From NCBI GenBank assembly GCA_945878135.1, contig CAMDUL010000008.1, forward strand, positions 1-64,000: a stretch of DNA of 64,000 nt, read 5' to 3'. Below, in pieces: positions 1 through 64,000 of the stretch (position 1 is the first letter of the stretch; each line of letters begins with the position of its first letter). The translations under genes and the position numbers were made by a program. This stretch comes from Chthoniobacter flavus. GTDB lineage: Bacteria > Verrucomicrobiota > Verrucomicrobiia > Chthoniobacterales > JACTMZ01. The notes beneath the pieces were generated by a model, which was not told where the DNA came from, did no database searches, and worked only from the letters and a program-made list of their open reading frames with translations.

Positions 1-261
1 AACAGCAGAGAACGAAGATCTCGCTCTCGCGGCTTAAACGCCCGCGACGGCTTCCAGTTGACGCCTGCTAGGCGGGAAGCCGACGACAGCAGGCAACTCG
101 GCGGCGGGATCGACCGCTGCCGCCGGGGATCTTCTCGTGGACGATAGGATGAGGGTAGCGCGCTGCCGAGCAGCCCGAGTCCGAATACTCACCGGCAGCT
201 AAGCATGTAGCGGGCGGCGTTCAACGCCATGAGGACACGGGTTCGACTCCCGTCGCCTCCA
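1..261 (+). ncRNA. ssrA: tmRNA (3' part, truncated by window start)
   Basis: Transfer-messenger RNA, which rescues stalled ribosomes by adding a degradation tag. The window begins inside the tag reading frame. Codons 5-34 read A-E-N-E-D-L-A-L-A-A and end at TAA 35-37, the typical hydrophobic A-L-A-A end of a tmRNA tag. The 3' end forms a canonical T arm: ACGGG and CCCGT flank the loop TTCGACT at about 236-253, followed by the acceptor strand and an encoded CCA at 259-261. GC-rich segments between the tag stop and the T arm would form the pseudoknots. The 5' acceptor strand and alanine-tRNA-like half lie outside the window, so the full tag sequence cannot be read. Confidence 0.93.
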
Positions 262-326
262 GCCTTCGCTCGCCGCGCAGCAAGAGCGCAGGCTGCCACG
301 CCGGAGTCTCCGTAGGAGCGTAGTCG

Positions 327-344
327 GGCTTTCACTCGAAAGCC
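327..344. terminator. Hairpin downstream of tmRNA
   Basis: Perfect 7-bp stem (GGCTTTC / GAAAGCC) with the 4-nt loop ACTC, 66 nt after the tmRNA CCA end. It is nested inside a longer imperfect inverted repeat (CGTAGTC at about 319 and GACTACG at about 356). No U-tract follows, so it could be a terminator, a processing site or part of the element carrying the adjacent nuclease remnant. The rest of 262-406 shows no gene. Confidence 0.35.
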
Positions 345-406
345 ACAAACCGGCGAGACTACGGCTTGGCGAGCCAGCCTTTTGCGGGCAAGAAGGTTGC
401 AGTTTG

Positions 407-647
407 ATGTTTCACTACGTCTACATTTTGGTCAGCGGGACTGACCCGGCACGCCACTATGTCGGATCCACGCGCGATTTGCAGGCCCGCCTCGCTGCGC
501 ATAACGCCGTAAAAGTCAGACACACCGCCACACAGGCCATGGCGCATGGAAACGGCGGTGGCCTTTCGCTGTAGCGAAAAGGCGTCGGCCTTCGAGAAGT
601 ATTTGAAGTCTGGCTCGGGCTGGACTTTTGCGCGGCGACATTTGTAG
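407..647 (+). pseudogene. GIY-YIG nuclease family protein, frameshifted
   Basis: Small GIY-YIG endonuclease of the UPF0213/YhbQ-like type. The first frame from ATG 407 gives MFHYVYILVSG, then HYVGSTRDLQARLAAHN (the YIG and R motifs), then HTA, and shortly runs to an early stop at about 574. After the run at about 523-535 a second frame continues the family's C-terminus: RPWRMETAVAF, a Glu-Lys-Ala stretch, and FEKYLKSGSG to TAG at 645-647. Rejoining the frames needs about two extra bases (or one fewer) in the ACACCGCCACACAGG stretch. The full length of about 80 codons equals that of the intact family. Either the gene is dead or the sequence has an indel error; both halves are otherwise well preserved, so the break would be recent. 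Confidence 0.82.
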
Positions 648-728
648 AGCCGGCTGGGGCCCTACCGGGAGAATGAAGCGACCGACGCCGCGGACGGCGA
701 CGCTACAGGGGGAGGAGTGTGGCGGCGC

Positions 729-992
729 TCACGGATCGCCGAGGTGGCGGTTGAAGTGGCCGCGCATCCAGCGGAGGAGGAAAACGGCCGCGGGTACGAG
801 GGAGACGGTGACGGCCGCGGCGAAGACTTGGGCTTCCCAACGGTTGTGGAGCAGATGGTCGGTCAGGATGAGGGCCACCGCCAAGAGGCCGATGAAGCCC
901 ACCAGAAAGGCGATCGGCATGACGACATGTCGAAAGACCGCGCTTTCGCGCTGGCGGGCGAGTCTCTTGGTTCGGTGCGTGAATCGGGCCAC
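729..992 (-). CDS. Small two-helix membrane protein, unknown function
   Basis: 87 residues. A basic N-terminus (MARFTHRTKRLARQR) is followed by two predicted transmembrane helices, at about residues 25-45 (MPIAFLVGFIGLLAVALIL) and 53-73 (VFAAAVTVSLVPAAVFLLRW), and a short basic tail. No family is recognised. It lies on the minus strand 76 nt downstream of the DUF4870-type gene and could share its transcript. The hydrophobic pattern and ATG start support a real gene, but at this GC content a chance frame cannot be excluded. The opposite strand carries longer open frames without recognisable composition. Confidence 0.5.
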   Translation of the reverse strand: MARFTHRTKRLARQRESAVFRHVVMPIAFLVGFIGLLAVALILTDHLLHNRWEAQVFAAAVTVSLVPAAVFLLRWMRGHFNRHLGDP

Positions 993-1068
993 TGCGCAAT
1001 CAGTCTCCCCTGGAAAATGGTGCCCGAGGAGGTCCGCGTCAAATCACAAAATGATGCGCGGAAGCAAC

Positions 1069-1467
1069 TTACAGCAGGATCCGGATGGTCAGCGGGTAGC
1101 GGTATTCCTCGCCGTTGCCGGTTTTGATCGCGGCCACGACCATGAAGACGACCCAGAGGATGAAGACGACCGGGAGGATGAGGAATCCGATGAGCACGAA
1201 GCAGAGAATGCCGGCCACCGCCGCATAGATGGTGTAGCTGATCTGGAAGTTGACGACTTCTTTGCCGGTCCGGTCGAGGAGCGGGCTCTCGGGGCGTTTG
1301 ACCAGCCAGAGGACAAGCGGGGCGATGATGTTGCCAAAGGGGAAAACAAAGCCGGCGAAACCGAGCAGATGCATGACGACGGCGAGGGAACTGTCGTTGG
1401 TCGGGGACGGCGGGACTGCCGGGGGTTGATCCGATGGCGCGGGAACGGGCGGAGGGGTGTTTTCCAT
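1069..1467 (-). CDS. DUF4870 domain membrane protein
   Basis: 132 residues from ATG 1467 (MENTPPPVPAPSDQPP). A proline-rich cytoplasmic leader of about 35 residues precedes the DUF4870-type (Tic20-like) fold. The features are LAVVMHLLGFAGFVFP, then LVLWLVKRPESPLLDRTGKE with the typical short polar loop, VVNFQISYTIYAA, and a last pair of helices rich in Val, Leu and Ile. The family is widespread and functionally uncharacterised. The frame stays open further upstream to 1602, but that part runs into the hairpin repeat and has no membrane-protein character, so the internal ATG is preferred. Confidence 0.8.
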   Translation of the reverse strand: MENTPPPVPAPSDQPPAVPPSPTNDSSLAVVMHLLGFAGFVFPFGNIIAPLVLWLVKRPESPLLDRTGKEVVNFQISYTIYAAVAGILCFVLIGFLILPVVFILWVVFMVVAAIKTGNGEEYRYPLTIRILL

Positions 1468-1555
1468 GATTGTTGGATTAGTGGCGTGCGGGAGAGAGTC
1501 AATCAGGAAAGGGATGAAGAGAGGGATGAGACTTGAGTTTGAAAGGTGACTGAGG

Positions 1556-1627
1556 TTGTAGCGGCGGTCTATGACCATCGGAACATGAAGAGGGAAAGGC
1601 ACCGACGGTCATAGACCGCCGCTACAA
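1556..1627. repeat. 72-nt hairpin repeat, copy 1
   Basis: Two 26-nt arms (1556-1581 and 1602-1627) are inverted copies with one mismatch, separated by a 20-nt loop. The arms begin TTGTAGCGGCGGTCTATGAC. A second element with the same arms, the same loop length and a shared loop end (AGGCA) is at 28010-28081. It lies between two minus-strand genes (ABC exporter and DUF4870 gene). The arrangement resembles REP/REPIN-type mobile palindromes; in RNA it would be a very stable stem that could also end transcription. Confidence 0.9.
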
Positions 1628-1660
1628 GCGTGGGGGCGATGGAGTTGCGCCTCCTCTGCA

Positions 1661-3406
1661 CTAGGCTTCGTTGAGCAGGCCGGTGCCGGCGCAGAGTTTG
1701 GCGTAGAGGCCGCCCTTGGCCAGGAGGTCGTCGTGCCGTCCGCGCTCCACGATGCGGCCGTGGTCGAGGACGAGAATCTGGTCGGCGTGCCGGACGGTCG
1801 ACAGGCGGTGGGCTATGACAAAGCTGGTGCGTTTCTGCAGCAGCCGGTCGAGGGCTTGCTGGATGAGTTTCTCCGTGGTGTTGTCGACGCTGGCGGTGGC
1901 TTCGTCGAGGAGGAGGACGGGGGGATCTTTCAGGAGGGCGCGGGCGATGGAGATGCGCTGTTTTTCCCCGACGCTGAGACGCACGCCGCGTTCGCCCACT
2001 TCGGTGTCGAGTTGTTTGGGGAGTTTTTCAACAAAGGCGGCGGCGTTGGCGGCGCGGAGGGCGGTCCAGAGTTCGTCGTCGGTGGCGCCGGGTTTTCCGA
2101 AGCGGAGGTTGTCCGCCACCGTGCCGTTGAAGAGGAAGCTCTCCTGCGAGACGAGACCCACGACACGGCGGAGATCCTTTTTGGCGAAGCGGCGGATGTC
2201 CTCGCCATCGAGCGTGATGGCCCCGCCGGTCGATTCGTAGAAGCGCATGAGGAGTCCGACGAGGGACGATTTCCCCGCGCCGGTGGGTCCGACGAGGGCG
2301 ACGGTCTCGCCGGGCTTGGCGGTGAGGGTGATGTCGTGCAGGACGTCGGGACCGTCGCCGTAGGCGAAGCGGACATTTTGGAATTCGATTTCCCCGCGCA
2401 GCGGAGAGGGGACGGGGGTGTGGCCGGCATCGGGTTCGGCTTCGGCGTCGAGGATGTCGAAGACGCGTTTGCCGGCGGCGCGTCCGGCCTGGATGATCTG
2501 GTTGAGTTGATGGAGGCGTCCGACGGGTTCGTAGAGGAAGCGGACGAGGACGAGGAAGGCAACAAGGACGCCGAGGTCGAGGCGGCCGTTGATCGCGGCG
2601 TGGCCCCCGTAGGCGAGGACGACGAGACTGCCCATGGAGGAGAAGAAGCTCATGCCGGGGTTGTAGAAGGCCCAGGCGCGCATGACGACGAGGGTGGCTT
2701 GGCGGAGTTTCTCGCTGGCGGTGTTGAAGCGCGCGTGTTCGGCCGTTTCGCGGGCGTAGCCTTTGATCTGGCGGATGCCGTCGAGGTTGTCGTGCAGGAG
2801 GGAGTTGAGATCGGAAGCGGCGCGGCGTTGTGCACTGTAGCGTTTGCCGGCGGTGAGCGTGTAGGCCAGCGCGCCGGCGACAAGGAAAGGGACGGGCGTG
2901 AGCGCGCAGAGGGCGAGCGGCGGGCTCCACCAGAACATGAGGACGAGGACCACGGTGATTTGCAGGACGGCGACGGCGCCCTGCTCGACGCCGTCGATGA
3001 GGACGCGTTCGACATTGCCCACATCCTCGACAACGCGGGTCATGATATCTCCGGTGGCGCGATGGTCGAACCAGGTGAGCGGGAGCGACTGCAGCCGCCC
3101 GTAGAGATCGCTGCGGAGGTCGAAAAGGACTTTTTGTTCGAAGGTGTTGTTGAGGAGGATGCGCAGGGTGTTGAGTCCGTCCTGGGCGAAAAATCCGAAG
3201 GCGGCGAGCGCGACCATCGGCCAAAGGGCATCAACATTACCCCCGCGCAGGACGTCATCGATGATGCGCTGGGTGACCACGGGAAAGATGATCACCATGA
3301 CGGAGGCGCCGAGGGCGCAGAGGAGGGTGGCCCCGGCGAGGAGCGGGTAGCGGCGGAGGTAGGCGAAGACGCGGGCGAGGATGCGCGGGGAGCGTTGGGA
3401 CGGCAT
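1661..3406 (-). CDS. ABC exporter, fused permease-ATPase (MsbA/lipid type)
   Basis: 581 residues, the usual half-transporter length. Six membrane helices (residues about 15-310) precede a nucleotide-binding domain. Walker A is GPTGAGKSS near residue 372, the signature is LSVGEKQRISIARALL, Walker B is LLLDEATASVD near 494 and the H-loop is AHRLSTVRHAD. It would work as a homodimer exporting lipids or drugs from the inner leaflet; the MsbA-like reading is based on architecture only. Start ATG 3406 (MPSQRSPRILARVFAYLRRYP) gives the normal family N-terminus; the frame upstream to 3559 is not membrane-exporter sequence. It is divergent from amt. Confidence 0.93.
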   Translation of the reverse strand: MPSQRSPRILARVFAYLRRYPLLAGATLLCALGASVMVIIFPVVTQRIIDDVLRGGNVDALWPMVALAAFGFFAQDGLNTLRILLNNTFEQKVLFDLRSDLYGRLQSLPLTWFDHRATGDIMTRVVEDVGNVERVLIDGVEQGAVAVLQITVVLVLMFWWSPPLALCALTPVPFLVAGALAYTLTAGKRYSAQRRAASDLNSLLHDNLDGIRQIKGYARETAEHARFNTASEKLRQATLVVMRAWAFYNPGMSFFSSMGSLVVLAYGGHAAINGRLDLGVLVAFLVLVRFLYEPVGRLHQLNQIIQAGRAAGKRVFDILDAEAEPDAGHTPVPSPLRGEIEFQNVRFAYGDGPDVLHDITLTAKPGETVALVGPTGAGKSSLVGLLMRFYESTGGAITLDGEDIRRFAKKDLRRVVGLVSQESFLFNGTVADNLRFGKPGATDDELWTALRAANAAAFVEKLPKQLDTEVGERGVRLSVGEKQRISIARALLKDPPVLLLDEATASVDNTTEKLIQQALDRLLQKRTSFVIAHRLSTVRHADQILVLDHGRIVERGRHDDLLAKGGLYAKLCAGTGLLNEA

Positions 3407-3760
3407 GAAGGGAGAGTAGTATCGGTTGGCGGCCGGCCGGGCGAGCCGTTGCTGCGTGCCCCGCTCCAGAAGCCGGAACCCGTTTGCGGTGCGGCTTCGC
3501 GCTCTCCGGCACCACACCAAGGCAAAAACCCGCTCCCCGCGGTGGCTACAAAGCGACACCCCGCGGTCCGGAGTGGTGTGGAAATTCGACCATCTGTCCG
3601 GTCGGACGGAGTCCCGATCGTTTTTCGGTCATCTTGGCACGGCGGTTGCTCAATCCCTCATCACCGGCAATTTGCTCACCCGTGCGGTCGCCCCGATTTC
3701 TCCGGGTAGTCCCGCGGTCGCAGGCCGGCCAACTGAAAACAAAAACCTAACCACACAATT
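3407..3760. other. 354-bp divergent intergenic region
   Basis: Non-coding stretch between the divergent ABC exporter and amt genes. It holds the sigma-54 promoter at 3635-3650. Open frames across it lack protein-like composition. I looked for the NtrC dyad (TGCACC-N-GGTGCA) upstream of the promoter and found only a weak half-like match (GGCACCACACCA near 3509), which I do not call a site. Confidence 0.6.
3635..3650 (+). promoter_or_regulatory. Sigma-54 promoter of amt-glnK
   Basis: TGGCACGGCGGTTGCT matches the -24/-12 consensus (TGGCAC-N5-TTGCW) exactly, with 10 nt between the invariant GG and GC. Transcription would start near 3661, about 100 nt upstream of the amt ATG. RpoN-dependent control of amt/glnK under nitrogen limitation is well established in other bacteria, so sequence and context agree. 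Confidence 0.88.
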
Positions 3761-5248
3761 ATGATGCGAACCAAACAATCCCCAAAGGGTCTGCTGCTCG
3801 CCGCGGTGGCGCTGGCCGTGATGGCCGCGGTCCCGTTGCACGCGCAGGACGACCCGTTCGCGGCCCCGGCCGCTGTTGTCGAAGAAACCACGGCCGTGCT
3901 GACCGATACGGCCGGCGATGTTGCCGTTGTCGCGACCGAAGCGGTGGCCGTGGTGGCACCGGAAGAACCCGCAGAGGAGCCGACTCCGGTCGAAGCCTTC
4001 TGGTCCGGCAAGGAAGCCGAGCAGGCCATCTTCACGGTCAACAACCTCTGGATCTGCCTCGCAGCGGCGCTGGTGTTTCTCATGCACCTGGGCTTCTCCG
4101 CGGTGGAGAGCGGGCTGACCCAGTCGAAAAACACGACCAACGTGCTCTTCAAAAACGTCTTCATCATTTGCATGGGTCTGCTGGCCTATGCGGCCTACGG
4201 ATTCAACGCCATGTATCCGGGCGACAACTGGTCCATCCCGGGCTGGTTCGCCATGGGCTCCCCGATTGCCAACGGCTTCACCGAGTCCGATGCGATCGTG
4301 GCCAATCTGACCAGTGAATACAACGCTGGCTACACCATCTGGGGCGACTTCATCTTCCAGGCGATGTTCGCCGCGACGGCCGCAACGATCATTTCCGGCG
4401 CGGTGGCCGAGCGTATCAAGCTCGGTTCCTTCATGCTCGCCGCGACGATCATCGTGGCTTTTGCCTATCCCATCACCGGTTCGTGGGAATGGGGCGGCGG
4501 CTGGCTGAGCGAAGACTTCATCGACTTCGCCGGTTCCTCGCTGGTCCACGCCTTCGGTGGTTACGCCGCGCTCGCCGCGGTGCTCGTGCTCGGACCTCGC
4601 GCCGGCAAATACGTGGACGGAAAAATCAAACCGATCCTCGGTCACAGCATGCCGTTGGCCACCATCGGCGTGTTCCTCCTCTTCCTCGGATGGTTCGGCT
4701 TCAACGGCGGTTCCGTCCTCAGCGCCGACCCGGTGCTCGTCTCCCTCGTTTTCGTGACCACGGCCTTGGCCGGTGCGGCGGGTGGACTCGCGGCCGCTTT
4801 CACTTCGTGGACCGTGCTGAAGAAGCCCGATCTTTCCATGTCCCTCAACGGCATGCTGGCCGGGTTGGTCGGCATCACCGCGGGCGCGGACAGCATCGCG
4901 CCGTGGCCGGCCGTTTTGGTCGGTGCCATCTCCGGCATCATCGTGGTCTTCTCGGTCCTCATGTTCGACCGCCTGAAGATCGACGATCCGGTCGGCGCGA
5001 TCTCGGTGCACGGCATCTGCGGCAACTGGGGCACCATCGCCGTGGGTATCTTCGGCGCGGGCGTGCTTTCCACGCAGATCATCGGCACGGTGGCCATTTC
5101 CGCCTTTGCCTTCATCTTCTCGCTGGTCACCTTCGGCGTGATCAAGGCGATCTTCGGCCTGCGCGTCAGCGCGGAGGAAGAGGAACAGGGTCTCGACATC
5201 GGCGAACACGGCCAGGAGGCCTACCCCGACTTCGTGGCCAACAAGTAA
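3761..5248 (+). CDS. amt: Ammonium transporter (Amt/MEP/Rh family)
   Basis: 495 residues. A cleavable signal peptide (residues 1-28, ending AVPLHA) is followed by an unusual Ala/Val/Glu/Pro-rich periplasmic segment to about residue 80, then the Amt core. Conserved elements include the GLTQSKNT stretch after the first core helix, FAYPITGSWEWGGGWL, the first pore histidine in GSSLVHAFGG and the second in ISVHGICGNWG. A short acidic C-terminal tail (EEEEQGLDIGEHGQEAYPDF) would contact the P-II protein encoded next. As a trimer it takes up ammonium under nitrogen limitation. It is driven by the sigma-54 promoter 100 nt upstream. Confidence 0.96.
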   Translation: MMRTKQSPKGLLLAAVALAVMAAVPLHAQDDPFAAPAAVVEETTAVLTDTAGDVAVVATEAVAVVAPEEPAEEPTPVEAFWSGKEAEQAIFTVNNLWICLAAALVFLMHLGFSAVESGLTQSKNTTNVLFKNVFIICMGLLAYAAYGFNAMYPGDNWSIPGWFAMGSPIANGFTESDAIVANLTSEYNAGYTIWGDFIFQAMFAATAATIISGAVAERIKLGSFMLAATIIVAFAYPITGSWEWGGGWLSEDFIDFAGSSLVHAFGGYAALAAVLVLGPRAGKYVDGKIKPILGHSMPLATIGVFLLFLGWFGFNGGSVLSADPVLVSLVFVTTALAGAAGGLAAAFTSWTVLKKPDLSMSLNGMLAGLVGITAGADSIAPWPAVLVGAISGIIVVFSVLMFDRLKIDDPVGAISVHGICGNWGTIAVGIFGAGVLSTQIIGTVAISAFAFIFSLVTFGVIKAIFGLRVSAEEEEQGLDIGEHGQEAYPDFVANK

Positions 5249-5614
<366 letters not shown>

Positions 5615-5660
5615 CCAATTGGCCCCCGCAGGGGGATTTGATTAGGTTGACATAGCACGA

Positions 5661-5690
5661 AGCGGCGGGGGCCCGGTCCCCGCCGCTTTC
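5661..5690 (+). terminator. Rho-independent terminator of amt-glnK
   Basis: A 10-bp perfect GC-rich stem, AGCGGCGGGG / CCCCGCCGCT (5661-5670 and 5678-5687), with a 7-nt loop, followed by TTTCGGCTTT. It is 46 nt after the P-II stop codon. The T-tract is short and interrupted. Confidence 0.75.
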
Positions 5691-5729
5691 GGCTTTGCGG
5701 GGGCGTGCGGATGGTGCAGGTTGGCAGGG

Positions 5730-6266
5730 ATGAAGAAAGCCCTGCTCCCCGCCCTCCTTGCCGCGCTCTGCGGTTGCGCCACTTTGCAGAAGCCGCAACT
5801 CGAGTCGCCTCCCTATCTTCAGGCGCTCGCGCAAAAAGGTTTGGATCCCGGCACCTACACCCGCATCAGCAAGGGGCGCGTCCTCGGCTACGATGACATC
5901 ATGGCGCTGGTCCGTGCCGGCGTGCCGGGCAGCATGACTGTGCCCTATCTCAAGGCGACCAAGACGCCCTACGACTTCTCCACCCGCCAAATCAACCGTC
6001 TGGTCACGGCGGGTGCGGATGATGAGTTGGTCAATTATCTCGGCAAGGCGAAAGGCATCTACCTCGAGGATTCCGGCAATGCGCCCGCATCGGCCGGCGG
6101 TGGAGCGGCCTTTCACCCTTATTGGTCCGACCCTTATTACATGGACGCGGCCCCGTTCGACTTCGGCTACCCGGATGTCTGGTATGACAGCGACAACTGG
6201 CGCAACGGCAACCAAGGCGGCGGTCATGGCGGCGGCGGTGGTGGCGGTGGCCACGGCGGGCGGTAA
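5730..6266 (+). CDS. Putative lipoprotein, glycine/histidine-rich tail
   Basis: 178 residues from ATG 5730. The N-terminus MKKALLPALLAALCGCATL is a lipoprotein signal, with lipidation at the Cys before ATL (lipobox L-C-G-C) or two residues earlier. The middle (YLQALAQKGLDPGTYTRISKG and on to the region GYDDIMALVRAGVP) looks like small helical repeats of the kind in Verrucomicrobia/Planctomycetes envelope proteins. The C-terminus turns into aromatic Asp/Tyr/Trp sequence and then a Gly/His-rich tail (GGGHGGGGGGGGHGGR) that could bind metal or be disordered. No function is known. The pxp operon starts 24 nt downstream. Confidence 0.75.
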   Translation: MKKALLPALLAALCGCATLQKPQLESPPYLQALAQKGLDPGTYTRISKGRVLGYDDIMALVRAGVPGSMTVPYLKATKTPYDFSTRQINRLVTAGADDELVNYLGKAKGIYLEDSGNAPASAGGGAAFHPYWSDPYYMDAAPFDFGYPDVWYDSDNWRNGNQGGGHGGGGGGGGHGGR

Positions 6267-6290
6267 AGCAGCCGCCGCGGTGCGGACGTG

Positions 6291-6953
6291 ATGGACTGGT
6301 CCGTTGAGCCCTACGGGCCGCGTGCCTGGCTTGTGCGGTTCGGGCGCGATTTGTCCGGGGAAACCATGGCGCGGGCGTTGGCGGTGGCGCGGGCGTTGGA
6401 GACGAAGCCCCCGGAGGGTTTGCGCGAGTTCACCACGGGGTTCGGTTCGGTGCTGCTGGAGCCAGAGGGCGATGACGAAGCGGCGGCCCGCTGGGGCCGG
6501 CGCGTCCTGCCGGAGATGATCGAAAATTGGCGGGTGCTCGATGTGGAAAAGACCGCGGCAAAAGCGGTGGAAATTCCGGTGGTTTATGACGGTGAGGATC
6601 TCGCGGAGGTCTCGCGTCTGACCGGCCTCGGAGCCGGGGAGGTGATCGCGCGGCACACTGGGCGCGAGTATCGCGTGTGGCTGCTGGGATTCGCGCCGGG
6701 CTTCCCCTACCTGGGCATGCTCGACGCGGCGCTCCATCTGCCGCGGCGCGACACTCCGCGTCCGCGCGTGGCCGCCGGAAGCGTGGCCATCGCGGGCGGG
6801 CAAACGGGGATTTATCCGGCCGCGAGCGCCGGCGGGTGGCATGTCATAGGACGCACGGCGGCGAAGCTCTTCGATCCGGCAGCACCGGACCCGTTTTTGC
6901 TGCGTCCGGGGGACTCGGTGCGATTCCTTGCGGTGGGAGCGGATGATGTTTGA
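6291..6953 (+). CDS. pxpB: 5-oxoprolinase subunit PxpB
   Basis: 220 residues from ATG 6291; a GTG lies directly before it. Family signatures include REFTTGFGSVLLE, the HTGREYRVWLLGFAPGFPYLG core (read from HTGREY to FPYLG) and VAIAGGQTGIYPAASAGGWHVIGRT. With PxpC and PxpA it forms the ATP-dependent enzyme that opens 5-oxoproline (pyroglutamate) to glutamate, a metabolite-repair activity. Gene order B-C-A with overlapping ends is typical. The homologous KipI protein of Bacillus is a kinase inhibitor, but the complete operon here favours the oxoprolinase role. Confidence 0.93.
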   Translation: MDWSVEPYGPRAWLVRFGRDLSGETMARALAVARALETKPPEGLREFTTGFGSVLLEPEGDDEAAARWGRRVLPEMIENWRVLDVEKTAAKAVEIPVVYDGEDLAEVSRLTGLGAGEVIARHTGREYRVWLLGFAPGFPYLGMLDAALHLPRRDTPRPRVAAGSVAIAGGQTGIYPAASAGGWHVIGRTAAKLFDPAAPDPFLLRPGDSVRFLAVGADDV

Positions 6954-7791
6954 ATTTCTCGAGGTCATCTCGCCGGGATGCGGCGCGACGTGGCAGGATG
7001 CGGGGCGTCCTGGCCGGAAACGTTTCGGTGTGCCCCCGGGCGGATGGATGGACGCGGAAGCCGCGGGCGAAGCGAACCGTTTGGCGGGCAATGCGGAGGA
7101 AATGGTCGTGGTCGAACTGGCCCTGCAAGGGGCGCGGTTCCGCGCGCGGCGCGAAGGGTGGCTCGCCGTGGCGGGCGCGTCGATGGGACCCGCGCCGGGC
7201 GTTGTCCGCAAAATGGCGCGTGGCGAGGAACTGGCTTTCACGCGGCACGAAGCCGGCGTCTACGCGTATCTGGCGGTGCCGGGCGGATGGTCGGCTCCGG
7301 TCATCCTCGGCAGTGCCTCCGTCTCGGAGCGCAGCGGTTTGGGCCGCGCTTTGGCCCGAGGCGACATCCTGTCGTGTCGCCACGATCCCGCGCGTCCCGG
7401 GCGGTGTCCTCCCGAGGATGCGCCCTCCGCGGCGTTTTATCCCCGGAACATCGCCGTGCGTGTCTGGCGCGGGCCGCAGTGGGCGGAATTTTCCCACGCG
7501 GCGCGCGCGGCTTTTTTCGCCACCCGTTGGGCCGTCTCCTCGCAGCTCGACCGGATGGGGGTGCGTTTGACCGGCGCAGTCATCCCGACGTCGCCGGCCA
7601 CCATGCCGAGCGAGCCGGTGCTTGCGGGTTCGGTGCAGATCACGGGGGGCGGACAGCCGGTGGTGACAATGCGGGATGGACCAACGGTGGGCGGCTATCC
7701 CAAGATCGCGTGGCTCGACGACGAGGCCTGCCGCCGCGTGGCGCAGGTTCCGCCGGGTGGATCACTCGAATTTTTGCCGCCGGACGAATGA
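6943..7791 (+). CDS. pxpC: 5-oxoprolinase subunit PxpC
   Basis: 282 residues (carboxyltransferase-like AHS2 domain). It starts at ATG 6943 (or the adjacent ATG 6946) inside the end of pxpB, giving MMFEFLEVISPGCGATWQDAG, the family N-terminus. Other signatures are RFGVPPGGWMD, YLAVPGGW, LGSASVSERSGLG, RLTGAVIPTSPA and the C-terminal PTVGGYPKIAWL. It partners PxpB in activating 5-oxoproline. It overlaps pxpA by 4 nt (ATGA). Confidence 0.92.
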   Translation: MMFEFLEVISPGCGATWQDAGRPGRKRFGVPPGGWMDAEAAGEANRLAGNAEEMVVVELALQGARFRARREGWLAVAGASMGPAPGVVRKMARGEELAFTRHEAGVYAYLAVPGGWSAPVILGSASVSERSGLGRALARGDILSCRHDPARPGRCPPEDAPSAAFYPRNIAVRVWRGPQWAEFSHAARAAFFATRWAVSSQLDRMGVRLTGAVIPTSPATMPSEPVLAGSVQITGGGQPVVTMRDGPTVGGYPKIAWLDDEACRRVAQVPPGGSLEFLPPDE

Positions 7792-8504
7792 AAGTGCTGC
7801 TCAACTGCGATTTGGGGGAAGACGAACCCGCGGAGACCACCGCGGCCCTCTTGGAGGTCATCGATCTGGCCAACATCGCTTGCGGGGGTCATGCCGGTGA
7901 CGGGGAGACGATGCAGCGCGTGGTGCGGGCCGCGCTCGAGCGCAACGTGCCAACGGGGGCGCATCCGGGGTGGCCGGACCGTGAAAATTTCGGTCGCGCG
8001 CCGGCCACCGTGAGCGCGCGTGATCTGACCGCCCTCCTCGGGGATCAAGTCGGCAGCTTCCGCCGTGCGGCCGCGGCGGTGGGTGGGCTGGTGGGTCATG
8101 TCAAATTGCACGGCGCTCTTTACCATTTGTGCGACGAGCGCACCGATCTGGCCGAAGCATGCGTCGATTGGATGGAGTCGGAGCTGGAGGGAGTGCCGCT
8201 CATTGTCGGAGCGGGCGGATTGCTGCATGCCGTGGCGGAAGCGCGCGGCGTGCCCTTGCTGCGGGAAATTTTCGCGGAACGCGGCTACGCCGACGAGGCG
8301 CGTCTGGTTCCGCGCGGCCAAGCGGGCGCGCTGATCGATGATCCGTCGAGGGTGGCTCGGAGAATCGGCGCGTGGAAAGAAACGGGCTACCTGGAAACCG
8401 GAGCCGGGAAGCAGTGGTTGGTCGAGGCGGAGACGGTCTGCGTGCATGCCGACTCGCCGGCCAGCGTGGATCTGGCGCGGGCGGTGCGGTCCGTGCTGGG
8501 TTGA
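7788..8504 (+). CDS. pxpA: 5-oxoprolinase subunit PxpA (LamB/YcsF family)
   Basis: 238 residues. Family motifs: LLNCDLGE at the N-terminus, IANIACGGHAGD-like (NIACGGHAGDGETM), GAHPGWPDRENFGR, VKLHGALYHL and VPRGQAGALIDDP. The family is often close to 250 residues. ATG 7788 overlaps the pxpC stop, so the three subunits are translationally coupled. No regulator gene is adjacent; the next gene is convergent. Confidence 0.94.
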   Translation: MKVLLNCDLGEDEPAETTAALLEVIDLANIACGGHAGDGETMQRVVRAALERNVPTGAHPGWPDRENFGRAPATVSARDLTALLGDQVGSFRRAAAAVGGLVGHVKLHGALYHLCDERTDLAEACVDWMESELEGVPLIVGAGGLLHAVAEARGVPLLREIFAERGYADEARLVPRGQAGALIDDPSRVARRIGAWKETGYLETGAGKQWLVEAETVCVHADSPASVDLARAVRSVLG

Positions 8505-8618
8505 GCGAACCTCCCCAGCGCGCAGACACCGCGGGCAAATCTCCGCCGCACATGGGCGATGATGACCACGCGGATGACCGCGGCCACGGCAAAGCCTGAA
8601 ATTTTTCGGGACTCGGTA

Positions 8619-9452
8619 TCAGACGGCGTCCGCGCGGATGGCATCGAGAACCCACGGGTATCGGGGGGTCCAGCCGGTGGATTTGAGCTTGGCGTTACTC
8701 ACGCGCTTGCCGATGGACTTGTGGTGCGAGTCGGGAGGGAGAGGTTCCCCGCTGCGGATCGATTCGGCGAGGTCGTCACGCCGGGACGGGTGGTCGTCGA
8801 CCGCGTTGTAGACCCCGGGGAGACGGTTGGAGCCGACATGAAAGAGGGCGCGGGCGGCGTCGTCGCGGTGGATCAGGTTGATGAAGGCATCGGGCGTGCC
8901 GAAGGGAGGTGGTTCGCTTTTGCGGGCGGCTTCGATGAAGCGGGTGCGGCCGGGGCCGTAGATGGCGCCGAGGCGGACGGCTGCTCCGCCGGTTTTGAGG
9001 GCGAGGTTTTCGGCGCCGACCAAGATGTCGCCGGTCGGAGTGCCGCCGACGGGGGAGGATTCGTCGACTCGGGCGGCGTCGTTTTGCGGGTAGACCGATG
9101 TGCTGCTGGTGAAGACGGTGAACTCCGGCTGCAGCGAATCGAGGAGATGGCGCAGAGTCTCCTGGTAAACAACGCGGTAGGCGGCGGGATTGCGTCCGTC
9201 TTTCCCGCTCAAGCAATGAATGAGCACACCGGTCGGTCCGCAGCCGGTAAGTTTGGCGCGGAGTTCATCTGGGTTGGCCGCATCGGCGGCAAGGACGCGG
9301 TAGGGTTTCCCGGCGAGCCGGCGGGCGGATTCCACAGAGGAAACAAGGGCGGTGACGTCCCAGCCGTCCGCGCAAAAAAAATCCGCGCATCTTTCACCGG
9401 TGTAACCGCAACCGGCGAGGAAGATGCGCGGAGTTGAAACGGATTTGTTCAG
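8619..9452 (-). CDS. SDR-family oxidoreductase/epimerase with non-AUG start
   Basis: About 277 residues, NAD(P)-binding extended SDR, resembling YeeZ-like proteins. The Rossmann nucleotide site RIFLAGCGYTGER, the active-site region FTSSTSVYPQND and RLGAIYGPGR are visible. The first in-frame ATG/GTG/TTG codon is GTG 9335, which would delete the Rossmann motif, so translation must begin upstream. The only room is between the rpsU stop and the motif. A CTG at 9450-9452 overlaps the rpsU TGA, giving (M)NKSVSTPRIFLAGCGYTG. The frame is uninterrupted across an 8-T run. The start is inferred, and the substrate is unknown. The YXXXK motif is degenerate (Tyr in SVYPQ but no Lys four residues on), as in YeeZ-like proteins. 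Confidence 0.78.
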   Translation of the reverse strand: MNKSVSTPRIFLAGCGYTGERCADFFCADGWDVTALVSSVESARRLAGKPYRVLAADAANPDELRAKLTGCGPTGVLIHCLSGKDGRNPAAYRVVYQETLRHLLDSLQPEFTVFTSSTSVYPQNDAARVDESSPVGGTPTGDILVGAENLALKTGGAAVRLGAIYGPGRTRFIEAARKSEPPPFGTPDAFINLIHRDDAARALFHVGSNRLPGVYNAVDDHPSRRDDLAESIRSGEPLPPDSHHKSIGKRVSNAKLKSTGWTPRYPWVLDAIRADAV

Positions 9453-9646
9453 GACATGCTGAAGCGGTGCTTCATTTTGGCGCGCTTGGCGTTGGCCTTG
9501 GCTTTGCGGCGCGACTTCTGGGTCGGTGTCTCGAATGCACGCAGGCGGCGCACTTCGTCCATGATTCCCTCGGAGTCCAATTTCGATTTCAACCGCTTGA
9601 TGGCGCGGTCGATCGACTCTCCTTTGCGAACGATGACTTCGGGCAT
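9449..9646 (-). CDS. rpsU: 30S ribosomal protein bS21
   Basis: 65 residues: MPEVIVRKGESIDRAIKRLK followed by the usual basic C-terminal helix (SRRKAKANAKRAKMKHR). It binds the 30S platform near the anti-Shine-Dalgarno and assists initiation. It is preceded by AAAGGATG as ribosome binding site and a sigma-70-type promoter. Its stop codon overlaps the proposed CTG start of the SDR gene. Confidence 0.97.
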   Translation of the reverse strand: MPEVIVRKGESIDRAIKRLKSKLDSEGIMDEVRRLRAFETPTQKSRRKAKANAKRAKMKHRFSMS

Positions 9647-9688
9647 TATTGATTCACATCCTTTCTAGGTATCTTGGGGATGGATGAA

Positions 9689-9718
9689 ATGGTAGGAGCG
9701 CCCGAGGATCAGCGTCAA
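9689..9718 (-). promoter_or_regulatory. Sigma-70-type promoter of rpsU
   Basis: Read on the minus strand: TTGACG (9718-9713), 18 nt, TACCAT (9694-9689). It lies about 45 nt upstream of the rpsU ATG in an AT-rich island (9715-9775) that stands out from the GC-rich surroundings. Confidence 0.55.
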
Positions 9719-9801
9719 ATAATTCTTTTAATCATTGTAGATCAACGACTTAAGTTATTTCGAGACCCTGCAATTTACGTCCGTTTGGCGCGCTTTCGGG
9801 C

Positions 9802-11448
9802 TCAACGGACGCGGGCCAGGCACTCGGTCAGGTAGGGCAGGAGCTGTTTTTTGCGCGAGACCACACCCTCGAGGAACCAGACGCGGTCGGAATGCTCCGG
9901 ATAGTTGATCGTTTTGCGAAAGTCGGCGTTGCCTTCGACCAGCAGGTAGGAATTTTGCGCGTTTATGTCGGTGACAAGGAGGGCGGCGAAGAAAAGTCCT
10001 TCTGACTGCACGCGGTGCTGCAGAGCACCGAGGAGGTGGTCCCGTTGCGCGTCGAAGTTGGCGAAGGTGACCTCCTCGATCTGCGCGACGCTGAAGGCGA
10101 CTCCCTGCTCGTCGTATCGTTTGGCGTCGGCCTCGATCACCTTGGCCGGGCTCATGGTCTGCAGCGGCGAGCCAACGGCGAAAATTTCCGCCGCAAGATC
10201 GGCTGCGCGGATGCCTGCGGCCTCGCCGAGTTCGGCGAGGAAAAGGCGGTCGGTGTCGGTCGCGGTCGGGGACGTGCCATTGAGTGTGTCGGCGATGATG
10301 CCGGCGAGGAGCAGTCCGGCCACCGGGCGCTCCGGGGCGAGACCATGGCGCCGGTAGAAATCGGCCACGATCGTGCAGGTCGACCCGACCGGCTGGTTGA
10401 GGAAGAGGATGGGTGTCTCGGTCGGCATGTTGCCGAGACGGTGGTGGTCGAGAATTTCCACGATCGGCAGCTCGGCGGCGCCGGGGACGGCCTGCGACAG
10501 TTCGTTGTGGTCGACGAGGATGAGCCGTCGGGCCGGGCCTTTGAGGAAATCGCTCTTGGAAAGGATGCCCTCGAGGCGTCCGTCTTCATCGAGCACGGGA
10601 AAGATGAGTTTGTTGGAGAGCGCCACGGTGCGGCGGGCGATTTCCAGCGGCGTGTCGGCGTCGAATTTGACCGGAACTTCCTCGAGCGCGTGCCGTGCGA
10701 TCATCGCCCCGCGGGCGAAGATCACGCTCGTGGCCGTGTCCCAGCGGGAGGCGACCACGGCGAGGCCCCGCGCTTGCGCCTCGGCGGCGAAGGCCGGATC
10801 GACGCCGGCGTCGCCCGTGACGACGAGGGCGCGCACGCCGCCCTCGAGGGCCGTGCGGTGCACATTGTCGCGGTCGCCGACGAAAAGCACGGTGCGCGCG
10901 GGGTCGAGGTTTTTCAGCCGCGCGGCGAACGTGTCCGCATCCATCGCCGCCACGACGAGGGCGAAGTTTTCCTCGCCCGAGGGCAGCGGGCCGGTGAGCG
11001 AACGGCCTTCGAAGGTGGCCGCGATATTCGTCAGGCTGGCCAGCACCTCCCGCGCGCGCTGGGCGGCCTCGCGCGAGGGCATGACGAGTCCGAGAAGCTT
11101 GTTTTCGCTGATCGTGCCGTGGAAGCGCCCGTCCCCGTCCACCACCGGCAAGGCGCGCAGTCCTCTGGACGAGAGCAGGGCGAGCGCTTCGGCGATGGGC
11201 TGGTCCGGACGGATGTCGATGTAGTCCTTGATCATGACGTCGCGCACGCGCGGGGTGACGTCGGGGAGGAATTCCGGTTGGGGTACACCGAATTTCTCCA
11301 GCACGAAGGCGATGCGGTCGTTCAGCGCGCCGGCGCGCGCCGGCCGGACACCCTTTTCGCCGAGGCGTTCTTTCAAAGCCGCGTAGGCGACGGCCGAGCA
11401 GACCGAATCCATGTCGGGATTGCGGTGGCCGATGACAATGGTTTCCAT
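9802..11448 (-). CDS. ppaC: Manganese-dependent inorganic pyrophosphatase with CBS/DRTGG regulatory insert
   Basis: 548 residues, family II pyrophosphatase. The DHH metal site is IGHRNPDMDSV (His8, Asp12, Asp14), with LVDHNELSQ and ILDHHRLGN later. Between these lie a CBS motif (VRDVMIKDYIDIRP), a DRTGG-like segment (ALVVTGDAG region) and a second CBS motif (LIFPVLDEDGRLEGILSKSDF), so adenine nucleotides probably control activity. The C-terminal DHHA2 part contains VGSTCTIVADFYRR and AGIIADTLNGTSPTATD. The start is METIVIGHRNPD at ATG 11448. It hydrolyses PPi in the cytoplasm and drives biosynthesis. It is divergent from zupT. Confidence 0.95.
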   Translation of the reverse strand: METIVIGHRNPDMDSVCSAVAYAALKERLGEKGVRPARAGALNDRIAFVLEKFGVPQPEFLPDVTPRVRDVMIKDYIDIRPDQPIAEALALLSSRGLRALPVVDGDGRFHGTISENKLLGLVMPSREAAQRAREVLASLTNIAATFEGRSLTGPLPSGEENFALVVAAMDADTFAARLKNLDPARTVLFVGDRDNVHRTALEGGVRALVVTGDAGVDPAFAAEAQARGLAVVASRWDTATSVIFARGAMIARHALEEVPVKFDADTPLEIARRTVALSNKLIFPVLDEDGRLEGILSKSDFLKGPARRLILVDHNELSQAVPGAAELPIVEILDHHRLGNMPTETPILFLNQPVGSTCTIVADFYRRHGLAPERPVAGLLLAGIIADTLNGTSPTATDTDRLFLAELGEAAGIRAADLAAEIFAVGSPLQTMSPAKVIEADAKRYDEQGVAFSVAQIEEVTFANFDAQRDHLLGALQHRVQSEGLFFAALLVTDINAQNSYLLVEGNADFRKTINYPEHSDRVWFLEGVVSRKKQLLPYLTECLARVR

Positions 11449-11536
11449 GGGTCGGGAGCGCGGAATGATGCCCGTGCAGTGGAGGGTTGGCCAGTGCCGA
11501 AGGGACTCCGGACGACACAAATTACCCGCGTGTGCA

Positions 11537-11565
11537 TTGACACCGGGGGGGCGCGCGGATAATTC
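11537..11565 (+). promoter_or_regulatory. Sigma-70 promoter of zupT
   Basis: TTGACA (11537-11542), 17 nt, TAATTC (11560-11565). The -35 is perfect and the -10 matches 4 of 6. The predicted start, 6-8 nt after the -10, leaves only about 5-7 nt before the ATG at 11578, so the message may be leaderless. No Shine-Dalgarno is visible. Confidence 0.65.
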
Positions 11566-11577
11566 CCGCATCGCAGA

Positions 11578-12438
11578 ATGACGAACGAACACCTCTTGAC
11601 GGCCTTCTTGCTGACCTTGCTGGCCGGTCTGGGCACGGTGGTGGGGAGCTGTATCGCGTTTTTGGCCAAACAGACCGACCACCGTTTTCTTTCGGTGACG
11701 ACAGGATTTTCCGCGGGCGTGATGCTTTATGTTTCGTTCGTCGAAATTTTCCCCAAGGGTGAGGCGGCGTTGGCAGGCGCGGGTTACAGCGATGTCATGG
11801 CCGCTTGGATCAACGCGGCGTCCTTTTTCGCGGGCATTCTCATCATCGGATTGATCGACAACATGATTCCCGCGGCGGAGAACCCGCATGAAGCGCGTTC
11901 ACACGAGGAGGCCGAGGTGCTGCTTCGCGCCAAGGACGACACGGCGCCGCGTCATCCGCACCACCACAAACTGATGCGCATGGGGCTGTTCACCGCGTTG
12001 GCTATCGGTATCCACAATTTCCCGGAGGGGTTGGCTACGTTCCTTGTCGCTCTGCAGGATCCGAGTCTGGGTGTGGCCATCGCGGTGGCCGTGGCCCTGC
12101 ACAATATTCCCGAGGGCATGAGCGTGTCCGTGCCGATCTATTTCGCCACGGGCAGTCGGCGCAAAGCCTTTATCTACTCGGCGCTGAGCGGTTTGGCCGA
12201 ACCGGTCGGGGCCATTGCGGCTTATGCGGTTTTGGTCCTCCTGGCCGGAGGAGGGGGCGCGGTCATCCCGGGCGACTTCGTCGGTCCTGTCTTCGGCGCC
12301 GTGGCCGGCATCATGGTTTACATCAGCCTCGATGAACTGCTCCCGACCAGCCGCGCCTACGGCAAAGGGCACGATAGCCTGCTCGGGTTGGTCGGCGGGA
12401 TGGTCGTGATGGCGCTGAGTTTGCTCTTGATGAAGTAG
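11578..12438 (+). CDS. zupT: ZIP family metal transporter
   Basis: 286 residues with eight predicted helices. The conserved metal-binding motifs in helices IV and V are [11 protein letters not shown] and [12 protein letters not shown] histidine-rich cytoplasmic loop ([10 protein letters not shown], about residue 125) separates helices III and IV. ZupT-like proteins import zinc and other divalent cations; substrate cannot be read from sequence. It is preceded by a near-consensus promoter with almost no leader and followed by two hairpins shared with the convergent secDF. Confidence 0.92.
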
Positions 12439-12446
12439 TGATATGG

Positions 12447-12499
12447 CATCGGCATCCTGCCGATGACCTTCTCCGGCACGGGCAGGATGCGCCCGTGCC
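12447..12499. terminator. Two tandem hairpins between convergent zupT and secDF
   Basis: Hairpin 1: CATCGGC / GCCGATG (12447-12453, 12459-12465), 5-nt loop. Hairpin 2: GGCACGGGC / GCCCGTGCC (12475-12483, 12491-12499), 7-nt loop. Both carry the string GCATCC or its complement in or near the loop, suggesting a related repeat. They fill most of the 80-bp gap between the converging genes and probably act as a bidirectional terminator without U-tracts. Confidence 0.6.
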
Positions 12500-12518
12500 A
12501 CTCAGGGGCAGTCCGCGA

Positions 12519-14837
12519 TCAGGACGCCGCCTGCGGCAGGTCGCCGAGGACTTCGCGTTTGATGCTCTTGCCGGTGCGTTTCGACCACCAGAGGACGATC
12601 GGTGCGGCGACGAAGATCGAGGAATAGGTGCCGACGAGGACGCCGATGATGATAGCCAGGGCGAAGTCGCTGAGCACCGGGCCGCCGAAGAAGTAGAGGG
12701 CGGTCGTGGCCAGCAGGGTAGTGCCGCCGGTCAGGATGGTGCGGCCGAGGGTCTCGTTGAGGCACGCGTTCATGATCTGGGCCACGGTGCCGCGGCGCCC
12801 GGACATAAGGCCTTCGCGCACGCGGTCGAAGACAACGATGGTGTCGTTGATCGAGTAGCCGGCGATGGTCAGCACGGCACCGACCATGACCATGGAGATT
12901 TCCCGTCCGAGAAGCGCGAAGACCCCGACGGTTATGATCACGTCGTGCAACAGGGCGACGAGCGCGCCGAGGGCGAAGGAGAATTCGAAGCGCAGGGTGA
13001 CATAGATGAGGATGCCGAGGAGGCCGAGGGCGAGGGCGAAGAGGGAGCGACCGGCCAGTTCCTTGCCGATGCGCGGACCGACGGTGTCGGTCTGTTCGAT
13101 GGTCAGGCCGGCCTGCGGGAAATCCTGCTGCAGTTTGGCCACGATGGCATCGGCGGTGCCGAATTTGCTCTGCACGGTGATCAGTTCGCGTCCTTCTTCC
13201 GTGGCGATCTGCAGGGTGGATTCGCCGAGGCCGGCGCCTTCCACGCTGCGGCGCAGGTCGGCCAGCGGGATGTTGTCTTTGGCGCCGAGCACGACCAGGT
13301 CGCCGCCGGTGAAGTCGACGCCGAAGTTTTTCTCCCCGCGCCAGGCGAAATAGCCGATCGAGCCGAGGAGGACGACGAGCGAGAGGGCGAGGGCGAGGTG
13401 GCGTTTGCCGAGGAAGTCGATGCTGCGCGACGGGATCCAGTTGACCATGCGCAGTTTTTTCAGTCCGAAATTCTCCAGCAGGAACCCGAAGACGGTGCGG
13501 GTGAAGAGCAGGGCGGAGAACATCGAGGCGATGATGCCGAGGGTCAGGGTGATGGCGAAGCCCTTGACCGGACCGGTGGCTTGCCAGAAGAGGATGGCCG
13601 AGGTGATCAGGGTGGTGACGTTGGCGTCGAAGATGGCGGAGAAAGCTTTGTCATAAGCCGAGTTGACCGCCGCACCGAGCGACTTGCCCGCGGCCATTTC
13701 CTCGCGCAGGCGCTCGTAGATGAGCACGTTGGCGTCGATGGCCATGCCGATGGTCAGGATGATGCCGGCGATGCCGGGCAGGGTGAGGACGAAATTGAAC
13801 ATGCTCATCGCGCCGAAGAGCAGGACGAGATTGACGGCCAGGGCGAGGCAGGCGACCACGCCGGCGAGCCGGTAGTAGAAAAGGACGAAGAGCAGGGTGA
13901 GGGCGAGGCCGAGCAGACCGGCGCCGACGCCGCTGCGGATGGAATCGGCCCCGAGCGAGGCGGAGACGCTGCGGGTCTCCTCGATTTCCACCGGTGTTTT
14001 CAGCGGGTTTTCGAGAACGCTGGCCAGATTGCGGGCTTCCGCGTCGGAGAAGCGTCCGGTGATGACCGCTTCGCCGCCGTAGATGGGCTGGCGGATGCTC
14101 GGGGCGCTTTGCACGTCGCCGTCGAGCATGATGGCGAGGCGCTGGCCGACATTGGCGGTGGTGAGGTCGCCGAACATTTTTCCGCCCTCGCTGTCCAGTT
14201 TCATGGCCACCCCGTAGCCCTGCACGTCGTAGAAAGGGTTGGCCGCGGTGACGCGGTCGCCGGTGAGGTCGGCGCGCTGTTTGACCAGCAGACGGACAGT
14301 TTGCTCCTTCCCCTCGATGGTGTCGGTGTATTCCTTGACGACGAAGCCGGGCGGGAGGACGCCTTGGCCGGCGTCGACGGCGGCGAGGACGGCTTCGCTT
14401 TGCGGGTGGACCATGGCGAACTCGAGTTTGGCCACGCGTTGGAGTTGTTCTTTGGTCGACGCGAGTTGCTGCGTGTCGAGGCCGGGAATCTGCACGAGGA
14501 TGCGGTCGCGGCCCTGCGCGGCGATGACCGGTTCGCTTACGCCGAACTGGTCGACGCGTTTGCGGATGACTTCGATGGCTTGATCGAGGGTGGCCGGGCT
14601 GACGCCTTCCCCGGTTTCGTCGACGAGGCGAAGGAGGAACGAGGTGCCGCCCTGCAGGTCGAGACCGAGACGGATCTTTTTCTCCGGCGGCATGACGGCG
14701 TCGAGGCAGAACGCGACAAGCAGGATGGTCAGGACGGTGCCGATGATCCGCTTGCGCAGCGAGAAGTCGGTCATGAAATACCAGATGAACAGCCCCAGCA
14801 GGAGCAGGCCGAAAAGGAAAGTGATGGTCGGGCTCAT
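12519..14837 (-). CDS. secDF: Protein translocase SecDF (fused SecD and SecF)
   Basis: 772 residues. The SecD half has the LGLDLQGGTSFLLR motif, a periplasmic P1 domain (VRKRVDQFGVSEPVI-like, then YGGEAVITGRF) and helices with GMAIDANVLIYERLREE. The SecF half follows from about residue 460 (RSIDFLGKRHLAL), with NFGVDFTGGDLVV, SINDTIVVFDRVRE and TLGRTILTGGTTLLATTAL. It uses the proton gradient to help pull exported proteins through SecYEG. The N-terminus has two membrane helices before the SecD motif (LFGLLLLGLFIWYF and IIGTVLTILLVAF), one more than usual. It lies 35 nt downstream of yajC. Confidence 0.95.
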   Translation of the reverse strand: MSPTITFLFGLLLLGLFIWYFMTDFSLRKRIIGTVLTILLVAFCLDAVMPPEKKIRLGLDLQGGTSFLLRLVDETGEGVSPATLDQAIEVIRKRVDQFGVSEPVIAAQGRDRILVQIPGLDTQQLASTKEQLQRVAKLEFAMVHPQSEAVLAAVDAGQGVLPPGFVVKEYTDTIEGKEQTVRLLVKQRADLTGDRVTAANPFYDVQGYGVAMKLDSEGGKMFGDLTTANVGQRLAIMLDGDVQSAPSIRQPIYGGEAVITGRFSDAEARNLASVLENPLKTPVEIEETRSVSASLGADSIRSGVGAGLLGLALTLLFVLFYYRLAGVVACLALAVNLVLLFGAMSMFNFVLTLPGIAGIILTIGMAIDANVLIYERLREEMAAGKSLGAAVNSAYDKAFSAIFDANVTTLITSAILFWQATGPVKGFAITLTLGIIASMFSALLFTRTVFGFLLENFGLKKLRMVNWIPSRSIDFLGKRHLALALSLVVLLGSIGYFAWRGEKNFGVDFTGGDLVVLGAKDNIPLADLRRSVEGAGLGESTLQIATEEGRELITVQSKFGTADAIVAKLQQDFPQAGLTIEQTDTVGPRIGKELAGRSLFALALGLLGILIYVTLRFEFSFALGALVALLHDVIITVGVFALLGREISMVMVGAVLTIAGYSINDTIVVFDRVREGLMSGRRGTVAQIMNACLNETLGRTILTGGTTLLATTALYFFGGPVLSDFALAIIIGVLVGTYSSIFVAAPIVLWWSKRTGKSIKREVLGDLPQAAS

Positions 14838-14872
14838 GGCGTCGTTGGGCGGGGCCGGAGGCGGCGGACGGC

Positions 14873-15196
14873 TCAGGCCGCTTCGGCGGACTTGGTCACG
14901 GAAGTGATCGAGCTTTTGTCGAACTCCATTTTCACGTTGTCGGCGACTTTGAGGAGGAACGTCGTCTCTTTGACGTTGGCCACGATGCCGTGGAGGCCGC
15001 CGGCGGTGACGACTTTGTCCCCGGTCTTGACCGAGGCGACGAGTTGTTGGTGTTCCTTCTGTTTCTTCTGCTGGGGGCGGATGAGCAGGAAGTAGAAGAG
15101 GACCGCGATGATAATGAGCGGCAGGAACTGGAAGAGCACCGGCGGTTGTTCCGGGGCGCCGGGTGCGGCTTGGGCGAGCAAAGTCAGGGTCTGCAT
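14873..15196 (-). CDS. yajC: Preprotein translocase subunit YajC
   Basis: 107 residues from ATG 15196. One membrane helix (FLPLIIIAVLFYFLLIRPQQ) is followed by KKQKEHQQLVASVKTGDKVVTAGGLHG, the family signature, and a basic/acidic cytoplasmic tail. It is part of the SecDF-YajC accessory complex and is the first gene of the yajC-secDF unit. The in-frame TTG at 15235 would add 13 residues without family similarity. It is divergent from purC. Confidence 0.95.
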   Translation of the reverse strand: MQTLTLLAQAAPGAPEQPPVLFQFLPLIIIAVLFYFLLIRPQQKKQKEHQQLVASVKTGDKVVTAGGLHGIVANVKETTFLLKVADNVKMEFDKSSITSVTKSAEAA

Positions 15197-15300
15197 AGGA
15201 TCGCGGAGGCTAGGCGAGGGGCGGGGCGGATCCAAGGAATTTGCGGTTTCCTTCTTTGGGCTTTGCCGGGGTGGGGGTGGACGGTAGTAAAATGCGCGCC

Positions 15301-16179
15301 ATGTCGGATCTGCAGCTTCCTGGTTGGGAATTGGTCCGCCGCGGCAAAGTCCGCGAGGTCTACGCGTCGGGCGACCGTGTCTTGCTCGTGGCCAGCGACC
15401 GGCTTTCCGCTTTCGACTGCGTCCTGCCCGACCCGGTTCCGGGCAAGGGCGAAGTGCTGACCCAACTCTCCGCTTTCTGGTTCCAACGGCTGGACTTCGT
15501 GCCGAATCATTTCATCTCCGCCGACTTCGGGGCTTTTCCCGCCGATTTGCAGCCCTTCGCGGGGCCACTGGCCGGACGCAGCATGCTTTGCCGCAAATCG
15601 AAACCGCTGCCTGTCGAGTGCGTGGTGCGCGGCTATCTGGCCGGTGCGGCGTGGGACGAATACCGCGAGCGTGGGACGGTAGGCGGACACGAGGTGCCGC
15701 GCGGGTTGCGCGAGGCGGCCAAGTTGCCCGCACCGCTTTTCACCCCGACGACCAAAGCGACGGAAGGCCATGACGAGCCGGTCAGCTGGGAAAAATGCCG
15801 CCGCCTGCTCGGCGACGAACTCGCCCATGCCGTGCGCGAGGTCAGCCTCGAGGTCTACGACTACGGCCGCATCCAGGCCGAGCGGTCCGGCGTGATCATT
15901 GCCGATACCAAATTCGAATTCGGCCTGATCGACGACGAGCCCGTGCTGATCGACGAATGCCTCACGCCCGACTCGTCGCGTTTTTGGCCGGCCGATCGTT
16001 GGGAACCGGGCACGCACCCGCCGAGTTTCGACAAACAATTCGTGCGCGACTGGCTGCTGCAGTCCGGTTGGAACCGTCAGCCGCCCGCGCCGCACCTGCC
16101 TCCGGTGATCATTGCCCGGACCGCCGCGAAATACCGCGAGGCCTACGAGCGGCTCGCCCTCGGACGGCGCCCGGCGTGA
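15301..16179 (+). CDS. purC: SAICAR synthetase (phosphoribosylaminoimidazole-succinocarboxamide synthase)
   Basis: 292 residues from ATG 15301 (MSDLQLPGWELVRRGKVREVY). Motifs include RGKVREVYASGDRVLLVASDRLSAFD, VECVVRGYLAGAAW, FTPTTKATEGHDE, IIADTKFEFG and LIDECLTPDSSRFW. It joins aspartate to CAIR with ATP in purine synthesis. The length fits the plant/Bacteroidetes-like long form. The GTG of the following recombinase overlaps its TGA. Confidence 0.96.
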   Translation: MSDLQLPGWELVRRGKVREVYASGDRVLLVASDRLSAFDCVLPDPVPGKGEVLTQLSAFWFQRLDFVPNHFISADFGAFPADLQPFAGPLAGRSMLCRKSKPLPVECVVRGYLAGAAWDEYRERGTVGGHEVPRGLREAAKLPAPLFTPTTKATEGHDEPVSWEKCRRLLGDELAHAVREVSLEVYDYGRIQAERSGVIIADTKFEFGLIDDEPVLIDECLTPDSSRFWPADRWEPGTHPPSFDKQFVRDWLLQSGWNRQPPAPHLPPVIIARTAAKYREAYERLALGRRPA

Positions 16180-17072
16180 ACGCCGAGATCGACCAGTTCA
16201 TCCTGTATCTCGCCACCGAGCGGGGGTTGTCCGACAACTACCAGCTGAGCACGCGCGGCTCGCTCGAACTTTTCGTCAAGTGGGCGGTCGACGAAAAACG
16301 CGCCGCCGCTTGGGCGGATGTCACCCCGGAGATGATCGGCGACTTTCTCGGCTGGCGGAAAAAAGGCGGGGCCGCGGCGGCGACGATCAAACTTCATGCC
16401 GTGGCCCTGCGCATTCTCTTCCGGTTCCTCGTGCAACGCAAAATGCTCGGGCGTGACCCGACGGAATTCCTCGGTGTGCCGAAAATCGAGCGCTACCTCC
16501 CCGAGACGCTCGCCGAGCCGGAAATCGGGCAACTGCTGGCCGCGGCCGGCGGCAAGACACCGTTGGAAATCCGCGACCGGGCCATCGTCGAATTACTCTA
16601 CGCCAGCGGCCTGCGCGTCTCCGAACTGTGCGGTGCGCGTCTGGAGAACCTCGATCTGGAGCAGGGTTTCATCCGCGTCACCGGCAAGGGCAACAAACAA
16701 CGCCTGGTGCCCGTCGGTTCCGGGGCACGGAAGGCCCTCGGCCGATACTTGCAGTCCGGCCGCCCGGAACTGGTCGGCAAAAAAACCGGAGGCGAAGTTT
16801 TTTTGTCGGTGCGCGGACGCAAATTGACCAACCAGCGCGTCTGGCAGCTGCTCGGTGAGTTGGCCAAGCGGGCGGGGATTGCCAAGAAGGTGCACCCGCA
16901 CATGCTGCGCCATTCTTTCGCCACGCATCTGCTGCAGGGGGGAGCCGACCTGCGCGTCATCCAGGAAATGCTCGGTCACGCGGACATTTCGACGACGCAG
17001 GTATACACGCACGTCGACACGCGCGGCTTGCACAAGGCCCACCGCCAGTTCCATCCGCGGGCCAAAAAGTAA
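16176..17072 (+). CDS. xerD: Tyrosine recombinase XerC/XerD
   Basis: 298 residues, initiated at GTG 16176 overlapping the purC stop (GTGA). The N-terminal SAM-like core-binding domain (IDQFILYLATERGLS) is followed by the catalytic domain with Arg147 (SGLRVSEL), Lys171 (VTGKGNKQR), His242 and Arg245 (HPHMLRHSFATHLL), His268 (LGHADISTTQ) and nucleophile Tyr277 (VYTHV). All six are present. It would resolve chromosome dimers at dif. Length and motifs match XerD better than phage integrases; XerC versus XerD is a judgement. Confidence 0.93.
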   Translation: MNAEIDQFILYLATERGLSDNYQLSTRGSLELFVKWAVDEKRAAAWADVTPEMIGDFLGWRKKGGAAAATIKLHAVALRILFRFLVQRKMLGRDPTEFLGVPKIERYLPETLAEPEIGQLLAAAGGKTPLEIRDRAIVELLYASGLRVSELCGARLENLDLEQGFIRVTGKGNKQRLVPVGSGARKALGRYLQSGRPELVGKKTGGEVFLSVRGRKLTNQRVWQLLGELAKRAGIAKKVHPHMLRHSFATHLLQGGADLRVIQEMLGHADISTTQVYTHVDTRGLHKAHRQFHPRAKK

Positions 17073-17110
17073 AGCGTGCCGCCTGGCGGCGGCTGGGCGA
17101 TGTTCCAAGA

Positions 17111-17800
17111 ATGAGCAACTTCTCCTCCACCCCTGTCGCCGATCTCGCCGCGTCCGCCCAAAGTTCTTTCCTTACCCGCGTCTACGCGCACCTCGTGCTT
17201 GCGGTCCTCCTTTTTGTCGGTTTGGAAGTCTGGTTCTTCCGCAGCGGTATCGCGGAAACCGTGCTGCGGGTTTTTTCGGGTGTCTCGTGGCTCGTGGTTC
17301 TCGGCGGATTCATGCTCCTCTCGTGGGTCGCGACCCTGATTGCCGTGCCATCGGTTTCGCGTCCCTTGCAATACGGTGGATTTTTTCTCTACGTGCTGCT
17401 GCAAGCGTTGATCACGGTCCCGTTGCTCGCCGCCGCGGAGAGCGCCGCCCCGGGTGTCATCACCAGTGCGGCTCAGGTGACCATCGGCGGTTTTCTCCTG
17501 CTCACCGCGGTGGTCGTGACCACGGGCCGCGATTTTTCTTTCCTGCGGTCCTTCCTGATCTGGGGTGGATTGTTCGGTTTGGCCGTCATCGTTTGCGCGG
17601 TGATCTTCAAATTCGATCCGGGCACGTGGTTCAGTGTGGCCATGATTGTTCTGGCCTCCGGATCGGTGCTCTACACGACCTCGAATATCATGCGTGGATT
17701 TCCGGCCAATGCCGATGTGGCCGCGTCAATCCAGCTCTTCGCCGGCATTGCCATGATGTTCTGGTATGTGCTCCGCATGTTCATGGGTTCACGGCGGTGA
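17111..17800 (+). CDS. Bax inhibitor-1/YccA family membrane protein
   Basis: 229 residues with seven predicted membrane helices. Family features: SSFLTRVYAHLVLAVLLFVGLE at the start, a VVTTGRDFSFLR-type loop and SGSVLYTTSNIMRG before the last helix. Bacterial relatives are pH-gated calcium leak channels or modulators of FtsH. It starts 38 nt after the recombinase and is probably co-transcribed with it. Confidence 0.85.
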   Translation: MSNFSSTPVADLAASAQSSFLTRVYAHLVLAVLLFVGLEVWFFRSGIAETVLRVFSGVSWLVVLGGFMLLSWVATLIAVPSVSRPLQYGGFFLYVLLQALITVPLLAAAESAAPGVITSAAQVTIGGFLLLTAVVVTTGRDFSFLRSFLIWGGLFGLAVIVCAVIFKFDPGTWFSVAMIVLASGSVLYTTSNIMRGFPANADVAASIQLFAGIAMMFWYVLRMFMGSRR

Positions 17801-17843
17801 CCTCCCGTGCCAAGCCGGACGGAGTGCGGCGTCCGGTCCCGGT

Positions 17844-18737
17844 TCATTGTTTCCTTCCCGCCGTGTCCTCGTGTCGCTGCAGCAACTCGAAGTCGATCAT
17901 GGTGTAGATGACTTTGCCGTTGCGTTGCAGCAGGGTTCCGTCGGATTGCGGACGGACGATGAGATGCCGCGGTTTGTTGTCGAGGATGTGGTAGCCGAGC
18001 CTTGAAAGGGCGTGGTTGCTCGAGCGGGTCAAGAGGACGAGGAGGTCCTGGCCGATCATACCGCGGTGGCAAGCTTCCTCGGCGTCGATCCCGTCGACCC
18101 ACGCGAAGAGCGCGAGATAATCGCGCTCGATATCGAGTTGCACCTCGGCCAATCCGTTTTCGAACTGGTCCCGGGCCATAACCTGCTGGTGCGAGCGGAA
18201 GATGTCGGCATGTCTTCCTGTTTGCCAAAGCGGGTATTTTCCGGGCGGGGAATAGATGGCGAGTGGCATTTTCGTTCTCAGGCGGTGGGGTCCGTGGTTG
18301 AGGATGTTGCCGCGCAGTTCGTGGAGAAGTCCGAACTCGGCAAAAGGGGCGAGAAAGCGTGCGTCGGCCACCGCGGTGCGCGGCAATGAGTCGAGGAAGT
18401 CGTCGGGAATGAAGAGCGGGACGTCCTGCGCAACGCGGGAAAATTTGACCACCAGATCGCGGGGCACGCGTCCGGGTGGCGCGCTGCGGGCCCGGTAGAC
18501 CGTGCCGGTGCTCGCCGCGAGGCGTTCGCCGCGAACGGCCAGGTTGTCGCGGTCCCACCAGCGCCCGGGTTGCAGGTAATCGAGCCAGTGCCAAGCCGGG
18601 CGGCTGACCCAAAAATCCGCGCCGTCGGATTGCGGGACGACGGCGTAGTCCACACCGAAGACGCGGGCGCGGCGCTCCGGCGGGAGGCTCAGGAAAGGCG
18701 GAAGTGCGCGGCCCGGCCCGGCGGCCGTGGACGGCAT
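17844..18737 (-). CDS. Kinase-like protein of unknown function
   Basis: 297 residues, no certain family. Parts match a protein-kinase fold in order: DLVVKFSR (beta-3 Lys) near residue 95, GLLHELRG (possible alpha-C Glu), YHILDNKPRHLIVR (a catalytic-loop-like His-x3-Asn-Lys-Pro) and IYTMIDFELL (DFG-like, Asp-Phe-Glu). The glycine loop is unclear, so an atypical kinase or pseudokinase is possible. ATG 18737 follows the stop of the upstream lipoprotein gene by 4 nt, so the two are coupled. It converges with the BI-1 gene. The kinase reading is inference from motif order only. Confidence 0.7.
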   Translation of the reverse strand: MPSTAAGPGRALPPFLSLPPERRARVFGVDYAVVPQSDGADFWVSRPAWHWLDYLQPGRWWDRDNLAVRGERLAASTGTVYRARSAPPGRVPRDLVVKFSRVAQDVPLFIPDDFLDSLPRTAVADARFLAPFAEFGLLHELRGNILNHGPHRLRTKMPLAIYSPPGKYPLWQTGRHADIFRSHQQVMARDQFENGLAEVQLDIERDYLALFAWVDGIDAEEACHRGMIGQDLLVLLTRSSNHALSRLGYHILDNKPRHLIVRPQSDGTLLQRNGKVIYTMIDFELLQRHEDTAGRKQ

Positions 18738-18741
18738 TTTG

Positions 18742-19236
18742 TTACCGTCCGCCACCGAGCATGCCGGGCGGCGCGGGCACGAAGCCGTAGGGGCCCGCGG
18801 GCATGTTGACGTAGTAAATGCGGTTGCTGGCCACGCGGCCGGTGGCGGTGTCGAAGATCATGACCGGACGTCCTCCCGAGGGTTTTTCCGCGATGGTGTC
18901 GACGAGGATGTAGCGGGGGATGTCGTTCATGCCGCGCTGCTGCGCGCGCATGACGAGATCTTGTCCGCGCATCTCGGCGAAGCTGCGCTGGTCTTTGTTG
19001 ACCTGCATCTTGGAGATACCGTAACCGAGGGCGCCCGCGCCGGCGGCGGCACCGAGAGCAACGGGAAGGGTGGTGCCGACCGGGACGCCGGTCGTGCCGA
19101 GGGCGATTCCGGTGGCCGCGCCGGCCAACCCGGCGGCGATGGCCGCGTTTTCCCCGGCGGTCATGTTCTCGCAACCGGCGGTGGCGAGGGATCCCAACAC
19201 GGCGGCGGTGGCGGCAAAGCGGAGAGGTTTTTGCAT
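18742..19236 (-). CDS. Glycine-zipper lipoprotein
   Basis: 164 residues. The lipoprotein signal MQKPLRFAATAAVLGSLATAGC has its lipid-modified Cys at residue 22. A glycine/alanine zipper follows (AAIAAGLAGAATGIALGTTG and on to GAAAGAGALGYG), of the type that inserts in or packs against membranes. The C-terminal soluble part (RYILVDTIAEKPSGGRPVMIFD, then VASNRIYYVNMP) is conserved-looking but unassigned, and the tail is Pro/Gly-rich. It is the first gene of a two-gene unit with the kinase-like protein. Confidence 0.8.
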   Translation of the reverse strand: MQKPLRFAATAAVLGSLATAGCENMTAGENAAIAAGLAGAATGIALGTTGVPVGTTLPVALGAAAGAGALGYGISKMQVNKDQRSFAEMRGQDLVMRAQQRGMNDIPRYILVDTIAEKPSGGRPVMIFDTATGRVASNRIYYVNMPAGPYGFVPAPPGMLGGGR

Positions 19237-19333
19237 GGTTTCTAATTAGGCAAAGCCGGGGGCTTGGCAAGTCCGCAAACGCAGATTTTCGCGGCGGCTT
19301 TGCAGGCGGCGGGCCTTGGGCTAAGGTGGCGCC

Positions 19334-19795
19334 ATGAAGTTAACGGATGAGCAAAAAGCCGTCGTGTCCCGCTGGATCGGCGAAGGGGCCACGCTGGCCG
19401 ACGTGCAACGGCGCTTGAAGGACGAGCATGGCCTCGGCCTGACTTACATGGACGTGCGTTTTCTCGTCGACGACCTGCACTTGCAACTGAAAGACCAACC
19501 GAAACAAAGCGAAGCGGCGGATCGTCTGGCCGCGGCCAAGCAGGAAGGCGAAAGCGAGAGGCACGGCGGCGGGACACCGACCGGCGGTGTGCGGGTCAGC
19601 ATGGATGCGGTGACACGGGCCTCGGCCCTGGCCAGCGGAAAGGTGACTTTTTCCGATGGCGAAACAGCCGACTGGATGCTCGATCAAACCGGAAGGCTGG
19701 GACTCAATCCGACGAATCCGGGATATCGTCCGGGCGAAAGCGACATCATGGCCTTCCAGCAGGAGTTGCAGCGCGTGGCGCAGGGGTTTGCGTGA
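19334..19795 (+). CDS. Conserved protein with helix-turn-helix-like N-terminus
   Basis: 153 residues. The N-terminus LTDEQKAVVSRWIGEGATLA then VQRRLKDEHGLGLTYMDVR resembles a resolvase/homeodomain-type helix-turn-helix. A charged linker (about 65-90) leads to a C-terminal module with ASGKVTFSDGETADWMLDQTG and RLGLNPTNPGYRPGESDI. I do not recognise a described function; such proteins occur in Verrucomicrobiota. The C-terminal module could be a small beta domain. Divergent from the lipoprotein gene. Confidence 0.78.
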   Translation: MKLTDEQKAVVSRWIGEGATLADVQRRLKDEHGLGLTYMDVRFLVDDLHLQLKDQPKQSEAADRLAAAKQEGESERHGGGTPTGGVRVSMDAVTRASALASGKVTFSDGETADWMLDQTGRLGLNPTNPGYRPGESDIMAFQQELQRVAQGFA

Positions 19796-19799
19796 AATA

Positions 19800-19825
19800 T
19801 AGAAGCTGCGGGGACGCCGCTTCTA
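19800..19825. terminator. Hairpin between convergent genes
   Basis: TAGAAGC / GCTTCTA outer stem (19800-19806 and 19819-19825), with a GC-rich inner stem after one mismatch. It is placed between the ends of the plus-strand gene (19795) and the minus-strand E2 gene (19865), so it probably terminates both. Confidence 0.55.
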
Positions 19826-19864
19826 CTCTGTCATAAACAGCGGACTGTGGCGCACATCGAAGGC

Positions 19865-21100
19865 TCAGAGTTGCTCCGGGTTGTTGAGCAACTCGGCGAT
19901 GCGCAGGAGGAGCCGGCCGGCGGCACCGCCGTCGAGGACGCGGTGGTCGAAGCTCAGGGTGAAACGCGCGGCGGTGACGGGGAGGAATTGTTCTTTGTCT
20001 TTGTCCCACTTGGGCTCGATGCGGCCGGCGCCGAGTCCGAGAAGGACGGTTTGCTCGGGGAGGGGGATCGGGGTGGCGAGGGTCAGGCCGAAGGTGCCGT
20101 AATTGGTGACGGTGGAAATGCACTGCCCCATGTCTTTCGGGGTGAGGCGGCGTTGGCGGGCCAACTCGACGAGACGGGCGTAGATGGGGACGAGTTCTTT
20201 GAGGGTGTGCTTGTCGGCTTCGCGGATGACGGGAACAAGCACGCCGTCCTCGGCTTCGACGGCGAAACCGATATCGATCGAGCCCGGATGGACGACTTGG
20301 TTGCCGATGAGGCGGCCGGCCGGGGCGCTGTTCTCGCTCAGGGCCATGGCCAGCGCGCGCAAGGCGTAGAGCGAGACGCCGGCTTTTTCGGAGGAGGCTT
20401 TGCGGTGGGCGAGCATCTTGTCGAGCTCGACGGGCAGGACGACGGTGGCCAGCGGACGGGTCCAACTGCGCCGCATGGCATCGGCCACGGCGACGCGCAT
20501 GGAGGAAGCCTCGGTGACTTTATGCTGGTCGAGGTTTTCCATGAAACGCTCGAAGTCCTCGATGGTGACGCGCCCGCCCGCCCCGCTGCCGGCCACGCCG
20601 GCGAGGTCGGCGGCGCTGAGTCCGAGTTCGGTCATGCGCGCTTTCATGCGCGGCGAAAGATAAGCGGCACCGCCGGCGTGCGCGGGGACGGGAAGGCCCT
20701 GGATCGTCGGTTCCGGTTTGTCCGACTGCTTGATCTCGGGCTTGGCCACGCGTTTCTTTTTCGGTTTTTCCGGCGCCCCGGCCGGCATGGAACCGGTGGG
20801 TTGACCGTTGGAGCCGTTTTCCTCCGGTTCGAGGTAACCCATGCGTTCGGCGTCGGCGTCCGCCACTTCGAGGTAACCGAGCGTGGCGCCGACGGCGTAG
20901 CTTTCGCCTTCGGCCGCGCGGAGCTCGACGAGCTTGCCGCTGCAGGGGGCGACAACGCCCATGACCGCTTTGTTCGTCTCGACCTCCATCACGTCGCTGT
21001 CACCGGCCACGTCCTCGCCGGGTTTGGCCAAGAGACGGACGATGGTGGCTTCGGCGATGGATTCGCCGAGTTGCGGCATGAGGAGAGGAATGCGGGCCAT
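19865..21100 (-). CDS. 2-oxoacid dehydrogenase E2 (dihydrolipoyl acyltransferase)
   Basis: 411 residues. One N-terminal lipoyl domain carries Lys44 in EVETNKAVMGV. A Pro/Lys-rich linker leads to the peripheral-subunit-binding domain (LSPRMKARMTELGL, then GSGAGGRVTIEDF, about residues 145-180) and the catalytic domain ends FDHRVLDGGAAGR with active-site His and Asp. It passes acyl groups from E1 to CoA. The start MARIPLLMPQLGES at ATG 21100 is the family norm, 5 nt after the E1beta stop. Pyruvate is the likely substrate; branched-chain or acetoin complexes have the same layout. No E3 gene is in the window. Confidence 0.93.
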   Translation of the reverse strand: MARIPLLMPQLGESIAEATIVRLLAKPGEDVAGDSDVMEVETNKAVMGVVAPCSGKLVELRAAEGESYAVGATLGYLEVADADAERMGYLEPEENGSNGQPTGSMPAGAPEKPKKKRVAKPEIKQSDKPEPTIQGLPVPAHAGGAAYLSPRMKARMTELGLSAADLAGVAGSGAGGRVTIEDFERFMENLDQHKVTEASSMRVAVADAMRRSWTRPLATVVLPVELDKMLAHRKASSEKAGVSLYALRALAMALSENSAPAGRLIGNQVVHPGSIDIGFAVEAEDGVLVPVIREADKHTLKELVPIYARLVELARQRRLTPKDMGQCISTVTNYGTFGLTLATPIPLPEQTVLLGLGAGRIEPKWDKDKEQFLPVTAARFTLSFDHRVLDGGAAGRLLLRIAELLNNPEQL

Positions 21101-21105
21101 AAAAA

Positions 21106-22071
21106 TTATTGGGTGAGAAGCTGGCGCAGGCGCGCGGCGACGGTCGTGGCGGTCGGACGGTGCGCGGCCCAGAGGTCGGGATGGTAGGGGACCGGAGTAT
21201 CTTTGGCGTTGAGTCGCATCGGCGCGGCGTCGAGGAGACCGAAGCCTTCGGTCGCGACGCGGGAAATGACTTCCGCGGTGACGCCGCCCCAGGGCCAAGC
21301 TTCGCCCACGACGAGGAGGCGTCCGGTGCGGGCGACGGAAGCGAGGACGGTGTCGGTGTCGAGCGGTTTGACCGTGCGCAGGTCGATCACTTCGATCTGC
21401 CAACCTTCCTCGACGAGATCCTCGGCCGCTTGCAGTGATTCGTGCAGCATGGCGCTGTAGGTCACGAGGGTGGCATCGCGTCCGGCCCGGGCGATCCGCG
21501 CTTTGCCGGCTGGTTGCGCGACGTCGGGAAGTTTGTCCGCCTTGAGATGGTAATAGAGGAGCTTGTGCTCGCAGAAAATCACCGGGTCGTCGATCGACAC
21601 CGCTTCGAGCATCATGCTGTAGGCGTCTTCCACCGTGGCCGGTGTCATGACGACCAGGCCGGGATAATGCGAATAGATCGCTTCCATGCTCTGGCTGTGG
21701 AACGGTCCCGCGCCGAGCGTGCCGCCGCTGGGCAGGCGCACGACGATCGGGCAGGGGACGTCGGTGCGGTAGTAGAGCGTGGCGGCTTGGTTGACGATCT
21801 GGTTGAACCCGACGGTGGAAAAGTCGGCGAATTGCATTTCGACGATGGGGCGCGCGCCTTCGATCGCGGCGCCGACTGCGAGGCCGACGATGGCGTCTTC
21901 GCTCAAGGGCGCATCCATGACGCGACCGGGAAATTCGGCAGCCAGGTTTTTCGTCGCCTTGAAGGCGCCGCCGAACGCGCCGACGTCCTGCCCGTAAATA
22001 AAGACGCGCGGGTCGTCGGTCAGTGCTTTCTCCTGCGCGGCGCGGATGGCTTCAAGGTAAGTGACGCTCAT
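21106..22071 (-). CDS. 2-oxoacid dehydrogenase E1 component, beta subunit
   Basis: 321 residues, typical length. Motifs: YLEAIRAAQEKALTDDPRVF, GQDVGAFGGAFKATKNL, DAPLSEDAIVGLAVGAAIEG, VEMQFADFSTVGFNQIVNQAA and the C-terminal VIDLRTVKPLDTDT. It forms the alpha2beta2 thiamine-diphosphate enzyme with the preceding gene, with which its ATG overlaps by 4 nt. Confidence 0.94.
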   Translation of the reverse strand: MSVTYLEAIRAAQEKALTDDPRVFIYGQDVGAFGGAFKATKNLAAEFPGRVMDAPLSEDAIVGLAVGAAIEGARPIVEMQFADFSTVGFNQIVNQAATLYYRTDVPCPIVVRLPSGGTLGAGPFHSQSMEAIYSHYPGLVVMTPATVEDAYSMMLEAVSIDDPVIFCEHKLLYYHLKADKLPDVAQPAGKARIARAGRDATLVTYSAMLHESLQAAEDLVEEGWQIEVIDLRTVKPLDTDTVLASVARTGRLLVVGEAWPWGGVTAEVISRVATEGFGLLDAAPMRLNAKDTPVPYHPDLWAAHRPTATTVAARLRQLLTQ

Positions 22072-23108
22072 TCTTCCTCCGCGTCGTAATGTCCGTCGAC
22101 CAGATGCTCCGTCGAGATGGCCTGCCAGTCCTCGGCATTCGGATTGGGTCCTTTTTCACGCTGCGCTTTGTTCAGCGCGGTCTCCACTTCGGCCTGCGCT
22201 TCCTTGGTCCATTGGGAGATATTATCGGCCGTGGCGAGGTCGGCCGCGATGAGTTGCCGGGCCCCGACCTCGAGGCAGTCGCGTCCGACATTGGCTTTGC
22301 GCAGGGCGGCATCGACGTAACCGGCGTCATCGTGCTCTCCGTGGCCGACCAGGCGCAGGAGGGTGGCAACGACGAGCTGCGGTCCGTTGCCCTCGCGCGC
22401 GGCCTGCACGGCGAGGCGCAAGGTTTCCAGGCAGGCCATGGGATCGGTGCCGTCGCATTTGAATCCGGCGATGCCGTAGCCGGCGGCTTTGTCGAGGAGG
22501 TCGGCGCAGGCGAACTGGCGGTTGTTCGGCGTGGAGTAGGCGTATTGGTTGTTGGCCACCACGACGACGAGCGGGAGGTGTTCGACCGCCGCCATGTTGA
22601 TGCCTTCGTGGAAGGCGCCGGTCGAGGTGCCGCCGTCGCCGATGGAAGTGACCCCGACCACGCCGGTCTCGCCGCGCAGGCGCCGGGCGTAGAGTCCGCC
22701 GGCCACCACGGGCACGAGAGCGCCCAGATGGCTGATCATGGCGTAGTAGCCGTCGCGCGGGCGGCCGCGGTGGATGTTGCCATCGCGTCCGCGCATGGGC
22801 CCCTGGGCCGAGCCGAGGTAGGTGCGCAGGGTATCGAGCACGGTGTCGCCGAAAGCGAGGCGTCCGGCCTGGTCGCGGATGAGCGGACCGAAGATGTCGC
22901 CCTTTTTCAGAAAGATGGACGACGCGGTGCTGAGGGCTTCCTGGCCTTTGCCGAGGAAGACGCCGCCTTTGATCATCCCGGCACGGTAAAGACTCGCGAG
23001 TTTGTCTTCTGTCGCGCGGGCCAGAAGCATGACGCGGTAGGCTCGCACGATGAGCGCGGGATCGAGGTCATTATGCGCCACCGTCTTTTCCTTGACTGCC
23101 GTGACCAT
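22068..23108 (-). CDS. 2-oxoacid dehydrogenase E1 component, alpha subunit
   Basis: 346 residues from ATG 23108. The thiamine-diphosphate/Mg site is GDGGTSTGAFHEGINMAA with VANNQYAYSTP after it; GVFLGKGQEAL and SHLGALVPVVAGG are also typical. It decarboxylates a 2-oxo acid, probably pyruvate. It is the first gene of the E1alpha-E1beta-E2 operon and is divergent from the peptide ABC genes, with a 100-bp spacer. The in-frame region upstream to 23543 is antisense to the binding-protein gene and is not included. Confidence 0.93.
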   Translation of the reverse strand: MVTAVKEKTVAHNDLDPALIVRAYRVMLLARATEDKLASLYRAGMIKGGVFLGKGQEALSTASSIFLKKGDIFGPLIRDQAGRLAFGDTVLDTLRTYLGSAQGPMRGRDGNIHRGRPRDGYYAMISHLGALVPVVAGGLYARRLRGETGVVGVTSIGDGGTSTGAFHEGINMAAVEHLPLVVVVANNQYAYSTPNNRQFACADLLDKAAGYGIAGFKCDGTDPMACLETLRLAVQAAREGNGPQLVVATLLRLVGHGEHDDAGYVDAALRKANVGRDCLEVGARQLIAADLATADNISQWTKEAQAEVETALNKAQREKGPNPNAEDWQAISTEHLVDGHYDAEEE

Positions 23109-23208
23109 CAGGAAGGAGAGCTTAATGCGGCGGGGGCCTGCCCTGCAAAGGGAAAACAGGCTGTTGCGAACGCCCTTTTGGCTCGCGAAGAGGTTCTTAA
23201 CGGGGAAA

Positions 23209-25290
23209 ATGCGCCGGATGCCCCGGGTGCGAACTTTGATTGTCGGAATTCCGCTGCTCTTGGCGGCGGTCACAGCCGTCGCGCTCTGGACGGTGGCCCG
23301 CGTCTCGGTGGACAAGAAAAACGAGATGTATATCGGCAGCATCGGGGAGCCGACCACGCTCAATCCGGTCCAGGCGGCCGATGCGGCCGCCAGCTCGGTC
23401 ACGGGCGTCGTTTTCAACGGACTGCTCAAATACAACGCCGATCTGGAAATCGTCGGCGACCTGGCCGCGGAGTGGGACCTGAGCCAGCGGAGCACGTTTT
23501 TCTTCGCCACGGACGAAGAGGCGGTCATGGCCGCGGCCAACATGGAGGCGGGGATCGTCGACCGCGCGGCCTTGCACCTGCGGCGCTACACCGTGGGGGA
23601 CAAGCGGTTGGTGCTCGAGTTGTCGCTCCCCGGGGTCAGCGATTCGCGCAAGCTGGCCGAGAAATTCGGCGTGGCGGCCCTGCCGACCCGGACCGCGTCC
23701 ATCGCCGCGTCCAAACCGCTGGGTGACGCGTTGTCGAGGTTCGCCGCGGAGGATTTGGCCGCGCAGGTCGTGCGCGTCTGGACCAATGGCAACCTCGGCG
23801 AACTGGTTTTTCTCGGCAACGAGGAGGCGACGCTCGGGCGCTTGCGTGTCTGGTTGGCCGAACGCTTCGGCGAGGAAGGGTTGGTCATCGAGCCGGTGCT
23901 CGCGCCGGAGTTTCTGGCCGAGCCGGAAGTGACGTTCCGTCTGCACGAGGGCGTGCGCTGGCACGATGGCGCGCCGTTCACCTCGCGCGATGTCAAATTC
24001 ACCTACGACGCGATCATGGACGACCGCGTGGCTTCGCCGCGCAAACCGGACTACGAACTGGTGCTCTCGGTCGACGCGCCCGACGGGCAGACCGTGCGCG
24101 TGGTTTACCGGCGTCCGTTTTCCCCCGCGCTGGAGAGCTGGATGATGAGTGTGTTGCCGGCGCACTTGCTGGCGGACATCGCGCCCGACCAGTGGCCGCT
24201 CACCTTCAACCGCGCGCCGGTCGGGACGGGTCCGTTCAAGTTCGCCGAATGGAAGACGAACCAATTCGTCCGCGTGGCGCGCAACGACGACTATTTCAAA
24301 GGGCGTCCGCACTTGGACGGCATCGTCTTCCGCTCCCTGCCCGATCCGCTGACCCTGCGGCTCGCCTTCGAAACGCGGCAGGTCGATTTCTGGTCGGTCG
24401 ACCCTTGGGCGGTGGGGAGCTTCCGCGAGGACGAACGCTTCACGCTCTTCACCTCGCCGAGCAATTCCTACAACTACGTCGGCTGGAACCTGCGGCGGCC
24501 CATGTTCCAGGACCTGCGCGTGCGGCAGGCGCTGGCCCACGCGGTCAATATCGACCAGATGATCCGTTACGTGCTTTACGGTTACGGCACGCAGAGCACG
24601 GGAATTTTCACGCCCGAAATGTGGTTCTTCAACCCGGACGTCCAGCCGCTGGCCTACGATCCGGAGAAGGCCAAGCAATTGCTCGATGCGGCCGGCTGGG
24701 TGCCGGGGCCGGACGGGGTGCGGGTGAAGGACGGAAAGCGCTTTGCCTTCACCCTGATCACGAACAACGGCAATGTCATCCGCAGCGATATCGCCACGCT
24801 GGTGCAGGAGAACCTCCGCGCGGTCGGCATCGAAGTCACGGTCGAGATGTATGAATGGGCCGTGTTCCTCAAACGTTTCGTCAATCAGGGCGAGTTCGAC
24901 GCCGTGGTGCTCGGCTGGGCCTTGGGGCAGGGGTTCGACCAGTTCCAGATCTGGCATTCCACGCAAACCGAGCCCGAGCGGCTCAACATGGTCGGATACC
25001 AGAGCAAAGAGGCCGACCGCCTGCTCGAATCGGTCCGCGAGGAATTCGACCGCGAGGAAATCATCCGTCAGTGCGGCGAGTTGCAGCAGTTGATTTACAA
25101 CGACCAGCCGTATTTGTTTTTGTTCGTGCCGGAAGGAACCTCGGTCATGTGGAAAGACGCCTTCCGGGTGAAGCGTCCGGGTCCCGACGGCACGTGGATC
25201 GACGAGCCGGTGACCATGACCAAGGCCGGTTGGAGCCACTACCTCGAGTGGTTCTACCGGCCGGAATACGGGCAGGAGGCGTCCGAATAA
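23209..25290 (+). CDS. Peptide-type ABC transporter substrate-binding protein (family 5) with inserted domain
   Basis: 693 residues from ATG 23209, longer than the usual 520-600. A membrane anchor or signal (VRTLIVGIPLLLAAVTAVALW) is followed by the SBP5 start (GEPTTLNPVQAADAA, LLKYNADLEIVGDLAAEWDL). About 150 extra residues (approximately 98-245) then separate this from the usual continuation VTFRLHEGVRWHDGAPFTS. The rest is canonical: PVGTGPFKFAEWK, VRQALAHAVNIDQMI, MYEWAVFLKRFV. It captures peptides or similar solutes outside the membrane. Hydrophobicity without a clear lipobox suggests an uncleaved anchor. It leads the four-gene importer operon. Confidence 0.9.
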   Translation: MRRMPRVRTLIVGIPLLLAAVTAVALWTVARVSVDKKNEMYIGSIGEPTTLNPVQAADAAASSVTGVVFNGLLKYNADLEIVGDLAAEWDLSQRSTFFFATDEEAVMAAANMEAGIVDRAALHLRRYTVGDKRLVLELSLPGVSDSRKLAEKFGVAALPTRTASIAASKPLGDALSRFAAEDLAAQVVRVWTNGNLGELVFLGNEEATLGRLRVWLAERFGEEGLVIEPVLAPEFLAEPEVTFRLHEGVRWHDGAPFTSRDVKFTYDAIMDDRVASPRKPDYELVLSVDAPDGQTVRVVYRRPFSPALESWMMSVLPAHLLADIAPDQWPLTFNRAPVGTGPFKFAEWKTNQFVRVARNDDYFKGRPHLDGIVFRSLPDPLTLRLAFETRQVDFWSVDPWAVGSFREDERFTLFTSPSNSYNYVGWNLRRPMFQDLRVRQALAHAVNIDQMIRYVLYGYGTQSTGIFTPEMWFFNPDVQPLAYDPEKAKQLLDAAGWVPGPDGVRVKDGKRFAFTLITNNGNVIRSDIATLVQENLRAVGIEVTVEMYEWAVFLKRFVNQGEFDAVVLGWALGQGFDQFQIWHSTQTEPERLNMVGYQSKEADRLLESVREEFDREEIIRQCGELQQLIYNDQPYLFLFVPEGTSVMWKDAFRVKRPGPDGTWIDEPVTMTKAGWSHYLEWFYRPEYGQEASE

Positions 25291-25293
25291 GCC

Positions 25294-26256
25294 ATGACCG
25301 CCTTCATCATCCGCCGCCTGCTCATTTCGATCGTGCTTTTGTTTTTCATCAGCCTGATTTCCTTTTTCATCATCACGCTGACCCCCGGCAGTCCGTATCC
25401 TTGGGGCGAGCTGAACCCGAAAGTTTCCGAGGACGTGAAGCGCATCTTCCGCGAGAAGTTCCACCTCGATCGTCCGTTGCACGAGCAATACGGCTTCATC
25501 ATGCGCGACTTGTTCACGGGAGAGTTGCGCAGCATCAAGGACGAGCGTCCGGTCTTGCAGAAAATCGCCGAACGTCTCCCGGCCACCCTTGTCCTCAATC
25601 TCGGGGCGCTCGCGCTTTCCTTGAGCTTCGGTCTGATGCTCGGGGTTTACGGGGCGCGCTATGCCGGGCGCCCGCCCGATGTGATCACAAGTATCCTCGC
25701 TTTTGTTTTCATCGCGTTGCCCGGTTTCTGGGTTTCCTATCTTCTGGCCATCGGGCTGGTCAACTATGCCGCCGTGCCCATCCTCGGCACGCACACCATC
25801 GGGGTGACCTTCGCCAACGGGCTCGAGGTCTTCCTCGACCGCTGGTGGCACGTCATGCTGCCGGCTTCCATTCTGGCCATCGGCGGCATCGCCGTGCAGT
25901 CGCGTTTCATCCGCGCGAGCATGATCGAAACCCTGCGCGAGGATTACATCCGCACGGCGCGGGCCAAGGGGCTCGACGAGAACGCGGTCTTTTACCGCCA
26001 CGCCCTGCGCAATTCGGTCCGTCCGCTCATCACGGGCATCGGCATGCTTCTGCCCGCCCTGATCGGCGGGGCGGTGATCATCGAAAACATTTTCGCCTAC
26101 CCCGGGATGGGGCGCCTGGGCTACGAGGCGGTGCTGGAGCGCGATTACCCCACGCTGGTGGCGCTGAATTTCGTCACCGCGGCGCTTGTCCTGCTGGGCA
26201 ACCTGCTGGCCGACGTGCTGTACGCGGTGGTCGATCCGAGGGTGCGACTGGAATGA
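25294..26256 (+). CDS. dppB: Peptide-type ABC transporter permease (DppB/OppB-like)
   Basis: 320 residues with six helices. The N-terminus (MTAFIIRRLLISIVLLFFIS) and FREKFHLDRPLHEQYG are typical of DppB. The EAA loop is IRASMIETLREDYIRTARAKGL, which couples to the ATPase (read IRASMIETLRED then YIRTARAKGL). ENIFAYPGMGRLGYEAVLERDYP precedes the last helix. Starts 3 nt after the binding-protein stop and overlaps the next permease by 4 nt. Confidence 0.94.
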   Translation: MTAFIIRRLLISIVLLFFISLISFFIITLTPGSPYPWGELNPKVSEDVKRIFREKFHLDRPLHEQYGFIMRDLFTGELRSIKDERPVLQKIAERLPATLVLNLGALALSLSFGLMLGVYGARYAGRPPDVITSILAFVFIALPGFWVSYLLAIGLVNYAAVPILGTHTIGVTFANGLEVFLDRWWHVMLPASILAIGGIAVQSRFIRASMIETLREDYIRTARAKGLDENAVFYRHALRNSVRPLITGIGMLLPALIGGAVIIENIFAYPGMGRLGYEAVLERDYPTLVALNFVTAALVLLGNLLADVLYAVVDPRVRLE

Positions 26257-27148
26257 TCACGACGACACCGGAGCCTCTTCCTGCCGCCGCGGCCAGTCCG
26301 GCCGCACGGGCCTTGCGACGTTTCAAGGCGAACAAGATCGGCCTGTTCGCCCTCGGCCTAGTCTGCCTGCTCGGGGTGGTCGCGCTGACTTTCTTCATTC
26401 TCGACCGTCTCGGCATCCCGTGGCCGATGGATCCGAACGCGACCAATCTGGAGCGCAAGTTGATGCCGCCGGATTCGGTCAACTGGCTCGGGACGGACAA
26501 TCTCGGACGCGATGTCTTCAGCCGCCTGCTCAACGGCGCCTACATTTCACTCACCGTCGGTTTTGTTGCGGTGTTCGTTTCGCTCTCCATCGGCGTGACC
26601 GTCGGTGCGGTGGCGGGCTATTTCGGCAAGTGGGTCGACAATCTGATCATGCGCGTGGTCGATGCCATCATGTGCTTTCCGACGTTCTTTTTGATTCTCA
26701 CCGCGGTAGCGCTGGTCGGTCCGAGCATTTTCAACATCATCATCGTCATCGGTCTGGTCAGTTGGACCGGCACGGCGCGTCTGGTGCGGGCGGAATTTCT
26801 CACCCTGCGCGAATCCGCCTATGTGCAAGCCGCGCGGGCCCTCGGGCAGCGCGGTCCGAAAATCATCTTCCGCCACCTCCTGCCCAATGCGGCCGCCCCG
26901 ATCCTCGTCACCGCCGTGCTCGGCGTGCCCGAGGCCATCCTTGCCGAGGCCGGACTGAGCTTCCTCGGCTTCGGCGTGCAACCTCCCCAGGCCACGTGGG
27001 GCAACATCATTGCCGACGGAAAGACCTACATCCTCGATGCGTGGTGGCTTATTTTATTTCCCGGGCTTGCCATTCTCCTCGCCGCACTGTCGTTTTACCT
27101 GACTGGGGATGCGCTGCGGCAGGCGGTGGAAACCCGGTCGGAAAGACA

Positions 27149-27152
<4 letters not shown>
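26253..27152 (+). CDS. dppC: Peptide-type ABC transporter permease (DppC/OppC-like)
   Basis: 299 residues. After a short cytoplasmic lead come the family helix (NKIGLFALGLVCLLGVVALT), HWLGTDNLGRD-like NWLGTDNLGRDVFSRLLNGA, the EAA loop (LRESAYVQAARALGQRGPKII) and LPNAAAPILVTAVLGVPEAIL. It pairs with DppB to form the translocation channel. ATGA overlaps at both ends tie it to the neighbouring genes. Confidence 0.94.
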
Positions 27153-27991
<839 letters not shown>

Positions 27992-28009
27992 GTTATGTTT
28001 GCTGGCTTT

Positions 28010-28081
28010 TTGTAGCGGCGGTCTATGACCGTCGGAAACTTTGGGAAATCAGGCACCGGCGGTCATAGACCGCCGCTACAA
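28010..28081. repeat. 72-nt hairpin repeat, copy 2
   Basis: Two 26-nt inverted arms (28010-28035, 28056-28081) around a 20-nt loop. The arms agree with those of copy 1 (1556-1627) at nearly every position. Loops differ in sequence but end alike (AGGCA). It lies between dppD and the DUF309 gene and may terminate the ABC operon. Confidence 0.9.
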
Positions 28082-28120
28082 GCTGAACGATGGCTTGCAG
28101 GCGTTGGTAAAATTTCTCTC

Positions 28121-28570
28121 ATGCGGAAGCACGAACGCATCGCGGCACAGACGGCGGGATTGGACCCGCGCGGCGGATATCATCCTTGCTACCTCGAATA
28201 TTTCCGTCTCTTCAACGCGCAATTTTACTACGAGGCGCACGATGTGCTGGAACACATCTGGCTGGGGTCGGACGGGGAACGGTATCTTTTTTACAAGGCG
28301 CTGATCCAATTCGCCGGCGGTTACGTTCATTTGCAGCACCAGCACCGTGAGCCTGCCCACCGCATCCACGGACGCCGGCTGCGTCCGGCAGCGCGCTTGT
28401 TCCGGCGGTCGGCGGAATTGTTCGGGTTTTTGCCGGGGGAATACGAGGGCGTGATTGTCGCGGAGTTGGTGACAGTGGCGGTGGCCACGGCGGGGGAGCT
28501 GGAGGCGGCGGGATTCGCGGTCAATCCGTGGCATCCCGAGCGGGCGCCGGTTTTGCGGGGACCGGTTTAG
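28121..28570 (+). CDS. DUF309 domain protein
   Basis: 149 residues from ATG 28121. The DUF309 core is visible: YLEYFRLFNAQFYYEAHDVLEHIW (read FNAQFYYEAHDVLEHIWLG) and FYKALIQFAGGYVHLQHQH, an all-helical fold with conserved acidic and histidine residues. Function is unknown; the family resembles small metal-binding helical bundles. Its last 4 nt overlap the convergent MetS-like gene. Confidence 0.82.
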   Translation: MRKHERIAAQTAGLDPRGGYHPCYLEYFRLFNAQFYYEAHDVLEHIWLGSDGERYLFYKALIQFAGGYVHLQHQHREPAHRIHGRRLRPAARLFRRSAELFGFLPGEYEGVIVAELVTVAVATAGELEAAGFAVNPWHPERAPVLRGPV

Positions 28571-28752
28571 CGTCCGCGTTCCCCGCGCCTCCGCCGGCGC
28601 TCCTCCTCCTCGATCTCGAATTCGGTATCGAGGACGCCGTGGAGTTTGTCCGTCTTGCCCGGCGGGCGCAGGACGCGGGAGATGCACCAGAAGAAGAATG
28701 CCGTGGTGCCGCCGACCGAGAGGAGCATGATGATCCAGCCGCTGGTTGTCAT
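28567..28752 (-). CDS. Small single-helix subunit, MetS-like, of NSS transporter
   Basis: 61 residues: one membrane helix (SGWIIMLLSVGGTTAFFFWCI) and a charged cytoplasmic tail ending in an Arg run (EEEERRRRRGERGR). Its ATG overlaps the stop of the upstream NSS transporter by 4 nt. In Corynebacterium, MetP, an NSS methionine carrier, needs the small partner MetS encoded right after it; position, size and topology match. The assignment rests on context. Confidence 0.72.
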   Translation of the reverse strand: MTTSGWIIMLLSVGGTTAFFFWCISRVLRPPGKTDKLHGVLDTEFEIEEEERRRRRGERGR

Positions 28753-30311
28753 GAGGTGCGTTCCTCCATGCTCCAGCGTTTGACCGCGATCCGGATCCAC
28801 CAGAGGAAAAGGGCGAAGACGCCGGCGAGGAAGAGCATCGACCAGCGCACGGCGGGGTCCGAGGCGAAGGCTTCCACCCGGTCGCCCATGTCTTGCACGG
28901 CCCAAGCGGCGAAGACGACCAGCAGGTAAACGGGCGAGATGTATTTTATGACAAATCCGAACGCGCGCGGGACGCGCAGGTCGGCGCCGCGGTCGAGTTC
29001 CTCGAGTCCGCGCTGCGGAGTGAAGACCCATCCGAAGAGGAAGGTCTGCAGGCTGGCCAGCAGGTAGATGCAGAAGGTGCCGACCCAGAAGTCGAGGGTG
29101 TCCATGGCGGTGAGGTTCTTGCTGAACCAGACAACGAGCAGCGTGCCGGCCGTGCCGACGCCGCAGAGGAGGGCAACGGCGCGGGTGCGGGTCAGTCCGA
29201 GTCCCTCCTGGAGAAACGCGATGGCCGGTTGCAGCATGGAGAGCGAGCTGGTGATAGCGGCGAGGAAGAGGAGGAAGAACCAGAGGAAGCCGACCCAGCG
29301 TCCGAGCGGCATGGATTCGAAGACGAGCGGCAGGGTATTGAAGCCGAGAGCGAAGGTTCCGCCGACCGCGCCGGCCGCGCCGAGGAAGACGAAGGCCGCG
29401 GGGATGGTGATCATGCCGCCGAGGGAGACTTCGAAAAATTCGTTGCCTGCCACCGCGGTGGTCGAACTCAAGGCGATGTCGTCATCGCGTTTCATGTAGC
29501 TGGCGTAGGTGATAATCACGCCGAAACCGACCGAGAGGGAAAAGAAAATCTGACCGGCGGCTTCCATCCACATTTTGCCATTGGCCAGTTGTTCCCAGAT
29601 CGACTTACCGCCGGCGTCGAGGTTCCACATCTGGCCGAGTCCGGCGAGGACATTGAGTTCCGGTTTCGAAGGGTCGGGCGTGCCGAGAGTGAGGACGCGC
29701 ACGAGAACGAGGAGCGCGCAGATGACCAGCGCGGGCATGGCCCAGAGGCAGAAAAGCTCGATGCCGCGGGTCAGTCCGCGGTTGATGAGGATGAAGTTGA
29801 GGGCGATGCAGATGACGAGAAAGACAAGCGGCGTGCCGAGGAAGCCGGCGAAGATGGAGGCATCGGCTTCCATCCCGGTGTAGCCGGCGAAAAACCTCTG
29901 GTAGGCCTCGGGGTCGCGTCCGAGATCCATCGCGCCGGTCAGGTAATGCCACGCATAGCCGAGGCACCATGACTCGATGAAGACATAATACATGTAGATG
30001 ACCACGGGCACGATGAGTCCGAGGACACCGAGGTAGGGTGCGGCCTTGTTTTTCCAGATGAGGCGGAAAATGCCCGGAGCGGAGTGGTGCCCGCGCGTCC
30101 CGCCGTAGCGCCCCATCGACCACTCGGCCCACGCGAGGGGCAAGCCGAGGAGGAGAAGCGCGACGAAATAGGGGATCATGAAGGCCCCGCCGTCGTATTT
30201 GGCGGCGAGGCCGGGGAAGCGGAGGAAGTTGCCGAGGCCGACCGCGCTGCCGGTCACCGCGAGGATGACCCCGATCCGGGTGGACCAGTTTTCCGGCGCG
30301 GGACGGTTCAT
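28749..30311 (-). CDS. Sodium-dependent transporter, NSS (SLC6-like) family
   Basis: 520 residues, about twelve helices. The NSS signature near the start is WSTRIGVILAVTGSAVGLGN with FLRFPGLAAKYDGGAFMIPYF, forming the Na+ and substrate site in helix 1. GIELFCLWAMPALVI and SVGFGVIITYASYM follow in mid-protein. Members import amino acids with sodium; substrate is unknown, methionine/alanine-type being plausible from the MetS-like partner. It lies 9 nt downstream of gpmA and upstream of the small subunit. Confidence 0.93.
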   Translation of the reverse strand: MNRPAPENWSTRIGVILAVTGSAVGLGNFLRFPGLAAKYDGGAFMIPYFVALLLLGLPLAWAEWSMGRYGGTRGHHSAPGIFRLIWKNKAAPYLGVLGLIVPVVIYMYYVFIESWCLGYAWHYLTGAMDLGRDPEAYQRFFAGYTGMEADASIFAGFLGTPLVFLVICIALNFILINRGLTRGIELFCLWAMPALVICALLVLVRVLTLGTPDPSKPELNVLAGLGQMWNLDAGGKSIWEQLANGKMWMEAAGQIFFSLSVGFGVIITYASYMKRDDDIALSSTTAVAGNEFFEVSLGGMITIPAAFVFLGAAGAVGGTFALGFNTLPLVFESMPLGRWVGFLWFFLLFLAAITSSLSMLQPAIAFLQEGLGLTRTRAVALLCGVGTAGTLLVVWFSKNLTAMDTLDFWVGTFCIYLLASLQTFLFGWVFTPQRGLEELDRGADLRVPRAFGFVIKYISPVYLLVVFAAWAVQDMGDRVEAFASDPAVRWSMLFLAGVFALFLWWIRIAVKRWSMEERTS

Positions 30312-30320
30312 GGCGGGGGG

Positions 30321-31067
30321 CTACTTGGCTTTGCCCTGCGAGGCGACGGCGGCCATGGCAGCGGCGACGGCTTCCTGGTCGCCGAGGTAGTAGTGCTTGA
30401 GTGGCTTGAGGTCGGCGTCGAGTTCGTAAACCAGCGGCACGCCGGTCGGGATGTTGAGCTTGAGGACTTCTTCCTCGGACAAATTGTCGAGGTATTTGAC
30501 CAGGGCGCGCAACGAATTGCCGTGGGCGGCGATGACGACTTTCCGGCCGGCCTTGACCTGCGGGGCGATGACCTGATGCCAGTAGGGCAGGAAGCGGTCG
30601 ACCGTATCCTTGAGGCATTCGGTGAGCGGAAGTTCGGCGGCCGGGACGTCCTTGTAGCGCGGGTCGTGACCCGGATAGCGCTCGTCGGATTTCTCCAGCG
30701 GCGGCGGGGGGATGTCATAGCTGCGGCGCCAGACGAGCACCTGGTCCTCGCCGTATTGGGCGGCGGTTTCGGATTTGTTCAGTCCCTGCAGTCCGCCGTA
30801 GTGGCGCTCGTTGAGCCGCCAGGTTTTTTCCACCGGGATCCAAAGCTCGTCGAGTTCGTCGAGGACGATCCAAAGGGTGCGCAGGGCGCGTTTGAGCACC
30901 GAGCAGTAGGCGAGGTCGAACGAATAGCCGTCCTTTTTCAGGACTTCCCCGGCAGCCTTGGCTTCCTTGCGGCCCTGTTCGGTCAGATCGACATCGGTCC
31001 ATCCGGTGAAGCGGTTTTCCTTGTTCCACGTGCTTTCGCCGTGCCTGAGCAATACGAGTTTGTGCAT
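30321..31067 (-). CDS. gpmA: 2,3-bisphosphoglycerate-dependent phosphoglycerate mutase
   Basis: 248 residues from ATG 31067. Catalytic [18 protein letters not shown] has the phosphohistidine; [25 protein letters not shown] and the second histidine in [15 protein letters not shown] are all canonical. It interconverts 3- and 2-phosphoglycerate. It heads a minus-strand unit with the NSS transporter. It is divergent from the histidine phosphatase, an apparent distant relative. Confidence 0.96.
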
Positions 31068-31147
31068 AAAATGAGCGGCTGCAAACCGCGCGGGTTGCAA
31101 TTGGCCGGACGCCGTCTATAGGGAATCACCCGCGCTCGCGCAAGGAC

Positions 31148-31789
31148 ATGAAGACCGTCTACCTCATCCGCCATGGAGAAACCGACCACAACGCCGAGGG
31201 GCGGGCCATGGGGCAGATGGATATTCCGCTCAACGCGCGCGGACTCGACCAGGCGCGCCAGACGGCGGAATTCCTCCGGCGCTATCCGATCGAGCGCATC
31301 GTGAGCAGCGATCTCGGGCGGGCCGTGGCGACGGCGGAACCGTTGGCCGGGGCACTCGGGCTGGCGGTCGAACCGGACGCGCGTTTGCGCGAGTTGAGTT
31401 TCGGGATCCTCGAGGGAAAGACCGTGGCCGAGTGCGAACTGGCCGACCCGGACGCGGTGGAGCGCTGGCGCAGCGGGGATTTCGACGCGGCTCTGCCGGG
31501 CGGCGAGTCGCGGCGTGCCTTGATGAAGCGCACAAGGGAAGTACTCGAAGAGATTGTCGCCGGACCGCAGGCGCATGTCGCCTTGTTCAGTCACGGCGGG
31601 GCGCTCAACGCGTTGCACACGCACATGCTCGAGCACGGGAACCCGGCGCCGCGCGAGCACATCCCGCGCGCGTTCCGTTTCCACAATGCCGCGGTGAGCA
31701 TGGCGGCATGGGCGGAGGACCAGTGGCGCTTCCTTGTGGTCAATTCCACTTTCCACCTCACCGAAGAGTCGCGGCAGTTGCTTTATTGA
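31148..31789 (+). CDS. Histidine phosphatase family protein (PGAM-like)
   Basis: 213 residues. LIRHGETDHNAEGR (phospho-His), IVSSDLGRAVATAEPLA, ELSFGILEGKT and the second catalytic His in FSHGGALNAL. It belongs to the broad-specificity phosphatase branch (CobC/GpmB-like), which includes alpha-ribazole, sugar and PGA phosphatases; substrate cannot be assigned. It is shorter than GpmA and lacks the mutase-specific insert. Confidence 0.9.
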   Translation: MKTVYLIRHGETDHNAEGRAMGQMDIPLNARGLDQARQTAEFLRRYPIERIVSSDLGRAVATAEPLAGALGLAVEPDARLRELSFGILEGKTVAECELADPDAVERWRSGDFDAALPGGESRRALMKRTREVLEEIVAGPQAHVALFSHGGALNALHTHMLEHGNPAPREHIPRAFRFHNAAVSMAAWAEDQWRFLVVNSTFHLTEESRQLLY

Positions 31790-31809
31790 CCGGGCCCGGT
31801 GCGCATCGG

Positions 31810-32745
31810 TCAGCCGGAGGCCGGCAAGATCACGAGGCCGGACTCGATTTGCTTCCGGCGCGGCTCGAGGAACGGCGGCAGGGAAAGTGCCGATCCGAGC
31901 GCTTCGAGCGGCTCGTCCGCGGTGAAGCCGGGCTCGTCGGTGGCGATTTCGATGAGGATGCCGTTGGGTTCGCGGAAATAGAGGCTGCGGAACCAGTGGC
32001 GGTCAACCGGGCCGCTGTTCGGCATGCCCGATGCGGCCAAATGCCGCGCCCAAGCTTGGTAATCGGCCAGCGTGGTGCGGAGGGCCAGATGATGCACACC
32101 GCCGGCGCCTTGGCGCGCGGCAGGAGTATCCGGATCGACTCGCAAATGAAGTTCGCGGGCCGCTCCGGCGCTTGCGCCGATCCGGTAGACGTGCACGTCG
32201 CGTCCGTCCATCGGGTAGGTGCCGGTGATTTCGAGGTGCAGGATTTCGCGAAAGACGCGGTCGGTCGGTTCGAAGGCCGGCACGCTGAGGAGCAGGGGAC
32301 CCAAACCGCGGATCTGGTGCCCGGCGGGAACGGAACTGCGTTCCCACACCGAGGCCGCCGGTTCCGCGTCGACGACGAAGCTCAAGCGTTGCCCTTCGGG
32401 GTCCGCAAAATCCAAGACCGGCCTCCCGTGGCGCTCGGTGACGGGATCCTGCAAGCCCAGCCGATCGCGCCACCACTCGAGCGTGGCGACGCTGCCGACG
32501 CGCAATCCGGTCCGGGTCACGCTGCGTGTGCCGCGGCGCTCGGGTGCGGCGGGCCAGTCGAAAAAAGTCAGGTCGGTCCCCGGCGTGCCGGCGCCGTCGG
32601 CGTAAAAAAGATGGTAGGCCGAGACGTCATCCTGGTTGACCGTCTTCTTGACCAGGCGCAGTCCGAGGGTGCGCGTGTAAAAATCATGGTTGTCGCCTGC
32701 GCGCGCGGTGATCGCGGTGACATGGTGGAGGCCGTGGAGTTTCAT
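31810..32745 (-). CDS. VOC-family ring-cleaving dioxygenase-like protein (MhqO-like)
   Basis: 311 residues, two vicinal-oxygen-chelate halves. MKLHGLHHVTAITA carries a metal His near residue 8; the second half has GVHHLALRT and FREPNGILIEIATDEPGF with the Glu ligand. Relatives in Bacillus (MhqA/MhqO) protect against quinones. Its ATG overlaps the DUF2071 gene by 4 nt, making it the last gene of a four-gene minus-strand operon. Confidence 0.88.
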   Translation of the reverse strand: MKLHGLHHVTAITARAGDNHDFYTRTLGLRLVKKTVNQDDVSAYHLFYADGAGTPGTDLTFFDWPAAPERRGTRSVTRTGLRVGSVATLEWWRDRLGLQDPVTERHGRPVLDFADPEGQRLSFVVDAEPAASVWERSSVPAGHQIRGLGPLLLSVPAFEPTDRVFREILHLEITGTYPMDGRDVHVYRIGASAGAARELHLRVDPDTPAARQGAGGVHHLALRTTLADYQAWARHLAASGMPNSGPVDRHWFRSLYFREPNGILIEIATDEPGFTADEPLEALGSALSLPPFLEPRRKQIESGLVILPASG

Positions 32746-33464
32746 GGGACTTTTTCCAAGGCGAGGATCCGGACATCGACGCCATCGGCGTGGCAGGTGT
32801 GCCGGGGTTGCGGGTCCAGACCGGGAAAACCATCGAGGGCCGCCGGTGTGGTGGAGAGCTCGCGGACTCCGGCCTCGCGGAATCGGTAGGGCGGGTGGGC
32901 CACCGTGCCGCGGTAGAGGCGGCCGCCGCGGGAGGCGTAGAGGTGATATCGCTCGAGAAGAAAAAACTCCAAGCTGTCTTCCGCCGCCGTGCGCCGCTCT
33001 CCGTGCGGGCTCCAGACGTAACGTGATTCCGCACCGGTGCCGCGCCGGGTGGAGCGGTAGTCGATGGTTTCCCCGAAGTCGGCCCGCATCGTCGCGTGGC
33101 GGTAGGGGAGGCGGAAGATTTTTTGCGCGATGAGGACGGCAAGTGCTTGGTTGCAGTCGAGCGAGTAGAACCAGACGCCGGGCACGCCGCGGTCGTCGTG
33201 AACGTACGTGCGGACATTGAGTTCGAGAAAATTCGAGAGCGGCCCGACGGCGGGCAGTCCGGCGGGACGCACGGCGCGCATGGCGAAGGGCACGATGCCC
33301 AGCCAGGCGCGGCCGTCGAAGGTGTCGGCGTGGAGTCCGTCCGGAAGAGTGCGCTGGACGAAATCGCGCTCGAGGGACCAGTGGAGAAAAAGAAGATGCT
33401 CCCAGCGCTGATGCATGACGGCGCAGCGGGCGGCTTCACGTTGTCCGGGTGCCGGCGGGGTCAT
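32742..33464 (-). CDS. DUF2071 family protein (YqjF-like)
   Basis: 240 residues. The family core is recognisable: WEHLLFLHWSLERDFVQRTL, PFAMRAVRPAGLPAVG, NFLELNVRTYVHDDRGVPGVW and FFLLERYHLYASRGGRLYRG. YqjF of Bacillus is linked to quinone/electrophile resistance with MhqO-type dioxygenases, which fits the next gene here. GTG/ATG choice: ATG 33464 overlaps the methyltransferase stop (ATGA); an inner ATG at 33416 (MHQRWEHLL) is a possible alternative. Confidence 0.85.
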   Translation of the reverse strand: MTPPAPGQREAARCAVMHQRWEHLLFLHWSLERDFVQRTLPDGLHADTFDGRAWLGIVPFAMRAVRPAGLPAVGPLSNFLELNVRTYVHDDRGVPGVWFYSLDCNQALAVLIAQKIFRLPYRHATMRADFGETIDYRSTRRGTGAESRYVWSPHGERRTAAEDSLEFFLLERYHLYASRGGRLYRGTVAHPPYRFREAGVRELSTTPAALDGFPGLDPQPRHTCHADGVDVRILALEKVP

Positions 33465-34582
33465 GCGAAAAGTTCATGCCGCGCATCGCGGGCGAAGCGG
33501 AAAGCGGCGAGGGGTGCGGCCGGGTGTTTGGCGAGGGCGAGAAATTTGAAGGAAGTTCCCATGCTTTCGGGATGGAGCAGCTGGCGCAGGGCCCGCATTT
33601 CGCGGGCGGCTTCGTTGGTGAGTCGGCTTCCGGGCATGTCCGGAAAGACCTGCGCGGCGAGTGCGGTCAGAGCGTGGTGCTGGTCGGTGAAACCGGCGAG
33701 GGACAGTCCGGCCCGCTCCCCTGCGCGGGCCGCCGCGGTGAAATCGACATGTGCGGTGAGGTCCTGCGAACCGGGATCGGCCAGCGGATCATCGAGGCGT
33801 TGGTGCCCGCGGTAAGCGGCGAGGGTTCCGGCTGCGCGGGCGGGTTGGTGGCGGATGGCGGAGGGATGCCCGTAGTCGACAAGCAGGAGCCAACCGCTTT
33901 GCAGTCGCGAGGCGACAGCCTGCAGCCAGGGGGCGAGGGACGGGCAAACTTCGGTCACGAAACGGGGAATCTCCCCGGGCACCTGTGGTGTTTCGCCGGA
34001 CCAAGGTGCGTCGACGAAGACAAAGTTCGTGCCGTCATGGTCGACGCGTCGCTCCCGCCAGACGGTTTGCTCGCGAACGAGGATTTTGACGGGGAAAGCG
34101 TCGAGGAGTTCGTTGGCGAAAAAGACGCCGTTGAACGCGGGCAGTTCGTCCTCGTGCGCGACGTGGGTGAGGTGACCGGACCACGGGGCGAGCGTCTGTT
34201 GCTGGCGGAGGCGCAGACCGGGAAGGGGTTCGACGACGAGGACGCGCGGCAATGGTCCGTTCCAGGCCGCGAGGATGTCGGCGAGAAGCTGTCCGTCGTC
34301 GGCCCCTTGTTCGACGAGCGTGAAGTCGCCGGGGTTCCCCAGTTGTTCCCGCATTTCGAGGAATTGCGCGGCGAGAAGTTTTCCGAAGACCGGACCGACG
34401 CTCACGCTGGTGAAAAAGTCCCCGCGCTGCCCGGTGCGCGGCCGGTCCGACGCGTAATACCCTCCGAGCGGGTGGTAGAGTGCGACGGCCATGAATTCGT
34501 CGAAGCCGACGGGTCCGTGCCGCGCGATGCGGTCGCGGAGTTCGGCCGCGGGTCCGTCAGGGCCGGGTGATTTCCCGGACAT
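33461..34582 (-). CDS. SAM-dependent methyltransferase, MidA/NDUFAF7 family
   Basis: 373 residues from ATG 34582 (ATG 34600 is an alternative). Typical elements: PVGFDEFMAVALYHPLGGYY at the N-terminus, DFFTSVSVGPVFGKLLA, the cofactor motif FTLVEQGADDGQLLADIL and FFANELLDAFPVK. The mitochondrial homologue methylates an arginine of complex I subunit NDUFS2; the bacterial target is unknown. The Gly-rich loop is changed to GADDG. It overlaps the upstream membrane-protein gene by 26 nt and DUF2071 by 4 nt. Confidence 0.9.
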   Translation of the reverse strand: MSGKSPGPDGPAAELRDRIARHGPVGFDEFMAVALYHPLGGYYASDRPRTGQRGDFFTSVSVGPVFGKLLAAQFLEMREQLGNPGDFTLVEQGADDGQLLADILAAWNGPLPRVLVVEPLPGLRLRQQQTLAPWSGHLTHVAHEDELPAFNGVFFANELLDAFPVKILVREQTVWRERRVDHDGTNFVFVDAPWSGETPQVPGEIPRFVTEVCPSLAPWLQAVASRLQSGWLLLVDYGHPSAIRHQPARAAGTLAAYRGHQRLDDPLADPGSQDLTAHVDFTAAARAGERAGLSLAGFTDQHHALTALAAQVFPDMPGSRLTNEAAREMRALRQLLHPESMGTSFKFLALAKHPAAPLAAFRFARDARHELFA

Positions 34583-35963
34583 AAACGTTGACGAATCCAT
34601 CGGCTCCTTCCTCGACGCGGTCGATGCGGAAGGGGCGCGAGGAGTCGCGGCGGAAGGTCTGTCCTTGGGCCGGCGGCGTGGCGCCGGCGGGAAAGTCGGC
34701 GATGATCCGCACATTCCGCGGGGCCCGGCGTCCGCGGAGGATGGCGCGTCCGCCTCCCGTGCCGGCCACGCTGAACTCGCCGGAGAGGTAGACGGGGTCG
34801 GCGGGGGCGCCTTGACCCGCGAGGTTGCGTGCGGCGTTGGCATCGAGGAGCCGCCCGCGCGGCATGCGGCCCGCGTCATAGAGAGTCCAATTCCGCGCGC
34901 CGCTTTCCGGCGCAGGCGTGGCGGCCGGCGGCGTGGCCGCGGTAAAGGGTTCCAGCGCGGCGGTCGGAGCCGGTGTCGGCGCGGGAGCGTCGGCTCCGGC
35001 GGGTTCGGCCCGGGCGACGGGCACGTCTTCGCCGGCGGTGTCCACGGCCACGGCCCGGGCGACGGGCACGCCGTCGATCATTTCGGTGGTGCCCGGCGGC
35101 GGGACGGCGGGAACGGGCGCGGCCTCCGGATTGGCCGCCTCGGTTTTTTGCACGCGCATCAGCGCGGGCGCGGAGGAATCGTCCGCCAGGCCGGCGCGCT
35201 CGAGGTATCCGGCGTAGTATTCCTCGGCTTTCTCCACCGCGGCCTGGTTGAGGACGGGGAGGCCGGCCGAGATTTTGAGGGAGACCGGGGGTTCGAGGCT
35301 GAAGGTGCCGGTGTCGTCGGTCGAGGTGTAGCTGCCGTAGAGGAGCGGCACCGCGGTGAGGTTGAGGCGGCCGTCGGGCAGGCGGCGCGCATTGATCACG
35401 GCGGTGAGGTCGAGGGTTCGCGCCAGCGTGAGGTCGAGGCCGGTTTGCAGCATGCGTTCGAGGTTGCCCACGTTTTTCTCCTCGGCGGGGAAGATGATCT
35501 CGAGGAGCAGAGACGGATTGTCGGTCGAGCGGGCGAGGGCCACCACGCCGCTCGTGACAAAGTTGTTCGGCCCGAGACGGAAGACGCCCATGATATTGAA
35601 GGAGCCCGTGACATAAGGGACGCGGTCTTTGCTCTGGTAGTAATTGCGCAGGTAGTTGCGCAGGAGGAGGTCGCTGGCCGCGTCGAGTTGCGCGGGCGAC
35701 TGGTCCCCGTAGCGCTCGAGGAGTTTATCCGCGTCGAGAAACCGGCCGCGCGGCGCGGCGGTCAGTTTGAAGCGTTTCGGCGGGTCGACCTTGCCGAGGG
35801 AACGCAGGACGCGGTAGCTGAAGGCGTTCTCGGGGTGGCCGAAAACATAGAAGCTGCCGATCCAGCAGGTCGCCGCGAAGAGGGCGAGGAGGATGATGAA
35901 GACGGTCCAGACGAAAAGGTTGTCGTCGCCGCCCGCGTGCCCGAGGGAGGTGCGTTTAGGCAT
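34557..35963 (-). CDS. Membrane-anchored protein with duplicated domain, unknown function
   Basis: 468 residues. One membrane helix (FVWTVFIILLALFAATCWIG, about 15-37) anchors a large, probably extracytoplasmic part. A first module (PRGRFLDADKLLERYGDQ to PYVTGSFNIMGVFRLGP) recurs near the C-terminus (PRGRLLDANAARNLAGQG to PVYLSGEFSVAGTG), separated by a beta-rich middle domain and a Pro/Ala-rich linker (about 300-375). No family is recognised. It is the first gene of the operon with MidA, DUF2071 and VOC proteins. Upstream sequence to 36827 is antisense to mutL and is excluded; ATG 35963 begins MPKRTSLGHAGGDD. Confidence 0.82.
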   Translation of the reverse strand: MPKRTSLGHAGGDDNLFVWTVFIILLALFAATCWIGSFYVFGHPENAFSYRVLRSLGKVDPPKRFKLTAAPRGRFLDADKLLERYGDQSPAQLDAASDLLLRNYLRNYYQSKDRVPYVTGSFNIMGVFRLGPNNFVTSGVVALARSTDNPSLLLEIIFPAEEKNVGNLERMLQTGLDLTLARTLDLTAVINARRLPDGRLNLTAVPLLYGSYTSTDDTGTFSLEPPVSLKISAGLPVLNQAAVEKAEEYYAGYLERAGLADDSSAPALMRVQKTEAANPEAAPVPAVPPPGTTEMIDGVPVARAVAVDTAGEDVPVARAEPAGADAPAPTPAPTAALEPFTAATPPAATPAPESGARNWTLYDAGRMPRGRLLDANAARNLAGQGAPADPVYLSGEFSVAGTGGGRAILRGRRAPRNVRIIADFPAGATPPAQGQTFRRDSSRPFRIDRVEEGADGFVNVYVREITRP

Positions 35964-36074
35964 GGGATCGGCAGTTCCGGCGCGCGGGCATTGAGTCGTG
36001 GTGTCGGCGCATGTAAGAAAGCCGAGTGTCTCTAAATCAGGCGGTGCGTCCAAGTCAAACGGGAGGCGATTTCC

Positions 36075-37817
36075 GTGGGTAAAATACGAGTGCTCTCCGA
36101 CGAGGTGGCCAGCCAGGTGGCGGCCGGCGAGGTGGTGGAGCGTCCGGCCTCCGTGGTCAAAGAGTTGCTGGAAAACAGTCTCGATGCGGGCGCGGGCGCG
36201 CTGGAGGTCGAGGTGCGCGGTGCGGGCACGGGGTTGCTGCGGGTGACCGACGATGGGGCGGGGATGGACCGGGAGGACGCGCTCTTGGCGCTGGAACGGC
36301 ACGCCACGAGCAAAATCGCCACAGCGGCGGATCTGGCCGATGTGCGGACCATGGGCTTCCGCGGCGAGGCGGTGCCGAGCATCGCGAGCGTGTCGGAATT
36401 GACCCTGCGGACGAGGCCGGCCGGGGCTGCCGCGGGCACGGAGGCGGTGGTCCGGGGCGGGAAACTGGTCGCGGTGCGCGAGGCGGGTTGCCCGCCGGGG
36501 ACGACGGTCGAGGTGAAGTCGCTTTTCTTCAACGTGCCGGCGCGGCGGAAATTCCTGCGCAGCGCCGCGACCGAGACGGCGCACCTCGACCGGGCGGTGG
36601 AGACGGCGGCGCTGGCCAGGCCGGATGCTGCTTTCCACTACCTGCGCGACGGGCGGACCGTATTCCGCGCGGCCGCGGCCCCCGGTCCGGGGCCGCGCGT
36701 GGCCGATCTTTATGGCGCGGAGGAGGCCAAGGATCTTTTGGAGGTGCCGGAAACCGAGGTGCAAGGCGTGCGCGTGGCCGGCTTGGTTTCGCGCCCCGGG
36801 GTGACGAGGGCCGACCGTGCGCGGCAATTCATTTTCGTCAACGGACGTGCCGTGGAGAGCGTTTTTCTGTCATCCGGCCTGCGCGAAGCTTACCGCCAGA
36901 TGCTCGAACCCGGTCGCCATCCCTCGGTCTACCTGCATCTCGCCATGGATCCGCGCGCGGTCGACTGCAATGTGCATCCGGCCAAGCGCGAGGTCCGCTT
37001 CCGCCAAGGTGCTGCCGTGCGGGAGGCGGTGCGGACGGCGGTCGAGGGGGCGTTGCGCGCTGCGCGCGCCGAGTGGATGCGACCGCTGCGGAGGCATGTG
37101 GCGGCGCGTTTGCAGTCGCCGGCACCTGTCCCGCCGCCGGTCCCGGAGGCAGTGCACCAACCGGAGTTGCCACGCCCCGTCCTTCCGGCTGCTGCTTCCC
37201 CGACCGCCACCGCCACGGAACCCCCGCTACCGCGCACGGACGCCGCGGTGGAGTTCCGTCTCGTCGGATCGTTGTCGCGCCGCTACCTGCTCCTCGAGGG
37301 TGCCGAGGGCCTTGTCCTCCTCGACCAGCGTGCGGCGCACCAGCGGGTGCTCTTCGAGAGGTTGCAGCGCGGGGTGGAGAAGGGCGCGGTGGCCGCCCAG
37401 CGCCTGCTCGTGCCGGAGGTTTTCGAACTTCCCCCGCGCGAGCACGAAACGGTGGCGGAGAATCTCGGGGTCCTCTCTTCGGCGGGTTTCGGCGTGGAAG
37501 TTTTCGGCGGCCGCTCGCTCAAGGTCGAGGCCCTGCCCGATTTTCTCGCCGGACGCGATCCCCGCCGGGTGATGGAGGACTTCGCGGCGGGCTGCCTGGC
37601 GGCCGGACGTCCGCGGGGGCCTGACGCTGCGGACGCGGTCCGCCGGGCGGTGGCGCGGCTGGCGGTCGGCGGCGAGGGGGCGCGCGACGAACGCGAGCAG
37701 CGGGCGCTGGTCGCGCAATTGCTGGCCTGCGAACTGCCCTACTGCGACCCCGACGGGCGTCCGGTCATGCTGCAGTTCTCCTGGCGGGAACTGGACCGGA
37801 AATTCGGGCGTGCCTGA
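36075..37817 (+). CDS. mutL: DNA mismatch repair protein MutL
   Basis: 580 residues. The start is GTG 36075, fixed by GGGAGG at 36061-36066. The N-terminal GHKL ATPase has ENSLDAGAGAL, DDGAGMDREDALLALERHATSK, GFRGEAVPSIASVS and FFNVPARRKFLRS; the C-terminal dimer domain follows a Pro-rich linker (about 345-385). The endonuclease motif DQHA-x2-E-x4-E is altered to DQRAAHQRVLFE (residues 417-428), with His to Arg and the first Glu to Gln. It is therefore probably not a nicking MutL. It begins the plus-strand run leading to glgE. Confidence 0.95.
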   Translation: MGKIRVLSDEVASQVAAGEVVERPASVVKELLENSLDAGAGALEVEVRGAGTGLLRVTDDGAGMDREDALLALERHATSKIATAADLADVRTMGFRGEAVPSIASVSELTLRTRPAGAAAGTEAVVRGGKLVAVREAGCPPGTTVEVKSLFFNVPARRKFLRSAATETAHLDRAVETAALARPDAAFHYLRDGRTVFRAAAAPGPGPRVADLYGAEEAKDLLEVPETEVQGVRVAGLVSRPGVTRADRARQFIFVNGRAVESVFLSSGLREAYRQMLEPGRHPSVYLHLAMDPRAVDCNVHPAKREVRFRQGAAVREAVRTAVEGALRAARAEWMRPLRRHVAARLQSPAPVPPPVPEAVHQPELPRPVLPAAASPTATATEPPLPRTDAAVEFRLVGSLSRRYLLLEGAEGLVLLDQRAAHQRVLFERLQRGVEKGAVAAQRLLVPEVFELPPREHETVAENLGVLSSAGFGVEVFGGRSLKVEALPDFLAGRDPRRVMEDFAAGCLAAGRPRGPDAADAVRRAVARLAVGGEGARDEREQRALVAQLLACELPYCDPDGRPVMLQFSWRELDRKFGRA

Positions 37818-37869
37818 GCCCGGGCGCGCCGCCTTGCGTGCGGGGGAGGCTCCCCGCTACAACTCGGTC

Positions 37870-38346
37870 ATGCCCGATCTGCGCATCGAACCGGCCACCC
37901 TCGAGGATTTGCCCTTGCTCGCGGAGTTGCTGGCCGATTTGTTCTCGCACGAGCCGGATTTCCGTCCGGATTACGACAAACAGATGCGCGGTCTGCGCCT
38001 CATTCTCGAGCAACCCAACCGCGGAAGGATTTTCGTGTTGCGCGACAGCCTCCGCATCATCGGCATGATCAATTTGCTCTTCACCATCAGCACGGCGGAA
38101 GGCGGATTTGTCGTCGTGCTCGAGGATCTTGTCATTCATGCGGATCACCGTGGCCAGGGCCACGGAGCGCGGCTCCTGCGTCATGCCATCGACTTCGCGC
38201 AGAAGAAAAATTTCCTGCGCATCACGCTCTTGACGCACCGCGGCGACGGGAGCCTTGTCGAGTTCTACCGCAAGCACGGTTTCAAGCAGTCCGAAATGGT
38301 AACGATGCGCCTTCTTCTTGAGCCGGGGGGCAGCGGGGTCTCGTGA
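37870..38346 (+). CDS. GNAT family N-acetyltransferase
   Basis: 158 residues from ATG 37870 (MPDLRIEPATLEDLPLLAEL). The acetyl-CoA loop is DHRGQGHGARLLRHA (R-x2-G-x-G), with VVLEDLVIHAD before it and EFYRKHGFKQS near the end. Substrate unknown. It overlaps the nucleotidyltransferase by 4 nt (GTGA), so it belongs to the sugar-activation operon and may act on an amino sugar; that is inference. Confidence 0.9.
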   Translation: MPDLRIEPATLEDLPLLAELLADLFSHEPDFRPDYDKQMRGLRLILEQPNRGRIFVLRDSLRIIGMINLLFTISTAEGGFVVVLEDLVIHADHRGQGHGARLLRHAIDFAQKKNFLRITLLTHRGDGSLVEFYRKHGFKQSEMVTMRLLLEPGGSGVS

Positions 38347-39320
38347 GTGCGGTGCCGCGGACGGCCTTCGTGCTCTGTGCGGGCTGGGGCGAGCGCCTGC
38401 AGCCGCTGACCAACCAGATCCCGAAGCCGCTGGTGCCCGTCTGCGGTGTGCCGCTGTGCGAGTTTGCCTTGGCGCGGATTGCCGCGGCGGGTGTCGAGCG
38501 GATCGTGATCAACACGCACCGTCTTCCGGGCGAGTTCGTCCGGTTGTTTCCCGAATACCCCGCTCCATCCCGCTATGCGGGGGTTCCGGTCTGTTTCCGC
38601 CACGAGGAAGTGCTGCTTGAAACGGCGGGCGGATTGAAAAACGTGGAAGACCTTTTGCTGCCCGGACCGGTGCTGGTGCACAACGGCGACATTCTGGCGG
38701 AGGTCGATCTTGCCGCGCTCTTCGCCGCGCACGCCGGGAGCGGTGCCTTGTGCACGCTTGCGCTGCGGTCCTCCGGGGACGAGCTCAGGGTGGCCTTTGA
38801 TGCGGCACGCGGCTTGGTCACCGATTTTCGCGGTGAGTTGGGTGCCACGGATCCGCGTTTCCTCTACACCGGCGTGTGCGTGGTTGCGCCGGAATTGTTG
38901 CCGCGGATTCCCTCCGGCCAACCGGTTTCCTTCGTGCCGGTGTGGCTCGAGGTCCTCCGTTCCGGGGGAAAAATCGCCGGCGTGGTTCTCGACGACGGCA
39001 TCTGGCGCGACATCGGGAACATCGCGGAATACCTCCGCGTGCATGCCGACTTGGCGGCGGGAACGGCGAAGGTCACCCCGCCCGCCGCGGCCCCTTCCGG
39101 CTGGCCGGTCTGGCGCCTGCCGGGCGCAGAGGTGGCGGCGGATGCCGCGATGGGGGGATGGAATTGGTGCGGACCGGACTCCCGTGTCGGGGCGGGTGCG
39201 CGTGTCACGAACTCGATCCTCTGGGCCGGCAGCCGCGTCGAACCGGGCGCGGTCGTCGAGGGGTCGGTCGTGCGCGAGGGCATGATCGCGGCCGGCGAAG
39301 TCAAAGACACGGTGGTATGA
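38343..39320 (+). CDS. Sugar-1-phosphate nucleotidyltransferase (MurU/GMP-pyrophosphorylase-like)
   Basis: 325 residues, GTG start. The nucleotide loop AFVLCAGWGERLQPLT (G-x-G-x-R), KPLVPVCGVPLCEF and the metal-binding VLVHNGDIL are classic. WRDIGNIAEYLRVH marks the end of the catalytic domain. The C-terminus (residues about 265-325) has hexapeptide-type left-handed helix sequence (DSRVGAGARVTNSILWAGSR, VEPGAVVEGSVV), absent from typical MurU but present in mannose-1-phosphate guanylyltransferase-like enzymes. It makes an NDP-sugar from the product of the adjoining kinase, with which it overlaps. Confidence 0.9.
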   Translation: MSAVPRTAFVLCAGWGERLQPLTNQIPKPLVPVCGVPLCEFALARIAAAGVERIVINTHRLPGEFVRLFPEYPAPSRYAGVPVCFRHEEVLLETAGGLKNVEDLLLPGPVLVHNGDILAEVDLAALFAAHAGSGALCTLALRSSGDELRVAFDAARGLVTDFRGELGATDPRFLYTGVCVVAPELLPRIPSGQPVSFVPVWLEVLRSGGKIAGVVLDDGIWRDIGNIAEYLRVHADLAAGTAKVTPPAAAPSGWPVWRLPGAEVAADAAMGGWNWCGPDSRVGAGARVTNSILWAGSRVEPGAVVEGSVVREGMIAAGEVKDTVV

Positions 39321-40264
39321 AGGAACTTTTTGCCTGGGTCGAATCCGTCCATCCCGCCGCGGCGGGCGGCCAGTGGGTGCCGGTCAACCACGGGGGATCC
39401 GACCGTCGGTTCTGGCGCGGTCGCGGCGCGGCGGCGGGTTTGATCGCCGTTTTCTACGGTCCGGAGAAAGCGGAGAACAGCCGTTACGCGCATTGCGCGG
39501 ATTTCTTGCATCGTCAAGGAGTCCGCGTCCCCGCCGTGCTGGCCCACGACGCGGAGTGGCGCCGCTTGCTCATGGAGGATGCCGGGACGGAGGATCTCTG
39601 GTCGCATCGCGAGGAACCTTGGCCGGTGCGGCGCGAGCTTTACACCAAAGCGCTGCGCGAAGCGGCGCGGATGCACGCGCTCGATCTGCAGGGGGCTGCG
39701 GCGGAGCAGGTATTGCGCGAACCCTTTGATGCCGCGCTTTACCGCTGGGAGCAGGACTATTTTTTCGAGAACTTCCTCGGCGCGGAGTCGGCCGCCCGAT
39801 GGCGCACCGCCGTTCCGATGGACGCGCAAGCGGAGGCACTGGCGGCGCTGCCCCGCGTCTTGGTCCACCGCGACCTGCAGTCGCAGAATATCATGGTGCA
39901 TGACAGCGAAGTCACCTTGATCGATTTTCAGGGCATGCGCGCCGGATTAGCCGGATACGACGTAGCCTCTTTGCTTTACGATCCCTATGTACCCATGGGG
40001 CCGGAAGAGCGGGAGGAGTTGTCGGCCATCTATGCCGAACTGGCCGGGCGCACCGGGCGCGAGGCTTGGCAGAGGGAGCTTCATGCGGGCGCGCGGCAGA
40101 GACTGATGCAGGCGCTCGGGGCTTACGGATTTTTGGGAAAAGCCAAAGGCAAAACCGCGTTTCTGGCCCACATCCCGGTGGCCAGCGAGCGGCTGGCCGT
40201 GCTTTGCGAAGCCGATCCCGCGTGGCAACCTCTGGCCGGAGCGATCCGCGCCGCCGCGAAATGA
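39317..40264 (+). CDS. APH-family sugar kinase (AmgK-like)
   Basis: 315 residues. The phosphotransferase catalytic loop VLVHRDLQSQNIMVH (His-Arg-Asp, Asn) and the metal-binding TLIDFQGMRAGLAGYDVASLL are clear; GSDRRFWRG is the nucleotide loop region. The pattern resembles AmgK, the anomeric kinase for N-acetylmuramate/GlcNAc in peptidoglycan recycling that partners MurU. It overlaps both the nucleotidyltransferase and glgE by 4 nt. An alternative is another anomeric kinase, for example one making maltose 1-phosphate for GlgE. Confidence 0.87.
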   Translation: MKELFAWVESVHPAAAGGQWVPVNHGGSDRRFWRGRGAAAGLIAVFYGPEKAENSRYAHCADFLHRQGVRVPAVLAHDAEWRRLLMEDAGTEDLWSHREEPWPVRRELYTKALREAARMHALDLQGAAAEQVLREPFDAALYRWEQDYFFENFLGAESAARWRTAVPMDAQAEALAALPRVLVHRDLQSQNIMVHDSEVTLIDFQGMRAGLAGYDVASLLYDPYVPMGPEEREELSAIYAELAGRTGREAWQRELHAGARQRLMQALGAYGFLGKAKGKTAFLAHIPVASERLAVLCEADPAWQPLAGAIRAAAK

Positions 40265-42219
40265 AAAAAACCGCTGTTGTCATCGAAAACATCCATCCGC
40301 TCCTCGATTGCGGACGCTATGCGACCAAGCGTTTGGTCGGCGATCCGGTGCATGTCACCGCGGACATCTTCAAGGACGGGCACGATGTCATAGCCGCCAC
40401 GGTCAAATGGCGGAGAGCTGGCGCGAAGAAATGGCACGAGTCGCCGATGAAGCCCGGCGACAACGACGTCTGGTCCGGGTCCTTCACGGTGAAGGAAACC
40501 GGCGATTGCGAATACACGGTCGAGGCATGGTTGGACACCTACGAAACATGGCGCGACGAGTTCCGCCGGAAATACGAAGGCGGACAGGAGGATCTGGGTT
40601 CGGAATCGCTGGAGGGTGTCCATCTTCTCGAGCAAGTCGTCTCGCGCGCCGACGGGAAAGATGCTGCCAGCCTGCGCGCGGCGGCGGGCGAACTGCGAGC
40701 TGCAGACCGCACGACCGCGCGAGCCATTGCGGCGCGGACCGATCTTGCCGCGATCATGGCCAAGTATCCCGATCGCGCGATCGGCAGCGAGTTCCGTCCC
40801 TGCGGCCTCATCATGGTCGAGCGCAAGGCGGCCCTCTTCGCCGCATGGTATGAATTTTTCCCGCGCTCGGCCGAAGGGCGCGGGGATCGCGGTTCGACCT
40901 TCCGCGATTGCCTCGGTCGCCTCGACGACGCCAAGGCGATGGGTTTCGATGTGGTTTATTTCCCGCCGATCCATCCCATCGGCACGACCAAGCGCAAGGG
41001 GCGCAACAACGCGCTCGCCTGCGAACCCGGGGACCCGGGCGTCCCCTATGCCATCGGCAACCGTCATCAGGGGTGCCCGCACGGCGGCGGACACCGCGAC
41101 GTCGCGCCGGAGTTGGGGACGCTGGAGGATTTTGAATGGTTGGTCGCGGAGGCGAAGAAGCGAGGGTTGGAGATCGCGCTGGATTTCGCCCTCAACTGCT
41201 CGCCGGATCATCCTTACGTGCACGAGCATCCCGAGTGGTTCTTTCACCGTCCGGACGGCACGATCAAATACGCGGAGAACCCGCCGAAGAAATACGAGGA
41301 TGTCTACCCGCTGGATTACCACAATCCGTCCTGGCGGGAGCTGTGGAACGAATTGCGCGATGTGATCCTGTGGTGGGCCGAGCGTGGCGTCCGCACCTTC
41401 CGGGTGGACAATCCCCACACCAAGCCGGTGGCTTTCTGGGAATGGCTCATTGCGGAAACACGGGCCAAGTTCCCCGACCTCGTTTTCTTGAGCGAAGCTT
41501 TCACCAAACCGAAGATGATGCGCGTGCTGGCCAAGGCCGGGTTCTCGCAGAGTTACACCTACTTCACCTGGCGGAACACGAAGGCGGAGCTGACCGAATA
41601 CTTGTCCGAGGTCAGTGCGCCGTGGTCGGCGGATTATTTCCGTCCGAACTTCTTCACCAACACGCCGGATATTTTGCCCTTCTTCCTGCAGCAGGACGGC
41701 CCCGCACCGTTCATGATCCGCGCGGTGCTGGCGGCCACGCTCTCGCCGCTCTACGGGATCTACAGCGGCTTCGAGTTGGGCGAGAATGCCGCCTTGCCCG
41801 GACGCGAGGAGTATCTCGACAGCGAGAAATACCAGTTCAAGCAGCGCGACTGGAACGCGCCGGGCAAAATCAAGGCCCTGATCGCGCGGTTGAACGCCAT
41901 CCGCCGTGCCAATCCGGCCCTCCAGCACCTGACCAACCTCCGTTTCCATGCGGCGGAGAACGACCAGATCCTGTTTTTCGCCAAAGCGACCGGCGGCAAC
42001 CTCCTGCTGGTGGCGGTCAACCTCGACCCGCACAATCTGCAGACCGCCGCCGTGGAGTGGCCGCTCTGGGAATACGGGCTGGCCTGGGATGCGGACTACA
42101 TCGTCGAGGATCTCCTGACCGGAGAACGCTGGACGTGGCACGGGGCGCGCAACTACGTGGAACTGGATCCGGCCGTGCGGGTCGCGCACGTCTTCCGCGT
42201 CGTCCGCGGGGGTCTTTGA
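40261..42219 (+). CDS. glgE: Alpha-1,4-glucan:maltose-1-phosphate maltosyltransferase
   Basis: 652 residues, GH13 subfamily 3. The N-terminal beta domain ([19 protein letters not shown]) and helical segment are followed by the barrel. The nucleophile is Asp383 in [17 protein letters not shown], the acid/base Glu412 in [12 protein letters not shown] and the third carboxylate Asp470 in [30 protein letters not shown] is also typical. It extends alpha-glucans from maltose 1-phosphate. Neither TreS/Pep2 nor GlgC/GlgA, the usual sources, is in the window; its direct upstream partner is the APH-like kinase. Confidence 0.95.
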
Positions 42220-42307
42220 GGCCGCGCCGGACGGGCAAATCCGGCGTTGCTTCCGCGGGGCGTTGGCCGTATGCAGGAGGGCCCGCCGCGGAGCGGGAAC
42301 CACAGAC

Positions 42308-43273
42308 ATGGGCAAACTTTACAACAACATCGTGGAGACCGTCGGCCGCACGCCGTTGGTCAAATTGAACAAAGTGACCGCGGGCGCCGGCGCCTCCGTG
42401 GCCCTCAAGTGCGAATTTTTCAATCCGCTGGGCAGCGTGAAAGACCGCATCGGCATGGCCATGATCGAGGACGCCGAGAAAAAAGGCATCCTGAAAAAAG
42501 ACACGGTCATCGTCGAACCGACCAGCGGCAACACGGGTATCGCTCTGGCCTTTGTCGCGGCTGCGAGAGGCTACAAATTGATCCTGACCATGCCCGAGAC
42601 AATGAGCGTCGAACGCCGCACCTTGCTCGCCATGCTCGGGGCGGAGTTGGTTCTCACGCCCGGACCGGAGGGCATGAAAGGCGCGATCGCCAAGGCCGAG
42701 GAAATTCTCAAAGACACGCCGAACGGCTGGATGCCGCAGCAATTCAAAAATGCGGCCAATCCCGCTATCCACGCCAAGACCACGGCCGAAGAAGTTTGGG
42801 ATGACACCGACGGCAAGGTCGACATCTTTGTTTCCGCGGTCGGCACCGGCGGCACCTGCACCGGCGTGGGTGAAGTGCTCAAGCAACGCAAACCCGGCGT
42901 GAAAATTGTCGCGGTCGAGCCGAAGGACTCGCCGGTCATTTCGCAGACCCGTGCCGGCGAGCCGGTCAAGCCCGGTCCGCACAAAATTCAGGGCACGGGC
43001 GCGGGGTTCGTTCCGGACAACCTCCATCTCGACGTGGTCGACGAAGTGTTGACCGTTTCGAACGACGATGCTTTCGCCATGGCGCGCCGTTTGGCCAAGG
43101 AGGAAGGTATCCTCGGCGGCATCAGTTCCGGCGCAAACGTGCAGGCGGCGCTCGAGTTGGCCCGTCGTCCCGAAAACAAGGGCAAGCTCATCGTCACCAT
43201 CGCCTGTTCGACCGGTGAGCGCTATCTGAGCACCGCGCTGGCCGACGAAGCGCGCGCGGCCGTGGCCAACTGA
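42308..43273 (+). CDS. cysK: Cysteine synthase A (O-acetylserine sulfhydrylase)
   Basis: 321 residues. PLP-binding Lys45 is in [11 protein letters not shown]; the substrate loop is [12 protein letters not shown], the phosphate loop [10 protein letters not shown] and the C-terminal [12 protein letters not shown]. The start [20 protein letters not shown] at ATG 42308 is the family norm. It makes cysteine from O-acetylserine and sulfide. The 88-bp gap after glgE suggests its own promoter. Confidence 0.96.
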
Positions 43274-43280
43274 CAAAGCT

Positions 43281-43925
43281 GTGGACCAAGACCGCTCCTC
43301 CATTCTCCGTCCGGTTGTCGACCCGGCTTTGGAACTGACCGACAGCGACCTTTTCTGGCAGGCGCACTGGCGGAAGTTCCTCTGGGGCTTGGCCGGTCTG
43401 GTTTTGCTCATTTTGGCGGCGGGTTTCTGGAAATTCCGCGAAGCGCAGGTGCGGCACGCGTCCGAGGCGCTTTACAGCGCCGCGGCGGACGAGGCCGGGT
43501 GGCGCGAAGTGGTGGAGAAATTTCCCGGCACGGTTCCGGCGGGCAATGCGCGGTTGCAACTGGCTTCCGCTTTGCGGGCCGGCGGCGACACGGGCGCGGC
43601 CGCTGCCGAGTTGGACCGGTTGATTTCCACCCAGCCGGACTATCCGCTGGCCGGCACCGCGTGCCTCATGCTCGGGGAGTTGCGCCAGTTGCAGGGCGAA
43701 CCCGAAGCGGCACTGGAGGCCTACCGCCGCGCTTCCTCCCTTTACCGCACCTCCTACGCGGCGCCGCTCGCTTTGCTGGCCGAGGCCAAATTGCTCGAGT
43801 CGCGCGGTTCCGCCGGCGAAGCCCGTGCGGTTCTCCAATCCATCGGTTCGCTCCATCCCGGCACGCCGGCGGCCATGATCGCGGAAGCCGAACTGGCGCG
43901 GCGCACCTCCGCGACTGCCCCCTGA
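43281..43925 (+). CDS. Membrane-anchored TPR protein (YfgM-like)
   Basis: 214 residues, GTG start 7 nt after cysK. A cytoplasmic lead (about 30 residues) and one helix (FLWGLAGLVLLILAAGFW, about 36-53) precede four tetratricopeptide-like repeats (LYSAAADEAGWREVVEKFPG, LDRLISTQPDYPLAGTACLM). The topology is like YfgM, a SecYEG-associated chaperone factor, but the sequence gives no closer assignment. Confidence 0.8.
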   Translation: MDQDRSSILRPVVDPALELTDSDLFWQAHWRKFLWGLAGLVLLILAAGFWKFREAQVRHASEALYSAAADEAGWREVVEKFPGTVPAGNARLQLASALRAGGDTGAAAAELDRLISTQPDYPLAGTACLMLGELRQLQGEPEAALEAYRRASSLYRTSYAAPLALLAEAKLLESRGSAGEARAVLQSIGSLHPGTPAAMIAEAELARRTSATAP

Positions 43926-43962
43926 GGTGGCATCTTTGATCCGTCCGGTGGCGCCCTGAATC

Positions 43963-44826
43963 ATGGCGGTGGTCTGCGCCGGAGAAGTGCTGGTCGACCG
44001 TTGGCCGGATGGCACCGAGTTTCCGGGCGGCGCCCCCGCCAATGTGGCTTTCCATGCGTCCGGCCTGGGTGCGGAAACCTTTCTGATTTCGCGCACCGGC
44101 GACGATCCTGCGGGGCGGCGGTTGCGGGCGTGGTTGGGCGGGGCGGGCGTCGGGACGTCTTGTTGTCCGTCCGATCCGGCACGGCCTTCTGGAACGGTGT
44201 CGGTCGACCCGGTGTCCGACGGCGGCCCGCGTTATGACATTGCCGGACCGGCGGCGTGGGACTTTATCGCGGCCGACGAAGCGGCTCTGGATCTGGCGCG
44301 CGGTGCGCGGGTCCTTGTCATCGGCACCCTGGCGCAGCGCCATCCGGTTTCACGCGCCGCCATTCGCAACCTGGCCGCAGCCGCGGCGGAAGGCGGGGCG
44401 CGGGTGCTGGCGGACCTGAATCTGCGCCCGCCTTTCTACGATGAAGAAATCCTCCTCTGGACGCTGCGTCACTGCAGTGTCCTCAAGTTGAACCGGGACG
44501 AACTGGCCGGAATCTCGCGTCTGCTCGGCGCGGCGGGAGCCGAAGAGGATTTGTTCACCGGCCTGCTCCGCGAGTTCGCCATCCCGTGCGGCGTGCTGAC
44601 GGCCGGGGCCGGTGGCGCGTGGATTCACGAGGACGGGGTGCTCACGCACCAGCCCGCAGTGCCGGTCGAAGCGGTCGATCCGGTGGGCGCGGGCGACGCG
44701 TTTTGCGCAGCGCTGGCGGCGGGTTTGGATCGCGGCGCGACCTTGCGCGAAGCGGCTCCGGAAGCGGCGTGCCTTGCTGCTCTGGTTGTCTCAGGCCGCG
44801 GGGCGACTCCGGCGCCGGACGCCTGA
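43963..44826 (+). CDS. PfkB-family carbohydrate kinase
   Basis: 287 residues. GGAPANVAFHASGLG is PfkB signature 1 and DPVGAGDAFCAALAAGL signature 2 with catalytic Asp. VLADLNLRPPFYDEE and VLKLNRDELAGIS fit the fructokinase branch. It phosphorylates a sugar, most likely fructose. It ends 36 nt inside the convergent nth gene. Confidence 0.92.
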   Translation: MAVVCAGEVLVDRWPDGTEFPGGAPANVAFHASGLGAETFLISRTGDDPAGRRLRAWLGGAGVGTSCCPSDPARPSGTVSVDPVSDGGPRYDIAGPAAWDFIAADEAALDLARGARVLVIGTLAQRHPVSRAAIRNLAAAAAEGGARVLADLNLRPPFYDEEILLWTLRHCSVLKLNRDELAGISRLLGAAGAEEDLFTGLLREFAIPCGVLTAGAGGAWIHEDGVLTHQPAVPVEAVDPVGAGDAFCAALAAGLDRGATLREAAPEAACLAALVVSGRGATPAPDA

Positions 44827-45519
44827 ACGACTCCGCGCCGCCCGGCCCGGCGCGGCGAATTGATCCGCGGAGGGACAGAGGTCACGAAGTTCGCAACCCG
44901 GGCAATCGGGCTTGCGCGCCGGGCAACGGCGCCGGCCGTGCCAGATGAGGAGATGGCTCCAGAGGGTCCAGTCGTCCTGCGGGATGACTTTCACCAGATC
45001 TTTTTCTATTTTGACCGGATCGGCGTGTTTGGTCAGACCGAGGCGCTGGCTCAGGCGCGCGACGTGGGTGTCGACCACGATGCCGGCCTCGATGCCGTAG
45101 GCGTTGCCGAGCACGACGTTGGCGGTTTTGCGTCCGACGCCGGGGAGTTCGGTAAGCGTGGCGAGGTCGCGGGGGACTTCGCCTCCGTGATGCGCGACCA
45201 GAGCCTGCGCGGCCGCGATGAGGTTTTTCGCCTTGTTGCGGAAGAAGCCGGTGGAACGGATGAGATCTTCGACATCATCCTGCTTCGCGGCGGCAAGGGT
45301 TCCGGCGTCGGGGTATTTCTTGAAGAGCGCGGGCGTCACCATGTTGACGCGCACGTCGGTGCATTGCGCGGAGAGGATGGTGGCGACGAGGAGTTGGAAG
45401 GCTCCTTCGTGGTTCAATTCGCAGTGGGCGTCGGGGTAAGTGGCGCGGAGGATGCCCAGAAGCTCGCTGGCGCGGGCGTGGCGAGTGGCGGGTGACGGGT
45501 GACGGGACTTTTTGGTCAC
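44791..45519 (-). CDS. nth: Endonuclease III
   Basis: 242 residues. It starts at GTG 45519, overlapping the TPR stop (GTGA). Helix-hairpin-helix LPGVGRKTANVVLG has catalytic Lys131; Asp150 lies in VVDTHVARLSQRLGL; the [4Fe-4S] cluster cysteines are 199, 206, 209 and 215 (C-x6-C-x2-C-x5-C). It removes oxidised pyrimidines and cleaves abasic sites. A basic tail of about 25 residues follows the cluster, an unusual addition overlapping pfkB antisense. Confidence 0.94.
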   Translation of the reverse strand: MTKKSRHPSPATRHARASELLGILRATYPDAHCELNHEGAFQLLVATILSAQCTDVRVNMVTPALFKKYPDAGTLAAAKQDDVEDLIRSTGFFRNKAKNLIAAAQALVAHHGGEVPRDLATLTELPGVGRKTANVVLGNAYGIEAGIVVDTHVARLSQRLGLTKHADPVKIEKDLVKVIPQDDWTLWSHLLIWHGRRRCPARKPDCPGCELRDLCPSADQFAAPGRAARSRSGVRRRSRPAA

Positions 45520-48500
45520 GAGGGGCCGAGGGCGTCGAGGCGTTCTCGGGCTTTGGGGGCGAACTCGCTGTCGGGGAACTTTTCGACGAGTTCTTTGTAG
45601 GCGCGGAGGACTTGGGCTTTTTGCTTTTGCGCTTTGTCCGGTTCGCTCGACTGCAGTTCGGCGACTTGGAGTTCGAGGAGTTGCCCGCCCTCCCACAATC
45701 CGGTGGCGGCGGCCTCGGGCACGCCCTCGTAGAACGCGGAGATCTTGATGAAGTAGTCGATGGCGGCGTCGCGCTCGTTTTTGTCTTTCTGGATGAAGCC
45801 GCCGAGGAGCATGGAATTGGCGCGGAGATCGGTCGGGGCGTTGGGGGCGCGGATGATCTGGGTGAGCAAGGCGATGGCTTCGTCGCTTTTGCCTTGCTCG
45901 CGAAGGGAGGCGGCGATTCCGTAGTTGGCTTCGAGCACTTTCGGCGACCACGGGTAAAGGGACTTCAATTTTTCGAAGAGGGCGCCGGCGCCCGCCACGT
46001 CTCCTTGCTCCTGCGCGACGCGGCCGAGTCCGAAGAGCGAAATCGCCTGGGCTTCCTGGATGGCAGGCGGGACTTGGGCGGGTTGCTGTCCGTCGGGATT
46101 CGGGTAATCAACGGCGATTTTTTCGAAGACGGCCTTGGCTTGGACCGCCTTCCCGTTCCCGAGCAGGGCGAGCCCGTAGAGGTCGAGGTCGGACGGCGCG
46201 TAGATGAGCGATGCATCGTAGGCTTGGCCCATCTCCCCGAGCGCGCGGGCCGGATCCTTTTCGTTGATGAAGGCGGCGCGGGCGAAGAGGACTTTGTTTT
46301 TCGCGCCCCCGGGCGCGGACGCGGCGAGGTCCTGAAAATACTTTTCCACGGCTGCATCGTCGAGGAGTCCGGCTGTCGCCTCGGCCTGCTTGGCCGCGAG
46401 GAGGGAACGGAGTCCGAGTCCGAGTTGCGGGCTGTCCGGGTAGGTGGCGGTCATTTTTTCCACCGCGGCGATGGCGGCGGTCATGGCGGCCTTCCATTGT
46501 TCCTGCTCCCCGGCGGTGAGTGCGCCGTAGCGCCCGAGTTTTTCCGCCGTGGCGCGGTGGAGGTCGGCGATCTTCAGCATGGCCTCGGGGGCCTTGGGTG
46601 CGGTGGCGTATTTTTCCGCGAAGGTCCGGTAGGCGGCGACCGCGGCTTCGATGTTGCCCCGGTTGGTTTCGGTCTGACCGATGCTGTCGTAGGCGAAGAA
46701 GACCTTGTCATCCTCGGGATACTTTTCGACGAAGGCGGTCATGAGGCGGACCACCTCGTCCGCGTTTTGCGCGGCGCCCGCGAGCTGGGCGCGCTGGAAG
46801 TAGGTGAAGGGCGCGGGCTGGCTTTGGGGGAATTTTTCGGCGATCTCGGCCATGGTGGCGACGCCCTCGTCGTTGCGTCCGAGCGCGAGCTTGGCCGCGG
46901 CGGCGGAATACATGGCGCCCGGGGTCAGCTGGGTCTGCGGGTATTTCTGCACGAAGGCGTCGATGAGCGGGAGAGATCCTTCGTTGTCGCCTTTCTGCTG
47001 GGTGCCGACGGCGATCCAAAACTCGGCTTCCTCGACTTGGGCGGCTTGGGGGAACTTGGTCACGATGTCCCGGTAGGCGGCGATGGCCTCGTCCCATTTG
47101 CCTTGTTCCTTGAACACGTTGCCGATGCCCAGTTGGGCCACGGCGCCGACCTCCGGCGGGGGATCGGTCGCGAGGAAGTCGCGGTAAGTTTTGAGCGCGC
47201 CTTCGAAATCGCCTTGCTGCGCGCGGGCGGTGGCTTCGTTGACCACGGACAAGCCGAGGAGCGGGCTCTCGGGATAAATTTCCGCCGCTTCCTTGAAATA
47301 TTGCGCCGCTTTTTCCGGATTGCGGACATCCGGGTCGGGGTGGGTGAGGAAAAGGTTGCCCATGGCGACGGGCAGGTTGGCTGCGAGCGGGTCGCCTTTG
47401 TGCGCGCGCTGGAAGGCGTCGTAGCGCGCCACGGCGGGATCGGCCGCGTTTTGCACCGCGTAGGTCATGGCGAGGAAGTAGAGGTTGCGTTTTTTGTCCG
47501 CGTCGCCGGTCAGGAGCGGTTCGAGATGCGCGAGGACGATGCGGGACTCGTCGTATCGGCCGCCCTGGAAGTAGCTCTCGCCGATTTTCTGCAGCGCGGT
47601 GACGGTCTGGTCGGGGTTTGATTGCAGCTCGGCGAGTTTGCGGCGGTCGCGTTCCGCCCGGCGGTCGATACGTTTGAGTTCGGTGGTGTCGCGTGCGGCG
47701 AGGGCGGCGCGGCGCAGGGCCGGGATGCCGTCGATTTTTTCCTGCTGCAGTGCGACGATCTTGTCCTTGGGCAGGACATCGCGGAAGGCGGCACGGGCTT
47801 GTTCGAGGAGGACCGCTTTGCGGTCCTCCGGGGCGAAGGCGGCTTCGCTGAGGAGGATTTCGCCGAGCTGGAATTGCGCAGCGTTGACCAGGGCCAGATC
47901 GGTTTTCCGGGCGATGATCTCGCGGAGCAGTCCGGCGGCTTTGGCATAGAGCGCGAAAGCCGCTTCTTTGTCGGGTGTTTTCCCGGAGAGCATATTGCTG
48001 CCCTCGGTAGCGAAGATGAGGGCGAGCAGGTTCTGGCTGTCGAGGATGCCGGGACTGTCGGGGAAGCGCTTGAGGTTGGCCTCGAGAGCGGCCTTGGCCG
48101 CGGCGAAGTCGCCGGTCTGGAACGAGGCGATGGCGCTGCCGTAGGAGGCGGCCTCGACTTCGGTCGAGCGCGGGTATTTCCCGATGAAAGCCGCATACTT
48201 CTTCACGGCCTCCGTGTAGTTCGTCTTGCGCGCGGGGTCGTCCGGCTGGAGCGAGGCGGCGAGGCCGGAGAGGGCCTGGGGCTCGAGGAACGCGGCGAGT
48301 TCGGTCAGCTCCGCGCCCGCCGGCGGGCCGGAGAAAAATTTGCCGAGTGTCTCGAGGGCTTTCCGGTTGTCCCCGGTAAGGTAATGGGAGAGGGCGAGCT
48401 GGACCTGCGCAGTGGCGACGACCGGCGAGGTGGGATAATCGGCGAGGACTTTATCGTAAGCGGCGACGGCCGACGGGTAGTCGCCGGCGACATAGGCGTT

Positions 48501-48596
48501 GTTGGCCGCGTCGAGAGCTTGTTGCGGGCCGTCTTGGGCGGAGACCCGGACGACGAGGAGGAGGGACACCAGGAGCAGGGCTCGGGGAAGACTCAT
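45516..48596 (-). CDS. Large secreted/periplasmic TPR repeat protein
   Basis: 1026 residues. A signal peptide (MSLPRALLLVSLLLVVRVSA) precedes repeated TPR units from end to end, for example NNAYVAGDYPSAVAAYDKVL, FKEQGKWDEAIAAYRDIVTK and YFQRAQLAGAAQNADEVVRL. No enzymatic domain is visible. It probably scaffolds an envelope complex, as do BamD- and YbgF-like TPR proteins. It begins 18 nt after the RND pump gene, suggesting joint function, and overlaps nth by 4 nt. It converges in position with nothing; all three genes are minus strand. Confidence 0.9.
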   Translation of the reverse strand: MSLPRALLLVSLLLVVRVSAQDGPQQALDAANNAYVAGDYPSAVAAYDKVLADYPTSPVVATAQVQLALSHYLTGDNRKALETLGKFFSGPPAGAELTELAAFLEPQALSGLAASLQPDDPARKTNYTEAVKKYAAFIGKYPRSTEVEAASYGSAIASFQTGDFAAAKAALEANLKRFPDSPGILDSQNLLALIFATEGSNMLSGKTPDKEAAFALYAKAAGLLREIIARKTDLALVNAAQFQLGEILLSEAAFAPEDRKAVLLEQARAAFRDVLPKDKIVALQQEKIDGIPALRRAALAARDTTELKRIDRRAERDRRKLAELQSNPDQTVTALQKIGESYFQGGRYDESRIVLAHLEPLLTGDADKKRNLYFLAMTYAVQNAADPAVARYDAFQRAHKGDPLAANLPVAMGNLFLTHPDPDVRNPEKAAQYFKEAAEIYPESPLLGLSVVNEATARAQQGDFEGALKTYRDFLATDPPPEVGAVAQLGIGNVFKEQGKWDEAIAAYRDIVTKFPQAAQVEEAEFWIAVGTQQKGDNEGSLPLIDAFVQKYPQTQLTPGAMYSAAAAKLALGRNDEGVATMAEIAEKFPQSQPAPFTYFQRAQLAGAAQNADEVVRLMTAFVEKYPEDDKVFFAYDSIGQTETNRGNIEAAVAAYRTFAEKYATAPKAPEAMLKIADLHRATAEKLGRYGALTAGEQEQWKAAMTAAIAAVEKMTATYPDSPQLGLGLRSLLAAKQAEATAGLLDDAAVEKYFQDLAASAPGGAKNKVLFARAAFINEKDPARALGEMGQAYDASLIYAPSDLDLYGLALLGNGKAVQAKAVFEKIAVDYPNPDGQQPAQVPPAIQEAQAISLFGLGRVAQEQGDVAGAGALFEKLKSLYPWSPKVLEANYGIAASLREQGKSDEAIALLTQIIRAPNAPTDLRANSMLLGGFIQKDKNERDAAIDYFIKISAFYEGVPEAAATGLWEGGQLLELQVAELQSSEPDKAQKQKAQVLRAYKELVEKFPDSEFAPKARERLDALGPS

Positions 48597-48614
48597 GCCT
48601 GACAGTTTAGTCGG

Positions 48615-51600
48615 TCAGGCCCGGGAGGGAAAGCCTCCGAGGTCGGGCGGCACGGCCGTGCGCCGGCGGGCCACGGCGAGGTTGAAGTCGTCGAGAATCG
48701 CGTAGAGGCAGGGGATGAGGACGAGCGTGATGAGCGTGGCGAAGGTCAGGCCCCAAACGATGGCCTGTGCCATAGGGGCGAGGAATTGCTCTTGGCCTTT
48801 GCTGAAGAAGGCGAGGTTGAACAGTCCGACCACGGTGGTGGCGGTGGTGAGAAGGATCGGACGGAAGCGCGTGCGCCCGCTTTCGAGGATGGAATGCCAG
48901 CGCACGCGGGGGAGGGAGACGTCGCGACCCCGACGGAAATTGTTGATGAAGTCGACGAAGACGATCGAGTTGTTCACCACGATGCCAGCCAGGGCGATGG
49001 TGCCCATCACCGACATCAGGCCCATCGGTTCGCCCATGAAGAGAAGTCCGAGAATGACACCGACGATACCGAAGGGCACGACGGTCATGATGACGAAAGG
49101 TTGGAGGAACGAATTGGTGATCGTGGCGATGAGGGCGTAGATGAGGAAAATGGCGACAAGGCCGGCAAACTTCATGGCCTCGAGACTGCGCTCGGTGTCC
49201 TCGTTTTCGCCGGTCAGGCCGATCTGCAGGGCGGGGTGGGCGGCGAGGACCTCGGGCAGCCACGTTTTGATTTCCTCGTTGACCAGGCCCGAAGTGGTGA
49301 CGCGCGGATCGATGTCGGACGACACCGTGATGACGCGCTCCTGGTCGAGGCGTTTGACCCGCGGGATGCCGCTGACGCGCTCCAGTGTGGCGATGGTGTC
49401 GAGATCGACCATGCCCTGCGGGCCCTTGATCATGAGGTTGCCGACGATGCCGGGGTCTTGGCTGTAGCGTTCGTCCATTTTCACGCGGACGATGACTTCG
49501 TCGTTGCCCCAGCGCAGGCGCGAGGCCTCGAGCCCGCGGAAGGCGCCGAGCAGATCGCGTCCGACCTGCGCCGCATCCAGTCCCGCGCGGGCGGCGCGGT
49601 CCTCGTCGAGACGCACGCGGAACTCGGTTTTGCCTTTGGGCAGGTCGCTGCCCACGTTGACCAGTCCGGGGACCCCGCCGAGTTTCCGCTGGATCTCCGC
49701 CGCGGCCGACCTGAGTTCCCCGAAATCGGCGCCGCGGATCTCGATGTTGACGGCGCGCCCGACCGGGGGTCCGCCTTCTTCTTTTTTCGCCGTGCCGGTG
49801 ATGACTTCGGGGAAGGTGTTGACGACATTGCGCAGGTCGCGCTCGATGGCCGAGGGTTTGCGTGCGGCGGGATTTTGTTCGTCGACGTCGACGATGAGCA
49901 TGGCGAGGTTGCTGCCGTATTCGAGGAACTGGTCGGTCGGGTCGAACATGGCGCCGATGCGCGTGGTCACGGCGACGAGGTCCGTGGTGGGCAGGGTGTC
50001 GACCACGGAGCGCTCGACGCGCGCGGCCACATCGGCGGTCTGGTCGAGGGTGTAATCGGCGGGAAGCTCGAGCTTGATGTTGATCGTGTCGGCGAAGTCG
50101 GTGGCGAACAGGCGGAAGGGCACAACGCCGGCGGCAACGAGCGCGCCGACAAAGACAAGCGCGGCGAGAAAAGCGCCGACCATGGCGTAGCGGATGCGCA
50201 GGGCGAGATTAAGGAGGTGGGTGTAGACCTCGACGGCGCGGTTAACCGCGCGGTCGATCGCCTCGCGGAGTTCTTCGTAGGACAGTCCGAGTTCGTGACG
50301 CAGTCGTCGCCACCCGCGCGGCGGATGGAGGGCGGCGGCCGCGCGGCGCGCGGCGGCGGAGCGCAGGGGGCGCATGAAATCGGCGAGGTGCGAGGGCAGG
50401 ACGAGGAAGGCTTGGGCCAGCGAGAAGACGAGGGTCGAAATGACCACGACGGGGACAACGGCGAGGAATTTGCCGATGATGCCCTCGCCCCAGATGAGGG
50501 GGAGAAAGGCAGCCACGGTGGTGCTGACGCTGCCGAAGACGGGCCACATGACCTCGTGGGCGCCGCGCACGGCGGCGTTGACCGCGCTTTCGCCGTTGCT
50601 GTAGAGGCGGAAGACGTTTTCGCCGGTGACAATGGCGTCGTCGACCACCATGCCAAGCGCCATGATCATGCCGAAAAGCGAGAGCATGTTGATGGTGAAG
50701 CCGCCGATGTAGAGGACGATGAACGTGCCGGCGAAGGAGAACGGGATGCCGAAGGCGACGAGGAGAGCGAGGCGCCAATCGAGGAAAAGAAGGAGCAGAA
50801 CGGTGACCAGGACGAGCGACTGGATGCCGTTTTTCATCACGGTCTCGATGCGCGTGTTGATGTATTTGGTCGTGTCGCCGACGACCTGCGTCTCGATCTC
50901 CGGCGGGAGGAGGGCGGCCTCGGCGGCGAAGACGCGGCGCGCTTCGCGCACGGATTCGATCACGTCGGTGCCTTTCTTTTTGACCAGGGTGTAGGTCACG
51001 GCGGGGCGCAGGTTGGTGCGTCCGTAGGTCTGCGCTTTCTCCGTCGTTTCCTTGACCGTGGCGATGTCGCGGATTTTCACCGTGCGGCCGTCGGGGCGTT
51101 TGACCACGGGAAGGTCTTCGAGTTGCGCGGCCTCGGTGATTTCGCCGAGGAGGCGGACGATGCGCTGTCCGCCCGCGGCATCGAGGCGTCCGCCGACCAC
51201 GTTGACGTTCTTGGCCGCGACCGCATCGGCCACTTCGCGGAAAGACAAGCCGGCAAGTCGCAGACGGTAGGGATCGACCTCGACCCAGACTTCGCGTCGT
51301 TCGAGGCCGTCGACGAGAACTTTGGAGACGCCGGGGACGAGTTTGAGGCGGCGCTCGATCTCGTCGAGGACGGGGCGGATTTTCCGGAGGTCGAACCCGG
51401 GCGGATACGATACGGTGAAGGTGACGAGGGGGAAGGGGATGTCGAATTCCTCGACAACGGGCGGTTCGGCCGAGGCGGGAAGGTCGGCTTTGGCTTTGTC
51501 GACGGCTTGGCGGACATCGTTGAGGACGGGTTGGATGTCCTCGATCGAGGGGTCGACTTCGATGAAGATGTTGGAAAAGTTGTCCTGCGAGATGGAGCGG

Positions 51601-51845
51601 ATTTCGGCGAGGTAGTTGACGTTGCCCAATTCCTCCTCGATGGGGACGGTGATGGTGCGCTCGATGTCCTCGGGTGCGCCGGTCTCCGGGTCGAGGGTGG
51701 TGATCTGGATGAAGTTGGTGCTGACGTCGGGAAAAAGATCCCGCTGCAATTGCGTGCCAGCCGCGTAGTAGCCGGCGAAAATGATGACCAACGTGAAGAT
51801 GTTGACCGCGACGCGGTTTTTGACGCTCCACGAGGAAAGACCCAT
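48615..51845 (-). CDS. RND family efflux transporter (AcrB/MdtB-like)
   Basis: 1076 residues from ATG 51845 (MGLSSWSVKNRVAVNIFTLV). The tandem RND layout is clear: periplasmic porter domains, and helices with GMVVDDAIVTGEN (proton-relay Asp pair in helix 4), the C-terminal GIVVNNSIVFVDFINNFRRG and RFRPILLTTATTVVGL. An Arg-rich cytoplasmic stretch (RSAAARRAAAALHPPRGWRR) lies mid-protein. It exports small molecules across the envelope. Neither a membrane-fusion adaptor nor an outer-membrane factor is adjacent; the next gene is the TPR protein. Confidence 0.93.
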   Translation of the reverse strand: MGLSSWSVKNRVAVNIFTLVIIFAGYYAAGTQLQRDLFPDVSTNFIQITTLDPETGAPEDIERTITVPIEEELGNVNYLAEIRSISQDNFSNIFIEVDPSIEDIQPVLNDVRQAVDKAKADLPASAEPPVVEEFDIPFPLVTFTVSYPPGFDLRKIRPVLDEIERRLKLVPGVSKVLVDGLERREVWVEVDPYRLRLAGLSFREVADAVAAKNVNVVGGRLDAAGGQRIVRLLGEITEAAQLEDLPVVKRPDGRTVKIRDIATVKETTEKAQTYGRTNLRPAVTYTLVKKKGTDVIESVREARRVFAAEAALLPPEIETQVVGDTTKYINTRIETVMKNGIQSLVLVTVLLLLFLDWRLALLVAFGIPFSFAGTFIVLYIGGFTINMLSLFGMIMALGMVVDDAIVTGENVFRLYSNGESAVNAAVRGAHEVMWPVFGSVSTTVAAFLPLIWGEGIIGKFLAVVPVVVISTLVFSLAQAFLVLPSHLADFMRPLRSAAARRAAAALHPPRGWRRLRHELGLSYEELREAIDRAVNRAVEVYTHLLNLALRIRYAMVGAFLAALVFVGALVAAGVVPFRLFATDFADTINIKLELPADYTLDQTADVAARVERSVVDTLPTTDLVAVTTRIGAMFDPTDQFLEYGSNLAMLIVDVDEQNPAARKPSAIERDLRNVVNTFPEVITGTAKKEEGGPPVGRAVNIEIRGADFGELRSAAAEIQRKLGGVPGLVNVGSDLPKGKTEFRVRLDEDRAARAGLDAAQVGRDLLGAFRGLEASRLRWGNDEVIVRVKMDERYSQDPGIVGNLMIKGPQGMVDLDTIATLERVSGIPRVKRLDQERVITVSSDIDPRVTTSGLVNEEIKTWLPEVLAAHPALQIGLTGENEDTERSLEAMKFAGLVAIFLIYALIATITNSFLQPFVIMTVVPFGIVGVILGLLFMGEPMGLMSVMGTIALAGIVVNNSIVFVDFINNFRRGRDVSLPRVRWHSILESGRTRFRPILLTTATTVVGLFNLAFFSKGQEQFLAPMAQAIVWGLTFATLITLVLIPCLYAILDDFNLAVARRRTAVPPDLGGFPSRA

Positions 51846-51934
51846 GGCCGGAGACTCTAGGCGTGGAGCACCGGCTCCGCAACGCGGGGCTCGGGCTTCC
51901 CTCCCGCCGCGCCGGTGTCTATATTCCCCGCCCC

Positions 51935-53896
51935 ATGAGTGACTTGTCCCGCCGGCTGGAAGAGGGCGCGCAAAGCGGAGCCCTGCTCGTGTCGTCCCTG
52001 GAAAACATCCGGGCGCTGCTGGCCGGACACCCACAGGAGGTGGAGAAGGCGAGTATCGCCGAGTTGGCGGAGTCGGGCGACTGGGCCGAGTTGAACAACC
52101 GGTTTTTCCGCACCCTGGCCTTCGGCACCGGCGGGTTGCGCGGCAAAACGATCGGAGCCGTGGTGACTGTCGCGGAGCGGGGCACACCGCAGGCTCTCGG
52201 CCGTCCGGAGTTCCCCTGCACGGGAACCAACGCGATGAACAGCTTCAATATCAGCCGGGCGACGCAGGGGCTGGTGGCTTATGTCAAAGAATGGGCCGCC
52301 CGCGAAAAGCTTCCGCACCGCCCGCGCATTTGCATCAGCTATGACACGCGGTTTTTTTCCCGCGAGTTTGCGGACTTGGCGGCGAAGGTGATCACCGGGT
52401 TGGGGTGCGACGCGCTGGTTTTCGCCGAGCCGCGCCCGACCCCGGAATTGAGTTTCGCCGTGCGGCAGACGGGGTCCGCGGCCGGCATCAATATCACGGC
52501 CAGCCACAACCCGCCGGCTTACAACGGCTACAAAGTTTATTTCGAGGACGGCGGCCAGGTTGTCGAACCGCATGCCTCGGCCATCATTGCCAAGGTCGAT
52601 GCGGTGACGAGTGCGCATTTCGAACCGCTGCCGTCCGGCGAGCAGGGCCTGCGCCGGACCCTCGGTGCGGAAATGGACGAGGCTTACCTCGACCGTCTTG
52701 AGCGTATGGTGCTCGACCCCGGACTTGTCGCGCGCGAGCGCGGGCTGAAAATTGTCTACTCCCCGCTGCACGGCGTGGGTGCTTCCATCGTGATGCCTTT
52801 GCTCGGGCGGCTGGGCTTCGACGCGACGGCTGTGCCCGAGCAGCTCGTGCCGGACAGCAGGTTCCCCACGGTCAAGTCACCGAACCCGGAATACGCGGAA
52901 GCCCTGACCATGGCCGTCGCGCTGGCCGACAAGATCGGCGCGGATTTGGTCATGGCCACCGATCCCGACGACGACCGCATGGGTGTGGCTGCGCGCAACC
53001 GCGCGGGGCGGATGGAGCTCCTGACCGGCAACCAGATCGGCTCGATGCTCGCTTACTACCGGGCGTCGCGGATGTTCGAGCTGGGGATCCTCGACGATTC
53101 GAACAAGTCGCGCGGGGTCATCATCAAGACTTATGTCACAACGGACCTGCAGAAAGCGGTGGCGGAGCATTTCGGGTTGCGCTGCGTGGAAACGCTGACG
53201 GGTTTCAAATACAACGCGGCCAAGCTGCGCAAATACGAGGAGGGTATTCCCGCGGAGCTTCGTGCGGATTACCCGCATTTGCCGGAGGACGAAACGCTGC
53301 GGCTGCGGCTGGCCCATTCCTCGCTCATGGTCATGGGGGGCGAGGAAAGCTACGGCTACACCTTGTCGGACTTCGCCCGCGACAAAGATGCCAACGCGGC
53401 GGTGGCCGGTTTCGCCGAGGTGGTGGCCTACGCGCGCTCGAAGGGGATGACCGCGGTGGAGTATCTCGATGATATTTTCGCCACGCTCGGTGTTTACCTC
53501 GAACGCGGCGAGTCGCTTGTCTTCGAAGGCGCGGAGGGTGCCGCGCAAATTGCCAAGCTGGCGGCGTCCTATGCCGGGAATCCGCCTTCCGCGATGGATG
53601 GTGTCCGGGTGGCTAAGGTGGAAAATTTCGCCGTCGATGTCATCCACGACGTGGAAGGCGACCGCATCCCGGCCGAGGGCATGATCATTTTCACGCTGGC
53701 CGACGGCCGTCGTTGTGCCGTGCGTCCGAGCGGCACCGAGCCGAAGATCAAATATTACATCTTCGGGGTGGAAAAGCCGCCCGGGCGGAAGATGACCGCG
53801 GACGAGGTGGCGGCGGCCCGGGTGCGGGTGCAAGATTCGATCGACCGTCTCTGGGACTGGTTGCACGCCGACGCGTTGCGCCGCGGGTCGGCTTGA
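51935..53896 (+). CDS. Phosphoglucomutase/phosphomannomutase (alpha-D-phosphohexomutase)
   Basis: 653 residues from ATG 51935. The phosphoserine loop is ITASHNPPAYNGYKVYFED, metal loop MATDPDDDRMGVA, sugar loop MGGEESYGYTLSD and phosphate loop RPSGTEPKIKYYIFG. It interconverts hexose 1- and 6-phosphates; the length matches the PgcA-like long form. ATG 51935 follows a TATATT element at about 51919. It is divergent from the RND pump and precedes the protease by 19 nt. Confidence 0.94.
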   Translation: MSDLSRRLEEGAQSGALLVSSLENIRALLAGHPQEVEKASIAELAESGDWAELNNRFFRTLAFGTGGLRGKTIGAVVTVAERGTPQALGRPEFPCTGTNAMNSFNISRATQGLVAYVKEWAAREKLPHRPRICISYDTRFFSREFADLAAKVITGLGCDALVFAEPRPTPELSFAVRQTGSAAGINITASHNPPAYNGYKVYFEDGGQVVEPHASAIIAKVDAVTSAHFEPLPSGEQGLRRTLGAEMDEAYLDRLERMVLDPGLVARERGLKIVYSPLHGVGASIVMPLLGRLGFDATAVPEQLVPDSRFPTVKSPNPEYAEALTMAVALADKIGADLVMATDPDDDRMGVAARNRAGRMELLTGNQIGSMLAYYRASRMFELGILDDSNKSRGVIIKTYVTTDLQKAVAEHFGLRCVETLTGFKYNAAKLRKYEEGIPAELRADYPHLPEDETLRLRLAHSSLMVMGGEESYGYTLSDFARDKDANAAVAGFAEVVAYARSKGMTAVEYLDDIFATLGVYLERGESLVFEGAEGAAQIAKLAASYAGNPPSAMDGVRVAKVENFAVDVIHDVEGDRIPAEGMIIFTLADGRRCAVRPSGTEPKIKYYIFGVEKPPGRKMTADEVAAARVRVQDSIDRLWDWLHADALRRGSA

Positions 53897-53915
53897 GGCA
53901 GTTTGTCCGCTTGCC

Positions 53916-55439
53916 ATGAAAAGCTTCCTGCAATTTCTCCTTTTTGTCCTGGTCATCACTCTGGCCCTGGCCGGGCTCTACGCGTGGAAAAGCGGACAGT
54001 TCGACCGCGCGGCGGGGCCGGAGCCGGTGCGTGAGTCGAGCGCGTTGCCGGACGTCAAGCCGGCCATTGGTCGCGGATCGGTTCCGGGGTTGGCGGCCTT
54101 GGACGAGGAATTCACGCGGGTGGCCGAAGCGGTGATTCCGTCGGTGGTCAGCATCACTTCGCGCCGCGGCGCCACGGTCGACCCGCGCGAGGAGTTGTTG
54201 CGCCAGTTTTTCGGCCTGCCGCCTTCGGCGCGTCCGGAGTCGGTTCCGCAGGGTTCCGGGGCCATTGTTTCCAAGGAAGGTCACGTGGTGACCAATGTGC
54301 ATGTCATCGAAGGCGCGGAGGAGATCCTGGTGAGCCTGGGTGACGGACGCCGCTTGCCGGCCGAGTTGCTCGGCGCCGACACGTCCTCCGACCTCGCCAT
54401 CCTGAAGATCGAGGCCGAGGGGTTGCGGCCGCTGGGTTTCGCCGATTCCGACACGGTGCGCGTCGGCCAGCTCGTCTTCGCGGTGGGCAATCCCTTCGGT
54501 CTGCAGGAAACGATCACGCAGGGGATCATCAGTGCGCGCGAGCGCTTGTTCTCCAGCGAGGTGGCCAACGATTTTTTCCAGACCGATGCGGCCATCAACC
54601 CCGGAAACTCGGGCGGTCCGCTCATCAACATCCGCGGGGAGATCGTCGGCATCAACAACTTCATTTTTTCCCAATCCGGCGGCAGCCAGGGCATCGGTTT
54701 TTCCATCCCTGCGAACACCGTGCGCCGCGTGCTCGACCAGATCCTCGAACATGGGCGCGTCCTGCGTCCGCAGCTCGGCGTCGTCCTCGAGCCCCTCGAT
54801 CCGGGGACGGCTACCCGGCTCGGCCTGCCGGACACGCGGGGCGCCCTCATCGGCGGCGTGCAGGCCGAATCGCCGGCGGCCAAGGCCGGGCTGCAACCCG
54901 GCGATGTCATAAGGAAATTCGACGGCCGCGAAGTGCGTGATTTCAACGATCTGCGCAAACGCGTGGCCGCGGCGAAAATCGACAGCACGGTGAAGACCGA
55001 GGTGTTGCGCAACGGCCAGCAGCTCGACCTTTCGGTCACCATCCGCGAGGCGCCGCAGCGCGCTCGCATGGCAGCCTTGCCCGCCCCGCCGCCTGCGGGC
55101 GTCGTGCCGCAACCGTTGCCGCCGTCCGCTCCCAGCCCCGCTCCCGCCGGGACCGCGGGCGCTCTCACCGGAGTGGAGGTGACCGGCCTGACCCCGGACC
55201 TGGTGGCGCGTTACCGCCTGCCGGAAAACATCGCCGGCGTCCTTGTGAGCGAGGTGGCCCCCGCTTCTCCGGCCCGGGGGCGGTTGCGTCCGGGCGATGT
55301 CATCGAACAGATCAACGACACGCCGGTGGCCACGCCCGGCGAGTTTGCGGCGGCGGCCGGTGCGCTGGCCCCCGACGAGGCGGCCATGCTTCTGCTCGCC
55401 CGCGGGCGGGTCCGATCCTTCGAGGTGATCACGCCTTGA
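53916..55439 (+). CDS. DegP/HtrA-like serine protease with two PDZ domains
   Basis: 507 residues. The N-terminal helix (FLQFLLFVLVITLALAGLYA) is a signal or anchor. The catalytic triad is His129 (VVTNVHVIEG), Asp159 (DTSSDLAILKI) and Ser232 (INPGNSGGPLIN). PDZ1 (about 290-375, LGVVLEPLDPGTATRLGL, GLQPGDVIRKFDG) and PDZ2 (about 420-507, LRPGDVIEQINDTPV) are joined by a Pro-rich linker. It degrades misfolded envelope proteins. It lies 58 nt upstream of the three-gene envelope operon and could be co-transcribed. Confidence 0.94.
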   Translation: MKSFLQFLLFVLVITLALAGLYAWKSGQFDRAAGPEPVRESSALPDVKPAIGRGSVPGLAALDEEFTRVAEAVIPSVVSITSRRGATVDPREELLRQFFGLPPSARPESVPQGSGAIVSKEGHVVTNVHVIEGAEEILVSLGDGRRLPAELLGADTSSDLAILKIEAEGLRPLGFADSDTVRVGQLVFAVGNPFGLQETITQGIISARERLFSSEVANDFFQTDAAINPGNSGGPLINIRGEIVGINNFIFSQSGGSQGIGFSIPANTVRRVLDQILEHGRVLRPQLGVVLEPLDPGTATRLGLPDTRGALIGGVQAESPAAKAGLQPGDVIRKFDGREVRDFNDLRKRVAAAKIDSTVKTEVLRNGQQLDLSVTIREAPQRARMAALPAPPPAGVVPQPLPPSAPSPAPAGTAGALTGVEVTGLTPDLVARYRLPENIAGVLVSEVAPASPARGRLRPGDVIEQINDTPVATPGEFAAAAGALAPDEAAMLLLARGRVRSFEVITP

Positions 55440-55497
55440 GGCGGCGGGCCGACGGCCGTTGACTTGTCCGCCCCCGCCTCGGCATGCTGACTGCCTG

Positions 55498-56493
55498 ATG
55501 AAATCTCCGGTCGGAAAAACGTTTTTGGTGGCCGCGACCATCCTCGGTCTTGCGGCTTTGGCCCAACTGGTGGCCGTGCTGGTTTATTTCGGTCCCGGCC
55601 TCAAGGCGACAACGGTGGCCGCTTCCGCTCCGGCCCCCGCCGACGAAGCACCGTCCGCCCCGGCCGAGCCGGCTCCCGAAAGCCCTCCGCCGGCCGCCGC
55701 CGAGGACGACGCTCAGGTCGCGGCGCGCGTGGCGGAATTGCTGGCCGAAGCGGAGAAACTCGGGGGCGGAACCTCCCCCGGCGACGCTTTGGTTCCGCTC
55801 GAGGAAGCCCAGATGCTGCAGCCGCGCAATGCCGAGGTTCTGTCGCGCCTGGCCGGGCTGCACGAGCGCCTGGGGCAGACCGAATTGGCCGAGGCAGCGT
55901 GGCAGGACCTCATTTCCCTCGGGCCGGACGCGGGGCGTTTCCTCGAGGTGGCGGAAATCCGGCTGCGCCTGCTCAAGCCGGAGGCTGCGCCGGCCGAAAC
56001 GGCCGCTGCTGAAGCCCTTGAATTGCGCGACCAAGTCGGCCTGCAACCGGGATCTTTGCTTGGGGTGGTCGACTTGAAGCTGAACGACAACAACGAAGGC
56101 GGCGCCGAGACCAAGGATTTGCGTCTGGCGGTCAAAGCCCGTCCGGGCGAGACGGTCGACGGCCGCGACGTGCGCATCAACGTGACTTTCTACGAAATGC
56201 TCAATGGCGAAATCGTCCCGACCATGAGCCGCGTGCAGTCGATGTGGTTCACCACCCCGGTCGATTGGAAAGACGAGGGCATTGAAATTCTCGAGGTCAA
56301 ATACGAGGTCCCGCGTCTCGGACCCGACGGTGGTCCGGCCCCGGAATACTACGGCTACGTGGTGAACATTTACCATCGCGGCCAGTTGCAGGAAACGCGC
56401 GCCGAACCGGTCGATCTGCAGGAATTGTTCCCGCCGCCCTTGAGCGAATTGCCGGCCGCAGACGCGTCCCTCCCCGCCGGCGAGGTTCCATGA
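55498..56493 (+). CDS. Membrane-anchored TPR-like protein, envelope operon gene 1
   Basis: 331 residues from ATG 55498 (MKSPVGKTFLVAAT). A membrane helix (TFLVAATILGLAALAQLVAV, about 8-28) and a Pro/Ala/Glu-rich stalk (35-75) lead to a short TPR-like helical part (LEEAQMLQPRNAEVLSRLAG, about 95-150) and a C-terminal beta domain (VRINVTFYEMLNGEIVPTMS, YGYVVNIYHRGQLQETRAE). No known family. Its stop overlaps the ATG of the receiver-pseudokinase gene (ATGA), so the products are made together. Confidence 0.85.
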   Translation: MKSPVGKTFLVAATILGLAALAQLVAVLVYFGPGLKATTVAASAPAPADEAPSAPAEPAPESPPPAAAEDDAQVAARVAELLAEAEKLGGGTSPGDALVPLEEAQMLQPRNAEVLSRLAGLHERLGQTELAEAAWQDLISLGPDAGRFLEVAEIRLRLLKPEAAPAETAAAEALELRDQVGLQPGSLLGVVDLKLNDNNEGGAETKDLRLAVKARPGETVDGRDVRINVTFYEMLNGEIVPTMSRVQSMWFTTPVDWKDEGIEILEVKYEVPRLGPDGGPAPEYYGYVVNIYHRGQLQETRAEPVDLQELFPPPLSELPAADASLPAGEVP

Positions 56494-58415
56494 AGATCCT
56501 GCTGGTCGACGACGAGGAGCATGTCCTCGACGCCTGGCGCGCTTTGCTTGACGGGTTCGAGGTGCGCACCGCTTCGACCGGCGGCGACGCGCTCAAGGCG
56601 GCCCGTGCCTGGGGCGGACCCGATGTGCTGGTGACCGATGTGGTCATGGAACCGATGGACGGCTTCCGTCTCCGCGACATGCTGGCGGCCGAGTTCCCGC
56701 GCATGCGGACGGTTTTTCTCAGCGGCTACGACCTTTCCGGCCACGCCGACCGGATCGCGGGCGCCCCGGTGCTGGCCAAGCCGGTGACACGAGAGCAACT
56801 GGTTGCTGTGCTCGCTGCCCCGCCGGGGCTCGCCCCGGGGATGAACCTGGGCGCGTATTACCTGCAGGAGCCGGCCGGGGAGGGGGCGGAAACGCTGGAT
56901 TTCCTGGCCTGGCAGGCCTCGATGTCCCGCCATGTCCTCCTCCACGCGCTTTCGGCAGAAGCCGCCAAGGAGCCGGCCGCGGTCGAAAAATTCCTCGCCG
57001 ATGCCCGGGCCAAGGCCGCGGTGACCCATCCTTACCTCCTCGCCGTGCACGAAGCGGGGGAGGCGGACGGCCATTATTTTTACAGTTCGGATTTTGTCCC
57101 CGGTTACACCCTGGCGGCTTACGCCGCGGCCGGTCACCAACTTGACGACCGGGTTTTGCTCGCGGCCATGCGCACCGCGGCCGAGGTGTCCGGGCACTTC
57201 GGGCAGCAGGGTCTCGGGCGCCGCCGGTTGGAGCCCGGTGACGTGCTGCTCGATGGCTCGTTGCGCCCGCGTCTGGCCAATCTCGCGCAGTCGGGGGCGG
57301 TCACCCCGCCGGACGAGGGTTCGGAGGTACGCGCTTTCGCCGCGGTGATCGGGCAGCTCGCCGCCCCGGGTGGCGCGGTGGCGGGTGCGGCGGCGACCTT
57401 GCAGGAGGCGGAACGGCCGGACTGGGCGCTGGTCCTGCAAACGGCGAACGCAGCGCAGCCGGTGTCCGCACCCAAAGACGCCGGCCGCCTCGGCGCGCGC
57501 GCCGCGAAATCCAAGGAACTCGTCGAGCAATCCAAGCGGCAGCAGAAAAAGCGTCTCTTGATCACCGCCGCCTTGTCCATGCTCGTCCTGCTGGTCGGGG
57601 TGCTGGCGTTGTTGCGTTTCTTCGCCGGCGGCACGCGCACGGTGGTGACGAGCATGATTGAAATTCCCGCCGGCGAATTTGTCTACCAGGACGGGGAGCG
57701 TGTCACATTGCCCGCCTTTTGGATCGACGAGCACGAGGTGACCATCGCGGACTACAAAGAGTTCCTCGATTTCCTCGAGGCGAATCCCGACCAGGCGAAA
57801 AATTTCGCGCACCCCGACATGCCCGAGGGCAAATCGCACGTGCCGCTCGATTGGGCCGACAACAATGCTTTGACCCCGCCGATGCCCGGATACTACACGC
57901 GCGCGGTGCGCTGGAAGCAATTCAAGGACGCCCCACTCGAGGTCGACTCCCCGGTCTTCAATGTCGACTGGTTCGACGCCTATGCTTACGCCAAGTGGAA
58001 AGGCCGCCGTCTTCCGACCGAGCAGGAGTGGGAAAAAGCCGCGCGCGGCACCGATGCCCGCAAATTCCCCTGGGGCAACGAAGAGGATCCGACGCGGGCC
58101 GGCACGGGCCACGATTACGACCCCGACCCGAAGAAAGGCGGGGATCTCGACGGCTACAAGCGCTGGTCGCCGGTCAACCAGCCGGCCGGCGACGTCAGTC
58201 CCTACGGGGTGCGGGGGTTGGGCGGCAATGTTTCGGAATGGACGGCCACCTTCGCCCCCCACGAGGAGGGGATGGGTGGCGAGGTGCCGGTCGTGCGCGG
58301 CGGCAACTGGGGCAACCCCGAACACCACGTCACGCGCCGGCGGGCTATACTGGACCCTTTGCAACAGCAGGATACACTGGGGTTTCGCACCGTGTCTGAC
58401 ACGCCCCCGCAATGA
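56490..58415 (+). CDS. Receiver - degenerate kinase - TM - FGE-like fusion protein
   Basis: 641 residues. Residues 1-110 are a receiver domain with Asp7/Asp8, phospho-acceptor Asp50 (LVTDVVMEPMDG), Ser78 and Lys97 (LAKP), all intact. Residues 120-330 follow a Ser/Thr kinase outline (VTHPYLLAVHEAGEADGHYF, then LEPGDVLLDGSLRPRLANLA) but the HRD and DFG motifs are replaced by RRL and LANLA, so it is probably a pseudokinase. One helix (RLLITAALSMLVLLVGVLAL, about 355-377) exports the rest: an FGE-sulfatase/SUMF1-like domain (FWIDEHEVTIADYKEFL, RLPTEQEWEKAARG, GGNVSEW, VVRGGNWG). The chain has no cysteine, so copper-dependent formylglycine chemistry is impossible. It overlaps both neighbours by 4 nt. 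Confidence 0.85.
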   Translation: MKILLVDDEEHVLDAWRALLDGFEVRTASTGGDALKAARAWGGPDVLVTDVVMEPMDGFRLRDMLAAEFPRMRTVFLSGYDLSGHADRIAGAPVLAKPVTREQLVAVLAAPPGLAPGMNLGAYYLQEPAGEGAETLDFLAWQASMSRHVLLHALSAEAAKEPAAVEKFLADARAKAAVTHPYLLAVHEAGEADGHYFYSSDFVPGYTLAAYAAAGHQLDDRVLLAAMRTAAEVSGHFGQQGLGRRRLEPGDVLLDGSLRPRLANLAQSGAVTPPDEGSEVRAFAAVIGQLAAPGGAVAGAAATLQEAERPDWALVLQTANAAQPVSAPKDAGRLGARAAKSKELVEQSKRQQKKRLLITAALSMLVLLVGVLALLRFFAGGTRTVVTSMIEIPAGEFVYQDGERVTLPAFWIDEHEVTIADYKEFLDFLEANPDQAKNFAHPDMPEGKSHVPLDWADNNALTPPMPGYYTRAVRWKQFKDAPLEVDSPVFNVDWFDAYAYAKWKGRRLPTEQEWEKAARGTDARKFPWGNEEDPTRAGTGHDYDPDPKKGGDLDGYKRWSPVNQPAGDVSPYGVRGLGGNVSEWTATFAPHEEGMGGEVPVVRGGNWGNPEHHVTRRRAILDPLQQQDTLGFRTVSDTPPQ

Positions 58416-59308
58416 GCCTCCGATTTTCATCCCGATTCACCCTGGTCGCGGGTTTGTTGCTGCTGGCCGGCGCGGCCGAGCAGGCGGCGGCGCAGGTCCG
58501 TGTGGACATCAGTTTCAAGCGGAAACTCTATGTCATGTATGAGCCGCTCATCGCCGCGGTCACCGTGCACAACCTGAGCGGGCGCCAACTCCTGCTCGAC
58601 AACACGCCGGACCACCGCTGGCTGAGTTTCAACATCGAGACGGCCGACGGCCGGATCATTCCTCCCGTCGACCCCGACTACTCTTTCCCGCCCGCGGCGG
58701 TCGAGGCCGGCGAGAAATTGCCCGCCGCTTTCAACCTCACACCCTTGTTTCCCCTGCAGGAGTTCGGCCTCTACCGCGTCCGGGCTTCCGTCTATGTCGC
58801 CGAATTCGGAAGGTTCTTCAGCTCGCCGCCGCTGGCCGTGGAGATCACCGAGGGCCGGCCCATCTGGCAGGAGGTCGTCGGTGTCCCCGGCGGCGACGGA
58901 CGGCCCGAATTGCGCACCATCACCCTGCTTTCGCACAAATTGTCGCGCAGCACGCGCCTTTACGCGCGCATCGAGGACCGCGAGAACGGGCGCATTTACG
59001 CCACGCACCAGCTGGGGCCTTTTCTCACCTTCGGTCGTCCGGATGTCATCCTCGACGCGCGCAACGAGATCCACATCCTGCAGAACAACGCCCCCAAGCA
59101 GTTCCTTTACACGCACCTCGATCTGGACGGGAAAGTGATCGACCGCCAGTTTTACGTCGAGGCGGGGACCCGGCCGCGGCTGATCAAGCAATCCGGCGGC
59201 ACGGTGGTGGTCTCCGGCGGCCGGCCTTACATCCCGGGCGAGGAAGAAAAGGCGCAGATGGAGGCCGACAAGATCGGTGATCGCCCCGTGCCGCTGCCCG
59301 GTTCTTGA
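58412..59308 (+). CDS. Secreted protein of unknown function, envelope operon gene 3
   Basis: 298 residues. The signal peptide (FTLVAGLLLLAGAAEQAAAQ) is cleaved near residue 28. The rest looks beta-rich and immunoglobulin-like (LYVMYEPLIAAVTVHNLSGR, FGLYRVRASVYVAEFGRFFS, AVEITEGRPIW), with a Gly/Pro-rich end. No family recognised. Its start overlaps the fusion-protein stop (ATGA). It is the likely soluble partner of the outer part of the operon's membrane proteins. Confidence 0.85.
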   Translation: MSLRFSSRFTLVAGLLLLAGAAEQAAAQVRVDISFKRKLYVMYEPLIAAVTVHNLSGRQLLLDNTPDHRWLSFNIETADGRIIPPVDPDYSFPPAAVEAGEKLPAAFNLTPLFPLQEFGLYRVRASVYVAEFGRFFSSPPLAVEITEGRPIWQEVVGVPGGDGRPELRTITLLSHKLSRSTRLYARIEDRENGRIYATHQLGPFLTFGRPDVILDARNEIHILQNNAPKQFLYTHLDLDGKVIDRQFYVEAGTRPRLIKQSGGTVVVSGGRPYIPGEEEKAQMEADKIGDRPVPLPGS

Positions 59309-59374
59309 GGCCGAAAAGCCTTGCGCGGTCTCCGGCGGGCCGTTAGCTTCCCCGCCCCTCAAAGAAAACTTTTC

Positions 59375-60058
59375 ATGCCTGCGACCAAGAAAAAACCCAA
59401 GGCCAAGCCGGCGCCCAAGCCGGCGGCCAAGAAGAAACCGGCGGCCAAAAAACCTCCCGCGGCGAAGAAACCCGCCGCGAAAAAGCCGTCCACGGTGCCG
59501 GCCAAACGGCCCGACCGCGCGAGCAAGGCCCCATTGGTCGGCACGCGCGACATGCTCGCTTTCGGCCAACCCGTGGACAAAAGCCGCCGTCTCAATCCAT
59601 GGCTCAAGAAGCAGCAACTTCGTCTGCTCGCCCTCAAAGACACCCTGCTCGATTCCATGACCGGGGTAGCCCGCGACAACCTGCGCACCGGCCATGATGC
59701 CCACGAGGTCTCGGCCCACGGGTTGCACCAAGCCGATGCGGGCAGCGACGCCTACGACCGTGATTTCGCCCTCAATCTCCTCTCGCAGGAGCAGGATGCG
59801 CTTTTCGAGATCGACGAGGCCCTCAAGCGCGTGGCCAAAGGCACCTACGGGACCTGCGAGATGAGCGGCAAGCCGATCCCCAAAGCTCGCCTCGAGGCGC
59901 GCCCGTTCGCGCGCTTCACCGTCGAGTGTCAAAACGAGATCGAGAAGAAAAACCGTTTCAGCCGTATTCGCCAACCCGTCGGGCGCCTCTTCGATTCCCT
60001 GGACGAGGAGTCCGGCGAGGACTCCGACGAAGAAACCTCGGCCGACAGCAAGGAATAA
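59375..60058 (+). CDS. DksA/TraR-like protein with Lys/Ala/Pro-rich N-terminal tail
   Basis: 227 residues. The first 50 are a Lys/Pro/Ala tail ([20 protein letters not shown], histone-H1-like). A coiled-coil follows, with [17 protein letters not shown]-type sequence ([20 protein letters not shown]), then the zinc-finger region [20 protein letters not shown] and FARFTVECQ. Only the first and last of the usual four cysteines remain; the second and third are Ser and Thr. DksA-like proteins enter the RNA polymerase secondary channel and tune rRNA transcription. It is 4 nt upstream of rpmG. Confidence 0.88.
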
Positions 60059-60062
60059 AGAC

Positions 60063-60236
60063 ATGCCACAGGAAACCATCACCCTCGAATGCACGGAGGC
60101 CGCGGCCGAAGGAAAGCCGGTCTCCCGCTACATGAGCACCCGCAACAAGAAGAGCCCGCGCACGCCCGGGCGCCTGGAGAAAAAGAAATACAATCCGCAT
60201 CTGCGGCGCCACACGCTGCACCGGGAGACCAAGTAA
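60063..60236 (+). CDS. rpmG: 50S ribosomal protein bL33
   Basis: 57 residues from ATG 60063: [20 protein letters not shown], then [20 protein letters not shown] ending [11 protein letters not shown], the L33 pattern. Only one cysteine is left, so this is the zinc-independent form. It lies between the DksA-like gene and rpsR, with 4- and 6-nt gaps, in one transcription unit. Confidence 0.93.
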
Positions 60237-60242
60237 CACGCC

Positions 60243-60482
60243 ATGCAACCCAAGACACCCAAACGCCGCGCCGCCATGCGCCGCGCCAACCGCCCGATGC
60301 CGCGCCGCCGCATCGACCTTGCGGTCGACGCCATCGACTACAAGAACCCCGAATTGCTCAAGCGCTTCGTCACCGAAAGCGGGAAAATCATCCCGCGCCG
60401 GTTGACCGGCGTGCCGGCCCACCTGCACCGCCGCATCACCCGCGCCATCAAGCGCGCCCGGGCCGTTTTGCTTTTGCGCTAG
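60243..60482 (+). CDS. rpsR: 30S ribosomal protein bS18
   Basis: 79 residues: an Arg/Pro-rich N-terminus, then [20 protein letters not shown] and [20 protein letters not shown] with the family's C-terminal basic helix ([10 protein letters not shown]). It binds the 30S platform next to bS6. Its last 35 nt overlap the end of the convergent AsmA-like gene. Confidence 0.95.
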
Positions 60483-62874
60483 GCTCCGCGGGTTGTTCCT
60501 TTTCCGCGGGCGCGCGGTCGCGGTCCGCCCCCTTGGGCAGGACGCGCGGTCGCCACTTCGGCTCGGAGAGTTTCCCGTCCGAAATATACTCGAAGAGTTT
60601 GCTCACCGGGTAGAGCAGCAGTCCCGGCACGCCTTGCGCGTTGACCCGCACGGTGAAATCCATGCGGTCCTCGACAAAGAAGAGGTTGCCTTTGCCGATC
60701 ATGCTGAAGCCCTGGCCCTCGACGTCGAGGTTGTCGGTGCGGATCACGCCGTCGGTCACCCGGAAATCGCAGGTCGCTTTGCGCGATGTCTGGTAACCGG
60801 TGCCGGGAATGACCGCGTCGAGGAGGACGGAGAGCGGACCGAGCACCGGAATGGCGAAAACATTGCCGTTGGCCACGAGCAAACTCCCCCGGCCGCGCAT
60901 GAGTTTGGGCCGGCCGGGCACGAAGGTGAAATCGTAGTCGGCATCGAGAACACCCTTCGAATCCTTGTAGTCGAAATAAAGCCGCGTCACCGTTTCGAAG
61001 TCCACATTGTCCAGCGCGACACTCATCTGCTGCCGCGCGTCGGCTTCGCCGGTGGTGATGTTGGCGGTGAGGCGCATGCTGCCGCCGAACAGGCGGGCCG
61101 CGGGAACGTCGACCGCGATGCGGCGCCCGGCGAACTGCAGCGTGCCGCGGGTCTCGCCGAAATTCAGCGTGCGGTCGAGCAGGTCGTAGTCCAGACCCCG
61201 CGGCGCGGTGAAAGCGGCGGTCAAACGGGTCAGTTCGGGATTCTTCAGCCCGATCACGCCGTCGACCGTGACGGTGGGCGGGGCTTTGAAGCGGTAGGGT
61301 TGCGTCTCGCGCGCCACCTTCGGGTCGGCCCATTGCAGGACATTGAACGGATTCATCGTGCTGCGGATGCCGGCCAGCCGCACCTGGTTTTGTCCGAAGT
61401 CATAGACAAAGCTCCCGCTGCCCTCGCCCTCCGGCCGCGTGACCTGCAAGTTGGTGAAAAGGAGCGCGAGGTTCTCGAACGCCACATCGGCCGTGGCCCC
61501 GTCCAGCGGGGAACCGTGGATCGACGTCCGCCCGAGTTTGAGGCGTCCGCGTGCTGACAACGAGGCCGCGTCCAGCGAGGGACCCGTCGCTTCAAACCGG
61601 ATTTCCGGCGGGTCGGTGAAGGCCAGTTCCATTTTGCCCACATCCTCGCGTGCCTTGTCGGGCAAGAGCGGCAGCAGTTGCAGGGGATCGGTGCGGCTGA
61701 GGACACGGATTTTGACCTCGTCCGTCCGCATCATGAAGTCCGCCCGGATCTCGCCCGTGGCCGGCTTGAGCAGGATGTCGTTCGCGTAGAGCTCCCCGTC
61801 GCGCCACGCGAACCCGCAGGACAAGCCGCGCAAGTCCGCGCCCCGGAAGGACAGGGCCCGGGCGTCCAACGTTCCGATGATCCGCATCCGGGGTTGGCGG
61901 TCCGGCTCGATCTCGAGCGAGGCTTGCACGGCGGGTGGAGCGCCGAAGCTCAGGGAACGCCACGGACCCTCCGGACGCAGTTCCGCGAGCCACGGGGCCG
62001 GGTCGAGGGTCGATTCCACCTCCGCCTGCGCGGCGCCGCTCGTCAGGTTCCACGTCCCCGAGACATCGAGTTGCCCGCCCTTGGCATCGCGCGCGGTGAA
62101 CTGCGCGACTTCCAGTCCGTGCTCTCCGTAGGACGCCCGCACGCGGATGTCGCGCAAGCCGGCGCGTCCGTAAGACGCCCGCGGCGCCTCCAGGGAGATG
62201 CGCGGCAGGCGCAGGGCGGCGGCGTTGCCGGACTGGGCGGCGAATTCCACTTCCAGGCGCGGCGGGGTCTGGCCGAAGTCGAGCGATTCGAGCACCTCGA
62301 GGGCACGGCTCACTTCGGGCGGCACGAGACCGGCGGGTGCTGCCGGGACGGCGTCCCGGGCCAAGGCGATCTGGCCCGTCGCGGTGACATCGATGCCCTG
62401 CAGGTTGAAGCGGGCCAGCGGCACACTGACCACGCCGTCGGCCAGCATCAAGCGGGCCCGCGCCCTGGTCAGCCGCAGCGTGCGCGTCACCCCCTCGGCC
62501 GAGACAACCGGCAGGAAGAGTTGGGCGCCGCGCAGGTCGAGCGAGGTCAACTCGACCCGTCCCCGGAGCAACTCGCGCCAATTGAGCGCGATGGCCGCGC
62601 GGTCCACCGCCACGTCCGGCGCATCCGGCAGGCGCTCGGCGCGCAACTCCACGCGGTCGAGCACCAAGCCCTGGAGGAAACTCAAGCGCATCCGCGTGAA
62701 ATCGATGTCGAGGCCTTCGCGGCGCGCGGCCTCGACCAAAGGCGCGTGCAGCGCACGCGGCAAACCGGCGAAATGCAACCAGAGGAGGGCGCCCGGCACG
62801 ACGACGAAAACGACCAGTTGCAGGAGACGGACCACCGTCTTCAGCGAATGATGGGTCAGGGCGCGCCAGAACAT
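60448..62874 (-). CDS. AsmA-like/large envelope protein
   Basis: 808 residues. One N-terminal helix ([20 protein letters not shown]) anchors a long beta-rich periplasmic chain typical of the AsmA/TamB/DUF3971 superfamily. Examples are [40 protein letters not shown] and, near the end, [20 protein letters not shown]. Such proteins bridge inner and outer membranes and move lipids. The C-terminus is a Lys/Pro/Arg-rich tail. ATG 62874 ([14 protein letters not shown]) gives the expected anchor; the 3' end overlaps rpsR. Its upstream neighbour on this strand is the metal ATPase. Confidence 0.88.
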
Positions 62875-62908
62875 GAAGACCCAAGGTAAACCCGCGCGCG
62901 GGGGTTTG

Positions 62909-64000
62909 TCAGGCGCGGCGCGTGAACAGCAGGCGCAGGCTGTTGAGCACCACGACAACCGTGCTGCCCTCATGCGCGGCCACGCCGAGGGCGAGGGGCA
63001 CGGGCATGATGAAAGTGGCCAGCACCATGATCGCCACGGTTCCGAGGGAGATGGCCATGTTTTGCCGGATGACGCGCCGTGCCGCGGTGCTCAGGTCGAG
63101 GGCGAGCAGGAAATTTTCCAGGCGGTCGTTCATCAGCACGACCTCGGCCTGCTCGAGCGCGGCATCGGAACCGCGCGCGCCCATGGCCACGCCGATGTCA
63201 GCCGCGGCGAGGCATGGCGCGTCGTTCACCCCGTCGCCGATCATGGCCACGCGCCGGCGGCCTCCGTCCTTCAACTCCTCGACGGCCGCGACTTTGTCCG
63301 CGGGCAGCAGGCCGGAACGGATTTCATCGAGTCCGGCCGCACGCCCCATGGCTTCCGCCGGTGCCGGACGGTCTCCGGTCAGCATCACGGTGCGGACGCC
63401 GCGCGCGCGCAGGCGGCCGAGCAGTTCGCGGCTTTGCGGGCGGACCTCATCGCGGAAGCGCAGGCAGCCGACGGCATCATGCCCGGCGACCCAGACTTCG
63501 GCGGCGTCCGCGGCGCGCGTTTCCGCGGGGAGGACGAGGCCGGTTTCGGATTCCACGAAGGCGCGGCTGCCCAGCACGCATGGTTCGCCGCCGATCGCGG
63601 CCCGGACCCCGCCGCCGGGCACGGTTTCGTGGGACTGCGCGCCGTCATCCGCCGCGCCGCGCTGCAGGGCCAACCGCCGGATCGCGCGCGAAAGGGGGTG
63701 CGCGGAATGCCGGGCGAGGGCGTGCGCGACTTCGAGCAGTTTGCCTTCGCCGCCCCGCACCATTTCGATGCCGGCCAGGGTCAACTGCCCCGAGGTGAGG
63801 GTGCCCGTTTTGTCCAGGGCGACCACATCGACCAGCGCGAGATTTTCGATCGGCGCCCCGCCGCGGAAGAGAATGCCCCGCCGGGCGCCCGCCGCGATGG
63901 CGGAGAGGATGGCCGAGGGGACGGAAAGCACGAGGGCGCAGGGCGAGGCCACGACCAACAATGTCATAGCCCGGTAGAAAGCGCTGCGGGTCTCCCCCGC
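62909..64000 (-). CDS. P1B-type metal-transporting ATPase, P1B-4-like (N-terminus outside window)
   Basis: The C-terminal 363 residues are present; the frame runs on through the window end at 64000. Seen are the membrane motif VVASPCALVLS (Ser-Pro-Cys), phosphorylation site ALDKTGTLTSG, the HP dipeptide (ARHSAHPLSRA), the GDRPAPAE loop, hinge MIGDGVNDAP and, in the last helices, HEGSTVVVVLNSLRL. SPC with HEG-S/G-T is the pattern of P1B-4 pumps, which expel cobalt, iron(II) or zinc. CPC-type copper or cadmium pumps lack it. The substrate is inferred from these two motifs only. Confidence 0.92.
   Translation of the reverse strand, partial: AGETRSAFYRAMTLLVVASPCALVLSVPSAILSAIAAGARRGILFRGGAPIENLALVDVVALDKTGTLTSGQLTLAGIEMVRGGEGKLLEVAHALARHSAHPLSRAIRRLALQRGAADDGAQSHETVPGGGVRAAIGGEPCVLGSRAFVESETGLVLPAETRAADAAEVWVAGHDAVGCLRFRDEVRPQSRELLGRLRARGVRTVMLTGDRPAPAEAMGRAAGLDEIRSGLLPADKVAAVEELKDGGRRRVAMIGDGVNDAPCLAAADIGVAMGARGSDAALEQAEVVLMNDRLENFLLALDLSTAARRVIRQNMAISLGTVAIMVLATFIMPVPLALGVAAHEGSTVVVVLNSLRLLFTRRA

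Follow-up and report, generated by a model that had tools for sequence, protein, structure and literature searches.

A pseudokinase fused to a receiver and an FGE-like domain is encoded in a conserved three-gene operon of Verrucomicrobiota

Organisation of the locus

The window, i.e. the whole 64,000-nucleotide stretch of Chthoniobacter flavus contig CAMDUL010000008.1 that was analysed, includes three genes on the forward strand, referred to here as genes 1 to 3. These genes, their parts and the upstream neighbour are as follows.

53916..55439, +, Do-family serine endopeptidase (HtrA/DegQ type), 58 nt upstream of gene 1; context, not part of the core set
55498..56493, +, gene 1, membrane-anchored protein of 331 aa (ATG 55498, TGA 56493)
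55507-55605, +, gene 1 N-terminal hydrophobic segment, residues 4-36, by hydropathy
between the hydrophobic segment and the TPR, +, gene 1 Pro/Ala-rich linker
about 55780-55929, +, gene 1 TPR, by profile search
56038-56490, +, gene 1 conserved C-terminal domain, matching no known family
56490..58415, +, gene 2, receiver-pseudokinase-transmembrane-FGE-like fusion of 641 aa (ATG 56490, TGA 58415)
56490..56813, +, gene 2 receiver domain, residues 1-108 (D7/D8, D50, S78, K97)
56838..57518, +, gene 2 pseudokinase, about residues 117-343; kinase fold without the catalytic Asp, DFG and activation segment
57546..57638, +, gene 2 single transmembrane segment, hydrophobic residues 353-383, with a Lys/Arg-rich stretch just before it
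57648..58394, +, gene 2 FGE-sulfatase-like domain, residues 387-635, without cysteine; probably extracytoplasmic, from the topology
58412..59308, +, gene 3, probably secreted protein of 298 aa, undescribed family (ATG 58412, TGA 59308)
about 58412-58495, +, gene 3 putative signal peptide, read by eye

Both junctions in the window are ATGA start/stop overlaps, and the coordinates and overlaps claimed in an earlier sequence-only reading of this DNA were borne out. An HtrA match was found at 15 of the 40 order-level loci described below; these matches come from three families only.

Conservation within the order

A match to gene 2 was obtained in 55 of 57 genomes, and loci were read from 40 relatives; 16 genomes with a weak match or none (G009, G013, G017, G018, G027, G028, G034-G036, G042-G044, G050, G051, G055 and G056) lie outside this 40-locus count. 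As judged by tblastn, all three genes are matched at 28 of the 40 loci, and by profiles, which were built from most of these same loci, at 29. The sequence-only reading depended on the three genes being neighbours in related genomes, and this they are in the 28 loci, with gene 3 lying about 2 kb off in L033, gene 2 without its FGE part in L049 and gene 2 broken in frame in L053. The 29th locus by profile is L039, in which gene 1 is cut. On the gene 1 side, a contig end truncates L011 and L038; L054 is truncated on the gene 3 side and also lacks gene 1, gene 1 is missing beside gene 2 in L042, gene 3 is missing in L045, and six loci of one family (L046-L048 and L050-L052) hold the FGE part only. 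Nine of the ten same-genus genomes hold all three genes, the tenth (G009, 65% complete) giving a weak match only. When the start codon nearest to a 4-nt overlap was picked, such an overlap was available between genes 1 and 2 at 24 of the 28 loci and between genes 2 and 3 at 19. The three genes retain their arrangement across an order, at identities as low as about 30%; this is not due to chance, and the three genes were confirmed as a conserved operon in Verrucomicrobiota.

Loci in which gene 2 is missing or rearranged were also found. Gene 1 is followed by gene 3 in L075, these two genes alone are present in L188, and in L076 a receiver and DUF4388 are encoded between the two. In the six genomes of family f5 the FGE part lies elsewhere, the genomes are without gene 3 or a convincing gene 1, and their genome-wide gene 1 matches span the N-terminal/TPR part only. 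In this family, the gene that precedes the FGE gene was rejected as a gene 1 relative, since even at E 10 the gene 1 profile gave no match in its six loci. In L048 the FGE gene encodes DUF4388, a transmembrane segment (by eye) and the FGE part, and those of L046, L050 and L052 are followed by genes for a small GTPase, a pseudopilin-like protein and a PilT-family ATPase, as assigned by clustering; the domains of the cluster genes were tested on L048 and L050, and the pseudopilin match was weak.

Domains of the gene 2 product

Relatives of the gene 2 product were aligned in A3, in which the window is joined by 26 of the 34 order-level loci that carry gene 2; this alignment leaves out L011 and L038 (contig end), L030, L037 and L040 (start pattern unmatched) and L049, L053 and L054 (partial). 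The intact phospho-receiver that had been claimed is present: Pfam Response_reg matches residues 3-108 of the window protein (9.3e-13), and the response-regulator residues are complete (acidic pair D7/D8, phospho-acceptor D50, S78 and K97). Position 50 in the 26 A3 relatives is Asp in 19, Glu in four, Gln in two and Asn in one, and at least six changes of this residue are needed on a quick tree from which the receiver columns were left out. The Asp to Glu replacement in the four relatives could represent a locked 'on' state. The receiver profile found no match in the gene 2 products of about 500-600 aa in L177, L179, L180, L181 and L191, nor in that of L070. Hence, with the D50 set intact in the window and the receiver missing in some relatives, this input is intact here and optional in the family. 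HisKA, the sole histidine-kinase family searched, had no match on the contig of the window, its six matches in the window genome all lying on other contigs.

The search of the kinase-like region with Pfam Pkinase gave a divided result. There was no match in the window protein at E ≤ 1, and the profile was matched at E ≤ 1e-3 by 14 of the 27 A3 members, the window not among them (L025 scores 53 bits vs a cut-off of 31.7). By phmmer, PknB was matched by the window region (6e-9), and the predicted structure of the region is a protein kinase fold, as the sequence-only reading had anticipated; Foldseek matches of this model include 3uqc, 3otv and 3oun. In the alignment the HRD column reads RRR and the DFG column ANL in the window, in agreement with the loss of both motifs noted earlier. 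The catalytic HRD Asp and the DFG Asp are missing in 27 of 27 rows of A3 and 14 of 14 rows of alignment A4, which partly overlaps with A3 in its rows, and are both kept in three controls; HRD and DFG are also missing from the kinase region of five loci outside A3 (L011, L038, L030, L037 and L040). No activation segment is present, as model residues 3-213 align to PknB 4-278, more than 60 residues fewer, and after a strand at 149-151 the model continues with a helix at 165. Asn264 is invariant throughout A3 and A4, and the beta3 Lys, replaced by His in the window, is kept in 7 of the 26 relatives. The middle domain of the gene 2 product is a pseudokinase, the kinase fold being kept and the catalytic motifs gone.

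DUF4388 was considered as a general insert between the receiver and the kinase-like region and rejected: it was matched in only 4 of the 27 A3 members, and others among the relatives listed have a Pro/Ala-rich linker. No DUF4388 match was obtained in the window gene 2 protein at E ≤ 1 or anywhere in the window genome.

By hydropathy, gene 2 encodes one hydrophobic segment, so the single membrane helix proposed earlier stands. Pfam FGE-sulfatase matches the domain that follows (5.2e-40), and its best solved match is SUMF2 (4.3e-20), the next being SUMF1/FGE; its FGE-like nature thus holds as claimed, and the topology points to a location outside the cytoplasm. The window protein has no cysteine in 641 residues, as had been noted. 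This is not a trait of the family, as the 26 A3 relatives carry one to seven each. The catalytic cysteine pair of FGE lies near the C-terminus, and within aligned columns 600-641 two cysteines occur in none of the A3 rows and one in three (L039, L041 and L044). Without cysteine, the cysteine-based chemistry of FGE is impossible for the window protein. Purifying selection acts on gene 2, and the FGE part is its most constrained domain.

Products of genes 1 and 3

The partners had been described as a membrane-anchored TPR-like protein and a secreted beta protein. The former has a single N-terminal hydrophobic segment and its TPR is clear by profile comparison, the TPR_19 match of the window protein itself being weak and below the cut-off (E 0.011). 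Its C-terminal domain has 11 invariant positions across 24 sequences. The gene 3 product has 19 across 28 sequences; no family reached its cut-off in Pfam and NCBIfam profile scans, and no convincing Pfam or PDB relative of its fold was found by sequence (best E 0.25, and 0.012 under the cut-off). Its signal peptide and beta-richness were both read by eye, and the hydropathy threshold did not flag the signal segment. Neither gene 3 nor the gene 1 C-domain convincingly matches a described family.

Distribution in the phylum

In a survey of 288 sampled genomes of the phylum (profile threshold E ≤ 1e-6), gene 3 was matched in 191 and the gene 1 C-domain in 77. Within the window's own, order-level and class-level genomes, gene 3 was found in 42, all of which have gene 1 also, and gene 1 alone in eight. 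Genes 1 and 3 are adjacent in 32 of the 41 genomes with positions listed (nine genera; 21 of the 32 from g31) and not adjacent in nine (five genera). Six of these nine were read, and genes 1 and 2 are adjacent in five (L177 and L179-L182) and not in L178. No gene 2 was found beside gene 1 in the five gene 1-only genomes read out of eight (L174-L176, L186 and L187). Outside the class, all 13 loci read (L077-L089) have gene 3 without genes 1 and 2. A heptosyltransferase-like gene lies near gene 3 in seven of these 13 and a metallophosphatase-like gene in five, both named by eye.

Fourteen named loci were read (L090-L102 and L124), six of which hold all three genes (L090, L091, L094, L095, L102 and L124). 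L092, on a short contig, has genes 2 and 3, L093 and L096-L099 have genes 1 and 2, and L100 and L101 have a gene 2-like gene only. Database labels assign L095 and L101 to Akkermansia muciniphila MAGs and L096, L099 and L102 to Akkermansiaceae. The L095 proteins share only about 26-31% identity with their L070 counterparts (genus g31), and the Akkermansia muciniphila label of L095 may be wrong; L100, labelled a betaproteobacterium, is a suspected misbinning.

Comparison with known systems

The gene 2 product shares the kinase fold with PknB/PASTA-type Hanks kinases, and also the layout of PASTA kinases, in which a cytoplasmic kinase domain is followed by a single transmembrane segment and an extracytoplasmic binding domain. 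It differs from them in having no catalytic Asp, DFG or activation segment, in the receiver placed in front and in an FGE-like domain instead of PASTA; membership of the PASTA kinases (Stk1 family) was rejected (41 bits vs an NCBIfam cut-off of 450). The Foldseek matches named above are those to the bacterial kinase-homology domain of MviN/Rv3910, solved with FhaA. This pseudokinase is part of the lipid II flippase protein, which is not known to include a receiver or an FGE-like domain. SUMF2 and FGE/SUMF1 belong to the same FGE-sulfatase family as the outer domain, in which the catalytic cysteines of FGE are, however, missing; SUMF2 and FGE/SUMF1 are stand-alone proteins and are not known to carry a receiver or kinase. 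GldK/PorK and GldJ of the T9SS likewise have an FGE-like domain, in an envelope lipoprotein, whereas the receiver and kinase-like parts are extras of gene 2. Membership of GldK/PorK (GldK 53.6 bits vs an NCBIfam cut-off of 350) and of EgtB/SenA (scores far under the cut-offs) was rejected, as was a DGR variable protein, with no RVT_1 match in the window genome (90.7% completeness).

Some gene 2 relatives resemble the PATAN (DUF4388) response regulators PixE and PixG in combining a CheY-like receiver with DUF4388, unlike the window genome, which has no DUF4388 match. PixE and PixG are not known to have a pseudokinase, transmembrane segment or FGE-like domain. The kinase-FGE fusions of L128 and L140 also carry a kinase ahead of an FGE-like domain in one chain, but retain HRD and DFG and have no receiver match. 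Chlamydial Pkn1 is a precedent for such a fusion. The review passages searched for this precedent (among PMC7690835, PMC5177608 and PMC7159879) make no mention of FGE. The gene 2 product is a pseudokinase fusion, and its domain order was not found described among the papers listed by a literature search that lay mostly outside subscription journals and preprints.

Proposed function

Tentatively, and as possible rather than probable, we propose that the three gene products form one inner-membrane/periplasm complex, in which the gene 2 product would be a one-piece transmembrane switch with an outer FGE-like binder. On the inside, the pseudokinase would be a protein- or nucleotide-binding scaffold and the CheY-like receiver an optional input to it. 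On the outside, the FGE-like domain, without the FGE catalytic cysteines, would bind a partner or ligand, and the products of genes 1 (membrane-anchored, with TPR and C-domain) and 3 (secreted) would be periplasmic partners of gene 2. We infer the topology, contact among the three proteins and a signal from cytoplasm to periplasm, as well as the binding role of the FGE-like domain. Against a complex, gene 1 has no neighbouring gene 2 in L178, nor in five order- or class-level loci that also lack gene 3 (L174-L176, L186 and L187), and gene 2 has no adjoining gene 1 in L042 and L054. The occurrence of genes 1 and 3 without gene 2 (L075 and L188), that of gene 1 alone, the greater frequency of gene 3 (191 vs 77 of 288 genomes) and the 13 loci outside the class with gene 3 alone indicate that the parts can work apart. 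The displaced FGE part in family f5 also counts against a complex. The sequence-only reading, in which a histidine kinase signal relayed by the receiver and pseudokinase controls or reports on the outer domain, is partly supported overall.

An outside-in sensor is a rather improbable alternative. Here, the FGE-like domain and gene 3 product would sense a ligand such as a glycan, a peptidoglycan fragment or a misfolded protein, the pseudokinase would report to a cytoplasmic partner and the receiver would tune the response, in parallel with PASTA kinases sensing the wall. In its favour, the pseudokinase most resembles PknB-type membrane kinases, the outer part is the domain under most constraint and HtrA recurs at the 15 loci; however, the HtrA matches are confined to the three families, and with a receiver present one input or more must come from the cytoplasm.

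It is unlikely that gene 2 instead regulates a type IV pilus-like or secretion motor, which it would steer while its outer part docks on envelope components. According to a review (PMC7690835), the PATAN regulators of cyanobacteria are thought to target the pilus motor, and PixE is hypothesised to bind PilB1; this indirect tie is the sole hint at a function. It fits with DUF4388 in the four A3 members, L076 and L048, with the clusters of L046, L050 and L052, and with seven T2SSE matches in the window genome. But that genome is without DUF4388, the ATPase is the only cluster gene found at the two T2SSE places read, and no pilus gene adjoins the three genes of the window (by eye). An ORF adjoining a T2SSE ATPase in the window genome starts like a pseudopilin, as read by eye.

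A gene 2 product that is still catalytic, as a non-canonical kinase or FGE-type oxidase, is highly improbable. In its favour, the beta3 Lys is kept in some relatives and some other pseudokinases do unusual chemistry; against it, all aligned rows are without HRD and DFG, and the window protein has His for this Lys, no activation segment and no cysteine for FGE chemistry.

Returning to the transmembrane switch, a bolder and rather improbable form of it is that the receiver-controlled pseudokinase, as a scaffold rather than a catalyst, brings about an inside-out change of an outer domain that is C-type-lectin-like, which would make the set an undescribed envelope signalling machine. If true, two-component and Hanks-kinase architectures would be merged into one transmembrane allosteric relay. 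At least two orders of Verrucomicrobiota have retained the three-gene set, and a kinase fold that is under selection after the loss of its motifs, and is fused to a receiver, provides a clean case in which to ask how kinase folds serve bacteria as scaffolds alone.

Variant forms of gene 2 and neighbouring genes

At one locus, gene 2 is reduced to its receiver and pseudokinase (407 aa) and is followed by gene 3; the FGE part is missing from this locus.

L049:6732-7952, +, shortened gene 2

In family f5 of the order, the FGE orthologue is clustered with small GTPase-like, pseudopilin-like and PilT-family ATPase-like genes, the pseudopilin-like gene being the only such neighbour visible ahead of the contig end in L048. 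The orthologue overlaps the upstream gene in L046 and L048, and no known family was matched by the L048 copy of that gene.

L046:28-4556, FGE orthologue cluster
L048:2577-5639, FGE orthologue cluster
L050:6487-10279, FGE orthologue cluster

Outside the class, distant relatives of the gene 1 C-domain are adjoined by a family 2 glycosyltransferase (L189, L190, L193 and L185), and in L189 also by an outer membrane efflux protein.

Downstream in the window, domain search identified a DksA/TraR-type protein, in which the zinc-finger part is preceded by a long Lys/Pro/Ala-rich tail resembling, as judged by eye, that of histone H1.

59321-60058, +, DksA/TraR-type zinc-finger protein

A receiver-pseudokinase-FGE gene, which may be misbinned or transferred, also lies on a contig recorded as betaproteobacterial.

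L100:1398-3368, receiver-pseudokinase-FGE gene
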